NCBI GenBank assembly: GCA_019235995.1
Contig: JAFAJV010000001.1
Coordinates: 1-42,682 of the forward strand
Origin: Vulcanimicrobiota bacterium
Lineage (GTDB): Bacteria > Vulcanimicrobiota > Vulcanimicrobiia > Vulcanimicrobiales > Vulcanimicrobiaceae
Length of the DNA stretch: 42,682 bases
Direction of reading: 5' to 3'
A program made the position numbers and the translations under genes. Each line of letters starts with the position of its first letter. Within the stretch, counting starts at the first letter, position 1. Shown one piece after another: positions 1-42,682 of this stretch. Below the pieces are notes generated by a model. That model worked only from the letters and a program-made list of their open reading frames with translations. It did no database searches and was not told where the DNA came from.

Positions 1-1
1 G

Positions 2-448
2 TTCGAGCCGCATGCGCTTCGCGATCAACGAATTCGCGCCGCGCCGAATATGCAGGCCTGGGCCCGCGCGTCGGCCGGCGGCTTTCTGGACGGCGGCACG
101 GTCACGGCTGACGATGAGTTTCTCGCTTTAACGATCGCGGGATCCGAAGGCGTGGTCGCCGTCGAGGCCGTCGACGGCGGCGCAATCGTCGCCACCGGCG
201 CGATGGACGTGCGGGGTGAGTGTTCGGCGCTGTTTGCCGCCTCGACGCTGCCCGGATTCCGCGGTGCCGGTTGGCATTTGGCCCTGATCCGCGATCGCAT
301 CGCGCGTGCCCGCGATGCGGGCGCGCGCTTCATGCGCGCGACCGCTCGCCCCGGCAGCACATCGGAGCGCAACTTTCATCGCTGCGGCTTCACGACATTG
401 TACACCCGCGCGTTGTGGGAGCGAAAACGAGATAAAACCTCAACGTAA
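2..448 (+). CDS. GNAT-family N-acetyltransferase, 5' end cut by the window
   Basis: This is the C-terminal part of a GCN5-related acetyltransferase, which moves an acetyl group from acetyl-CoA to an amine. The frame is open to the window edge, so the ATG at 50 is unlikely to be the real start. The visible part has the end of the fold: a beta strand (ALFAASTLPGF), then RGAGWHLALIRDRI, which fits the CoA-phosphate loop and following helix (consensus R/Q-x-x-G-x-G/A), then a late NFHRCGF segment typical of the last strand of GNAT proteins. The CoA loop is a little degenerate (RGAGWH). Substrate cannot be told. It ends 50 bp before the HNH gene on the same strand. Family is clear from motif layout, function unknown. 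Confidence 0.75.
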   Translation, partial: FEPHALRDQRIRAAPNMQAWARASAGGFLDGGTVTADDEFLALTIAGSEGVVAVEAVDGGAIVATGAMDVRGECSALFAASTLPGFRGAGWHLALIRDRIARARDAGARFMRATARPGSTSERNFHRCGFTTLYTRALWERKRDKTST

Positions 449-459
449 GTCGATCTCAC

Positions 460-498
460 TGCCATACGTATGGCACGCTGCCGCTCTATTATTCATGC
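460..498 (+). promoter_or_regulatory. 16-bp perfect palindrome and -10-like box upstream of the HNH gene
   Basis: Positions 460-475 read TGCCATACGTATGGCA, a perfect 16-bp palindrome. A -10-like TATTAT lies at 487-492, six bases before the ATG at 499. No good -35 box is seen; the palindrome occupies that place, as an operator would. If the -10 box is real, the transcript would begin at or next to the ATG (leaderless). All of this is inferred from sequence only. Confidence 0.4.
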
Positions 499-1005
499 AT
501 GATCCAAAAGACGTTTCGCGGATGGTGCACGAATGGCTGCGGAAACGGTATAAAGAAGGGCGCGAGCAAATATTGTTCCTTTTCATGTCAGCGTCAGCAC
601 GACTTGAAGCGGCGCGTACAACTTATCGAGGCCGGCACGTATCAGTGTCGCGGCGGCAATACGTTCTTGCGTCGCTACCTCATACGACGTCTCGGTGAAA
701 AATGCGCCGCCTGCGGATGGAACGAGCGTCACCTGAAAACTGGTAAGGTCCCAATCGAGCTCGAGCATATCGACGGCAACTGGCAAAATAACCGTCTCCA
801 AAATCTAACTCTGCTTTGTCCGAACTGCCATTCGCTAACGCCAACCTTTCGAGGGCTCAACCGCGGACGCGGCAGAGCCTACCGGCTCGGCGGCCGTGAC
901 AATCCAATCGAACCTAAGAAAAGCGTACGTCTGCCGGTTCGTTCTAACGCGAGAAAGGTTTCGCGGATACCGTTGATGCAACTGGAACTGACGCTGCCGA
1001 CGTAG
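499..1005 (+). CDS. HNH endonuclease with N-terminal Cys4 motif
   Basis: 168 aa. Residues 69-112 carry a zinc-stabilised HNH nuclease core: C69-x2-C72, the metal/catalytic segment ELEHIDGN (H90), N102 in the RLQNLTLLC stretch, C107-x2-C110, then H111. HNH enzymes of this type cut DNA using one metal ion and occur in phages, homing elements and defence loci. Residues 10-30 hold a second Cys4 group (C10, C14, C26, C30) that may bind zinc and DNA. The gene is visibly richer in A+T than its neighbours, which suggests transfer. Its last codons run 10 bp into the tRNA gene, and the stop TAG is bases 8-10 of the tRNA. No Shine-Dalgarno sequence is visible. Nuclease assignment is firm; biological role is unknown. 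Confidence 0.85.
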   Translation: MIQKTFRGWCTNGCGNGIKKGASKYCSFSCQRQHDLKRRVQLIEAGTYQCRGGNTFLRRYLIRRLGEKCAACGWNERHLKTGKVPIELEHIDGNWQNNRLQNLTLLCPNCHSLTPTFRGLNRGRGRAYRLGGRDNPIEPKKSVRLPVRSNARKVSRIPLMQLELTLPT

Positions 1006-1078
1006 CCAAGCGGTTGAAGGCGCCGCCCTTGTAAAGCGGACCCGAAAGGGCACGTGGGTTCGAATCCCACCGTCGGCT
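996..1078 (+). tRNA. tRNA with UGU (Thr) anticodon and long variable arm
   Basis: The acceptor stem is GCCGACG (996-1002) paired with CGTCGGC (1071-1077), with discriminator T at 1078 and no encoded CCA. The D stem is GCC/GGC, the T arm is GTGGG-TTCGAAT-CCCAC. The anticodon loop reads CTTGTAA, giving anticodon TGT, which decodes ACA (threonine). The anticodon stem has four good pairs and a C31-A39 mismatch. Between anticodon and T stems there are 14 bases containing a CCC-GAAA-GGG hairpin, so this is a class II tRNA; bacterial tRNA-Thr is normally class I. The acceptor resembles bacterial tRNA-Thr, while the D loop and variable arm look Ser/Leu-like. Identity in charging is therefore uncertain. 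Confidence 0.85.
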
Positions 1079-1091
1079 CATCTTTTAAGTC

Positions 1092-1418
1092 ATGCAAACC
1101 GTTAATCCAAAGTGGAAATCCGGCGGACTCGTGCTCGTGTGCGAGCGCTGCTTCAAGGAGCGGATACCCGAAGAGGATCCCGACGTCGCCGCGCGCATCG
1201 GCGATTTCCACCTGCGCAACTGGCTCAAGGAACGCCTCAAGGCCGACGGCCGCTGGGGCGCGATTCGCGCCATCAGCACGAGTTGCATGGACGTGTGCGC
1301 GCGCGGCCGCGTCACGGTCTGCATCGAGCCGCATGACGCCGAGCCGGCCGTGTTCGTCGTCGACCCCATCGAGGAGCGTGAGGACGTTTATCGCGCGGTC
1401 GTCGAGATGCTTGGCTGA
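1092..1418 (+). CDS. small four-cysteine protein, possible thioredoxin-like [2Fe-2S] protein
   Basis: 108 aa, soluble, no signal peptide. Two cysteine pairs are spaced C17-x2-C20 and C65-x3-C69 (in SCMDVCARG), followed by a hydrophobic strand (VTVCI). Paired cysteines about 45 residues apart resemble thioredoxin-fold [2Fe-2S] ferredoxins and the small predicted metal-binding proteins related to them; I cannot assign a named family firmly. The ATG at 1092 is only 13 bases after the tRNA, so the gene is probably read through from the tRNA promoter. Its 3' end overlaps the convergent racemase gene by 31 bp. An electron-transfer or metal-binding role is inferred from the cysteines alone. Confidence 0.6.
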   Translation: MQTVNPKWKSGGLVLVCERCFKERIPEEDPDVAARIGDFHLRNWLKERLKADGRWGAIRAISTSCMDVCARGRVTVCIEPHDAEPAVFVVDPIEEREDVYRAVVEMLG

Positions 1419-2107
1419 GCGATTGCGCGGTGGAGCGCGGCGCGGGCCAGTAACCGCGTCGAATCGAGCGTGGGGAGCGCCGAGTTTGAGTCGTTGATGA
1501 TCAGCGGAATCTCGGTGCAGCCCAGGATCACCGCATCGCAGCCCTCGGCTTTCATTCCGTCGATGACGCCCTGGAGATACTGAACGCCCGCGGGCTTGAG
1601 CACGCCGTACACCAGCTCGTCCATAATAATGCGATTCATCTCGTCGCGCGCCTCACCCGACGGCCGGACGTAGCTTAGTCCCCGCGCCTCCAACTTCTCC
1701 GGATAGACGTCGCTCATCACGAGCCACCGCGTGCCGGTCAGGCCGAGCCTGCGGAAGCCGCGACTGTCGGCCTCTTCTGCCACGACCTCGGCGATGTGCA
1801 GCCACGGCAGCGGGGAGCGCGCTTCGATGAACGGCAGCGCCTGATGGATCGTGTTGTCGGGGCAGATCAGGAAGTCGGCCCCGGCGCGTGACAACCTCTC
1901 CGCCGAGTCGAGCATGATCTCGCCGACACCGGCCCAATCGTCGCGCTCCATGCACTCGTTGTATCTCGCGAAGGAGGGCGAACACATCGAGACGTCCGGA
2001 TGCGCGTGCGGACCGAGCAGCTGCGCGCCCTCGAAGCAGATCGTCTGATAGCACAACGCCGCGCCCGGCGCGGAGCAAGCGACGATTCCGACGTGGAGCA
2101 TTTTCAT
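1388..2107 (-). CDS. aspartate/glutamate racemase family protein
   Basis: 239 aa, a normal length for the Asp/Glu racemase family. These enzymes are cofactor-independent and use two cysteines as acid and base. Both are present: C82 in ICPDNT and C197 in GCTEIP, the two diagnostic motifs. A third conserved element, GLTGT (about 122-126), matches the substrate-carboxylate loop. It could interconvert L- and D-aspartate, or another amino acid; hydantoin and maleate isomerases share the fold, so the substrate is not certain. The start ATG-AAA-ATG offers two nearby starts. It lies 5 bp after the Kelch gene on the same strand and is likely the last gene of the cysE-to-sigH series. Confidence 0.85.
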   Translation of the reverse strand: MKMLHVGIVACSAPGAALCYQTICFEGAQLLGPHAHPDVSMCSPSFARYNECMERDDWAGVGEIMLDSAERLSRAGADFLICPDNTIHQALPFIEARSPLPWLHIAEVVAEEADSRGFRRLGLTGTRWLVMSDVYPEKLEARGLSYVRPSGEARDEMNRIIMDELVYGVLKPAGVQYLQGVIDGMKAEGCDAVILGCTEIPLIINDSNSALPTLDSTRLLARAALHRAIAQPSISTTAR

Positions 2108-2112
2108 CGAGA

Positions 2113-3099
2113 CTAGTCGGTTATTTGTACCGTGAGAGGGGGCATCTTCAAGAGATACAGCAACAGCGTGTTGCTTTGCCGGCTACCTCCTGGAACCGGC
2201 GCACCGGCTGGAATGCAAATGCGCCCATCGATCACGGCGGCGCTCGTCCCGTGGCGGCCCTCGGGCAACGGTGCATATTCCGACCAACGATTCGACCCCG
2301 GATCGTACGCCTCATTAGTCGTAAAGGCCGTTGCCATGCCTCGCTGCTCGCCGCCGATAGCAAAGATTTTGCCCGCATAGTCGATCACGGCCATTCCGCT
2401 CCGCGGCGTCGGCATCGCAGCACCGGACTTCCACTCATTCGTCCGGGGATCGTAGATATCCACATAGGCGGTGTTATGAGCGGGAGTATCGATGCGGCCG
2501 CCGATCGCGTAAAGACGGTCGTCATACGCGACGAGGCCCATGTGATCTCGGCCGACGGAAAGCGGCGCACGCGACGAATACCGGTTCGTCGCCGGGTCAT
2601 AGACCAGGTGCGTGGTGACGCTGTGCACGTCGCGGCCACCGACGAGATGGATCTCATCGCCGAGGGCCACCACCGAAACCGACCCAAGCGCATGCGGCAG
2701 CGGCGCGATCGGCGACCAGCGATTGCTTGCGGGGTCGTAGACGTTCGCATCGGCCACCGCTGCGTTGTTTTGCGAGGAGAAGCCTCCGAAGGTGTAGACC
2801 TTGCCGTGATAGCCGACGGCGCCGACGTGATTGAGGCCGCGCGGCAGTGGCGCGACATCCCGCCACGTGCCTGTCATTTCTCCATTTTCGGCGCTTGGAG
2901 TAAAAACTTCGACCAGCGACTGATCGACGTTTCCGTTGGCGTATCCGCCGATCACGTACATGCGTTCAACGCTCGCGACGACGATCGTCGCGACCGCTAC
3001 CTCGCTCCGCGCGACCGGCAGCGGCGGCCCCGCGCTCCAGCTACCGGGAAGCGAAACCGCCGCAATAAGGACTACTGCGGCGGGCAACAATCTGATCAT
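2113..3099 (-). CDS. secreted Kelch-repeat beta-propeller protein
   Basis: 328 aa. An N-terminal signal peptide (about residues 1-22, LLPAAVVLIAAVSLPGSWSA) is followed by roughly six Kelch blades, each with a GG pair and downstream Y and W residues (for example MYVIGGYANGN, VYTFGGFSSQNN, IHLVGGRDVHS, LYAIGGRIDTP, IFAIGGEQRG). Kelch propellers bind proteins or sugars; no catalytic residues can be named. The protein is probably exported and may act at the cell surface. It sits directly downstream of the sigma factor, with an interspersed palindromic repeat filling its leader (3101-3155). A link to the sigma factor is only positional. Confidence 0.85.
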   Translation of the reverse strand: MIRLLPAAVVLIAAVSLPGSWSAGPPLPVARSEVAVATIVVASVERMYVIGGYANGNVDQSLVEVFTPSAENGEMTGTWRDVAPLPRGLNHVGAVGYHGKVYTFGGFSSQNNAAVADANVYDPASNRWSPIAPLPHALGSVSVVALGDEIHLVGGRDVHSVTTHLVYDPATNRYSSRAPLSVGRDHMGLVAYDDRLYAIGGRIDTPAHNTAYVDIYDPRTNEWKSGAAMPTPRSGMAVIDYAGKIFAIGGEQRGMATAFTTNEAYDPGSNRWSEYAPLPEGRHGTSAAVIDGRICIPAGAPVPGGSRQSNTLLLYLLKMPPLTVQITD

Positions 3100-3100
3100 T

Positions 3101-3155
3101 CTTTGACAGCCCTTCGACTTCGCTCGCTGTGCTCGCTACGCTCAGGGTGACAAAG
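3101..3155. repeat. interspersed palindromic repeat, copy 1
   Basis: An imperfect inverted repeat bounded by CTTTGACAGCCC and GGGTGACAAAG, with CTTCGACT and CGCTCAGG inside. Its core matches the repeats at 8676-8744 and 22053-22085. It fills the gap between the sigma-factor stop (3161) and the Kelch start (3099). On the minus strand its end supplies an AAAGA purine run just before the Kelch ATG. Confidence 0.75.
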
Positions 3156-3160
3156 CTGGG

Positions 3161-3808
3161 TTACTGGAATTCGAACTCGGCCAGGTTCTTTTCGATCTTC
3201 CGCTTCACGCGCTGGAGCGCGTTGTCGATCGACTTTACGTGCCGTCCCAAGTCGCGCGCCATCTCCTGATAGCTCTTGCCTTCGAGGTACGACTCGAGGA
3301 CCTGCGATTCGAGCTCCGACAGATTCTGCCGGATGCGCTGACGGATGTCGTCGGAGACCTCTTGCGTCACGACCAGCTCTTCCGGGTCGGAGGTCTTCTG
3401 GGAGGCCATCACGTCGAGCAGTGTGCGCTCGCTGTCCTCGTCGTAGATCGGCTTGTTGAGGGAGATGTACTGGTTGAGCGGGATGTGCTTCTGCCGGGTG
3501 GCCGTCTTGATCGCCGTGATGATCTGCCGGGTTATGCAAAGCTCGGCGAAGGCGCGGAAGCTCGAGAGCTTGTCGGCCTTGAAGTCGCGCACGGCTTTGT
3601 AGAGGCCGATCATACCCTCTTGGATGATGTCCTCCCGGTCCGCCCCGATCAGAAAGTAGCTCTTGGCCTTAATGCGAACGAAGTTTTTATATTTATTAAG
3701 GAGGTATTCCATCGCGAGGTTGTCGCCCGTCTTCGCGATGGCTACCAGCTCCTCGTCGATCCGCTGCTGGTACTCTACTCCATCCGACACTGGATGGGTC
3801 ATTGCCAT
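3161..3808 (-). CDS. sigH: RNA polymerase sigma factor, SigH (Spo0H)-like
   Basis: 215 aa sigma-70-family factor. Region 2 spans about residues 25-105, with the core-binding and -10-binding segment containing DREDIIQEGMIGLYKAVRDF and SFRAFAELCITRQIITAIKT. Region 4 spans about 155-212 (LSELESQVLESYLEG, SYQEMARDLGRHVKSIDNAL). Region 3 is replaced by a short linker, as in SigH of Bacillus. The wording around region 2 is close to SigH rather than to ECF factors. The neighbours cysE, cysS and rlmB match those of sigH in Bacillus. In Firmicutes SigH drives early sporulation and competence; nothing here shows sporulation, so the regulon is unknown. A strong promoter and a hairpin leader lie upstream. 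Confidence 0.88.
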   Translation of the reverse strand: MAMTHPVSDGVEYQQRIDEELVAIAKTGDNLAMEYLLNKYKNFVRIKAKSYFLIGADREDIIQEGMIGLYKAVRDFKADKLSSFRAFAELCITRQIITAIKTATRQKHIPLNQYISLNKPIYDEDSERTLLDVMASQKTSDPEELVVTQEVSDDIRQRIRQNLSELESQVLESYLEGKSYQEMARDLGRHVKSIDNALQRVKRKIEKNLAEFEFQ

Positions 3809-3831
3809 AATTTTGTTTGCCTCGTGGGGTA

Positions 3832-3876
3832 GATGTGCCGCATGCGCAGGCCGCGGCCCGTCGGGCGCGGCACATC
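3832..3876 (-). promoter_or_regulatory. stem-loop in the sigH leader
   Basis: Ten-base perfect arms GATGTGCCGC (3832-3841) and GCGGCACATC (3867-3876) enclose a GC-rich 25-base interior. On the minus strand the stem would start about two bases after the predicted transcription start and end 23 bases before the sigH ATG. It could stabilise the message, or control translation; no known riboswitch class was recognised. Confidence 0.6.
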
Positions 3877-3884
3877 GTGGCTAG

Positions 3885-3913
3885 TATATAGGAGGTTCCC
3901 CCTCTCCCGTCAA
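3885..3913 (-). promoter_or_regulatory. sigma-70-type promoter for sigH
   Basis: Read on the minus strand: TTGACG (-35, positions 3913-3908), 17 bases, TATATA (-10, positions 3890-3885). Both boxes are near consensus and the spacing is ideal. It overlaps the very end of rlmB, so sigH can be transcribed apart from the cysE-cysS-rlmB genes. Confidence 0.72.
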
Positions 3914-4647
3914 GGACGAAGCGAGCACTCCCGTTGCCTTAAGGCCTCGTAAATAAGAATAGCGGAAGCGACCGAGGCGTTCAGCGAGGGCACGCGCCCG
4001 TGCATTGGAATCCTAACCAAATAGTCGCACTCTTGCTTCACTAGGGCCGACAGCCCGCTCCCCTCCCCTCCGATGACCAGCGCCAGGTCGCGGGCAAGGT
4101 CCGCCCGGGTCAGCTCGGTCGCCTCGAGCGAGGCATCGGCGCCGACGACCCAGATGCCGGCCTTCTTCATCACACGGATTGCATCGGCGATGTTCGACAC
4201 GCGCGCGATGGGAAGGTGGGCGGCCGCGCCCGCGGCGGCCTTCCGCACGCTCGCGTTTACGCCGGCGGAGCGCCGCGTGGGCAGGATCAGCCCGTCCGCG
4301 CCGGCGGCCTCGGCGGTGCGCACGATCGCGCCGACGTTATGCGGATCGGTCAAATGATCGAGCACGACCAGCAGTCGCTGTCGGTTCCAGTTTCCGCCGC
4401 CCAGCACGTCGGCGAGGGACACATACGGAAACGGAGGCGCGATCGCCACGACCCCCTGATGCGCCTTGAACGGGAGGCGCTCGAAGAAATCACGGCGCTC
4501 GACCCGCACCGGAACGTTGCGCTCCTTCGCCTTGACGAGCAGCGCGCGAAGCGGCGAGTCTTTGGTTCGATTTGCGGCGATGTGTATGAGCCGTAGCTCC
4601 TCGCCCGCGGCCAACGCTTCCGCGACCGCGTGCATCCCGTAGACCAG
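3910..4647 (-). CDS. rlmB: 23S rRNA (guanosine-2'-O-)-methyltransferase RlmB (SpoU/TrmH family)
   Basis: About 245 aa. The SPOUT-fold motifs are all present: motif 1 (DHLTDPHNVGAIVRTAEAAG), motif 2 (LALVIGGEGSGLS) and motif 3 (VRIPMHGRVPSLNASVASA). The N-terminal part resembles the L30e-like substrate-binding domain of RlmB. The family N-terminus reads VYGxHAV; here VYGMHAV follows a CTG at 4647-4645, while the first ATG (4635) would cut off VYG. No ATG, GTG or TTG fits between the cysS stop and VYG, so CTG is proposed; no clear Shine-Dalgarno sequence supports it. RlmB methylates a guanosine near the peptidyl-transferase centre. Motif 3 has SLNAS instead of the usual SLNVS. Confidence 0.88.
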   Translation of the reverse strand: MVYGMHAVAEALAAGEELRLIHIAANRTKDSPLRALLVKAKERNVPVRVERRDFFERLPFKAHQGVVAIAPPFPYVSLADVLGGGNWNRQRLLVVLDHLTDPHNVGAIVRTAEAAGADGLILPTRRSAGVNASVRKAAAGAAAHLPIARVSNIADAIRVMKKAGIWVVGADASLEATELTRADLARDLALVIGGEGSGLSALVKQECDYLVRIPMHGRVPSLNASVASAILIYEALRQRECSLRP

Positions 4648-4658
4648 ATCGTCGAAAT

Positions 4659-6131
4659 CTAGCCGGCGACGGTCCAGGTCGTCCCTTCCTTCGAGTCCTT
4701 TACCTCGATGCCGCAGCGCTGCAACGCGTCCCGCAGCCGGTCCGATGCGGCCCAATCCTTGGCACGACGCGCGTCGTCGCGCATCCCGACGATGCGCTCG
4801 ATCGCCTCCCGCGGCGTCGCGGCCTCGATAACGCTCGGCGCGCGGTTGACGCGGGCTTCGCTCAGCGCGTCCCGCAGTCGCTCGACGAAGTCGGGTGCGA
4901 AGTCGACTCGCGCCTCTTCCAGCCAATCGTCCTTCGGCGCGATCCCGAGCACGCCGAGCCAGTAACCGAGGCGCCGAAACGCGAGCGCCGCAAGGGCTGG
5001 ATCGTCCGCGTAGCGCGCCGCGTTTCCTACGAAGTCGTAGAGCACGGCAAGCGCCGCGGCCGTATTCATATCGTCGTCGAGCGCCGTCTCCATGCGGTCG
5101 TCGAGATCGAGCACACCGGCCGCCTCACCGCGCTGCGCGCGCGCCAAGAGGCGGTACGCCGCCTTCACGCGCCCGAGTCCAAGTGCCGCCGCGGCGATCG
5201 ACTCCTCGGTGAAGTTCATCACCTTGCGATATCCCGTTTGCAGGAACAGCCAGCGAATCGCCTGTGCATCGTGGCGTTGTAGCAGCGCGGACAGCGGCTC
5301 GAAGTTCCCGAGCGACTTCGCCATCTTACGGTTGTCGAACAGCAGGAGGCCCCCGTGCACCCAGAAGTTCGCCATCGGAGGCCGCGTCATCAGGGGCTCG
5401 CTCTGCGCGATCTCGTTTTCGTGGTGCGGAAAGATCAAGTCCGCGCCGCCGCCGTGGATATCGAAGCCGGTTCCGTCCGGATCGAGCAATACGTGGGCCA
5501 TCGCCGAGCACTCGATGTGCCAGCCCGGACGTCCCTCCCCATACGGGTCGAACGCCCATCGAGGCTCGGCCGGCTTCGCGAACTTCCAGAGCGCAAAGTC
5601 GAGCGGGTCTTCCTTATGCTCGCCCACCTCGATTCGGGCGCCCGCCTCGAGCTCGTCGACCTTACGGTTCGCCAGCCGCCCATAGTTGGCAAACGTAGAC
5701 ACGCGGTAGTAGATGCCGTCCTCCGACACGTAGGCGTGGCCCTCCTCGATGAGCTGCCGGATCATCGCTTGAATCGGCTCGATGAACTTCGTCGCGTACG
5801 GCTCGGCATCGTACTCGAGCACGCCGAGCTTGCGCATCGAGTCCTTGAACTCCGCGTAGTACCTATCGACGATCGCGTGATAGTCTTCGCCGCTCTCCTT
5901 CGCCGCATTGATGCTGCGGTCGTCGATGTCGGTGACGTTTTGTACGTAGGTGACGCGAAAACCGCGATGCCGAAGATACCGCCGGAGCACGTCGAAAAAC
6001 AGAAACGAACGGGCGTGGCCGAGATGTGCCTGCGCCGACGGCGTTAGCCCACAGACGTAGATGCGCACCTCTCCGGTGGGCAATGGTTCGAACCGCTCTA
6101 TGCCGCGCGTCCGCGTATTATACAGCTTCAG
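4659..6131 (-). CDS. cysS: cysteinyl-tRNA synthetase
   Basis: About 490 aa class I synthetase that charges tRNA-Cys. The HIGH-type motif is HLGH (in AQAHLGHARS), KMSKS is KMAKSLGN, and zinc ligands are seen as Cys in YVCG, Cys in HIECSAM and His/Glu in FPHHENE. The start matters: a TTG at 6083 would give MPTGEVRIYVCG, but the frame continues upstream as KLYNTRTRGIERFEPLPTG, which is the normal CysRS N-terminus. The only fitting start is CTG at 6131-6129, which forms a CTGA overlap with the cysE stop and has GGAG nine bases upstream. The C-terminal half holds the DALR-type helical region. It is translationally coupled to cysE. Confidence 0.93.
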   Translation of the reverse strand: MKLYNTRTRGIERFEPLPTGEVRIYVCGLTPSAQAHLGHARSFLFFDVLRRYLRHRGFRVTYVQNVTDIDDRSINAAKESGEDYHAIVDRYYAEFKDSMRKLGVLEYDAEPYATKFIEPIQAMIRQLIEEGHAYVSEDGIYYRVSTFANYGRLANRKVDELEAGARIEVGEHKEDPLDFALWKFAKPAEPRWAFDPYGEGRPGWHIECSAMAHVLLDPDGTGFDIHGGGADLIFPHHENEIAQSEPLMTRPPMANFWVHGGLLLFDNRKMAKSLGNFEPLSALLQRHDAQAIRWLFLQTGYRKVMNFTEESIAAAALGLGRVKAAYRLLARAQRGEAAGVLDLDDRMETALDDDMNTAAALAVLYDFVGNAARYADDPALAALAFRRLGYWLGVLGIAPKDDWLEEARVDFAPDFVERLRDALSEARVNRAPSVIEAATPREAIERIVGMRDDARRAKDWAASDRLRDALQRCGIEVKDSKEGTTWTVAG

Positions 6132-6817
6132 ATGACCCAGCTCCAGGCTTCTTCCTCGGCGGCGTCGCCCTGCTCCAAGACGGAGAGGCGTTGTTCGAGC
6201 TCGACCAGCCTGCGCTGCATGCGTGCGATCGCATCGGATGTCGGATCCGGCATCTCGACGCGCGGGCGATCGGGCACGGCGCGGATCGGTTTCCCATCCT
6301 GCGCGACGACTCTGGCCGGAACGCCGACGACGGTCGCGTTGGCGGGCACGTCTTTCACGACGACGGAGCCTCCGCCGACTCTGGAATTGTCGCCCAACAC
6401 GATCGCGCCCAGCACGCTGGAGTTCACGCCGACGACGACGTTACGCCCGAGCGTCGGATGGCGCTTGCCGTGCGACAAGCTCGTGCCGCCGAGCGTCACT
6501 CCTTGATAGATCGTGCAGCCGTCGCCGATCTCTGCGGTCTCTCCGAAGACCACGCCCATGCCGTGGTCGATGAAGATCCCCTTGCCGATCTTCACGCCCG
6601 GATGAATTTCAACTCCCGTGAGAAACCGTGAGACTTGCGAGAGAAAGCGGGGCAGCAACGGAATGCCGGCTCGATAGAGCGGATGAATCAGACGATGCGC
6701 GACGAGCGCGTGGAAGCCCGGATAGGACAGCACAACGTCCAGCCAGCCGCGAGCCGCAGGATCGCGCTCCAGCGGGGCCCTCAGATCGGTAAAGACGTCC
6801 TCGAAAAAGCTGCCCAT
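6128..6817 (-). CDS. cysE: serine O-acetyltransferase
   Basis: 229 aa from the ATG at 6817 (a TTG at 6844 would add nine residues). It acetylates serine with acetyl-CoA, the first step of cysteine synthesis. The N-terminal helices are followed by a left-handed beta-helix of hexapeptide repeats, with the catalytic segment IDHGMGVVFGETAEIGDG and YQGVTLGGTSLSHGKRHPTLG, both diagnostic of CysE. The length is the short bacterial type. The tail after the hexapeptide domain (about residues 185-225) is a probable coiled coil (RMQRRLVELEQRLSVLEQ), perhaps for oligomer or partner contacts. It is the first gene of cysE-cysS-rlmB, as in Bacillus. Confidence 0.93.
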   Translation of the reverse strand: MGSFFEDVFTDLRAPLERDPAARGWLDVVLSYPGFHALVAHRLIHPLYRAGIPLLPRFLSQVSRFLTGVEIHPGVKIGKGIFIDHGMGVVFGETAEIGDGCTIYQGVTLGGTSLSHGKRHPTLGRNVVVGVNSSVLGAIVLGDNSRVGGGSVVVKDVPANATVVGVPARVVAQDGKPIRAVPDRPRVEMPDPTSDAIARMQRRLVELEQRLSVLEQGDAAEEEAWSWVI

Positions 6818-7186
6818 CTGGAACAGTTTAACCCGAGCCGTCAATCAACGGTTGAATGGCCATAGGCGGCTGATGGGGCTGTACCGCGCTTCCTCGACGC
6901 CGAATCATAAGCGACTTGGCAGGTACGGCCGATCATCACACGCTCGTTCTCTCGAAGCAGCGCCTCGTCGCCGTCGCGCTTCACATTCGACGCATGTTCA
7001 ACGTGCCAACCGAGACGCTCGCAACGAAGCAACGCGAGGTTGGAAACGAGCCCTAAAGCACGCTTCCTGGCGGCTCCCAAACGAGCGCAGCGTTGATCGA
7101 CCTTGCGGTGGGTTGCTTACCTTGCTACAATAAACTGTGGCAGTCGCGTTTAGTCCGAGCTGCTTCTTCGCTATGGGGGCTTTGCC
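6818..7186. other. intergenic region of about 370 bp between divergent cysE and lipoprotein gene
   Basis: No convincing gene is seen. A minus-strand open frame at 6841-7080 has no recognisable family, and a shorter plus-strand frame around 6930-7060 is equally unconvincing. The right end carries a good plus-strand promoter (7103-7131). A GGGGG run (7174-7178) before the ATG at 7187 could be the ribosome binding site. In Bacillus this interval would hold gltX. Confidence 0.5.
7103..7131 (+). promoter_or_regulatory. sigma-70-type promoter for the lipoprotein gene
   Basis: TTGCGG (7103-7108), 17 bases, TACAAT (7126-7131). The -10 box is one base from consensus and spacing is ideal. The predicted leader is about 50 bases. 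Confidence 0.65.
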
Positions 7187-8209
7187 ATGAACTCTAGATC
7201 GCGTTCAATCGGTTACGTGCTAGGCTTGTGTGCTGCAATCGCGGTGCCGGCCGGCTGTGGAGGATCGCAGCTCGGGTTCGGCCCGGGCGCGCCGACCGGA
7301 GCGAAGCCCGCCGCGCGCACTGCCGCAGACGCACGGGCGGGCACGATCTATCTTGGATGCTGCTTCGGGAGGCAACAGATGCGCACGTATCCCACCGACG
7401 CGGACGGAAACGTCCCGCCGGACATCCTCCTCGCCGGCCCTAAGACGCTCTTGAACGAACCACAATCGCCGTTCGTCCGGGCGAACGGCGCGCTCTGGAC
7501 GTGCAACCTTAACGGCGCGATGCTGGGCTTTCCTCCAGGCGCACATGGGAACGAGGCGCCGATGGTCCGCATCGGCGGCACAAACAATCCGGTGAACCTC
7601 TGCTTCGCGATGACCGTCGCGCCGACCGGTCGTCTCGCGGAGGTCGGCATTAGCTCTCCGGCCCACTCCGTCTTCATCTGGCGGGCCGGCTCCAAGGGCA
7701 ACGTGAAGCCCACGTGGATCATCCATGGCGACGCGACGAAGCTCAACTTCCCGAAAGGCCTCGCCTTCGACGCAGCCGGAAACCTCTTCGTGACGGGCGG
7801 CACGGTCGCGGCGACCGCGCGAATTACGGTGTATGCGCACAACGCCAACGGCAACGTCGCCCCGCTGCGAATGATCTCGGGGCACGACACGAAGCTTTCC
7901 GACCCGCGAGCCATTGCGATCGGTCCTTCCGGCGGCAGGATCTATGTCGCGGACCACTTCCAGGTCCTCGCCTTCCGCATTGGTGCGCGCGGCGACGCTA
8001 AGCCGGTCGTCACCATCACGGGCCCGCAAACCGGTTTGTCGGGCGCGACCGGGCTCGCGTTCGATTCGGCTGGATTCCTCTATGTCTCCAACAACCACCG
8101 TGCGGGTTACATCACCGTCTACAAGCCCGGCGCCAACGGCGACCAGGCGCCGGTTCGCACGATCAAGGGCAGCAACGTGTCGGTACAAGGCTTCATCAGC
8201 GTGCGGTGA
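7187..8209 (+). CDS. predicted lipoprotein with NHL/SMP-30-like beta-propeller
   Basis: 340 aa. A basic N-terminus and hydrophobic stretch (YVLGLCAAIAVPAGC) end at a probable lipidated Cys24, though PAGC is a weak lipobox. The rest is a propeller of roughly five to six blades of about 45-50 residues, each with a pattern like GNVAPLRMISGHDTKL, then a strand and LAFDAAGNLFVT or IAIGPSGGRIYVAD. This repeat type resembles NHL and SMP-30 folds that act in ligand binding or as hydrolases; no catalytic residues can be named. It lies on the opposite strand between ispF and cysE, breaking a gene order conserved in Bacillus. It overlaps ispF tail to tail by 14 bp. A related protein lies at 35990-36991. 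Confidence 0.8.
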   Translation: MNSRSRSIGYVLGLCAAIAVPAGCGGSQLGFGPGAPTGAKPAARTAADARAGTIYLGCCFGRQQMRTYPTDADGNVPPDILLAGPKTLLNEPQSPFVRANGALWTCNLNGAMLGFPPGAHGNEAPMVRIGGTNNPVNLCFAMTVAPTGRLAEVGISSPAHSVFIWRAGSKGNVKPTWIIHGDATKLNFPKGLAFDAAGNLFVTGGTVAATARITVYAHNANGNVAPLRMISGHDTKLSDPRAIAIGPSGGRIYVADHFQVLAFRIGARGDAKPVVTITGPQTGLSGATGLAFDSAGFLYVSNNHRAGYITVYKPGANGDQAPVRTIKGSNVSVQGFISVR

Positions 8210-8681
8210 CGAGGGCGACCGCGTGCACGGCGATGCCCGTCCCATCGCCGGTATAGCCCATGCCTTCGCTGCTCTTCGCCTTGACGCCGACGCAGTCGCG
8301 GGCTAAGCCGATGCGTTCCGCGACGTTTTCGCGCATCTGCTCGATAAACGGCGCGAGCCTCGGGCGCTCCACGACGATCGTCGCGTCAAGATTGACGATG
8401 GCAAAGCCGGCCTCGCGCACGGCCGCCGCGCACTCGGCGAGCAGCCCCATCGAGTCGGCATCCTTCCAGCGCGGATCGCTGTCCGGGAAGCGCGAGCCGA
8501 GGTCGCCGAGCGCCGCAGCGCCCAGCAGCGCATCCGCGATGGCGTGCGCGAGCGCATCGCCGTCGGAGTGACCGAGCGCGCCGCGCTCGAACGGGAGGCG
8601 AACGCCGCCTAGGATGAGCGCGCGCCCCTCTACGAGACGATGCGCGTCGAAACCATGGCCGATGCGTGGGCCAGTTGTCAT
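8196..8681 (-). CDS. ispF: 2-C-methyl-D-erythritol 2,4-cyclodiphosphate synthase
   Basis: 161 aa. It closes the 2,4-cyclodiphosphate ring in the MEP isoprenoid pathway. The metal-binding motif DAH is in GHGFDAHRL near the N-terminus, the HSDGDAL motif supplies the second metal ligand, and the C-terminal VKAKSSEGMGYTGDG matches the substrate-binding end. The start ATG at 8681 gives MTTGPRIGHGFD and shares ATGA with the ispD stop; a GTG at 8699 would add only residues encoded by the repeat. Both this ATG and the ispD stop lie inside the interspersed palindromic repeat. The family works as a trimer in the cytoplasm. Confidence 0.95.
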   Translation of the reverse strand: MTTGPRIGHGFDAHRLVEGRALILGGVRLPFERGALGHSDGDALAHAIADALLGAAALGDLGSRFPDSDPRWKDADSMGLLAECAAAVREAGFAIVNLDATIVVERPRLAPFIEQMRENVAERIGLARDCVGVKAKSSEGMGYTGDGTGIAVHAVALVTAR

Positions 8682-8744
8682 CCTTCGACTGCGCTCCACT
8701 TCGCCTCGCTGCGCTCCCTCAGTGTCGCTTCGCTCAGGATGACA
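8676..8744. repeat. interspersed palindromic repeat, copy 2, at the ispD/ispF junction
   Basis: The ends TGTCATCCTTCGACTGCGCT and CTTCGCTCAGGATGACA form an inverted repeat (TGTCATCCT/AGGATGACA are exact complements). Read on the minus strand it encodes the last 21 residues of IspD, the ispD stop TGA and the ispF start ATG. This is the most complete copy in the window. Confidence 0.88.
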
Positions 8745-9403
8745 GTCGCGCGCACGATGTCGGCCGGAAGCGTCACCTTGAAGTTTTCGCTCGTCGCGGG
8801 AACGATCACGACCTCGATCCCTGCCCGCTCGAGCAGCGACGCGTCGTCGGTGACCGCGATGCCCTCCCGCCGCGCGCGCTCGTGTGCGCCGCGAAGCTCG
8901 GCGGCCATGGCGAACTGAGGCGTCTGGGCCGCCCAGAGCGTGCGGCGGTCGAGCGTCGTCTCCACGCGGCGCGACTGCGCCTCGACGACCTTGATCGTGT
9001 CGACGACCGGCGCCGCAAGCAACGCGGCTCGTCCTTCGCGCACCTCACGCATTCCCGCGCGCACGTCTGACGCACCCACGAGTGGACGCGCCCCGTCGTG
9101 CACGAGTACCGCCTCGATCTGCGGCGAGACGGCCATGAGGCCTTCGTACACGCTGCCCTGACGCGACCGGCCGCCGCGCACCACGTGTGCAGCCCGATCC
9201 GGCGCGAGCCGCGAGACCAGCGCGCACATTTGCTCCAGGCACTCGGGCTCCGTCGCGACGATCAGCTCCTCGATCTCCGGCATCCCGGCGAAGCGCCGGA
9301 TCGACCATCCGACCATCGGGAGCCCAGCCAACTCGAGAAACTGCTTCGGGCGGCCGAAGCGTGCACCGCGGCCCGCGGCCACGACGACCGCCGCCCACCT
9401 CAC
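8678..9403 (-). CDS. ispD: 2-C-methyl-D-erythritol 4-phosphate cytidylyltransferase
   Basis: 241 aa. It joins MEP and CTP to give CDP-methylerythritol. The nucleotide-binding motif VVVAAGRGARFGRPKQF is at residues 6-22, with LVHDGARPLV and the C-terminal TDDASLLE and ENFKVTLPAD all as in IspD. The normal end lies soon after the last motif; the final 21 residues (from VILSEATLRERSEAK) are encoded by the palindromic repeat and are not part of the family fold. Start is GTG, in a GTGA overlap with the PIN/TRAM gene. The ispD-ispF pair is co-transcribed. Confidence 0.95.
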   Translation of the reverse strand: MRWAAVVVAAGRGARFGRPKQFLELAGLPMVGWSIRRFAGMPEIEELIVATEPECLEQMCALVSRLAPDRAAHVVRGGRSRQGSVYEGLMAVSPQIEAVLVHDGARPLVGASDVRAGMREVREGRAALLAAPVVDTIKVVEAQSRRVETTLDRRTLWAAQTPQFAMAAELRGAHERARREGIAVTDDASLLERAGIEVVIVPATSENFKVTLPADIVRATVILSEATLRERSEAKWSAVEG

Positions 9404-10521
9404 GACGCGACGCCCTCGCGCTTCGGCCGCGCGAAGATCATACGGCCGGCGACGGTTTGCAGCACGCTCGTGACGATTACGTCGGTCTCTTCGCCGATCA
9501 AGCGCCGCCCGTGCTCGACGACGATCATCGTGCCGTCTTCCAAATAGCCGACGCCCTGGTGGAACTCTTTCCCCTCGCGTATAACGGCGACGTGCAGCTC
9601 CTCGCCGGGCAAAACCACCGGTTTCACCGCGTTGGCGAGCTCGTTGACGTTCAGCACCGCGACGCCCTCGACTTGCGCAATGCGATTGAGATTGTAATCG
9701 TTGGTCACGAGCTTTGCCTCCAGCTCCTGCGCGAGCCGCACGAGTCGAGCGTCGACGTTGCCCGGTGCCATGTCGTTGTAATCGCGCTCGCTGATTTCGA
9801 ACACGCCGAGCTCCTGCAACCGGCTCAGCACGTCGAATCCGCGCCTGCCCCGAGTGCGTTTGAGGGGGTCGACGGAATCCGAGATCGCCTGAAGCTCGCG
9901 CAAGACGAAGCGCGGAACGATCAACATGCCCTCGAGAAATCCGCTCTCCACGATTTCGACGATGCGGCCGTCTACGATGGAGGACGTATCCACGATCTTC
10001 GTGGCGCCGCCGCTCGTGTTTGCGACGGCGCCCCGCGGCACCGGAACGATTCGGATCTTCGCACCGATGCGCGCCCCCAGATACGCGGCGAAGATTGCGA
10101 CGATCAAATAGAGGACGATCGCGATGTATGTTCCGGCGCGCCCGATGTCCGACAGAAATTCGAAGACGATCCCCTTGATCAGGAAGGCGATCAGCAAGCC
10201 GACGATGAGACCGACCGCGCCTCCCGCGATCTCGGCGGGCGTGAGGCGCTCCATCGCACCCTCCGCCTGACGCAGCTGACCTTCGAAGAGCGCCTGCGCC
10301 GGCGGCGCGAGCAACGCGCCGATGACGGCTCCCACGACCGGTGACAGGATGAGAAACGCGAGCTGCAGTGCCTCATTGGCGAAGTGCGGCGAGAAGAGGC
10401 TGAAATAGGCCTCACGTCCCAAAAGGAAGCCCGTCACGCCGAACACGAGAATGAATGCGGCGCGCAGGACGGTCTCGGACAGGTTGCCAGGTTTTACTCG
10501 AATGTCAAAAACGCTCCGCAA
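9400..10521 (-). CDS. membrane-anchored PIN/TRAM domain protein (YacL-like)
   Basis: 373 aa. The first half has four transmembrane segments (about residues 18-36, 52-72, 97-118 and 131-150). A PIN nuclease-like domain follows (about 172-290), with acidic residues in IVDTSSIVDGRI and VTNDYNLNRI, then a TRAM-type RNA-binding domain (about 300-360, ELHVAVIREGKEFHQGVGYL). This architecture matches Bacillus YacL, which is also next to ispD-ispF. The biochemical role is not settled; RNA cleavage at the membrane is plausible. The start is TTG within the end of hemW (28-bp overlap), and the true start could differ slightly. Confidence 0.85.
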   Translation of the reverse strand: MRSVFDIRVKPGNLSETVLRAAFILVFGVTGFLLGREAYFSLFSPHFANEALQLAFLILSPVVGAVIGALLAPPAQALFEGQLRQAEGAMERLTPAEIAGGAVGLIVGLLIAFLIKGIVFEFLSDIGRAGTYIAIVLYLIVAIFAAYLGARIGAKIRIVPVPRGAVANTSGGATKIVDTSSIVDGRIVEIVESGFLEGMLIVPRFVLRELQAISDSVDPLKRTRGRRGFDVLSRLQELGVFEISERDYNDMAPGNVDARLVRLAQELEAKLVTNDYNLNRIAQVEGVAVLNVNELANAVKPVVLPGEELHVAVIREGKEFHQGVGYLEDGTMIVVEHGRRLIGEETDVIVTSVLQTVAGRMIFARPKREGVAS

Positions 10522-11612
10522 ACGTCGTTGGCGAAGAACCGCCCCCGTCGCGTCAAGCGCACCGCGTCTCCGACACGCTCGAGCAATCCCGTCCGCGCAA
10601 ATCGATGGACGACGGGAGCATACTCTTCCATCACGTTGATACCATAGCGGTTTTTGAAGTCGCCGACGCTAACCCCTTGCGTCGTCCGAAGAGCAAGCAT
10701 CATCGCCTCCCCCGCGCGCCTGCGACCCTCTAGCCGCTCGGCGTCGGCCGGGATGGGTTCGCCGGAGAGCGCCGCCGCAACATAACGGTCGAGCGAACGC
10801 GTGTGCAGCGACCGTACGCCGGCGCGGTATGACGCGGCGCCGACTCCCAGTCCGATATACGGACCGTTCGCCCAGTAGTTGAGGTTGTGCGCGCACTCGT
10901 GCCCAGGCCGAGCGAAGTTGCTGATCTCGTACTGCCGGTAGCCTCCCCGCTCCAGCGTCTCGATGGCAATCGCGTAGAGCTGCGCCTCGCGCGCGTCGTC
11001 GAGAAACGCGTCCGGCTCGCGCGCACGCCACGCCCCGTAGGGCGTGCCGTCTTCGACCGTCAATCCGTACGCCGAGATGTGATCGACGCCCAGCGCGAGC
11101 GCCGCGCGCAGCGAGCGCCGCCAGCTTTCCGGCGTCTGTCCCGGCACCGCAAACATCAGATCGAGCGAAACCGAATCGAGCGCCGCGGCCCGTGCGGCGG
11201 CGACGACGGCCTCGATTTGCTCGACGTTGTGCTTACGCCCGAGCGTCCGGATCTCGGCGGGATCGAAAGATTGGACGCCGATCGAGAGCCGAGTTACGCC
11301 GGCCGCGCCGTAGCGCGCAAGGTCGCCGTCGCGTACGAGCTCCGGGTTGAGCTCGATCGACGTCTCGCGTGTGCCCGGGAAGCGCTCGCGCAGCCGCGCG
11401 AGCAGTGCGGCGATCGAGTCACGATCGTACGCGTTAGGCGTTCCGCCTCCGAGGTACAGCGTGCCGGCCGGCGTGCGCGGCTCTCGCGAAATCTCTGCGC
11501 TCAGCGCCTCTAGATAGTTGTTCGCCGCCGAGCCGCGCAGCGGCCACTTCGCAAAGTCGCAGTAGGGGCAGAGATACGGGCAGAACGGAAGGTGGACGTA
11601 AACCCCGAGCAT
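10494..11612 (-). CDS. hemW: radical SAM haem chaperone HemW-like protein
   Basis: 372 aa. The radical SAM [4Fe-4S] motif is C11-x3-C15-x2-C18 in FCPYLCPYCDF, and the motif GGGTPN follows near residue 56. Later segments (LSIGVQSFD, YEISNFARPGHECAHNLNYW) and the C-terminal winged-helix-like domain are as in HemW rather than in coproporphyrinogen dehydrogenase HemN. HemW binds haem and delivers it to respiratory enzymes; older annotations call it an oxygen-independent coproporphyrinogen oxidase. It lies 7 bp after plsX and is probably in the same transcript. Confidence 0.88.
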   Translation of the reverse strand: MLGVYVHLPFCPYLCPYCDFAKWPLRGSAANNYLEALSAEISREPRTPAGTLYLGGGTPNAYDRDSIAALLARLRERFPGTRETSIELNPELVRDGDLARYGAAGVTRLSIGVQSFDPAEIRTLGRKHNVEQIEAVVAAARAAALDSVSLDLMFAVPGQTPESWRRSLRAALALGVDHISAYGLTVEDGTPYGAWRAREPDAFLDDAREAQLYAIAIETLERGGYRQYEISNFARPGHECAHNLNYWANGPYIGLGVGAASYRAGVRSLHTRSLDRYVAAALSGEPIPADAERLEGRRRAGEAMMLALRTTQGVSVGDFKNRYGINVMEEYAPVVHRFARTGLLERVGDAVRLTRRGRFFANDVCGAFLTFE

Positions 11613-11619
11613 CGGGCCG

Positions 11620-12708
11620 TCACGTTGCCGCCAGATGTGGTGCGATCAGCTCCGTGATCTTGCCGACGACGTCGTGTTTGGATTCCTGCACCGCAGCCTT
11701 GATCGCGTGCTTGATCGCCCTGCGGCTCGCTCGGCCGTGCGTGAAGATGCAGTTGCCGCGAAGCCCGAGCAGCGGCGCGCCACCGTAGGTCTCGTAGTCG
11801 AATCTCTTGCGCAGCTGACGCAGCGCGGGCGCCAGCAATGCGGTGCCGAGTTTCGTTAGCAGGTTTCCGCCCAGGAGCGCGTCGCGCATGACGTGAGCGA
11901 GATCGGCGAACAAGCCCTCGCCGGTCTTGAGCACCACATTGCCGACGAATCCGTCGGCGACAATGACGTCGGCCAGATTGTGGAAGAGGTCGCGTCCCTC
12001 CACGTTGCCGATGAAGTGCACGGGCGCCGCTTCCAAAAGGCGCGCGGCCTCGAGCACGAGTTGGTTGCCCTTGCTTCGCTCCTCGCCCACCGATAGGATC
12101 GCAACGCGCGGCTGCGTGACGTTTAGCACAGCCTTGGCGTAAGCGGAGCCCATGATGCCGAACTGCTCGAGCCACTCCGGACGGCAATCCACGTTCGCGC
12201 CCGAGTCCAACAGAACGGTCGGGCCATTGAGCGCGGGCCACACCGTCGCGATCGCCGGCCGCGAGATTCCTTCGATCGTCCGCAGCTTGATGAGCGCGAT
12301 GGCAAGAAACGCGCCGCTGTTCCCGGCCGAGACGACCGCATCAGCCTCGCCGTCCTTAACGAGCGTCACGGCGACGCCGAGCGAGGTGCCCGCGCAAGAG
12401 CGCACGGCGGTTGAGGGCGACGAGTCCATCGCAATCGCCTCGGGCGCATGGACGACGTGGACGCGCTCCGCGCCCGGCCCCCGAAGGAGCGGCCGGACCC
12501 GCGCTTCGTTTCCGACGAGCAGAATTTCGGCGTCGAATTCGCGTGCAGCGAGCAGCGCCCCGGCGACCGGTTCCTCCGGCGCGTGGTCCCCGCCCATCGC
12601 ATCGACCGCTATGCGCGCCTTAACCTCCACGGCGGCCGGTCTTTGGGAGCCACCCCGTGATTCCTTGCCTGTCGTCAACATTTCGGCTTGCCCCGTGACG
12701 GCGCTCAT
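11620..12708 (-). CDS. plsX: phosphate acyltransferase PlsX
   Basis: 362 aa as drawn. PlsX makes acyl-phosphate from acyl-ACP for phospholipid synthesis. Family motifs are [48 protein letters not shown] and the C-terminal [11 protein letters not shown]. The normal start lies just before IAVDAMGG, so the first 30 residues from the ATG at 12708 are an extension. A GTG at 12630 would give a family-sized protein (336 aa) and would leave room for the divergent rpmB promoter, which otherwise lies within the plsX coding region. I favour the GTG but keep the longer model because no ribosome binding site decides it. Product partner is PlsY or PlsC (plsC at 21451). Confidence 0.9.
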
Positions 12709-12716
12709 GGTACTAT
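12688..12716 (+). promoter_or_regulatory. promoter for rpmB, possibly giving a leaderless message
   Basis: TTGCCC (12688-12693), 17 bases, TACTAT (12711-12716). The rpmB ATG is at 12726, nine bases after the -10 box, so the leader would be only about two to four bases and no Shine-Dalgarno sequence is present. Confidence 0.6.
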
Positions 12717-12725
12717 CTGCCGGCT

Positions 12726-12917
12726 ATGGCGAAGCGCTGCGAAATTTGTGGAAAGGGCCCGAAGGCGGGTAACAACGTGAGCCACGCGATGAATAAGACG
12801 AAGCGGCGCTGGCTACCGAACCTCCAGTCGGTCCGCATCGACGACCGCGGGGTCCATCGCACGGCACGGGTATGCACCGGTTGCTTGCGCTCCAAGCGAG
12901 TTACGCGCCGGGCGTAA
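12726..12917 (+). CDS. rpmB: 50S ribosomal protein L28
   Basis: 63 aa, the full length of short L28 proteins. It starts [16 protein letters not shown] and has a zinc-binding Cys4 set (C5, C8 in CEIC; two in CTGC near residue 50), so it is the zinc-containing (C+) form. The family motif [18 protein letters not shown] is complete. It stands alone on the plus strand among minus-strand genes, the same opposite orientation seen beside the Bacillus prkC-rpe-thiN and plsX genes. Its 3' end overlaps thiL by 17 bp. Confidence 0.95.
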
Positions 12918-13869
12918 AGGCCGTCCTCCCGCCGAAGTGATCCCAGCCGGAGCGCTCCAGAGGCGCTCCGTTCCATTCTATCTCCGGCGCCGCCCGCAGG
13001 ACGCCGACGCGGTGGAGGGGACGCCCGAACCGCGCCGCGTAGCGCCCCGCGAGATGCGCGAAGGCGCGCGGACGGACGGCGACGAGCAGCTCGAAGTCTT
13101 CGCCGCCCGCGAGCGCATAGCGTACCGGATCCTCGCCGCGTGCCGCGGCGACGGCCGCGGCTGATTCCGCCACCGGAACAGACTCCAGCGTCGCCCCGCA
13201 TCCGCTCGCCTCGCAGAGGCGAGCCAGATCGGTCGACAGCCCGTCCGAACAGTCGATCATCGCGTCCACGTTACGGCTCGCCGCCAGGAAGCGCCCGTCC
13301 GACAAGCGCGCCTGCGGCCGTCGAAATGCGCATAATGCGGCACGCTCCAACTCGCTTCGAAGGTGCACGGGCGCGCGCGTCAGCTCCAGTCCGGCGCGCG
13401 CCGCGCCCAGGGCGCCGGTCACCGCGAGCACGTCACCGGGCCGTCCCCCGCCGCGCGATTTCGCGTTGGACGCTCGAACCTCACCGACGACCGCGATCGC
13501 GATCGTCAACGCGTCCGATCTGGAGAGGTCGCCGCCGACGATCGAGAATCCCGCCTCGGCCGCGCAGGCCGCGAAGCCGCCGTACAGCTCCATAACGTCG
13601 GCGATGCCGATGGCGGGCGCCAACCCCAGCGCGACCGTCGCGAGGACGGGGCGCGCGCCGGTCGCCGCAAGATCGCTCACGTTCGCCGTCATCGCCCGCC
13701 AACCGACGTCTTCGAGCGACATCGCGTCGCGAGTAAAGTGAACGCCCTCCACGAGCATGTCGCTCGAGATGGCGCTGCGGTGGGAGCGCGACGGCTGCCA
13801 AAGCGCTGCGTCGTCGCCGATCCCCTTGGTCAGCGGCCGGATCGCCGCGATGATCTCGTCTTCGGTCAC
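12901..13869 (-). CDS. thiL: thiamine-monophosphate kinase
   Basis: 322 aa. It phosphorylates thiamine monophosphate to the active cofactor thiamine diphosphate. The AIRS-kinase fold is marked by [10 protein letters not shown] (residues about 15-24), [39 protein letters not shown] and [15 protein letters not shown], all typical of ThiL. The GTG start overlaps the rpe stop (GTGA). The product serves transketolase, which is encoded further along at 31060. Confidence 0.93.
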
Positions 13870-14522
13870 GCGATGAGCGCGCGGACCCGGCGTAACTCCT
13901 GTGCCGGGTCGGGCGCGCCGAATACCGCCGCGCCCATCACCAACGCGTCCGCGCCCGCCGCGACGAGCTCGCGAGCATTATCCGCCCCGACGCCGCCGTC
14001 CACCTCGATCAGGCACGCCGGATTGCGGCGGTCGACGAGCGCCCGCGCCTCGCGCACCTTTTCGATCGCGCGCGGGATGAACTTCTGGCCCGAGAAGCCC
14101 GGGTTCACGCTCATCACCAGCACGGTGTCGCAGTCTTCGATGATGTCCTGCAGCATCGAAACGGGCGTCTGAGGGCAAAGCGCGATGCCCGCCTTCGCGC
14201 CGATGTCACGAATGTGGGTGAGGAGCCGTTGCGCGTGCGGCGTCGCCTCCAGATGAAACGTGATCCGATCGCACCCGACATTGCGAAAATCGTCGGCGTA
14301 ACGCTCCGGGTCCACGATCATGAGGTGCGCATCGAAGATCAGCGGCGACAGCTTGCGCAGATCGCCGATTATCTTGGGGCCCCACGTGATGTTCGGCACG
14401 AATCGGCCGTCCATGACGTCGAGGTGCAAATACTCCGCGCCGGCCTCTTGCACGGAGGCGATCTGCTTGCCGATGTGCGCGAAGTCCGCGGCCAGCAACG
14501 ACGGCGCGATGATGGTCGCCAC
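13866..14522 (-). CDS. rpe: ribulose-phosphate 3-epimerase
   Basis: 218 aa TIM barrel. It interconverts ribulose-5-phosphate and xylulose-5-phosphate in the pentose phosphate pathway. Signature segments are IAPSLLAADF, HLDVMDGRFVPN (metal-binding His and Asp), DAHLMIVDPE, VLVMSVNPGFSGQKFI and EVDGGVGADNA (second catalytic Asp). The GTG start follows the PASTA gene by one base. The other pathway enzymes lie at 31-41 kb. Confidence 0.95.
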   Translation of the reverse strand: MATIIAPSLLAADFAHIGKQIASVQEAGAEYLHLDVMDGRFVPNITWGPKIIGDLRKLSPLIFDAHLMIVDPERYADDFRNVGCDRITFHLEATPHAQRLLTHIRDIGAKAGIALCPQTPVSMLQDIIEDCDTVLVMSVNPGFSGQKFIPRAIEKVREARALVDRRNPACLIEVDGGVGADNARELVAAGADALVMGAAVFGAPDPAQELRRVRALIA

Positions 14523-14523
14523 G

Positions 14524-15570
14524 TTAGAACGCGGCCCCAGGCGTGGGCGACGCCTTAGCGTTGTAGACGCGCGGCGGCTCCGTCCCGAGGCGCGTCTCTC
14601 CCACGAGCGTATCGTTCACGTACATGTCGAGCAGCGACGTCCCGACCGTCGTCACGACGAAATCGAGTTTCTGCCCGGGTTCCGCGAAGGCGTGGTAGAG
14701 ATCGTAGCGGCCGGTCGCGTCGGTGACGGAAAGCCGCACGTCGAGCTGCTGGCCGTTGGCGACGTTGTCCGGTTCGGGTACCGAGACGAGCACGTGCGCC
14801 TGACGGACGATGTATCCGGACTCGTTCGGACCGGCGCTGACCTGCAGCGCCACGGGATCGAAGGAGGCGATCTTGGCGTTCGGCGCCGGCACCTGACGCG
14901 CCACCATGCCGTGGGGCGGCGCCGCCTTGCCGAGCGGCGTCCAGACGACCTGGCCCAATTTGATGCCCGCCTTCGCAGCCAGGTCGCGGGCCTGATCGAT
15001 GGTCAGGCCGACGAAGTTGGGCACCGGAACCGTCAAGCGAGCGCCCCGGCTCACGACGAGCGCAACCGCGTCGCCCTCGTGCACGCTGACCAGCGGAGCG
15101 GGATTCTGTGAGACCACGTGACCCTCCGGGATCAGATCGCTCTTCGCATACGTCACCTTGCCGAGCTGCAGATGCGCGTGCGAGAGATCCAGCTGCACCT
15201 CGCGCATCGACTGATACCGGAGGTCCGGCATGAGGCGCGCGACGATTCCATCGCTGATGACGAACGAAACCTGTCGCCCCTGACGCACCTGCGCTCCGGA
15301 CTCGGGACGCTGCATGATCACGACGCCCTGCGGATAGCGATCGCTCGTCGTATGGTCAACAACGGCGGAGCTCAGCTTCAGGCGCTCGATCTCCGCGTTG
15401 GCATCGGTGAGCGTCTGACCGACGAACGACGGTATCGTCACGACCGATGAGGACGGCAGCAAGAAATCGTAGATCTGGCGCCCGAACCAGACGACGACGG
15501 CCACGAAGATCACGAGGACGATTGGAAAGATCCAATCGCGCGGAAGGTACGCTTGGAGTGACGACCTCAG
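14524..15570 (-). CDS. membrane-anchored protein with three PASTA domains, no kinase
   Basis: 348 aa from the proposed CTG at 15570-15568. That start gives a short basic/polar N-terminus (RSSLQAYLPRDW) before the transmembrane helix IFPIVLVIFVAVVVWFG; the GTG at 15513 would cut the helix in half. The CTG overlaps the yebC stop (CTGA) and has GGAGG seven bases upstream. Three PASTA domains follow (about residues 43-110, 111-177, 178-247), then about 100 residues of unclassified C-terminal domain. PASTA domains bind peptidoglycan fragments, usually on PrkC/PknB kinases or penicillin-binding proteins; here neither catalytic domain is present. Gene order PASTA-rpe-thiL mirrors Bacillus prkC-rsgA-rpe-thiN. 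Confidence 0.88.
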   Translation of the reverse strand: MRSSLQAYLPRDWIFPIVLVIFVAVVVWFGRQIYDFLLPSSSVVTIPSFVGQTLTDANAEIERLKLSSAVVDHTTSDRYPQGVVIMQRPESGAQVRQGRQVSFVISDGIVARLMPDLRYQSMREVQLDLSHAHLQLGKVTYAKSDLIPEGHVVSQNPAPLVSVHEGDAVALVVSRGARLTVPVPNFVGLTIDQARDLAAKAGIKLGQVVWTPLGKAAPPHGMVARQVPAPNAKIASFDPVALQVSAGPNESGYIVRQAHVLVSVPEPDNVANGQQLDVRLSVTDATGRYDLYHAFAEPGQKLDFVVTTVGTSLLDMYVNDTLVGETRLGTEPPRVYNAKASPTPGAAF

Positions 15571-16313
15571 GCCAAAGCCTCCAACGGCACGCTGCTGAAG
15601 TCGAGGTTGCTAAAGACGCGCGCGACGTCCTCGTGCTCTTCGAGCGCGTCGAGAAACTCGAGCGCCGCGTGCAGCCCGGCGCCTTGCAGCTCGAGCTTCG
15701 TCTTCGCTCGCATGCCGAGATAGACGTCCGAGATCTTCGCGCCGCGCGCGCGCAGAGCATCGCGGACATCCGCTAACCGCGCCGGCTGCGTGTAGATGAC
15801 GGCGAGCTCCTCGTCGTACTCGATGTCCTCGACACCATCGATGAGATGCTCCTCAATGAACGCATCCTCGGCTTTTCCCGCCGGATCGACTTCGATCGCG
15901 CCTACGCCGTCGAACATCCAGGTTACGCTTCCGCTTTCACCCAGCGTGCCGCCATGCCGGCTGAACACGAAGCGCAGCTCGCCGGCGGTGCGGTTGCGAT
16001 TGTCAGTCGCCGCGTCGGCGACGACGGCCAAGCCATGCGGACCGTACCCCTCGTAGCGAATTTCCTCGATCTCGGCGGCGCCGCTCGGCCCCACGCTGCG
16101 CGCAATCGCGCGTTTTATGTTATCCGCGGGCATGTTGAACTCACGCGCCTTCTCGACAGCCATCTTCAGCCGATAGTTGGCCTCGGGATCCGGAGAACCG
16201 CCCTTCGCGGCGAGGATGATCTCCTTGCTGAGCTTCGTGAACAGCGCTCCCCGCTGGGCGTCGACTTTGCCCTTCTTGAGCTTGATGTTGTGCCATTTGG
16301 AATGCCCGGACAT
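15567..16313 (-). CDS. yebC: YebC/PmpR-family protein
   Basis: 248 aa, full length. The family N-terminus MSGHSKWHNIKLKKGKVDAQ and the segment RGALFTKLSKEI are unmistakable, followed by the acidic central domain (NMPADNIKRAIAR, YEGYGPHGLA). YebC proteins bind DNA or act on ribosomes to help translate proline-rich stretches; both roles have been reported in the family. It lies 13 bp after the large glycosyltransferase gene and is coupled to the PASTA gene through a CTGA overlap. Its end carries the GGAGG that serves that gene. Confidence 0.93.
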   Translation of the reverse strand: MSGHSKWHNIKLKKGKVDAQRGALFTKLSKEIILAAKGGSPDPEANYRLKMAVEKAREFNMPADNIKRAIARSVGPSGAAEIEEIRYEGYGPHGLAVVADAATDNRNRTAGELRFVFSRHGGTLGESGSVTWMFDGVGAIEVDPAGKAEDAFIEEHLIDGVEDIEYDEELAVIYTQPARLADVRDALRARGAKISDVYLGMRAKTKLELQGAGLHAALEFLDALEEHEDVARVFSNLDFSSVPLEALA

Positions 16314-16326
16314 GAGGGGACCTTCG

Positions 16327-19300
16327 TTAACCCGGACCGATAATCCAGGTGGGGAACCACATCCGCTGGTGCCAGGCGCTCCACGAGATAGGGTGCGCCG
16401 CCAGTATCGGATAGAAGTAGACGAAGCCCAATGCCGCCGCGGCGACGTAGGCGCCGACGCCGGCGGCCCCCATCCAACCGCCGCCCTCGCGCCGCTTCGA
16501 CCACTCCCAAAGTCGCTGAAGCACGACGACGTTGCAGAGACAGATCAGCGGGATGTCGACGTAAAAATGGTAGGCGAAGGTGATGCGGGGGGATCGCATC
16601 CACGGCAGCCACTGCAATAGATACGTCGCGACGATCAGAGCATATCCCTTGTTGCGTTCCCTCCATGCGAGCACGGCTACCCACGGGACGCAGAGCAATC
16701 CAAACCAAAGAATCACGGGGTTCGGCATCGAGGTGATCTCGTAGACGCAGCAGCCTTTGGGATCGTTGGTGTCCTTGCGATGGTCCTGATAGTAATATGC
16801 GATCGGAACGTAATCAATCGGCCACTCCCACCACTTCGAGGAATACGGATGCGTGGCTTTGAGCGTGTCGTGATAGTCGAACATCGACTTCTGGCGGTAG
16901 ACAAGATCGTTCGCGTTGTGGATCTCGTTTGGATCGGGCGATTGACGCGCGAGGTCCGGCACCCAGGCGAGGAGGTAGACGGTCGCGCTCACGACCAAAA
17001 TCGTGATCAGCGCAGCGTCGAGCCGAAACCCCCTGGGATTACCCCAGAGCGCGGGACGCAGCTTGTTTCGAAGGTAGAGGCCGGAGGCCGCGATCCAGAT
17101 CAAGATGACGAAGCTCACGCCGAAGCCCATCACGCCGTACCACTTGCTGCTGACGAGCAGCCCCAACGCCACGGTGAAGAGCACGAGCCAAAGCTTCGAG
17201 GAGCGGCCGCTTTGGATGGAGGCGGGCGCGTCCGCCCGTATCTCATCGCCGGCGTAGCGCGCGCGGCCCTCCGGCGTGTCGTACGAGACGGTCGCGTCGC
17301 GACGGTATTCGATCCGCAGCGGGTCGTCGTCATAGACCAGCACGCCGCCCTTGGCTTGCGAGATCGCCCCGCGTTGTATCTTACCGCGCTCGTCGACCGT
17401 GCCGCCGTCCGCCGCGAAAAGCACGGTCCCGCCGGCGCCCCGCAACGCATGGGAGCCCTCGGCATAGGTGAGCTCTTGCCTGCCATCGCCCAACCACTTC
17501 GGAAACGCGACGTACCGGATCACCAAGTAGCAGACGCACCCAACGTAGAGCATGACGATGACCGACGAAGCCGCGTCGAACCTCCACGCTGCCCGGCAGA
17601 TCTGCCCGGCGATGGCGCCGGCGAGCAGCGCGGCGGCCGCGCCGGCGGCGAACGCCCACGGCGGGACGGTGACGTGACGCCGCTCGCCGACCTGCGAGCT
17701 GATCCAAAAGCGGTAGAACGCGTACACCGCGAGCGTCGCGAAGAATATGACGAAGCCTTCCGGCGTGGCGATGCGAGATTGCACGAAATGCATGCCGTCG
17801 AAGGTGAGCAGCAGCGCGGCGATGGTCGAAAAGAGCGTCGAACCGGTGATCCGCTTCGCAAAGACGTAGAGCAGCATCACCACGAGCGCGCCGAACACGA
17901 CGTCGAGGAAGCGCCAGCCGTAGGAGTTGTCGCCGTTGCTCATGTGCCCGACGATCGCGTTGAGTCCGGTCCAGCCACCCAGGCCGTGCCCCGCGGGCAT
18001 GCCGCCGAAGAGCATCATCGAGAGCGCCACGAGCAGTTTGCTCAGGGGCGGATGCGTGTTCTCGTAAATGCGCAGGTTTTGGAGATACTCTTCCCCCGCA
18101 CGCGCGAAGTAGATCTCGTCGAAGACCTTCTCCGCCGGCCACCAATAGCCGATGAAAGAAAGGATGAAGTTGCCGATGCCGAGCGCGCCCGCGATCGCGT
18201 AGTCCAGGCCCCGCATCGCTACGAGCCCCTCGCGCGGATTGAACCAGTCGCGCACGCCCGCCACCCACGACGGCGCCTGTTCGCGGGCCCCCTGTGCGCG
18301 TTCGCGGGGCAGCTCTCGCGCGGGGCCCGCGGCGTCGGCGGTACCTAGATACTGGTACCCGAGCCAGAAGAACGCCGCGACGGCCACGCCGGACAATATC
18401 GACGTCCACGGGCCCCAGAGGTTTTGCGAATTCGCGCCGGCCACGTTGTTCGTGACGACGTTCAGGTATTGCAGGCTGTACGCCAGGTTCGCGAACAACA
18501 CCGCCGAAAGCGCGACCGCGCCCCACAGGTAACGCCGCGCGAACGGAATGCAGGCGATCGCGAACAAGACGCCGTTGAAGAGATATCGCTCGTGCATGCG
18601 CGTCGCCAGCACGAAGAAGGCGAGCGTCGCGATCGCGCATCCTTCGAGCAGCGCCCGCGGCGTACGCTCCGCAACGTAGCGCCACGTCACCAGCGCGAGG
18701 GCTGCGCCGACGAGCACCATGCCCCAGAGGTACTGCGGCAAAATGAAAATGTATTGGCTGTCCGGCAGCCACAGCGTGCCGCGCACGGCCCACAGATTGA
18801 AGGCGTTGACGCTGTTGTACGGATAGACGTTCGCGCCGTATGCATAGCGCTCGATCAGCCACGCGAACGCCGAGAGCGGGTTGCTCGGATGGAACGGCTC
18901 CGTCAGCGCGAGCGCAAGCAGCAGCGCCGCTGCGGCACCCAGCGCCGTGGCGACGAGGCGCGCCCGCCGGCGCGGCGCGTCAACGAAGGCGAACGCGACC
19001 ATTAGGGGCAGCAGCACTGCGGCCTGCGGCTTGATCAGCAGCGAGTACGCAAACGAGAGCCACGCAAAGACAATCCAATAGGTTTGAGCGGGCGCGTCTG
19101 CCGGTTCATCCGCGGAGCGAAGCAACGCGTAGATCGCAAGCAGCGCGAAGAGACCCGAGATCGAGTCAACCTGTCCCCACAGCGCGGAGATGTAGATCGT
19201 CGCTGGATTGAGCAGGTAGAAGGCCGCCGCGCCGAGCGCATATCCGAACCCGGCGAAGCGCCGAACCACGGCGTACAGGAGCGCGCCGGCGCACAGATCG

Positions 19301-19632
19301 GCGAGGATCGCCGGCAGCTTGACGAGTGTGCGCAGCGCCGCGTAGCCGTGATCGTGGGCGGCGAAGAACAGCTGCCAGAGATGCCCCACGACCGCGAGGA
19401 TGTAGAAATAGCCGGGCGGGTAGTCCGCGAATCCGATCGTCGAATAGAACGAAGCGAAGCCGTGCTGGGCGAGTGCGATCGCCCAGGCCGAGTAGGTAGA
19501 GACGTCGGTCTTGAAGCCTTCGTTGTTGACGAACGCGAGGCGCACGAGCAGCCCCGCGAGCAGCAGGACCGGAAGTGCCCACGCGAGCGTCGTTTGGCGG
19601 GCCGACGCTCGGACGGAGCCGTCGGCGTTCAT
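16327..19632 (-). CDS. giant membrane glycosyltransferase, GT-C domain fused to a PMT (GT39)-like domain
   Basis: 1101 aa with about twenty hydrophobic segments. Residues 1 to about 430 resemble polyprenol-sugar-dependent GT-C mannosyltransferases (acidic loop FVNNEGFKTDVSTYSAWA, then FADYPPGYFY). Residues about 465-1101 resemble protein O-mannosyltransferases: the first loop has the DE pair in KVFDEIYFARAG (about 503), then NTHPPLSKLL, and the last part has DNDPKGC-like and FYVDIPLICL segments. A soluble insert of about 110 residues (about 700-810) interrupts the second domain and matches nothing I recognise. It would take sugar from a lipid carrier at the membrane. It directly follows the polyprenyl synthase gene (10 bp), which suits a lipid-carrier link. 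Confidence 0.85.
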   Translation of the reverse strand: MNADGSVRASARQTTLAWALPVLLLAGLLVRLAFVNNEGFKTDVSTYSAWAIALAQHGFASFYSTIGFADYPPGYFYILAVVGHLWQLFFAAHDHGYAALRTLVKLPAILADLCAGALLYAVVRRFAGFGYALGAAAFYLLNPATIYISALWGQVDSISGLFALLAIYALLRSADEPADAPAQTYWIVFAWLSFAYSLLIKPQAAVLLPLMVAFAFVDAPRRRARLVATALGAAAALLLALALTEPFHPSNPLSAFAWLIERYAYGANVYPYNSVNAFNLWAVRGTLWLPDSQYIFILPQYLWGMVLVGAALALVTWRYVAERTPRALLEGCAIATLAFFVLATRMHERYLFNGVLFAIACIPFARRYLWGAVALSAVLFANLAYSLQYLNVVTNNVAGANSQNLWGPWTSILSGVAVAAFFWLGYQYLGTADAAGPARELPRERAQGAREQAPSWVAGVRDWFNPREGLVAMRGLDYAIAGALGIGNFILSFIGYWWPAEKVFDEIYFARAGEEYLQNLRIYENTHPPLSKLLVALSMMLFGGMPAGHGLGGWTGLNAIVGHMSNGDNSYGWRFLDVVFGALVVMLLYVFAKRITGSTLFSTIAALLLTFDGMHFVQSRIATPEGFVIFFATLAVYAFYRFWISSQVGERRHVTVPPWAFAAGAAAALLAGAIAGQICRAAWRFDAASSVIVMLYVGCVCYLVIRYVAFPKWLGDGRQELTYAEGSHALRGAGGTVLFAADGGTVDERGKIQRGAISQAKGGVLVYDDDPLRIEYRRDATVSYDTPEGRARYAGDEIRADAPASIQSGRSSKLWLVLFTVALGLLVSSKWYGVMGFGVSFVILIWIAASGLYLRNKLRPALWGNPRGFRLDAALITILVVSATVYLLAWVPDLARQSPDPNEIHNANDLVYRQKSMFDYHDTLKATHPYSSKWWEWPIDYVPIAYYYQDHRKDTNDPKGCCVYEITSMPNPVILWFGLLCVPWVAVLAWRERNKGYALIVATYLLQWLPWMRSPRITFAYHFYVDIPLICLCNVVVLQRLWEWSKRREGGGWMGAAGVGAYVAAAALGFVYFYPILAAHPISWSAWHQRMWFPTWIIGPG

Positions 19633-19642
19633 GGCGATCCCT

Positions 19643-20632
19643 TCAAGACGCCGGGGCGAGGTCGAGCGTGCTCAAGAGATAGTCGCGGAAATCTGCGTTG
19701 GGACAGCCCTCGATCACCGCCAGATGCTCGGCCGCAGCCCGTTGCGCCGCGTCTCTGGCGCGCAGCGTATCGAGCGCGTCCACGACGCGCGCGATCGCGG
19801 AAGCATCGAGCGCTCGTCCCGACGCATAGGCGTCCGCGACGGCGCTGCGGGCCGCGCTCGGCGGTTGGCCGATCGCCCATACGACCGGAAACGTCCACTT
19901 CCGCCGCGCGATGTCCCCGGCAGCGGTCTTCCCCGTCTCGCCCACGCTCGACCAGATGCCGGCGACGTCGTCGCGAATCTGGAACGCCATCCCGTACGAT
20001 CGTCCTACGTCGCCGTAGGCGGCGATCACCGGTTCTCCGGACGCGGCGGCGTGCGCGCCCAGCCGGCAGGAGGCGTCGAAGAGCTGGGCCGTCTTGCACT
20101 GGATCATGCGGTAATAGCCCGGTAGATCGACGCGGCGCTCGGACTCGAATTGAAGGTCGAGCGACTGACCCTCGCACATCACCGCATGCGCCTCATGCAG
20201 GAGCGCGAGCATCCGCAGCACTCGGTCCGCGTCGAGGTGCGCGGCGGCCTGTTCCAGGCTGAGGAAGCTGAGCGCGCACATCGCGTCGCCGGCATTGATC
20301 GCCTGCGGAATCCCGTACGCGCTCCAGAGCGTCCGGCGGCCGTGGCGCAGCTCGTCCCGATCCTCGATGTCGTCGTGAACCAGCGAATAGTTATGAAAGA
20401 TCTCGACGGCGACGGCCGCGTCCAGCGCGTGCTCGGCGGGCGCGCCTTCGCTCGTGGCCACTCGCAGCACCATCTGCGGGCGCAGTCTTTTGCCTCGCCG
20501 GGCGGGCCCGTACGGCGCATAGCCGAAGTGCCGCAAAAGCATATCGGAGATCTCTTTCGATCCCCGATATCCGGCTATCCGTTCCTCGAGGGCGTTTTCG
20601 AAACGCTCGGTAAAGTCGACGACGCTAAGCAG
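19643..20632 (-). CDS. trans-isoprenyl diphosphate synthase (polyprenyl synthetase)
   Basis: 329 aa from the CTG at 20632-20630, the usual size for the family. It condenses isopentenyl diphosphate with an allylic diphosphate. Motifs: GKRLRPQMVL, first Asp-rich motif HDDIEDRDELRHGRRT, the KTAQLF segment and FQIRDDVAG, where the second Asp-rich motif is DDVAG instead of DDxxD. The lysine-rich end motif (ARRKWTFPVVWA) is present. No ATG, GTG or TTG fits between the ispH stop and the start of the fold; CTG overlaps ispH by eight bases, with GGAGGAG ten bases upstream. Chain length (farnesyl, geranylgeranyl or longer) is not predictable. It directly follows ispH, which makes its substrate. Confidence 0.88.
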   Translation of the reverse strand: MLSVVDFTERFENALEERIAGYRGSKEISDMLLRHFGYAPYGPARRGKRLRPQMVLRVATSEGAPAEHALDAAVAVEIFHNYSLVHDDIEDRDELRHGRRTLWSAYGIPQAINAGDAMCALSFLSLEQAAAHLDADRVLRMLALLHEAHAVMCEGQSLDLQFESERRVDLPGYYRMIQCKTAQLFDASCRLGAHAAASGEPVIAAYGDVGRSYGMAFQIRDDVAGIWSSVGETGKTAAGDIARRKWTFPVVWAIGQPPSAARSAVADAYASGRALDASAIARVVDALDTLRARDAAQRAAAEHLAVIEGCPNADFRDYLLSTLDLAPAS

Positions 20633-21464
20633 AGGCGGCGAGCTCCTCCATTCGCGCCTGAACCTGATCGACGAGCCAACCCGGGGTGGAAGCTCCCGAC
20701 ATGAGGCCCGCCACGTCGACCCCGTCAAACCACCGCGCCTCGAGCTCGTCCGGCCCCTCGATGTGATAGGCGCGCGCGCCGTGCGACTCGGAGAGATCGG
20801 CAAGGTGCTTCGTGTTCGCCGACGTCTTTCCGCCGACGACGATCATCACCTCGACGTCCTTGGCGAGGCGCAACGCCTCGTTCTGACGGTTGTGCGTATC
20901 CGTGCAGATCGTGTTGACTGCCCGTACCTCGTAGTACTTCGCAGATAGTGCGCGAACGATCTCGGTGAAGCCCTCGCCGGACCACGTCGACTGGACCACG
21001 ACTCCGACGCGGCTGGAGCGCGGCAATTTTTCGACGTCGGCGGTGGACTGGATGCACCACGCGCCAGGCACGTGGCTGAGGGTCCCCTTGACCTCGGGAT
21101 GGTTCGGATCCCCAATGACGATGATCTTGTAGCCGTCGGCCTTGAGCTTCTCGGCCTGCACATGAATCTTGGTGACCATGGGGCAGGTCGCGTCGATAAT
21201 CTCGAGCTTCTTCTCCTTGGCCTTGTCGAAGACTTCGACCGGAAGGCCGTGAGCGCGCACGAACAGGGCGCCTGCGTCCACTTCGTCGACGGTGTGGGCG
21301 TTCTTCAATCCGCGCGACTCGAGGGATTCGACCATCTGCGGGTTATGCACCACGTGCCCGAGCGTCGTCACGTCGCCTCGCGCAGCGATCGCCTCCTCGG
21401 CCTTCTTGACCGTGATGGCGACTCCGAAGCAGAATCCCTGAACGGACGCCTTACGTATTTCCAC
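20625..21464 (-). CDS. ispH: 4-hydroxy-3-methylbut-2-enyl diphosphate reductase
   Basis: 279 aa. IspH makes isopentenyl and dimethylallyl diphosphate, the last MEP-pathway step, using a [4Fe-4S] cluster. The three cluster cysteines are C12 in GFCFGV, one in IDATCPMV (near 94) and one in NTICTDTHNRQ (near 190). LGHVVHNP, RAHGLP and VVVGGKTSANTKHL match the family. Start is GTG, overlapping plsC by 14 bp. The neighbourhood cmk-plsC-ispH is a known cluster in clostridia. Confidence 0.95.
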   Translation of the reverse strand: MEIRKASVQGFCFGVAITVKKAEEAIAARGDVTTLGHVVHNPQMVESLESRGLKNAHTVDEVDAGALFVRAHGLPVEVFDKAKEKKLEIIDATCPMVTKIHVQAEKLKADGYKIIVIGDPNHPEVKGTLSHVPGAWCIQSTADVEKLPRSSRVGVVVQSTWSGEGFTEIVRALSAKYYEVRAVNTICTDTHNRQNEALRLAKDVEVMIVVGGKTSANTKHLADLSESHGARAYHIEGPDELEARWFDGVDVAGLMSGASTPGWLVDQVQARMEELAASA

Positions 21465-22053
21465 CGGTGTTCTCCGCTAGAGCCCTTATCGCGTTCATGA
21501 TTGCGAGCGTGAACTTCGCCAAGTCGTCGCGCGTTGCTTTCCGCCCCGTGGGAGGCTCGAGCGGCGCTCCGAACGCGACGTCGATCCGGCCTAGCCGGAG
21601 GGCCTTCTCGGTACCGCGGATGCTGGCCGGGACCACCGGGGCGCCGGCCAGCGACGCCAGCAGCGCGACGCCAGTTTGCGCCTCGACGTCTCCGCTCCTA
21701 TTGCGAGTGCCCTCCGGGAAGATCCCGACGGCTCCCCCGGACTGCAGCACCTCCAGCGACCGCTTGATCGCGGAGGTGGCGCTTCCCCGGCGGTCGACGG
21801 CGTATGCGCCGAGCGCCCGGATCAGCGCGCCCAGGAGCGGGATCTCGAACAGTTCTTTCTTCGCCATGTAGCTGATCCGCCGCGGACAAAAACACCCCAT
21901 CGCCACAGGATCCAGATACGAGACGTGATTGCACGCGACGATCAGCGGACCGGCGGACGGCACGTTCTCGGCGCCGCGAACCCGCCCGCGCCAGACGACG
22001 CGCACCACGAACCGCACGACCGCCTTCGCAAAATCGTAGAACCTCGTATTCAT
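21451..22053 (-). CDS. plsC: 1-acyl-sn-glycerol-3-phosphate acyltransferase
   Basis: 200 aa. It adds the second acyl chain to lysophosphatidic acid. The catalytic motif NHVSYLD (H-x4-D) and the glycerol-phosphate motif FPEGTRNRSG are present, with the VPASIRGT block later. A hydrophobic N-terminus (residues 5-20) fits membrane association. The ATG and the cmk stop overlap (ATGA) and lie in a partial interspersed repeat. Acyl donor (ACP or CoA) is not evident. Confidence 0.9.
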   Translation of the reverse strand: MNTRFYDFAKAVVRFVVRVVWRGRVRGAENVPSAGPLIVACNHVSYLDPVAMGCFCPRRISYMAKKELFEIPLLGALIRALGAYAVDRRGSATSAIKRSLEVLQSGGAVGIFPEGTRNRSGDVEAQTGVALLASLAGAPVVPASIRGTEKALRLGRIDVAFGAPLEPPTGRKATRDDLAKFTLAIMNAIRALAENTGGNT

Positions 22054-22751
22054 CCTTTCCTTCGACTCCGCTCAGCACACAAGCTTCGCACCAGCGCGCA
22101 GATCTGGTCGACGACGCCGTCGGCATCGATGTCGCTGGAGTCGATGAGGTGTGCTCCCGGCGCGGGCTCCAGCGGCGACACGGCTCGCGTGCTGTCGATG
22201 CGATCGCGCTCTTGGAGCTCCGCGCCAAGCCCGTGCGCGTCGACATCGACGCCGGCCTGCTCGAGCTGCCGGCGACGCCGCGCGACCCGCGTCTCGAGCG
22301 AGGCGGTGAGAAAGATCTTGATGGCGGCGCCGGGGAGAACGACGCTCCCGATGTCGCGCCCGGCCATCACTACGGAGCCCTTTCCGGCGATGCGGCGTTG
22401 AGCGTCGACCATCGCGGAACGCACCTCGGCGTGCGCGGCGACCGCCGAGACGATGGCGGTGACTTCGTTGCCGGCAAGTACGGTCTCATCGAGCTCCGCG
22501 CCGCCGGCGAAGATGCGAAAGCCGAGAGGAGCGCTTTCGTCCAGCTCGACCTCGATCGGCATCGTCGCCGCGAGGCGCGCCAACGCGGCGCCGTTATCCA
22601 CGTCCGTGCCCGTACGAAGCGCGAGATACGCTAGAGCGCGATACATCGCGCCCGTATCGAGGTAGAGCATGCGCAAACGCCGCGCGGTCGCGCGAGCGAC
22701 GGTCGTCTTTCCCGACGCGGCCGGCCCATCGATCGCGATCTGCAGCTGCAC
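22050..22751 (-). CDS. cmk: cytidylate kinase
   Basis: 233 aa from the GTG at 22751, which gives VQLQIAIDGPAASGKTTVA with the P-loop at residues 9-16; GAGGG lies about eleven bases upstream. Cmk phosphorylates CMP and dCMP. Conserved blocks are LYLDTGAMYRALAY, GRDIGSVVLPGA, KIFLTASLETRVARRR and the RD segment ERDRIDSTRAVSPL. Longer in-frame starts run over the promoter region of radA and add non-conserved sequence. The last nine residues come from the interspersed repeat. radA is divergent, 53 bp away. Confidence 0.93.
   Translation of the reverse strand: MQLQIAIDGPAASGKTTVARATARRLRMLYLDTGAMYRALAYLALRTGTDVDNGAALARLAATMPIEVELDESAPLGFRIFAGGAELDETVLAGNEVTAIVSAVAAHAEVRSAMVDAQRRIAGKGSVVMAGRDIGSVVLPGAAIKIFLTASLETRVARRRRQLEQAGVDVDAHGLGAELQERDRIDSTRAVSPLEPAPGAHLIDSSDIDADGVVDQICALVRSLCAERSRRKG
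22053..22085. repeat. interspersed palindromic repeat, half copy 3, at the cmk/plsC junction
   Basis: Contains CCTTCGACTCCGCTCAGC, one arm of the element at 8676-8744. On the minus strand it encodes the last residues of Cmk (AERSRRKG) and brings AAGGATGA, the shared stop/start of cmk and plsC. The other arm is missing. Confidence 0.7.
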
Positions 22752-22804
22752 CGCGCATCGTTCCCTCGGGATGATGGCGTTGCCCTCCAAGAGAAGGGCT
22801 GGCC

Positions 22805-24130
22805 ATGGCCAAGGCGCGCAGCGTGTATTTTTGCTCGGCATGTGGGTTTGAATCGACGCGCTGGCTCGGGCGCTGCCCACAATGCGAGGCTTGGAACTCC
22901 TTCGACGAACGACCGTATACCATCGCGGCGCGAACCCGCGGCTCCACATCGGCGACCTCACGTGCGATCGGACCGGTCGCCTTACGCGAAGTCGGCTCCG
23001 CCGGCGTCGAGCGCATCTCCGTAGCGATGCCGGAATTCGACGCGGTGCTCGGCGGCGGAATCGTGCGCGGAAGCTTGACCCTCGTAGGCGGGCCGCCGGG
23101 CGCGGGAAAGTCGACGCTGCTGCTGCAGGTCGCGGCGCGTTTGGCAGAGCGCGGCGACGTCATGTACGTCTGCGGCGAAGAGTCGGCCGCGCAGGTGAAG
23201 CTTCGAGCCGAGCGTACGCTGGCCGCGGGCTTCGCGCCGCGACTGCTGGTCTATCCCGAGACGAATTTACGATCCGTGCTGAACGGCCTCGAGCGGCACG
23301 CACCGCTCGCGCTGATCGTGGACTCGATCCAGACCGTGTGGCTGCCCGAATCGGAGTCGTATGCCGGGAGCGTGACGCAGATTCGGGACTGCACGCAGGC
23401 GCTGATGGAGCACGCGAAACGAACCTCTTGTGCAACCTTCATCGTGGGACACGTCACGAAGGACGGCGCGATCGCCGGTCCGCGTCTGCTCGAGCATCTC
23501 GTCGATACCGTGCTGTATTTCGAAGGGGAGACCAGCGGCGAGCACCGCATCCTGCGCGCCTACAAGAACCGCTTCGGCTCGATCGACGAGATCTGCGTCT
23601 TCTCGATGCACGATAGCGGGCTGCGTGAGGTCGCGAATCCGTCCGAGTTCTTCCTCGGCGCGCGGGAGCAAAGACCGAGCGGTTCGTGCGTGGTCGCTTC
23701 GATCGTCGGGTCCCGCCCGGTGCTGATCGAGGTGCAGGCACTCGTCGGAGAGACCAGCTACGGCACCCCGCGGCGGCTCGCGAACAACCTCGATCAGCAG
23801 CGTCTGGCGATGATTCTTGCGGTGCTGGAGCGCCGCGCGGGGTTCGCGCTCGGAGCGCACGACGTGTACGCGTCCGTCGCGGGCGGCCTGCGCGTGAGCG
23901 AGCCGGCGGCCGATCTCGGCATCGCCCTCGCGATCGCGTCGTCGTTTCGCAACGTCGCGATGGCCCCGGGCACCGCCGTCTTCGGAGAGCTCGGACTCTC
24001 CGGCGAGATACGCACGGTCGGCGCAGCCGAGCGCCGCCAGGCTGAGGCGGGTAAGCATGGCTACCGGCACGTGATCTGCCCGGGCAATGCGCGGGACATC
24101 GCCGACGCAATCGCGCGAGCGCTGGGATGA
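22805..24130 (+). CDS. radA: DNA repair protein RadA
   Basis: 441 aa. The zinc finger is C10-x2-C13 and C24-x2-C27, the Walker A is GGPPGAGKS (95-103), the RadA-specific motif KNRFG is in YKNRFGSIDE, and the C-terminal Lon-like domain (from about 300, VYASVAGGLRVSEPAADLG) is complete. RadA is a hexameric ATPase that drives branch migration in recombination. Start ATG has GAGAAGGG upstream. In Bacillus, radA also lies close to the yacL-ispD-ispF genes; here it is displaced and in the opposite strand. Confidence 0.96.
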   Translation: MAKARSVYFCSACGFESTRWLGRCPQCEAWNSFDERPYTIAARTRGSTSATSRAIGPVALREVGSAGVERISVAMPEFDAVLGGGIVRGSLTLVGGPPGAGKSTLLLQVAARLAERGDVMYVCGEESAAQVKLRAERTLAAGFAPRLLVYPETNLRSVLNGLERHAPLALIVDSIQTVWLPESESYAGSVTQIRDCTQALMEHAKRTSCATFIVGHVTKDGAIAGPRLLEHLVDTVLYFEGETSGEHRILRAYKNRFGSIDEICVFSMHDSGLREVANPSEFFLGAREQRPSGSCVVASIVGSRPVLIEVQALVGETSYGTPRRLANNLDQQRLAMILAVLERRAGFALGAHDVYASVAGGLRVSEPAADLGIALAIASSFRNVAMAPGTAVFGELGLSGEIRTVGAAERRQAEAGKHGYRHVICPGNARDIADAIARALG

Positions 24131-24951
24131 CGGGCCAGCTGTTCGAGATCGTTCCCAATCTTTCCGAAGGCCGCGATCCCGAGACCATCGATGCCGCCGC
24201 TGCGGCAGTCGAACGAACCGGAGCACGGCTGATCGACCGCAGCAGCGACGCCGTGCATCACCGCAGCGTGCTGACGGTCGTCGGCAACGCCGATCAAGTC
24301 GTCGCGGCCGCGGTTGCGCTCGCTGGGATCGCCCTCGATCGCATTGACTTGCGCGCTCATCGCGGCGCGCATCCGCGCATCGGCGCGCTCGACGTCCTCC
24401 CATTCGTTCCGCTGATGCGGGCCGGGCTGCCCGAGGCGGTGGCCCTCGCCCATCGCGCGGGCGCCGAGATCTGGCGGCGCTACGGCGTCCCCTCCTTCTA
24501 CTACGGCGCCGCTTCTCGCCGAAGCGAGCGTGCGCTGTTGCCGGACATTCGCCGGAACGCGGATTGGGCGCCCGACGAAGGGGACGTCATGCGCCACCAC
24601 AGCGCCGGCGCGATCGCGATCGGCGCCCGGGACCTTCTGATCGCTTTCAACGTTGAGCTAGAGAGCAACGACCTCGCGGCCGCCGCCGCGATCGCCCGGA
24701 CGATACGCGAGCGCAACGGCGGCTTGCGCTCGCTTCGCGCGCTTGCCTTTCCGCGCGCGGAAGGGCGCGTGCAGGTATCGCTCAACATAACGGATTATGC
24801 TGCAACGCCGCTGTACCGCATCGTCGAGTTGATCCGAGCCTTGGCCGCCGCTCGCGGCATCGAGTTGCTCCGCTGCGAGCTCATCGGATGTCTTCCTTGG
24901 GCGGCGGTCGAGGCGACGGCCGCATACTACTTGGGAGTCTCAAACCTGTGA
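24127..24951 (+). CDS. glutamate formiminotransferase (stand-alone)
   Basis: 274 aa. Both subdomains of the formiminotransferase are seen: the N-terminal EIVPNLSEGRDPETI and HRGAHPRIGALDVLPFVP (containing the catalytic His region), and a C-terminal part with VQVSLNITDYAATPLY and CELIGCLPWAAV. It transfers the formimino group from formiminoglutamate to tetrahydrofolate in histidine breakdown. The cyclodeaminase domain found in mammalian FTCD is missing and no separate gene for it, nor hut genes, is seen nearby. The ATG overlaps the radA stop (ATGA), and the M16 gene follows by GTGA. Confidence 0.88.
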   Translation: MTGQLFEIVPNLSEGRDPETIDAAAAAVERTGARLIDRSSDAVHHRSVLTVVGNADQVVAAAVALAGIALDRIDLRAHRGAHPRIGALDVLPFVPLMRAGLPEAVALAHRAGAEIWRRYGVPSFYYGAASRRSERALLPDIRRNADWAPDEGDVMRHHSAGAIAIGARDLLIAFNVELESNDLAAAAAIARTIRERNGGLRSLRALAFPRAEGRVQVSLNITDYAATPLYRIVELIRALAAARGIELLRCELIGCLPWAAVEATAAYYLGVSNL

Positions 24952-27638
24952 CCGCTCATAGATTGACCGTGCTGATCGCGTTCGCAGCGGCGCTTGCATT
25001 ACCGCAGGCCGCGGCCGCGCAGAAGGGGCCCGGCGACGCGGGCATCTTCACGACGACGCTGCACAACGGGCTCCGCGTCGTGGTCGTCGAGGACCGCGCC
25101 GCGCCGGTCGTGCAGACGGGTGTTTGGTATGGGTTCGGCTCGCTGCAGGAGACGCCCGGTAAGACGGGCCTCGCTCACGCGCTCGAGCACATGCTCTTCC
25201 GGGGAACGCCGGAGGTGTCGTCGGGCGGTCTCGACGACGTCGTGGCCCGGCTCGGCGCGCGCATGAACGGCGAGACGAACTACGACTTCACGCAGTTCTA
25301 CTTTGTGATGCCGGCCGACAAACTCGACGTCGCGCTGTACATCGACGCCGACCGCATGCAGCACGCGTCGTTGCGCGCGTCGGATTGGGCCATCGAGCGC
25401 AACGCCGTGCTCAACGAGATCGACGGAGATGCCAGCTCGCCGTTCTTCAACCTCCTCGCTCGCGTCCGCGAGGCGGCATTCCCGGGGCAGCCAAGCGGAC
25501 GGACGCCGCTCGGTAATCGGGCGGACGTCGCTCGCGCGACCGTCGCCGACATCGCGCGCTACTACCAAGAGTGGTACGCGCCGAACAACGCCACCCTCGT
25601 CATCGCCGGCGACGTCAATCACGCCATCGCCTTCGCCAAGGCGCAGCGCTACTTCGGCGCCATTCCGCCGAAGAAGCTGCCCGCGTGGTCCAAGGCGACC
25701 CCGGTGCCGGCGCACGGCCGGACCGTCGAGGCGCAGTTTCCGTTCCCGTTCGAGATCCTCGACCTCGCGTATTCGATCCCCGGCGACACGCAGCACGGAG
25801 AGCCCGCGGTGAGCACGCTCGCGACGCTCATCGAAAACCAGCGCTCGCCCTTCTATCACGCGCTCGTGGAGAGCAACATCGCGCTCGCCATCGAGGCGAA
25901 TGCCGATACGCAGCTACGCGGGGGCCTGCTGCACGTGTTCATCGTGCTCGACCCGGGCCGCACCGGCAGCGAGGCGCAGCGGGTCTTCCAGTCAACGCTG
26001 AACTCCGTGCTGCAGAGCGGCTTCGATCCAGACCTCGTCGTCGCGGCGAAGCGGCTGACGATCGCGGAGCGCTTGTTCGCCGCGGACTCAATCGGCGGGA
26101 TCGGGGATCTCGCCGGCTACACGTACGGAATCGTCGGTGAAAAGATCGCGGACGAGGACTCGCGGCTTGCGGCCTTGACCGACGCCGACCTCCTCGCCGC
26201 CGCGCGCGGCTATCTGAGCCGCCCGACCGTCGTCGGCCACCTGACCCCCAACGAGAGTCCGCCGCGCGGGAACTCGCAAAAGAGCACCGCCGAGGCCAGC
26301 GACGACTTTTCGAAGCGCGTGCCGAACGGCCCGATCGTTACGCCGGCTTGGGTGGCGAAGGCGGTGCGCACACCGACGGCCGCGCGCAGCGTGCTCGACC
26401 CGGTCGAGTTTACGCTTCCGAACGGACTGCGTGTGATCGTGCAGACGAAGACGGACCGGCCGACGTTCGTTTTGCGCGGCGAGATCGCCTCATCGCCGGC
26501 ATTCGAGCCGGCGGGGAAACAGGGAATCATCCGGCTCGCCTCATCGGTCGCCGACTACGGAAGCGAGAACTACCCGTTCGCACAGCGCCGCAAGGCGACG
26601 GACGAGATGGGCGCACTGGTCGAAACGGGTCGCGAATTCTCCGCGCAAGGCGAGACCGCCGACTTCGAGCGAATCGTCCGGATCGTCGCGGATGGCGAGG
26701 CGAATCCGACGTTCGCGGATCCCTGGCTGGGGATTGAACGGGCACAGCTCGCCAACAGCCTCCAATCCGAGGGCAACATCTCGGGCGTGATGATCGATCG
26801 CGCGTACGACCGGCTGCTGCTAGCCAGCGACGATCCGTCGCTGCGGCAGCCGACGCCGCCCAGCGTGCAGGGAATCACGCGCGACGATCTGCTCGCCTAT
26901 GCGAAGGCGTACTGGCGGCCCGACCTCACGACCGTCGCCGTCGTTGGGAACCTCACGCCGCAGCGCGTCCGCAGCGCGCTCGACTCTGCGTTCGGGTCGT
27001 GGCAGTCCGGCGGCGCCCGCCCGGACCCGCGCCTCATGCCCATGCCTCCCGCGTCGACGGGTCACGACTACATCGGCACGGCGGCCAACCAAGTCTACAT
27101 TCGGCTGGGGCAGCCGGCAATCTCGCGTTCGAATCGCGACTACGACACGTTCCTCGTGCTCAATCAGATTCTCGGCGGCAGCGGCGCCTTCGAATCGCGG
27201 CTGTGGCAGGAGCTGCGGCAGAAGCGCGGGCTGGTCTATAACGTCAACAGCGAGCTCGACGCCGACGCGGATCGCGGCGATTTTCGCGTCGAGCTCAACG
27301 CGTCGCCCGACCGCGTGGTAGAAGCGGTCGAGCTCGTCCGGCGCGAGCTCGAGCGTCTCCAGAACGAACCGGTCACGGAGACCGAGCTTCAAGAGGCCAA
27401 GGCGCGCTTGGTCGGCAACGCGCTGCTCGATGAGGCGTCATCCAACGGGCAAGCGAAGCAGTTGATCGACATCGCCGTCAACGATCTCCCGCTCGACTAC
27501 TACCGCACGCTCAACGAGCGCTTCTCGCAGATCACCGCGACTGACGTCCAGCGGGTGGCGCGGGCCTACTTGCGGCCCAGCCGCCTGGTCGAAGTCTACG
27601 CCGGACCGGCCGGTCCGTGGTCGTACCACACGATATGA
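24948..27638 (+). CDS. exported two-domain M16 zinc metalloprotease
   Basis: 896 aa from the GTG at 24948, which overlaps the ftcD stop (GTGA) and directly gives a signal peptide (about residues 1-24, ending AAAAQ). The zinc motif is inverted HxxEH: H77, E80, H81 in HALEHMLF, with E157 a likely third ligand (RNAVLNEID). Two M16 catalytic-type and two M16-C domains follow one another; the second copy (from about residue 485, EFTLPNGLRVIV) lacks HxxEH and is probably non-catalytic, as in two-half-pitrilysins such as PqqL. It likely degrades peptides outside the cytoplasm. The gene is coupled to the aldehyde dehydrogenase by ATGA. Confidence 0.92.
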   Translation: MTAHRLTVLIAFAAALALPQAAAAQKGPGDAGIFTTTLHNGLRVVVVEDRAAPVVQTGVWYGFGSLQETPGKTGLAHALEHMLFRGTPEVSSGGLDDVVARLGARMNGETNYDFTQFYFVMPADKLDVALYIDADRMQHASLRASDWAIERNAVLNEIDGDASSPFFNLLARVREAAFPGQPSGRTPLGNRADVARATVADIARYYQEWYAPNNATLVIAGDVNHAIAFAKAQRYFGAIPPKKLPAWSKATPVPAHGRTVEAQFPFPFEILDLAYSIPGDTQHGEPAVSTLATLIENQRSPFYHALVESNIALAIEANADTQLRGGLLHVFIVLDPGRTGSEAQRVFQSTLNSVLQSGFDPDLVVAAKRLTIAERLFAADSIGGIGDLAGYTYGIVGEKIADEDSRLAALTDADLLAAARGYLSRPTVVGHLTPNESPPRGNSQKSTAEASDDFSKRVPNGPIVTPAWVAKAVRTPTAARSVLDPVEFTLPNGLRVIVQTKTDRPTFVLRGEIASSPAFEPAGKQGIIRLASSVADYGSENYPFAQRRKATDEMGALVETGREFSAQGETADFERIVRIVADGEANPTFADPWLGIERAQLANSLQSEGNISGVMIDRAYDRLLLASDDPSLRQPTPPSVQGITRDDLLAYAKAYWRPDLTTVAVVGNLTPQRVRSALDSAFGSWQSGGARPDPRLMPMPPASTGHDYIGTAANQVYIRLGQPAISRSNRDYDTFLVLNQILGGSGAFESRLWQELRQKRGLVYNVNSELDADADRGDFRVELNASPDRVVEAVELVRRELERLQNEPVTETELQEAKARLVGNALLDEASSNGQAKQLIDIAVNDLPLDYYRTLNERFSQITATDVQRVARAYLRPSRLVEVYAGPAGPWSYHTI

Positions 27639-28996
27639 TCGTAACGATCGATCCTACCACCGGAGACGTGATCGAACGCATCCCGCCGATGGACCCCGCG
27701 CAGATCGACGCGAGGCTCGACGCCGCCGCAAGTGCCGCCCGCGCGTGGGGACATGAATCGTTCGAGGATCGCGCCGCGCTCCTGCGCTCGGTTGCGCGCC
27801 GACTGCGTGAGGAAAATGGCTCGCTCGCCGCAACGGCCGTGCGCGAGATGGGCAAGCCGATCGCCCAGGCGCGGGCTGAGGTAGAGAAGTGCGCCTGGGC
27901 GCTCGATTACTTTGCGGAGCACGGCGCGGCGATGCTCGCGCCGCAGGACGCACCCTCCAACGCCGCGCGCAGCTACGTCGCGTTCCGTCCACTGGGCGTG
28001 CTCCTCGCGATCATGCCTTGGAACTTTCCGTACTGGCAGGTCTTCCGCGCGGCGGCACCCGCGCTCGTGGCGGGCAACGCCGTGTTGCTTAAACACGCCG
28101 CCAACACGACGCGATGCGCCCTCGAGATCGCGCGCATCTTCGACGACGCCGGCGCACCCGAGGGGCTCTTCGGCGTTCTGCTCGCGCGTGGCGAGGAGAT
28201 CGATCGAATCGTGGAAGATCCGCGTATCGCCGCGGTCACGCTTACCGGAAGCGAGCGCGCCGGCGCGGCCGTGGCCGCTGCCGCCGGCAAGGCCTTGAAG
28301 AAATGCGTGCTCGAGCTCGGTGGATCGGATCCCTTCGTCGTCCTAGCCGACGCCGATCTCGCCGCGGCTGCGACGACCGCCGTCAAGGCGCGCTTTCAGA
28401 ACAACGGCGAAAGCTGCATCGCCGCGAAGCGCTTCATCGTCGAGGCGCCGCTCTACGATGAGTTCTTACGGCGGTTCGTCGAGCTCGCCGCCGCCCAGGT
28501 CGTCGGTAACCCGATGGAGGAGCGCGTGCAGATCGGCCCCTGCGCACGCGCGGACTTGCGAGACACGGTACACCAACAGGTTTCCGAGACGGTCGCGCAG
28601 GGCGCGCGCGCGGCGCTGGGCGGCACGGTCGGTGATGGGCGCGGCTTCTTTTATGATCCGACGATCGTTGCGGACGTCGTCCCCGGCATGCGCATGTTCG
28701 ACGAGGAAGTCTTCGGGCCGGCGGCGGCCGTGGTGCGCGCGAGCGACCGCGAACACGCGCTCGGGCTCGCTAATCACTCTTCGTTCGGACTTGGCTCGAG
28801 CGTATGGACCCGCGACGTGGCCGGCGCCGAAGACTTTGGCGCGCGGGTCGAGGCCGGCGCCGTCTTCGTCAACGGCATGGTCGCGAGCGATCCGCGTTTA
28901 CCCTTCGGCGGCGTCAAGAAGAGCGGCTACGGCCGCGAGCTCTCCGCATTCGGCATCCACGAGTTCGTCAACATTCAAACCGTCTGGATCGCCTGA
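27635..28996 (+). CDS. NAD(P)-dependent aldehyde dehydrogenase, succinate-semialdehyde type
   Basis: 453 aa from ATG 27635 (ATGA overlap with the peptidase gene). The family residues are N130 in MPWNFP, E227 in LELGGSDPF and the nucleophile C261 in NNGESCIAAKR. Length and the sequence GESCIAAKR (instead of GQVCT) fit the short Sad/GabD1-like group that oxidises succinate semialdehyde. Other aldehydes are possible. Its 3' end overlaps the convergent aminotransferase by 22 bp. No gabT or other GABA gene is nearby. Confidence 0.88.
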   Translation: MIVTIDPTTGDVIERIPPMDPAQIDARLDAAASAARAWGHESFEDRAALLRSVARRLREENGSLAATAVREMGKPIAQARAEVEKCAWALDYFAEHGAAMLAPQDAPSNAARSYVAFRPLGVLLAIMPWNFPYWQVFRAAAPALVAGNAVLLKHAANTTRCALEIARIFDDAGAPEGLFGVLLARGEEIDRIVEDPRIAAVTLTGSERAGAAVAAAAGKALKKCVLELGGSDPFVVLADADLAAAATTAVKARFQNNGESCIAAKRFIVEAPLYDEFLRRFVELAAAQVVGNPMEERVQIGPCARADLRDTVHQQVSETVAQGARAALGGTVGDGRGFFYDPTIVADVVPGMRMFDEEVFGPAAAVVRASDREHALGLANHSSFGLGSSVWTRDVAGAEDFGARVEAGAVFVNGMVASDPRLPFGGVKKSGYGRELSAFGIHEFVNIQTVWIA

Positions 28997-30123
28997 GCCC
29001 TATTCCGGCAGTAGTCGGCGATGCGCAGGATGCCCTCGCGAACGCGCTCCGCGGGCGCGACCCAGCTGAGACGCAGCCATCCTTCCATGCATTGCCCGAA
29101 GGCGACGCCGGGAATCGCGACGACGTCGTGGCGCTCGATCAGCTCCTCGGCCGCCCGATGCGAGGGCGTCCCATCGGGCAAGCGCACGCAGACGTAAAAG
29201 GCACCCTCCGGCGCGACGAAGCGCAGGCCGGACTCCCGCAGCGCCGCCAGCAACTCCACCCGGCGCTCGCGATACCACGCCGCGTGCTCTTGCAGCCCGC
29301 CGGGCGTGTTGAAGACGTCGAGCGCGACGTGCTGCGCGAACGTATCGGCGCACGACGTCGCCCATGCGTGCACCTTGATCGCCTGCGCGACGAAGTCGGC
29401 CGGCCCGAGGATCCACCCGAGCCGCAGGCCGGTGAGCGCGTTGCTCTTGCTCAACGAATTCGTGACGATCGTGTGCGCATAGATCTGCGCGAAATACCCG
29501 GCGCTCTCGGTGAAGGTCTGCTCGCGGTAGATCTCGTCGTGAACGATCCAGATCGGGTCGCCCTCACGGCGCTCGAGCGCGCGGGCGAGAGTCTCGGCGG
29601 CGGCGAGCGAAACGACGCGCGCCGTCGGGTTGCAAGGCGAGCAGAGCACGATGGCGCGCGTGCGTTCGCCGATCGCCGCCGCGATGCGCTCCGGATCGAA
29701 CGCGAAATCCTCGTCCCGGCTCATCGCGACGCTCCGGGCCGCCGTCCCTTCGAGCGCCGCCATCTTGGCATACGACGGAAACGCCGGCTCGACGATCAGC
29801 AGCTCGTCGTGCGACGGATCGAGGAGCGTCTTGAGCACGACGTACATCGCTTCTTGCGATCCTACCGTGACGCACACGTTCCGGCTGTGCTCCCTGTCGG
29901 GGTAGGAGTAGTGGCGCGCGATGCGGTCGCGCAACGCGGAGTCGCCGGCGTTGGGTGTGTACCTCAGACCATGCTCGCTTACGTGCCGCAGCGCGTGCTC
30001 CAGGTGCTCGCGACGGGGGCGCAGCGTCGGCTCGCCAAGGCCGAGATCGATTGACGACGCTCGCTTCTTCGAGGCGATCTCGCGAATCAGCGATGCGCTA
30101 ATGTTGAGGACGCGAGGGTTCAT
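28975..30123 (-). CDS. class I/II aminotransferase (possible DapC role)
   Basis: 382 aa from ATG 30123 (MNPRVLNIS). PLP-fold type I: substrate-binding IDLGLGEPTLRP, cofactor Asn in SPCNPTARV, DEIYRE, and the Schiff-base Lys in NSLSKSNALTGLRLGW. The ATG overlaps the dapD stop (ATGA), so the two are co-translated. DapD makes N-succinyl-2-amino-6-oxopimelate, and the next step is a transamination (DapC), so DapC is a sensible inference. Sequence alone cannot separate it from aspartate or aromatic aminotransferases of the same fold. Start was chosen because earlier frame sequence lies inside dapD. Confidence 0.85.
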   Translation of the reverse strand: MNPRVLNISASLIREIASKKRASSIDLGLGEPTLRPRREHLEHALRHVSEHGLRYTPNAGDSALRDRIARHYSYPDREHSRNVCVTVGSQEAMYVVLKTLLDPSHDELLIVEPAFPSYAKMAALEGTAARSVAMSRDEDFAFDPERIAAAIGERTRAIVLCSPCNPTARVVSLAAAETLARALERREGDPIWIVHDEIYREQTFTESAGYFAQIYAHTIVTNSLSKSNALTGLRLGWILGPADFVAQAIKVHAWATSCADTFAQHVALDVFNTPGGLQEHAAWYRERRVELLAALRESGLRFVAPEGAFYVCVRLPDGTPSHRAAEELIERHDVVAIPGVAFGQCMEGWLRLSWVAPAERVREGILRIADYCRNRAQAIQTV

Positions 30124-30947
30124 GTTGCGAGCTCGAATTCCCGCAGCGCGGCGTTCAGCGACACCTTGAGGTCCGTCGCTTCGCCACGGGTCCCGACGAT
30201 CAGGGCGCATGGCGTTGCATATTCGCCGGACGCGAACCGCTTCGGCAGGACGCCCGGGATCAAGACGGCGCGCGCCGGCACGCGCCCCTTCGTGATCGAT
30301 GGCTCGCTCCCGCGTACGTCGACGATCGGAGTGCTGGCCGTCAGCACGACGCCGGCGCCGAGCACCGCTTCACGCTCAACGCGCACGCCCTCGACGATGA
30401 TGCACCGGGATCCGACGAACGCGCCGTCCTCTACGATGACCGGCGCCGCCTGCGGCGGCTCGAGCACGCCGCCGATTCCCACGCCTCCGGACAGATGTAC
30501 GCCGCGGCCGATCTGCGCGCACGATCCGACCGTTGCCCACGTGTCGATCATGCTGTCTTCACCGACGTAGGCGCCGATGTTCACGAAACCCGGCATCAGG
30601 ATCACGCCGCGTCCGAGGAAGCTCCCGTAGCGAGCCACGCCCGGCGGCACGCAGCGAACGCCAAGCTTCTTGTAATTGCGCTTCACGGGAAGCTTGTCGA
30701 AGAAGACGAGGCCGTCGCCGCTCCGATCGCCGATCCAGTCGATCTTCCGCCGCCGGAAGTAGAGCAGGATCGCCGACTTCAACCATGCGTTGGTCACCCA
30801 GTCGCCGTCCCGCGGCTCGGCCACGCGAACCTCGCCCTCGTCCAGCATCGCGATCGCCTGGTCGACGGCACGACCGGACCGCCCGCGCACGTCCGCATCG
30901 CCGCGTTCGAGTGAAGCGATCCGAACTTGCAGCTCTTCTAGCGTCAC
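30120..30947 (-). CDS. dapD: 2,3,4,5-tetrahydropyridine-2,6-dicarboxylate N-succinyltransferase
   Basis: 275 aa. It succinylates tetrahydrodipicolinate using succinyl-CoA in the lysine/diaminopimelate pathway. The N-terminal helical part has LKSAILLYFRRRKID, the left-handed beta-helix runs from about residue 100 (GVARYGSFLGRGVILMPGFV) with hexapeptide repeats, and YVGEDSMIDTWATVGSCAQIG and GGVGIGGVLEPPQ are the DapD signatures. The chain length is standard. Start is GTG or ATG near 30947. It is divergent from tkt across a 112-bp gap. Confidence 0.93.
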   Translation of the reverse strand: MTLEELQVRIASLERGDADVRGRSGRAVDQAIAMLDEGEVRVAEPRDGDWVTNAWLKSAILLYFRRRKIDWIGDRSGDGLVFFDKLPVKRNYKKLGVRCVPPGVARYGSFLGRGVILMPGFVNIGAYVGEDSMIDTWATVGSCAQIGRGVHLSGGVGIGGVLEPPQAAPVIVEDGAFVGSRCIIVEGVRVEREAVLGAGVVLTASTPIVDVRGSEPSITKGRVPARAVLIPGVLPKRFASGEYATPCALIVGTRGEATDLKVSLNAALREFELAT

Positions 30948-31059
30948 CGGGCCAGTGCTACGGCGCCGGGTAAGCCTGCCCCCGCCCGCGGCTGGAGCTA
31001 CAGGGGCGGGTATGCCTCGGAGCGCATAATCCTAGGCCTCCAGCGCGAAAGGAGTTTCC
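30948..31059. promoter_or_regulatory. divergent dapD/tkt intergenic region with a short stem
   Basis: 112 bp. CCCGCCC (30981-30987) can pair with GGGCGGG (31004-31010). The near direct repeats GGTAAGCCT and GGTATGCCT flank it. A -10-like CATAAT lies at 31025-31030 without a good -35. The tkt ribosome site AAAGGAG is five bases before its GTG start. Promoters for both genes must lie here, but I cannot place them securely. Confidence 0.4.
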
Positions 31060-33063
31060 GTGTCCAATTCGCCGAGCGACGAACAACGCATCAACGCCAT
31101 CCGTTTTCTCGCGGTCGATGCCGTCCAAGAGGCTAACTCGGGCCACCCCGGCATGCCCATGGGCGCCGCTGCCATGGCCTACACGCTGTGGACGCGCCAC
31201 CTGCACTTCAACCCAAGTGATCCGGACTGGCTGAACCGCGATCGTTTCGTCCTCTCCGCGGGGCACGGGTCGATGTTGCTTTACGCGCTGCTCTACTTGA
31301 CCGGTTACGATCTCACGCTCGACGACATCAAGAACTTTCGTCAGCTCGACAGCAAGACGCCGGGACATCCGGAGGCTGAGCGAACGCCGGGAGTCGAGGC
31401 GACGACCGGACCGCTCGGTCAGGGAATCGCCGACGCCGTCGGCATGGCGATCGCCGAGGCGCACCTCGGAGCGGTATACAATCGTTCCGATCAATCGATC
31501 GTCGACCATTTTACGTACTGCCTCTGCGGCGACGGCGATCTTATGGAAGGCATTAGCCAGGAGGCCCTCTCGCTGGCCGGGCACTTGAAGCTCGGCAAGC
31601 TGATCGTCTTTTACGACGACAACCTCGTCTCGCTCGCCGGTCCCACCGACGTCACGTTTACCGACGACCCGGTCGCGCGCTTTGACGCGAGCGGCTGGCA
31701 CACGCAGTTGATCGACGTCGATCACGGCAACGACGTCGACGCGATCGACCAGGCGATCACGGTCGCGAAGAACGTCACGGACCGGCCGTCGTTCATCGCG
31801 GTGCGGACTCACATCGGATATGGCTCGCCGCGGCAAGACAACTATCTCGCGCACGGCGAGGCGCTCGGGCCGGAGAACGTCACGAAGGCCAAGGAGTTTC
31901 TGGGGTGGCCGCTCCAGCCGGATTTCTACGTGCCGGAAGACGTCCTGCGCTTCTATCGCGAGGTGGGCGAGAAGGGCTCCCGCCTCGAGGCGCAGTGGCA
32001 AGCGACCTACAATGCGTGGAAGCGCGCGAACCCGGAGCTCGGCGCAACCCTCGAGCGAGCGCTGCGCAAAGAGATGCCCGCGAATTTGCCCTGGCCGACG
32101 TTCACGGCCGAGAACGGCAACGTTGCAACGCGCGACGCCGGAGGAACCGTGATGAACGCCATCGCCGTGTCGCTCCCCGAGCTCGTCGGGGGCTCCGCGG
32201 ACTTGGATCCGTCGACGAAGACCTACCTTAAGAACTGCGGCGACTTCGAGTCGGGGAATTACGCGGGGCGCAACATTCATTACGGCGTGCGCGAGCACGC
32301 CATGGTGGCGGCCACCAGCGGCATCTCGCTGCACGGAGGCCTGCTGCCCTTCGCGGCGACGTTCTTCAACTTCTTAGACTACTGCAAGCCCGCGGTGCGC
32401 CTCGCGTGTCTTATGAAGATCCGCGCGATCTACGTCTTCACGCACGATTCCGTCTTTCTCGGCGAGGACGGCCCGACACACGAGCCGATCGAACAGCTCG
32501 CCATGCTGCGAGCGACCCCCAACTGTTACGTCGTGCGCCCGGCCGACGCGATCGAGACGCTCGAGGCGTGGAAGCTCGCCGTCGCGAGCAAAGATGCCCC
32601 CTGGGCGCTCGTGCTCACCCGGCAGAAGGTGCCGTTCCTGGGCGCGCGCGACGCCGCGGTCGGCAAGGGCGCGTACGTCATCGCGGATGCGGAGGGCGGC
32701 CGGCCCGAGCTCATCCTCATCGCGACCGGCTCCGAGGTCGCCCTCGCGATCGACGCAAAAAAGATCGTCGATGCGAAGGGCGTTCGGACGCGCGTCGTTT
32801 CCATGCCCTGCTGGCGGCTGTTCGACGAACAACCCCAGTCGTATCGAGACGAGGTCTTGCCCCCGGCGATTGCCGCGCGAATGTCGATCGAGGCCGCGGC
32901 GACCCTCGGCTGGTCGAAATACGTCGGTGACCACGGGTTCGCGTTCGGAATCGATGAGTTCGGCCGGTCGGCGCCGGCCGCGGCCATCGCTAACGCGTTC
33001 GGCTTCACCCCGGAAAACGTCGCCGACGTAGCGCTGCAAAAATTCGCTTTAGCTGCCCATTAG
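31060..33063 (+). CDS. tkt: transketolase
   Basis: 667 aa, full length. It moves two-carbon units between sugar phosphates with thiamine diphosphate. Key parts: [11 protein letters not shown], the ThDP motif GDGDLMEG with DN 25-30 residues on (DDNLVSLAG), the pyrimidine domain with [19 protein letters not shown] and the C-terminal domain from about residue 530. Start is GTG with AAAGGAG five bases before. tal-pgi follows nine bases later with its own AGGAG, so the two form an operon for the non-oxidative pentose pathway. Confidence 0.96.
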
Positions 33064-33072
33064 GAGACGACC

Positions 33073-35913
33073 GTGGAGAAACAAGTTCAGGAACTGCTCG
33101 ACGCCGGTCAGAGCGTGTGGATCGACAACCTGCGGCGAAGCATGTTCGCCTCCGGCGAGCTCGCGCGCCTCATCGACCGGGGCGTCCGCGGAATGACGAG
33201 CAATCCGACGATCTTCGAGAAGGCGATCGGCGCGGGCAACGACTACGACGAGCAGCTCGCATCGCTGATCGGGTCGGAGAAGAACGCCGACGCGCTGTTT
33301 TGGGACCTCGCCGTCGCCGACATCCAGAGCGCCTGTGACGCGTTCGCGCCGGTTCACGCGTCGTCGAAAGGCGACGACGGATTCGTCAGCCTCGAGGTCT
33401 CGCCGCTGCTCGCCAACGACACGTCGGGCACGATCGCCATGGTCGAGGAGCTCTGGAAACGCGTCAACCGCCCGAACGTCATGATCAAGATCCCCGGCAC
33501 CAAGGAGGGGCTGCCGGCGATCGAAGAGTCGATCTATCGCGGCTACAACATCAACGTCACCCTCGTCTTCTCGGTCGAGATGTACGAGCGTGCGGCGCGC
33601 GCCTACGTCAAGGGCTTGGAGCGGCGCGTCGCCGAGGGCAAGCCGATCGACAAGATTCGATCGGTCAACTCGGTCTTCGTCAGCCGGATCGACACCGCGA
33701 TCGACAAGCTGCTTCAGGAGCGCATCGCCAAGGGCGAAAAGCTCGAGCAGCTCCTGGGCAAGACCGGTATCGCCGGGCTGAAGCTGACCTACCAGAAGTT
33801 CAAGGAGATCTTCCTCGGCGACGAGTTCGCCGCGCTCCGCGCGAAGGGTGCGGCCGTCCAGCGCCCGCTCTGGGCATCGACGTCGACGAAGAACCCGCAC
33901 TACCCCGACCTCATGTACGTCGAGAACGTCGTGGGCCGCGACACCGTCAACACGATGCCGCCCCCGACCTTCGACGCATTGATCGATCACGGAAAGATAG
34001 CTGCGGACACGGTCGAGAGCGATCTTCGTGGTGCTACCGACGTGATGCGCGCGCTGCAGGACGCCAAGATCTCCCTCTTCGACGTGACCCACCAACTGCA
34101 GGTCGAAGGCGTCACCCTTTTCTCCGACTCGTTCGCGGCGCTGCTCGGCGCGATCGTCTACAAGCAGAAGCTCCTCGGGTCGGGGGGAGCGGAACGCGTG
34201 CGGCTGTCGCTGGGAGCGTCGCAGCCGGCTTACGACTCGGCGCTCGCGCGGCTCGCCGAGGCCGATTTTCTCAAGCGGATCTGGGCGCACGATGCGACGC
34301 TGTGGTCGAGCGATCCCGAGGCGGTCGCGATCATCAAGAAGTCGCTGGGATGGCTCGACATCCAGCAGCACATGCTCGAAGAGGTGCCGGGACTGAAGTC
34401 GTTCGCCAACGAGACGCGTGAAAGCTCGGGCTTCGCCGTCGTCTGCGGCATGGGCGGCAGCTCGCTGGCACCGGACATCCTCGCCGACACGTTCGGGTCG
34501 TACGACGGCTACCCGCAGCTGTACGTCCTCGACTCGACGTGCCCGCAGCAGATCAAGGAGCTCGAGGGGCACATCCACATCCCCCACACGCTCTTCATCA
34601 TCTCGAGCAAGAGCGGCACCACGACCGAGCCGAACGCGTTCTACGCGTATTTCCACGAGAAGGTTTCCAAGCAGGTCGGTTCCGCCGCGGCCGGGCGAAA
34701 CTTCGTCGCCATCACGGATCCCGGAACGACGCTCGACAAGGAGGCCCAGGAGGCGTCGTTCCGAGCCGATTTCCAGAACGATCCCAACATCGGGGGGCGG
34801 TACTCCGCGCTCTCGTTCGTCGGCATCGCTCCGGCGGCGATCGCGGGGTACAACGTCAGCCTCCTGCTCGACCGCGCGCTTGGAGCGATGCATGCCAACG
34901 ACCGGAGCGTCGATCCGCGCACGGCGCCCGGCGTCCGGTTCGGTGCCGCCATCGGTGGCCTCGCGACGAACGGACGCGACAAGCTCACGATCGTTACGCA
35001 CCCCGACGTGAAGGCATTCGGCGCGTGGGCCGAGCAGCTCATCGCGGAGTCGACGGGCAAGCTCGGCAAGGGGATCGTTCCGATCGAAGGCGAGCCGCTC
35101 GGCTCCCCGCAGGACTATTCCGACGATCGCACCTTCGTGTACGTCGGCGCCAACCTGCCGGCTCCGGATGCCGGCGTCGACGAGAAGCTCAAAGCGCTCG
35201 AATCCGCCGGTCATCCGGTGATTCGGTTGGCGATGAACGACCGGTACGACCTCGGCGAACAGTTCTACCTTTGGGAGATCGCGGTCGCGGCCGCCGGCGT
35301 AATCCTCGGCATCAACGCATTCGATCAGCCCAACGTGCAAGAGTCGAAGGATAACACGGTGGCGCTCCTGGCGCAGTACGCGAAAAACGGCAGCTTCGAC
35401 GAGCCCAAACCCGACGTCGGCGGATCGGCCTTCGACGTCACCTATCTCTCCGGAAGCCGCGCGATAAGTGCTGAAAATCCGGCACAGGCGTTGGCGGGAC
35501 TGTTCGCGCAGCTGCGTCCCCACGACTACAACGCGATCACGGCCTACATCGCCCGCAACGAGACGCACTCGAACCTGTTGCGGGAGCTGCGCGTGAAAAT
35601 CCGCGATGCGCATCGAGTCGCCACGACGGTCGGCTTCGGTCCGCGCTTCCTCCATTCGACGGGCCAGCTGCATAAGGGCGGCCCCGACACGTGCGTCGCG
35701 CTGCAGATCACTGCCGACGATCCGGACGACCCGATAATCCCGGGCATGAACGTCGGTTTCCGCACGCTGCTCGCGGCGCAGGCGCTCGGCGACTGGATGT
35801 CGCTCGACAAGCGAAATCGCCGAGGCGCGCGCGTGCGCCTCAAGGGTCCAGTGGAACATTCGCTGCGCGCGCTCATCGCGGCGGCGGACGAGGCACTGGC
35901 GGTCCGCGCTTAA
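33073..35913 (+). CDS. bifunctional transaldolase / glucose-6-phosphate isomerase
   Basis: 946 aa fusion. Residues 1 to about 360 are a transaldolase of the TalB/TAL type: MTSNPTIFEKAI at 41-52 and Schiff-base K139 in VMIKIPGTKEG, then KLTYQKFKEIF. Residues about 390-946 are a glucose-6-phosphate isomerase with the SIS-type segment ISSKSGTTTEPNAFYAYF, MGGSSLAPDI and LGEQFYLWEIA, and HSTGQLHKGGPDT near the end. Tal-Pgi fusions are known in some bacteria. One polypeptide links the non-oxidative pentose steps to glucose-6-phosphate, the Zwf substrate. Start GTG has AGGAG six bases before. Confidence 0.94.
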   Translation: MEKQVQELLDAGQSVWIDNLRRSMFASGELARLIDRGVRGMTSNPTIFEKAIGAGNDYDEQLASLIGSEKNADALFWDLAVADIQSACDAFAPVHASSKGDDGFVSLEVSPLLANDTSGTIAMVEELWKRVNRPNVMIKIPGTKEGLPAIEESIYRGYNINVTLVFSVEMYERAARAYVKGLERRVAEGKPIDKIRSVNSVFVSRIDTAIDKLLQERIAKGEKLEQLLGKTGIAGLKLTYQKFKEIFLGDEFAALRAKGAAVQRPLWASTSTKNPHYPDLMYVENVVGRDTVNTMPPPTFDALIDHGKIAADTVESDLRGATDVMRALQDAKISLFDVTHQLQVEGVTLFSDSFAALLGAIVYKQKLLGSGGAERVRLSLGASQPAYDSALARLAEADFLKRIWAHDATLWSSDPEAVAIIKKSLGWLDIQQHMLEEVPGLKSFANETRESSGFAVVCGMGGSSLAPDILADTFGSYDGYPQLYVLDSTCPQQIKELEGHIHIPHTLFIISSKSGTTTEPNAFYAYFHEKVSKQVGSAAAGRNFVAITDPGTTLDKEAQEASFRADFQNDPNIGGRYSALSFVGIAPAAIAGYNVSLLLDRALGAMHANDRSVDPRTAPGVRFGAAIGGLATNGRDKLTIVTHPDVKAFGAWAEQLIAESTGKLGKGIVPIEGEPLGSPQDYSDDRTFVYVGANLPAPDAGVDEKLKALESAGHPVIRLAMNDRYDLGEQFYLWEIAVAAAGVILGINAFDQPNVQESKDNTVALLAQYAKNGSFDEPKPDVGGSAFDVTYLSGSRAISAENPAQALAGLFAQLRPHDYNAITAYIARNETHSNLLRELRVKIRDAHRVATTVGFGPRFLHSTGQLHKGGPDTCVALQITADDPDDPIIPGMNVGFRTLLAAQALGDWMSLDKRNRRGARVRLKGPVEHSLRALIAAADEALAVRA

Positions 35914-35941
35914 CGTCGAGCCTGGCGGGGTACCCTCATAA

Positions 35942-35966
35942 CAGCGCGGTTCCCCCCAGCGCGCTG
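35942..35966 (+). terminator. possible terminator after tal-pgi
   Basis: CAGCGCG (35942-35948) and CGCGCTG (35960-35966) form a perfect seven-base stem around an 11-base loop (GTTCCCCCCAG), 28 bases after the stop. A TTTT run follows only nine bases later, so it is not a textbook rho-independent terminator. Confidence 0.4.
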
Positions 35967-35989
35967 ATGCTACTTTTGAGGTACGGACG

Positions 35990-36991
35990 ATGGCACGTTA
36001 CCGTTTTGCTTCCGAACGTTGGCTGGGGTCGGTTCTTTTACCGGCGTTGATCTGCGGATGCAGCGGCACCGCTACGCCGTCGATTCCTCTCTCCGCTGCG
36101 GGTCGCCCGGAGGGTCTGCGCTTGGCTTTGGCCCCTGGAGTGCGGCACGTCTTTCTTGCCGATGCAGTTACCAATACCGTCACGATCTTCAGCCGCGGCA
36201 CCGGCACGAGGTCGCTGAGCGGCTTCAACGAGCCGCAACTGATCACGACCGATAGCGCCGGCAATCTGTACGTCGCCAATACGCTCGACGAGAATGTCGA
36301 AGTCTTTGCGCCTCCCTATCGCAACGCGCCGTCTTGGACGATCCCTGATTCCGGCGAGTGGCCCGTCGACGTCGCCGTCGCCAAAGACGGGACCGTGGCG
36401 GTGATCAATATCTGTCGGGCGAGCGGCACGCAGTGCGGGGGCGCGGGAAGCGTGTCGTTCTTTTCCAACGCGCACGCCGAGTCGCCGTGCGCGACGGTGA
36501 GCGGAGGCACGATCATCTCTCGAACCCTCGCCGCCGGCTTCGCTGCGGACGGCACGCTCTACGTCGCGGGTGTCAACAACTATATTACCTCGAGGCTGGG
36601 GGTCATCGCGGGAGAGTGCGGCGCCAAGAAGCTCGCCGCGCTGCATCCGAGTACGGCCATCCACTTTGCCGCGGGCGTTCAAGTTGACACGAAGGGCAAC
36701 ATCGCGACCGTCGACAGTGGAGGCCCTACGCGGGGAACGACGATCGACGTCTTTGCTGCGCCCAAACCCGGCTCCCGAAGGCTACAACTCGTGTCGCAGC
36801 AACCGCTCGACGACTCGAGCGTCGTCGCGAGCTTTGCGCTGACGAGGGACGGTACGCATCTCTATACCGCCGAACCCCAAGTCTCCAACGAATACGAGTA
36901 TCCGCAGGGCGGATACTCTCAGGGGCAGCTGATCCCACCTGGAGCCGACTTGATCGAAGGGGTTGCGCTGACGCCGGCCGAGGTGCCGTAG
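35990..36991 (+). CDS. predicted lipoprotein with NHL-like beta-propeller
   Basis: 333 aa. The N-terminus MARYRFASERWLGSVLLPAL is followed by a good lipobox LICGC (lipidated C24). The rest has blades with DSAGNLYVANTLDENVEVF, AADGTLYVAGVNNY, DTKGNIATVDSGG and TRDGTHLYTAEP patterns typical of NHL-like propellers. It probably sits on a membrane facing outward. The role is unknown; enzymes and binding proteins share this fold. It lies between the tkt-tal-pgi and gnd-zwf operons without clear functional link. GAGG lies eight bases before its ATG. It resembles the lipoprotein at 7187-8209 in design. Confidence 0.8.
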   Translation: MARYRFASERWLGSVLLPALICGCSGTATPSIPLSAAGRPEGLRLALAPGVRHVFLADAVTNTVTIFSRGTGTRSLSGFNEPQLITTDSAGNLYVANTLDENVEVFAPPYRNAPSWTIPDSGEWPVDVAVAKDGTVAVINICRASGTQCGGAGSVSFFSNAHAESPCATVSGGTIISRTLAAGFAADGTLYVAGVNNYITSRLGVIAGECGAKKLAALHPSTAIHFAAGVQVDTKGNIATVDSGGPTRGTTIDVFAAPKPGSRRLQLVSQQPLDDSSVVASFALTRDGTHLYTAEPQVSNEYEYPQGGYSQGQLIPPGADLIEGVALTPAEVP

Positions 36992-37061
36992 GACAGGAGC
37001 CTGCTCCGAACCGCATAAACTCCGATGCACCTAAAACTGCTATCGAAAGGCCGGCGCAAGA

Positions 37062-37970
37062 ATGCAACTCGGGATGGTCGGACTCGGAAAAATGGGCAAC
37101 TACATGACGCAGCGCCTGATCAAGGGCAGCCATCAGGTCGTGGCCTTCGATCGCGATTCGCAGGCGGTTGCAAAAACCGTTGCCGACGGCGCGACCGGTG
37201 CGAACAGCCTTGCGGACATGGCCGCAAAACTGACCGAGTCGCCGAAGGTCGCGTGGGTCATGGTGCCGGCCGGGCCGCCGACCGACGACACGATCCACGC
37301 GCTGGCCGATGCGCTAGGCCGCGGCGGCATCATCATCGACGGCGGCAACACCAATTATAAAGATGGTCTCCGTCTCTATGACGACTGTAAGGCCAAGGGC
37401 GTGTCGCTCATCGACGCGGGCACGAGCGGCGGCGTCTGGGGACTGACGGAAGGCTACTGCCTCATGGTCGGCGGCGACGACGCGGCCGTGCGGCACTGCG
37501 AGCCGATCTTTATCACGCTGGCTCCGCCGAAGGGTTACGCGCACGTTGGGCCACCGGGCGCCGGTCATTTCTCGAAGATGGTGCACAACGGGATCGAGTA
37601 CGGGCTGCTTCAGGCATACGGAGAGGGGTTCGAGATCCTGAAGGACTCGCAGTACGACTTCGACCTCGGGCAGCTCGCCGAACTGTGGACCCACGCCAGC
37701 GTCGTGCGCTCGTGGCTTCTCGAGCTGCTCGTGGCGGCGTTTCGCGAAGATCCGGGCCTGAAGGACATTCGCGGCTACGTCGACGACACGGGTGAGGGTC
37801 GCTGGACGGTCCAGGCCGCAATCGACGAAAACGTGCCCGCGCCGGTGATCACGCTCTCGCTCTTCGCGCGCATGGCGTCGCGTCAGGATGAGTCGTTCAG
37901 CGCGAAGGTCGTCGCGGCATTGCGCAATCAGTTCGGGGGGCACGCCGTCCAGAGCGAGGCTCATGCCTGA
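37062..37970 (+). CDS. gnd: 6-phosphogluconate dehydrogenase (decarboxylating), short type
   Basis: 302 aa. It oxidises 6-phosphogluconate to ribulose-5-phosphate and CO2. The Rossmann motif is GMVGLGKMGNYM (residues 4-15), with IDGGNTNY, DAGTSGGVWGLTEGYCLMVGG and the catalytic region FSKMVHNGIEYGLLQAYGEG. The protein has the short form (about 300 residues) that is often NAD-preferring, against about 470 for the long form; the coenzyme cannot be proved from sequence. AAAGG lies about eleven bases before the ATG. The gene overlaps zwf by eight bases. Confidence 0.93.
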   Translation: MQLGMVGLGKMGNYMTQRLIKGSHQVVAFDRDSQAVAKTVADGATGANSLADMAAKLTESPKVAWVMVPAGPPTDDTIHALADALGRGGIIIDGGNTNYKDGLRLYDDCKAKGVSLIDAGTSGGVWGLTEGYCLMVGGDDAAVRHCEPIFITLAPPKGYAHVGPPGAGHFSKMVHNGIEYGLLQAYGEGFEILKDSQYDFDLGQLAELWTHASVVRSWLLELLVAAFREDPGLKDIRGYVDDTGEGRWTVQAAIDENVPAPVITLSLFARMASRQDESFSAKVVAALRNQFGGHAVQSEAHA

Positions 37971-39522
37971 CGACGCGGTCGCCACGGCGGCGCGCTCGTC
38001 CGGCGACGGCGCCGCCAATCCGCTGCGCGAGGGCCTGGCATCGGACCGCATCACGAACCCGTGCAGCGCGGTCTTCTTCGGCGCGAGCGGCGACTTGTTC
38101 AAACGCATGCTGCTGCCGGCGGTCTACGCCATGCGATTGAGCGGAACGCTCCCGACCGACTTCGCGCTGATCGGTTTCGCGCGGACCCAGTACGACGACG
38201 ACGGCTTCCGCGACTACTGCCGCAAGCAGCTCGAGCAATTCATGCCCGACGGCCAGAAGCCGCAGGGAGCGCTCTGGGACGACTTCGCGCGCCGGATCAG
38301 CTACATCACGGCGGACTTCAACGACACTCGCCACTTTACGGCGCTGAAGGAGCGCCTCGCCCAAAACGACGAGCAGCTGGGCACGGCGGGAAACCATCTG
38401 TTCTACCTGTCGACGCCGCCGCCGGTGTTTCCGGAGATCATCAAGCACCTCAAGCTGGCCGGTTTGGACAAGGACGCCGCCGGCTGGACGCGGATCGTCG
38501 TCGAGAAGCCTTTCGGCACCGACCTCGAGTCGGCGCGCAAGCTGCAGAGCGTCATCGAGGCGGTGTTTCCGGAGAACGAGATCTACCGAATCGATCACTA
38601 CTTGGGCAAAGAGCCGGTGCAGGACATCATCGCCTTGCGCTTCGCCAACACCATCTTCGAGCCGATTTGGAATCGGAACTACGTACAAAACGTCCAGATC
38701 ACGTCGGCCGAGTCGCTCGGCGTCGAGCAGCGGGGCGCCTACTATGATAACGCCGGCGCGTTGCGCGACATGATCCAGAATCACGTGATCAACCTCCTGG
38801 CCTTGGTCGCGATGGAAGCCCCGATCTCGTCGGATGCCGACGACATCCGTAACGAGAAGTACAAGGTGCTTTCGGCAATCACGCCGCCGCCGCACGCCGG
38901 CGTATGGTCGATGTCGGCGCGCGGCCAGTACGGCCCCGGGACGATCGACGGGCACGCGGTGAACGGCTACCGCGAGGAGCCGGACGTGGCGCCCGACTCC
39001 AACACCGAGACGTTCGCGGCGGCCAAGCTGTACATCGAGAACTGGCGGTGGGCCGGCGTTCCGTTCTACCTGCGCTCCGGCAAGCGGCTGCCGCGGAAGG
39101 TCTCGGAGGTCGCCGTGACATTCAAGCCGATCCCACACCGCTTTTACGGCGAGTCGACGGATCGGATCGAGCCGAACGTGCTCGTGATCAAGATCGAACC
39201 CGACGAGGGAATCTCGATGCGTTTCGAGGCGAAGGTGCCCGGACCCAAAGAACACGTCCGCAGCGTCTACATGGACTTCAACTACGGTACCGGCTTCGGC
39301 GTGCAGTCGCCTCCGGCGTACGAGCGGCTCATCGGCGACGTCATGCTGGGCGATCAGACGCTGTTCACGCGATGGGACGCCGTCGAGCGCGCCTGGGAGA
39401 TCGTGACGCCGATCTTGGAAGTCTGGCAGAACACGAAGGACTTCTCATTTCCGAATTACGCGGCGGGAAGCCAGGGGCCGGAGAGCGCGCAGGCGCTGTT
39501 CCCCGACTGGCGCCACTTGTGA
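37963..39522 (+). CDS. zwf: glucose-6-phosphate 1-dehydrogenase
   Basis: 519 aa from ATG 37963 (MPDDAVATAARSSG). It oxidises glucose-6-phosphate and makes NADPH. The cofactor motif is FFGASGDLFKRMLLPA and the catalytic signature is RIDHYLGKEPVQ. The C-terminal domain has YENEKYKV-like (IRNEKYKVLSA) and FRSGKRLP-like (LRSGKRLPRK) blocks. Upstream in-frame sequence overlaps gnd and is not conserved. The opcA gene follows with a GTGA overlap, so the dehydrogenase and its activator are made together. Confidence 0.96.
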   Translation: MPDDAVATAARSSGDGAANPLREGLASDRITNPCSAVFFGASGDLFKRMLLPAVYAMRLSGTLPTDFALIGFARTQYDDDGFRDYCRKQLEQFMPDGQKPQGALWDDFARRISYITADFNDTRHFTALKERLAQNDEQLGTAGNHLFYLSTPPPVFPEIIKHLKLAGLDKDAAGWTRIVVEKPFGTDLESARKLQSVIEAVFPENEIYRIDHYLGKEPVQDIIALRFANTIFEPIWNRNYVQNVQITSAESLGVEQRGAYYDNAGALRDMIQNHVINLLALVAMEAPISSDADDIRNEKYKVLSAITPPPHAGVWSMSARGQYGPGTIDGHAVNGYREEPDVAPDSNTETFAAAKLYIENWRWAGVPFYLRSGKRLPRKVSEVAVTFKPIPHRFYGESTDRIEPNVLVIKIEPDEGISMRFEAKVPGPKEHVRSVYMDFNYGTGFGVQSPPAYERLIGDVMLGDQTLFTRWDAVERAWEIVTPILEVWQNTKDFSFPNYAAGSQGPESAQALFPDWRHL

Positions 39523-40484
39523 GCATCGATCTCGGCGCCGTACTCGAGACCCTCGGCGAGCGTTCGCGCGAGCGCGGCAACGACGTGCAGGTCGCGCTCA
39601 TGACGCTCGTGGTCTTCTTCGAGGACGAGGCGATCGGCGAGCTCGCGCGCGACCGGATTCATACGCTCGCATCCAAACATCCGTCGCGCGTGATCGTCCT
39701 GGACGGGACGCGCGACCCAACCGGCGCGCGCGTCGAAGCCGGCGACTGGATCGAACTGGGCGCGACCGGCTGCTCGGCCGAAACGCTCCGTTCGGCGATC
39801 GCCGCGCTGCGTCTGCCCGAGGCTCCGCTGGTGCTTCTCTGGATCGCGCCGGGCATCGGCGATGACCCGCGCTTTGCCATGCTCTCGGAGCACGTGCAGA
39901 CCGTCGTCTATAACAGCTCACTGCTGGACAGCGGTCACGAGGCGCTGTGCGAGCTCGTCGACTACGTCGAGCATCATCCCCGACTTCCGCTCGCCGACAT
40001 CGCATATCTTCGGTTGGCGCCGTGGCAGGAGAGCGTCGCGATCTTCTTCGACGGCAAAGACGTCGAGCAATTGTACGACCTGCGGTACGTCGAGATCGCG
40101 TGCGGCTCCGAGCCCGAAGGCTTCTACCTGCTGGGCTGGCTCGCGAGCCGGCTGCACTGGAGGCCGTGCTCGGAGCGTGCGCTTCTGACGCGGCAGGGCA
40201 GGCAGATCGAGTTCGAGATCAGACGTGCGGGCGAGCCGCGCAGGATTTCCTGCGTCGCGCTCTCCTCATCGCGCTCGAAGTTCGTCGCGGAGGTCGACAA
40301 GAACGCGGAGACGATCCAGCTGAGCGTCACCGGGTCCAGCCGGCATCCGCAGCGATACCGCGCGATCACCAATCCGGGCATCGCCGCATTGCTGGAACGC
40401 GCGATTCTCTGGGGGCAAAACGACAGGATCTTTCACGACTCGCTCAACGCGGCGGGCGAGATTCTCGCTCACGGAAAGGGGTAA
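39519..40484 (+). CDS. opcA: glucose-6-phosphate dehydrogenase assembly protein OpcA
   Basis: 321 aa. OpcA is known in cyanobacteria and actinobacteria as a protein that binds and activates or assembles G6PDH. The sequence has the family features: FEDEAIGELARDRI then HPSRVIVLD near residue 60, a central LPEAPLVLLWIAPG and a later YLRLAPWQES block. The GTG at 39519 overlaps the zwf stop (GTGA) and gives VSIDLGAVLETLGE. The gene sits exactly between zwf and pgl, which is the order seen in actinobacteria. Assignment rests on these segments and position together. Confidence 0.85.
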   Translation: MSIDLGAVLETLGERSRERGNDVQVALMTLVVFFEDEAIGELARDRIHTLASKHPSRVIVLDGTRDPTGARVEAGDWIELGATGCSAETLRSAIAALRLPEAPLVLLWIAPGIGDDPRFAMLSEHVQTVVYNSSLLDSGHEALCELVDYVEHHPRLPLADIAYLRLAPWQESVAIFFDGKDVEQLYDLRYVEIACGSEPEGFYLLGWLASRLHWRPCSERALLTRQGRQIEFEIRRAGEPRRISCVALSSSRSKFVAEVDKNAETIQLSVTGSSRHPQRYRAITNPGIAALLERAILWGQNDRIFHDSLNAAGEILAHGKG

Positions 40485-41230
40485 TGGTGCCGGCGCGAGG
40501 CGATATGGACGTCTACCGCGACCCCGCGGCGCTCGCGCGAGCGCTGGCCGACGTCATCGTGGCGACGGCCGGGCTTGCCATGGCCGAGCGCGGCGCGTTC
40601 CGAATCGCACTCTCGGGGGGCCGCACGCCGCAAACCACCTACGAACTGCTAGGCCGAGAACCGCTCAGCGATGCAATCTCGTGGAGCGACACCTTCGTGT
40701 ACTTCGGAGACGAGCGCTGCGTGCCGCCGAACGACGAGCAGTCCAACTATCGGATGGTCGAGCGCGCGCTGCTCGAGCACATTCCCATCCCGCCGGCGAA
40801 CGTGCACCGGATTCGAGGAGAGATCGACCCGGGCTTGGCCGCGAACGAGTATGCGTCGATCCTGCGCGCCGACTTCGGAGACGCGCCGCACTTCGATCTG
40901 ACACTGCTCGGCCTCGGCAAAGACGGGCACACGGCATCGCTCTTTCCCGGGACGCCACCGAATACCGACGACGAGTCGCTCGTGCGTGCCGTCTACGCCG
41001 ACGCGGACGTGATGTGGCGCGTGACGATGACGCCGCTGGTCATCAACCTGTCCCGCAGCGTGGCCTTCGCGGTTGCGGGGGCCGACAAGGCGCAGATTCT
41101 GGCCGAAGTCTACGAGGGCCCGACCGATCCGGTGAAATATCCCGCCCAAATCGTGCATCCGGCATCTGGCAAGCTGACCTGGTTCGTCGACGAGCTCGCC
41201 GCCGGGATGCTTCGAAAGAAGACGCGCTGA
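40484..41230 (+). CDS. pgl: 6-phosphogluconolactonase
   Basis: 248 aa. It hydrolyses 6-phosphogluconolactone. The family motifs FRIALSGGRTPQTTYELL, FVYFGDERCVPPNDEQSNYRMV and LLGLGKDGHTASLFPG are complete, as in the DevB/SOL type. The ATG at 40484 shares one base with the opcA stop (TAATG) and has GGAAAGGGG just before; an ATG at 40505 is possible but lacks such a site. With zwf, opcA and gnd this completes the oxidative branch. hpnK follows with a CTGA overlap. Confidence 0.93.
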   Translation: MVPARGDMDVYRDPAALARALADVIVATAGLAMAERGAFRIALSGGRTPQTTYELLGREPLSDAISWSDTFVYFGDERCVPPNDEQSNYRMVERALLEHIPIPPANVHRIRGEIDPGLAANEYASILRADFGDAPHFDLTLLGLGKDGHTASLFPGTPPNTDDESLVRAVYADADVMWRVTMTPLVINLSRSVAFAVAGADKAQILAEVYEGPTDPVKYPAQIVHPASGKLTWFVDELAAGMLRKKTR

Positions 41231-42048
41231 AGCGGCTCGTTCTCAACGCCGACGACTTTGGGATTGCACCGGAGGTCAACGAGGCGGTGGAGCAGGCGCA
41301 TCGCACTGGCCTCCTGCGCGCGGCGAGCCTCATGGTGGGCGCGCCCGCTGCCCACGACGCGATCGAGCGCGCGCGGCGTATGCCTGGGCTCGCCGTCGGA
41401 CTGCACGTCGTGCTCGTCAATGGGCGGCCCGTGCTGCCCCCCGAGCGCATCCCCGCGCTCGTCGACGAGCGCGGCCGCTTCCTCACCGACCTCGTGGGTG
41501 CGGGCATTCGATTCTTCTTCCGCCCGGGCGTGCGCGCTCAACTCGCCGCCGAAATTCGTGCGCAGTTCCAGCGGTTCGGCGAGACCGGCCTCCCGCTCGA
41601 TCACGTGGACGCGCAGTCGCACATGCACGTGCACCCGACCGTCTTCGGTCTGATCATGCGGATCGGCCGCGCGCACGGGATGCGCGCAGTTCGCATTCCG
41701 CGGGAACCGTTCGGCACGACGCGCAGCATCGCGCCGTGGCTCGCGCTCATGCGAGCGCGCGCGCGGCGCGCCGGGGTCGCGTACAACGACTACGCATTCG
41801 GCGTGACGGAGGCCGGCGCGCTCACCGAGGAGCGCGTCTTGCGCCTTCTGGACCGGCTGCCGGACGGCGTGACCGAGATCTTCTTCCATCCGGCGACTCG
41901 ACCGTTTAGCGGCGCGGATCGCGGCACCGAACGCTTCGCATGGGAGGGCGAGCTCGCGGCGCTGACCAGCCCGGCGGTGCGCGACGCCATCGCGCGCAGC
42001 GGCATCGTCAGCACGACATACGGCGAAATCGTGAGCCGGCGAGCTTGA
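41227..42048 (+). CDS. hpnK: HpnK-like ChbG/YdjC-family deacetylase, hopanoid biosynthesis
   Basis: 273 aa from CTG 41227 (LKRLVLNADDFGIAPEVN). The metal motif NADDFG near the N-terminus, the later DHVDAQSHMHVHPTV (metal His residues) and IFFHPATRP are those of ChbG/YdjC carbohydrate deacetylases. HpnK removes the acetyl group from N-acetylglucosaminyl bacteriohopanetetrol in hopanoid producers. The family start MKRLIVNADDFG matches only if CTG is used; there is no ATG, GTG or TTG nearby in frame, and the CTG overlaps the pgl stop. A weak purine run (GAAAGAAG) precedes it. The next gene looks like HpnI, which makes the substrate, so the pairing supports HpnK over other ChbG roles. Confidence 0.85.
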   Translation: MKRLVLNADDFGIAPEVNEAVEQAHRTGLLRAASLMVGAPAAHDAIERARRMPGLAVGLHVVLVNGRPVLPPERIPALVDERGRFLTDLVGAGIRFFFRPGVRAQLAAEIRAQFQRFGETGLPLDHVDAQSHMHVHPTVFGLIMRIGRAHGMRAVRIPREPFGTTRSIAPWLALMRARARRAGVAYNDYAFGVTEAGALTEERVLRLLDRLPDGVTEIFFHPATRPFSGADRGTERFAWEGELAALTSPAVRDAIARSGIVSTTYGEIVSRRA

Positions 42049-42682
42049 TCTTCTTCATCATCGCGATCGCGGGTGCGGTATATCTCGCCCTCGCGGCGGC
42101 GCGTCTCGCCGCGTTCGCGTGCCGGCCCCTCGAAAGGGCCTCGGAGTTTCTGCCGACGGTCACCGTCCTCAAGCCGATCGCGGGCCTCGAACCGGATCTC
42201 TACGAGAACCTGGCATCGTTCTGCGCGCAAGACTACGACGAGCAGTACGAGGTCGTGCTGTGCCTCCACTCGCGCGACGACCCGGCACTCGAAGTCGTGG
42301 AGCGGATCGCCCGCGACTTTCCGGCGCGGACCGCCATCGCGATCGGCCAGGCGGCCGGAATGCTCAACCCAAAGATCGCGAACCTCGCCAAGCCCGAGGT
42401 CGAGCTGCGCGGCGAGATCATCGCGATCGCCGACAGCGACGTGCGCGTCGGGCGCGACTACCTGCGCGCGCTTGCCGCGCCATTCGCATCCGCCCGCGTA
42501 GGAGCCGTGACGTGCCTCTACTCCGCGATGCCGAACCGTACCATCGCCGCACGTCTCGGTGCACTGTACATCGAGGACGGCTTCGCGCCGTCGGTGCTGG
42601 TCGCGCTCGCCATCGGCAAGCTGTGCTTCTGTCTTGGAGCGACGATGGCCGTGCGTCGCAGCGTCCTCGAAGAGATCGGCGG
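42045..42682 (+). CDS. hpnI: HpnI-like glycosyltransferase, 3' end cut by the window
   Basis: About 212 residues, open at the right edge. Start TTG at 42045 overlaps the hpnK stop (TTGA) and opens with a membrane segment (FFIIAIAGAVYLALAAARLA). Then comes a GT-A fold of family 2 (ceramide glucosyltransferase-like): TVTVLKPIAGLEPDLYENLA, YEVVLCLHSRDDPA and the metal motif AIADSDVRVGRDYLRA, with EDGFAPSVLVALAIG and LGATMAVRRSVLEEIGG at the edge. HpnI adds N-acetylglucosamine to bacteriohopanetetrol. The neighbour HpnK is its usual partner. Confidence 0.85.
   Translation, partial: MIFFIIAIAGAVYLALAAARLAAFACRPLERASEFLPTVTVLKPIAGLEPDLYENLASFCAQDYDEQYEVVLCLHSRDDPALEVVERIARDFPARTAIAIGQAAGMLNPKIANLAKPEVELRGEIIAIADSDVRVGRDYLRALAAPFASARVGAVTCLYSAMPNRTIAARLGALYIEDGFAPSVLVALAIGKLCFCLGATMAVRRSVLEEIG

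Follow-up and report, generated by a model that had tools for sequence, protein, structure and literature searches.

The long-armed (class II) shape is normally reserved for serine, leucine and tyrosine tRNAs. The question raised by this locus is therefore how a tRNA with the threonine anticodon UGU comes to have such a shape, and which amino acid it delivers. The window (the whole stretch of DNA analysed, 42,682 nt) belongs to the genome of a soil bacterium of Candidatus Eremiobacterota, which comprises 2.61 Mb in 154 contigs and is 95.7 % complete. The answer that we consider likely is that it encodes a functional tRNA-Thr(UGU), charged with threonine and the sole one found in the genome, whose body, of class II form, represents one of the alleles that have repeatedly been exchanged at this locus.

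The original prediction of a class II tRNA with a UGU anticodon is confirmed by two programs in agreement, with ARAGORN calling tRNA-Thr(tgt) at 996–1079 of the window, and Rfam returning RF00005 (E 1.3e-10) at 996–1078 as the only RNA family match in the window. The anticodon sits in a loop of 7 nt, the T arm is normal and the acceptor comprises 7 bp (Table 1). The D arm of class II type and the variable region of 14 nt with its CCC-GAAA-GGG stem are likewise present as described; a variable region of more than 10 nt that forms a stem–loop is what marks a class II tRNA, and it stands here in place of the usual class I body of tRNA-Thr, with its variable region of 4–5 nt, a length that is customary for tRNA-Thr(UGU) but does not define the isoacceptor. 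The acceptor had been termed Thr-like, and it does match the class I tRNA-Thr of the genome in its 5′ strand and U73: it displays the G1–C72, C2–G71 and U73 of the Thr acceptor end in this lineage, is the same as that of tRNA-Thr(CGU), and differs from that of tRNA-Thr(GGU) by one pair. The two features previously flagged as oddities, U73 and the C31–A39 mismatch in the anticodon stem, both exist but are minor, as U73 is normal for the lineage, occurring likewise in tRNA-Thr(GGU) and tRNA-Thr(CGU), the remaining Thr tRNAs of the genome, and the mismatch is private to the window species, with 7 of 7 aligned relatives being paired there.

Table 1. Features of the tRNA-Thr(UGU) locus, in window positions
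Feature	Position	Strand	Support
GNAT-type acetyltransferase gene, left flank of locus	50..448	+	
Free-standing HNH endonuclease gene	499..1005	+	PHROG HNH endonuclease, E 3.4e-18
Class II tRNA-Thr(UGU), 83 nt, no encoded CCA	996..1078	+	ARAGORN; Rfam, 59.9 bits
Acceptor stem 5′ strand GCCGACG, identical in the genome's tRNA-Thr(CGU)	996..1002	+	
D arm, class II type: 3-bp stem GCC/GGC and 11-nt loop	1005..1021	+	
Anticodon UGU, ACA reader	1030..1032	+	
Variable region, 14 nt, A-CCC-GAAA-GGG-CAC	1040..1053	+	
GNRA-capped 3-bp variable stem	1041-1043/1048-1050	+	compensatory changes in 3/3 pairs
Acceptor 3′ strand CGTCGGC and discriminator U73 (1078)	1071..1078	+	
Conserved gene for a 108-aa protein, right flank in relatives of either class	1092..1418	+	

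With regard to the distribution of this form, the earlier statement that known bacterial tRNA-Thr are class I holds for the papers searched but not for sequence collections, where class II tRNA-Thr is common in the family of the window, in phages and in a single clade of Kiritimatiellae. When GTDB genomes were scanned with a sequence pattern, many from Candidatus Eremiobacterota (WPS-2) proved to encode very similar tRNAs, neighboured by genes for tRNA-Tyr, tRNA-Gly and tRNA-Thr(GGU); the same tRNA genes are present in genomes assigned to the genus of the window organism. Amongst 99 tRNA-Thr(UGU) sequences compared (class II being a variable region of at least 10 nt, and G102 and G103 being left out as repeats of the class II sequence of G101), 34 are class II and 63 are class I, with 2 falling between the classes. 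Family f1 alone contains 33 class II, 45 class I and 2 in-between sequences, and all phylum members outside families f1 and f2 with a real match are class I. Most class II arms form stems of 2–6 bp, usually with a GNRA cap, and are varied in sequence (including CCC/GGG, CGC/GCG, GGC/GCC, GAC/GTC, CTG/CAG, TGC/GCA and GTGTCA/TGGCAC). Stemless variable regions of 6, 7 and 11 nt, mostly on similar D arms, bridge the lengths of the two classes in five genomes, G091, G112 and G116, as well as G024 and G036, both of which have 11 nt.

The two classes are intermingled on the phylogeny of these genomes. The ThrRS tree, with 23 genomes, requires about nine class changes, at least five of them forced by well-supported branches, and the RpoB tree, with 29 genomes, also requires about nine, at least seven being forced; no rpoB gene was found for the window genome itself. 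Shuffling the class labels gives just as much clustering as is observed. On the ThrRS tree, the window genome groups with the class I genome G013 as its sister (support 100/99), and the two ThrRS are 94.4 % identical over 479 aa, so the tRNA has switched class whilst the synthetase has hardly changed. A second cross-class pair, G107 (class I) and G108 (class II), is separated by RpoB branches of just 0.007 and 0.008.

The surroundings of the tRNA are shared across the classes. In G013 the gene order is the same as in the window, running from the acetyltransferase through the HNH gene, tRNA-Thr(UGU) and the 108-aa protein to a racemase and a kelch protein. The gene for the 108-aa protein, for which there is no Pfam or PHROG match, adjoins the tRNA in many genomes of either class, and an HNH gene lies directly upstream of the tRNA at many alleles, again of either class. 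In the window, the TAG stop codon of the HNH gene falls within the tRNA (tRNA nt 8–10), and the Pfam HNH_3 match of its product lies below the cut-off; the motif EHIDG...N...CPNCH is kept in intact copies of the gene, several copies in relatives being broken. Comparison of the DNA of G108 and G107 reveals flanks that are ~85 % identical, a fall to roughly 45–77 % along the HNH gene and 5′ two thirds of the tRNA (37–71 % when scored as the HNH gene plus tRNA nt 8–57), and a recovery to ~85 % from the T arm onwards, with 86 % at the tRNA 3′ end. The window and G013 follow suit, with 73–77 % in the left flank, 53–68 % in the HNH gene and 47 % in tRNA nt 8–57, rising to 86 % for the T arm plus the flank to its right. 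Similarly, the flanking proteins of the window are closest to those of G013 (83 and 88 %), and its HNH protein is 69 % identical to those of G014 and G005, vs 48–54 % for the sister. The pattern of divergence fits the exchange of a cassette that ends inside the tRNA, much as a free-standing homing endonuclease would be expected to bring about. Divergence of the HNH region is, however, also seen in pairs that are both class I (G003/G016 and G014/G005), so the gene may simply evolve fast; furthermore, an HNH neighbour was undetected at several class II alleles (e.g. G025, G029 and G030), and hence the HNH gene cannot be the sole route. Related HNH genes adjoin tRNA-Gln(CTG) on the same strand, both in the window genome (C104, L025:1278-1532) and in G010 (L235:11933-12133), so that this type of endonuclease favours tRNA loci.

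In the explanation that we prefer, an ordinary ThrRS would charge the tRNA by reading its Thr acceptor end and anticodon, tolerating the long variable arm, and the locus would have switched repeatedly from one class of allele to the other and back. Each swap would probably be a gene conversion whose tract takes in the upstream HNH gene and the first two thirds of the tRNA, counted from its 5′ end, and crosses over within the conserved T arm and acceptor. Replacement of the body would probably be helped by the HNH element, through a putative homing activity, and perhaps by phage copies; the donors would likely be other bacteria, and perhaps large phages with the same class II tRNA-Thr(UGU). A broader proposition, which we put forward tentatively, is that the structural class of a tRNA can be exchanged, with HNH homing and phage class II genes repeatedly converting an essential tRNA-Thr in both directions under an unchanged ThrRS, perhaps as an escape from tRNA-cutting nucleases.

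The best surviving alternative is that the long arm grew in place within a class I tRNA-Thr(UGU), through small insertions and D-arm changes and with no foreign donors. The D-arm type GGCTCAGCGGCNACAGC and its near variants carry variable regions of 5, 6, 7, 11 and 15 nt, a series that suggests growth in place occurs as well, and the tRNA-Thr(UGU) of the Bacillota MAG ZC3RG07 (L114) and of a Blackburnbacteria genome (L083) combine class I-type D arms with long hairpin variable arms, making them possible intermediates or independent gains. Set against this, the closest cross-class pair, G107 and G108, differs in the whole body rather than by an insert, and the D arm of the window tRNA does not resemble the one found in the class I allele of its sister G013, leaving growth in place a doubtful account of the locus as a whole.

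For the exchange of alleles, potential sources exist beyond the phylum. The GTDB scan revealed class II forms with a GCCG acceptor in a Kiritimatiellae/Lentisphaerae clade, mostly from animal-gut genomes, and in Cytophagales/Hymenobacter; such forms were also present in single genomes of Betaproteobacteria, Rhodospirillales, Thermoleophilia, Bacillota and Blackburnbacteria. In samples of Verrucomicrobiota and Bacteroidota with the GCCG-type pattern, class II tRNA-Thr was confined to the starting genomes, which makes it rare in these groups. Three archaeal matches were discarded, having no call or ambiguous anticodons and looking intron-containing, as was an Acidimicrobiaceae match that proved to be an assembly repeat with N. 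Of 81 matching stretches in IMG/VR, 80 loci were read, comprising 77 class II tRNA-Thr(UGU), each on its own viral contig, one tRNA-Tyr and two without a tRNA. Amongst the matches listed, class I forms (>120) outnumber class II, and 20 forms are intermediate between the classes; most viral class II tRNA-Thr(UGU) reside within phage tRNA arrays. An isolated phage, Sinorhizobium phage Phosso, carries a class II tRNA-Thr(UGU) annotated merely as tRNA-Thr. One Kiritimatiellae form differs little by eye from one phage form (L310), a likeness that suggests exchange between the two. A direct phage origin of the window allele was looked for without support emerging: its nearest relatives are bacterial and no phage tRNA is closer. 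Three viral contigs (L249, L269 and L315) harbour HNH genes related to that of the window, at most ~400 bases downstream of a class II tRNA-Thr(UGU).

As to what might drive the swapping, tRNA-cutting nucleases of defence systems or toxins could be responsible, with a changed variable arm allowing escape from a nuclease that recognises it, a notion that is compatible with repeated allele exchange. Septu and retron-Eco7 cleave Escherichia coli tRNA-Tyr in the variable loop, and the tRNA-Tyr of phage T5 is resistant owing to its own variable loop (PMC13096335). Large phages, moreover, bear long-armed tRNAs for several class I amino acids: within six of their tRNA arrays (L239, L271, L281, L300, L312 and L315), tRNAs with long variable arms were seen for Asn, Ile, Arg, Gly, Lys, Met, Cys and Pro, besides Thr, although these were picked by a simple length rule and some may be misfolds. 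Such nucleases would account for a drive but not for the exchange itself, and we regard them as an unlikely driver.

Far less probable is a Ser-type tRNA that reads ACA and is charged wholly or partly by SerRS, rendering the codon ambiguous, as the original prediction had envisaged. The long variable arm would agree with this, as would a body that is 80 % like some tRNA-Ser(UGA) of related families (56/70 positions). The acceptor end, however, is that of tRNA-Thr, with U73 and GCCGACG, rather than a Ser acceptor stem with G73, the usual Ser discriminator; the tRNA-Ser of the genome itself have GGAGAGG/A acceptors. As an aside, tRNA-Ser(UGA) of this phylum seems to be without G73, having C there in the window genome (L037) and U in relatives (L052, L053 and L073), and the remaining Ser tRNAs of the genome carry G73. 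When the window genome was compared with G013 (28 orthologue pairs, a small sample; G010 gave too few orthologues), its ACA codons aligned to Thr in 11/18 cases and to Ser in 1/18, and the Ser codons TCA, TCC, TCG, TCT and AGC aligned to Ser in 78–91 %, the rare AGT excepted. Because ACA aligns with Thr, decoding as Ser is unlikely, with low-level mischarging a possibility at most; ACA is also rare in these genes, as had been expected, at 1.88 per 1000 codons, and the window tRNA is the sole one found to read it. Only one ThrRS is present in the genome, its gene being split across two contigs (L190 and L193). The ThrRS of the lineage displays editing, catalytic and anticodon domains, and a TGS domain had no Pfam match in that of G007 (L171). 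In G013, moreover, the near-identical ThrRS is accompanied by a class I allele of tRNA-Thr(UGU) in the corresponding chromosomal place, which further counters a Ser-type reading. What is borne out instead is the other half of the prediction, a true tRNA-Thr of unusual form, given the Thr acceptor, U73 and the alignment of ACA with Thr.

The copy number of the gene and the conservation of its fold bear on whether it functions at all. Rfam provides 43 tRNA matches in the window genome, and ARAGORN reads 41 distinct tRNAs, amongst which the Thr tRNAs are CGU and GGU, both class I, and the class II UGU of the window. No second tRNA-Thr(UGU), of class I or otherwise, was found by Rfam and ARAGORN in this 95.7 %-complete genome. 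A further copy hidden in an assembly gap would be unusual, since 100 of the 101 matched genomes of the phylum scan (two of which, G114 and G144, look like chance matches) have a single tRNA-Thr(UGU) match, whether class I or class II; in G074, the sole genome with two matches, the second sequence is dubious. Across eight diverged relatives, 99 % of helix cells are paired, vs 64 % in shuffles, and 10/13 helix pairs, including 3/3 in the variable stem, display two-sided changes, with 0/500 shuffles matching the observed pairing and covariation. Compensatory changes occur in the D, anticodon and variable stems. To judge from these alignments, the class II structure is kept by selection, and not by drift of an inserted segment. 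Least probable of all is a decayed or mobile-element copy without cellular function, an option left open at the outset that might draw on the abutting HNH gene, the C31–A39 mismatch and the lack of a sigma-70-like promoter in a scan of 400–1500 (such scans miss other promoter types), but which fails because the genome scan found no class I tRNA-Thr(UGU), and which is also countered by the helices maintained through compensatory change and by a chromosomal place identical to that of the class I allele in relatives. On sequence grounds, the window tRNA is very probably a genuine and functional tRNA-Thr(UGU) of class II form, and would be both expressed and charged with threonine.

Searches of the accessible literature turned up no account of a bacterial tRNA-Thr of class II. 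Textbooks treat tRNA classes as fixed by amino acid; here, the sole tRNA found for a sense codon differs in class between sisters with ThrRS hardly altered, and basic tRNA architecture is seemingly exchangeable while the decoding meaning stays. As the class changes under a near-constant ThrRS, how well ThrRS, EF-Tu and the ribosome tolerate the long arm can be tested directly, with natural pairs of class I and class II alleles available for assay. A mobile endonuclease and phages emerge as possible agents of tRNA replacement. For annotation, a warning is also warranted, in that isotype models leaning on class may mislabel such genes.

In comparison with known systems, the window tRNA shares its anticodon, acceptor, U73 and chromosomal locus with class I relatives amongst the bacterial tRNA-Thr, and departs from class I tRNA-Thr in its class II D arm and a 14-nt stem–loop variable region vs 5 nt. 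It resembles tRNA-Ser, tRNA-Leu and bacterial tRNA-Tyr in having a D stem of 3 bp and a variable arm that is both long and structured, but unlike these class II tRNAs has a Thr anticodon, a Thr acceptor, and U73 in place of G73 (Ser) or A73 (Leu and Tyr). Allo-tRNAs possess 8/4 or 9/3 acceptor branches, from which the window tRNA differs by a normal 7/5 branch. It is nonetheless akin to allo-tRNAs and other non-canonical bacterial tRNAs in its unusual build and metagenome-derived source (PMC7609411). The nev-tRNAs of nematodes are class II tRNAs with class I anticodons, and thus similarly join a long variable arm to the anticodon of a class I amino acid (PMC4033280); these are, however, extra, Leu/Ser-like tRNAs of animals, whereas the window tRNA is the sole one found for its codon, has a Thr acceptor, and belongs to a form of bacteria and phages. 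Finally, the locus recalls SegB of phage T4, a free-standing homing endonuclease that drives inheritance of the phage tRNA region, in that an endonuclease gene adjoins tRNA genes and the neighbouring tRNA region is, here probably, exchanged (PMC2988022), although SegB is a phage-borne GIY-YIG enzyme, whilst the window gene is of the HNH type, resides on a bacterial chromosome, and has a putative role in homing.
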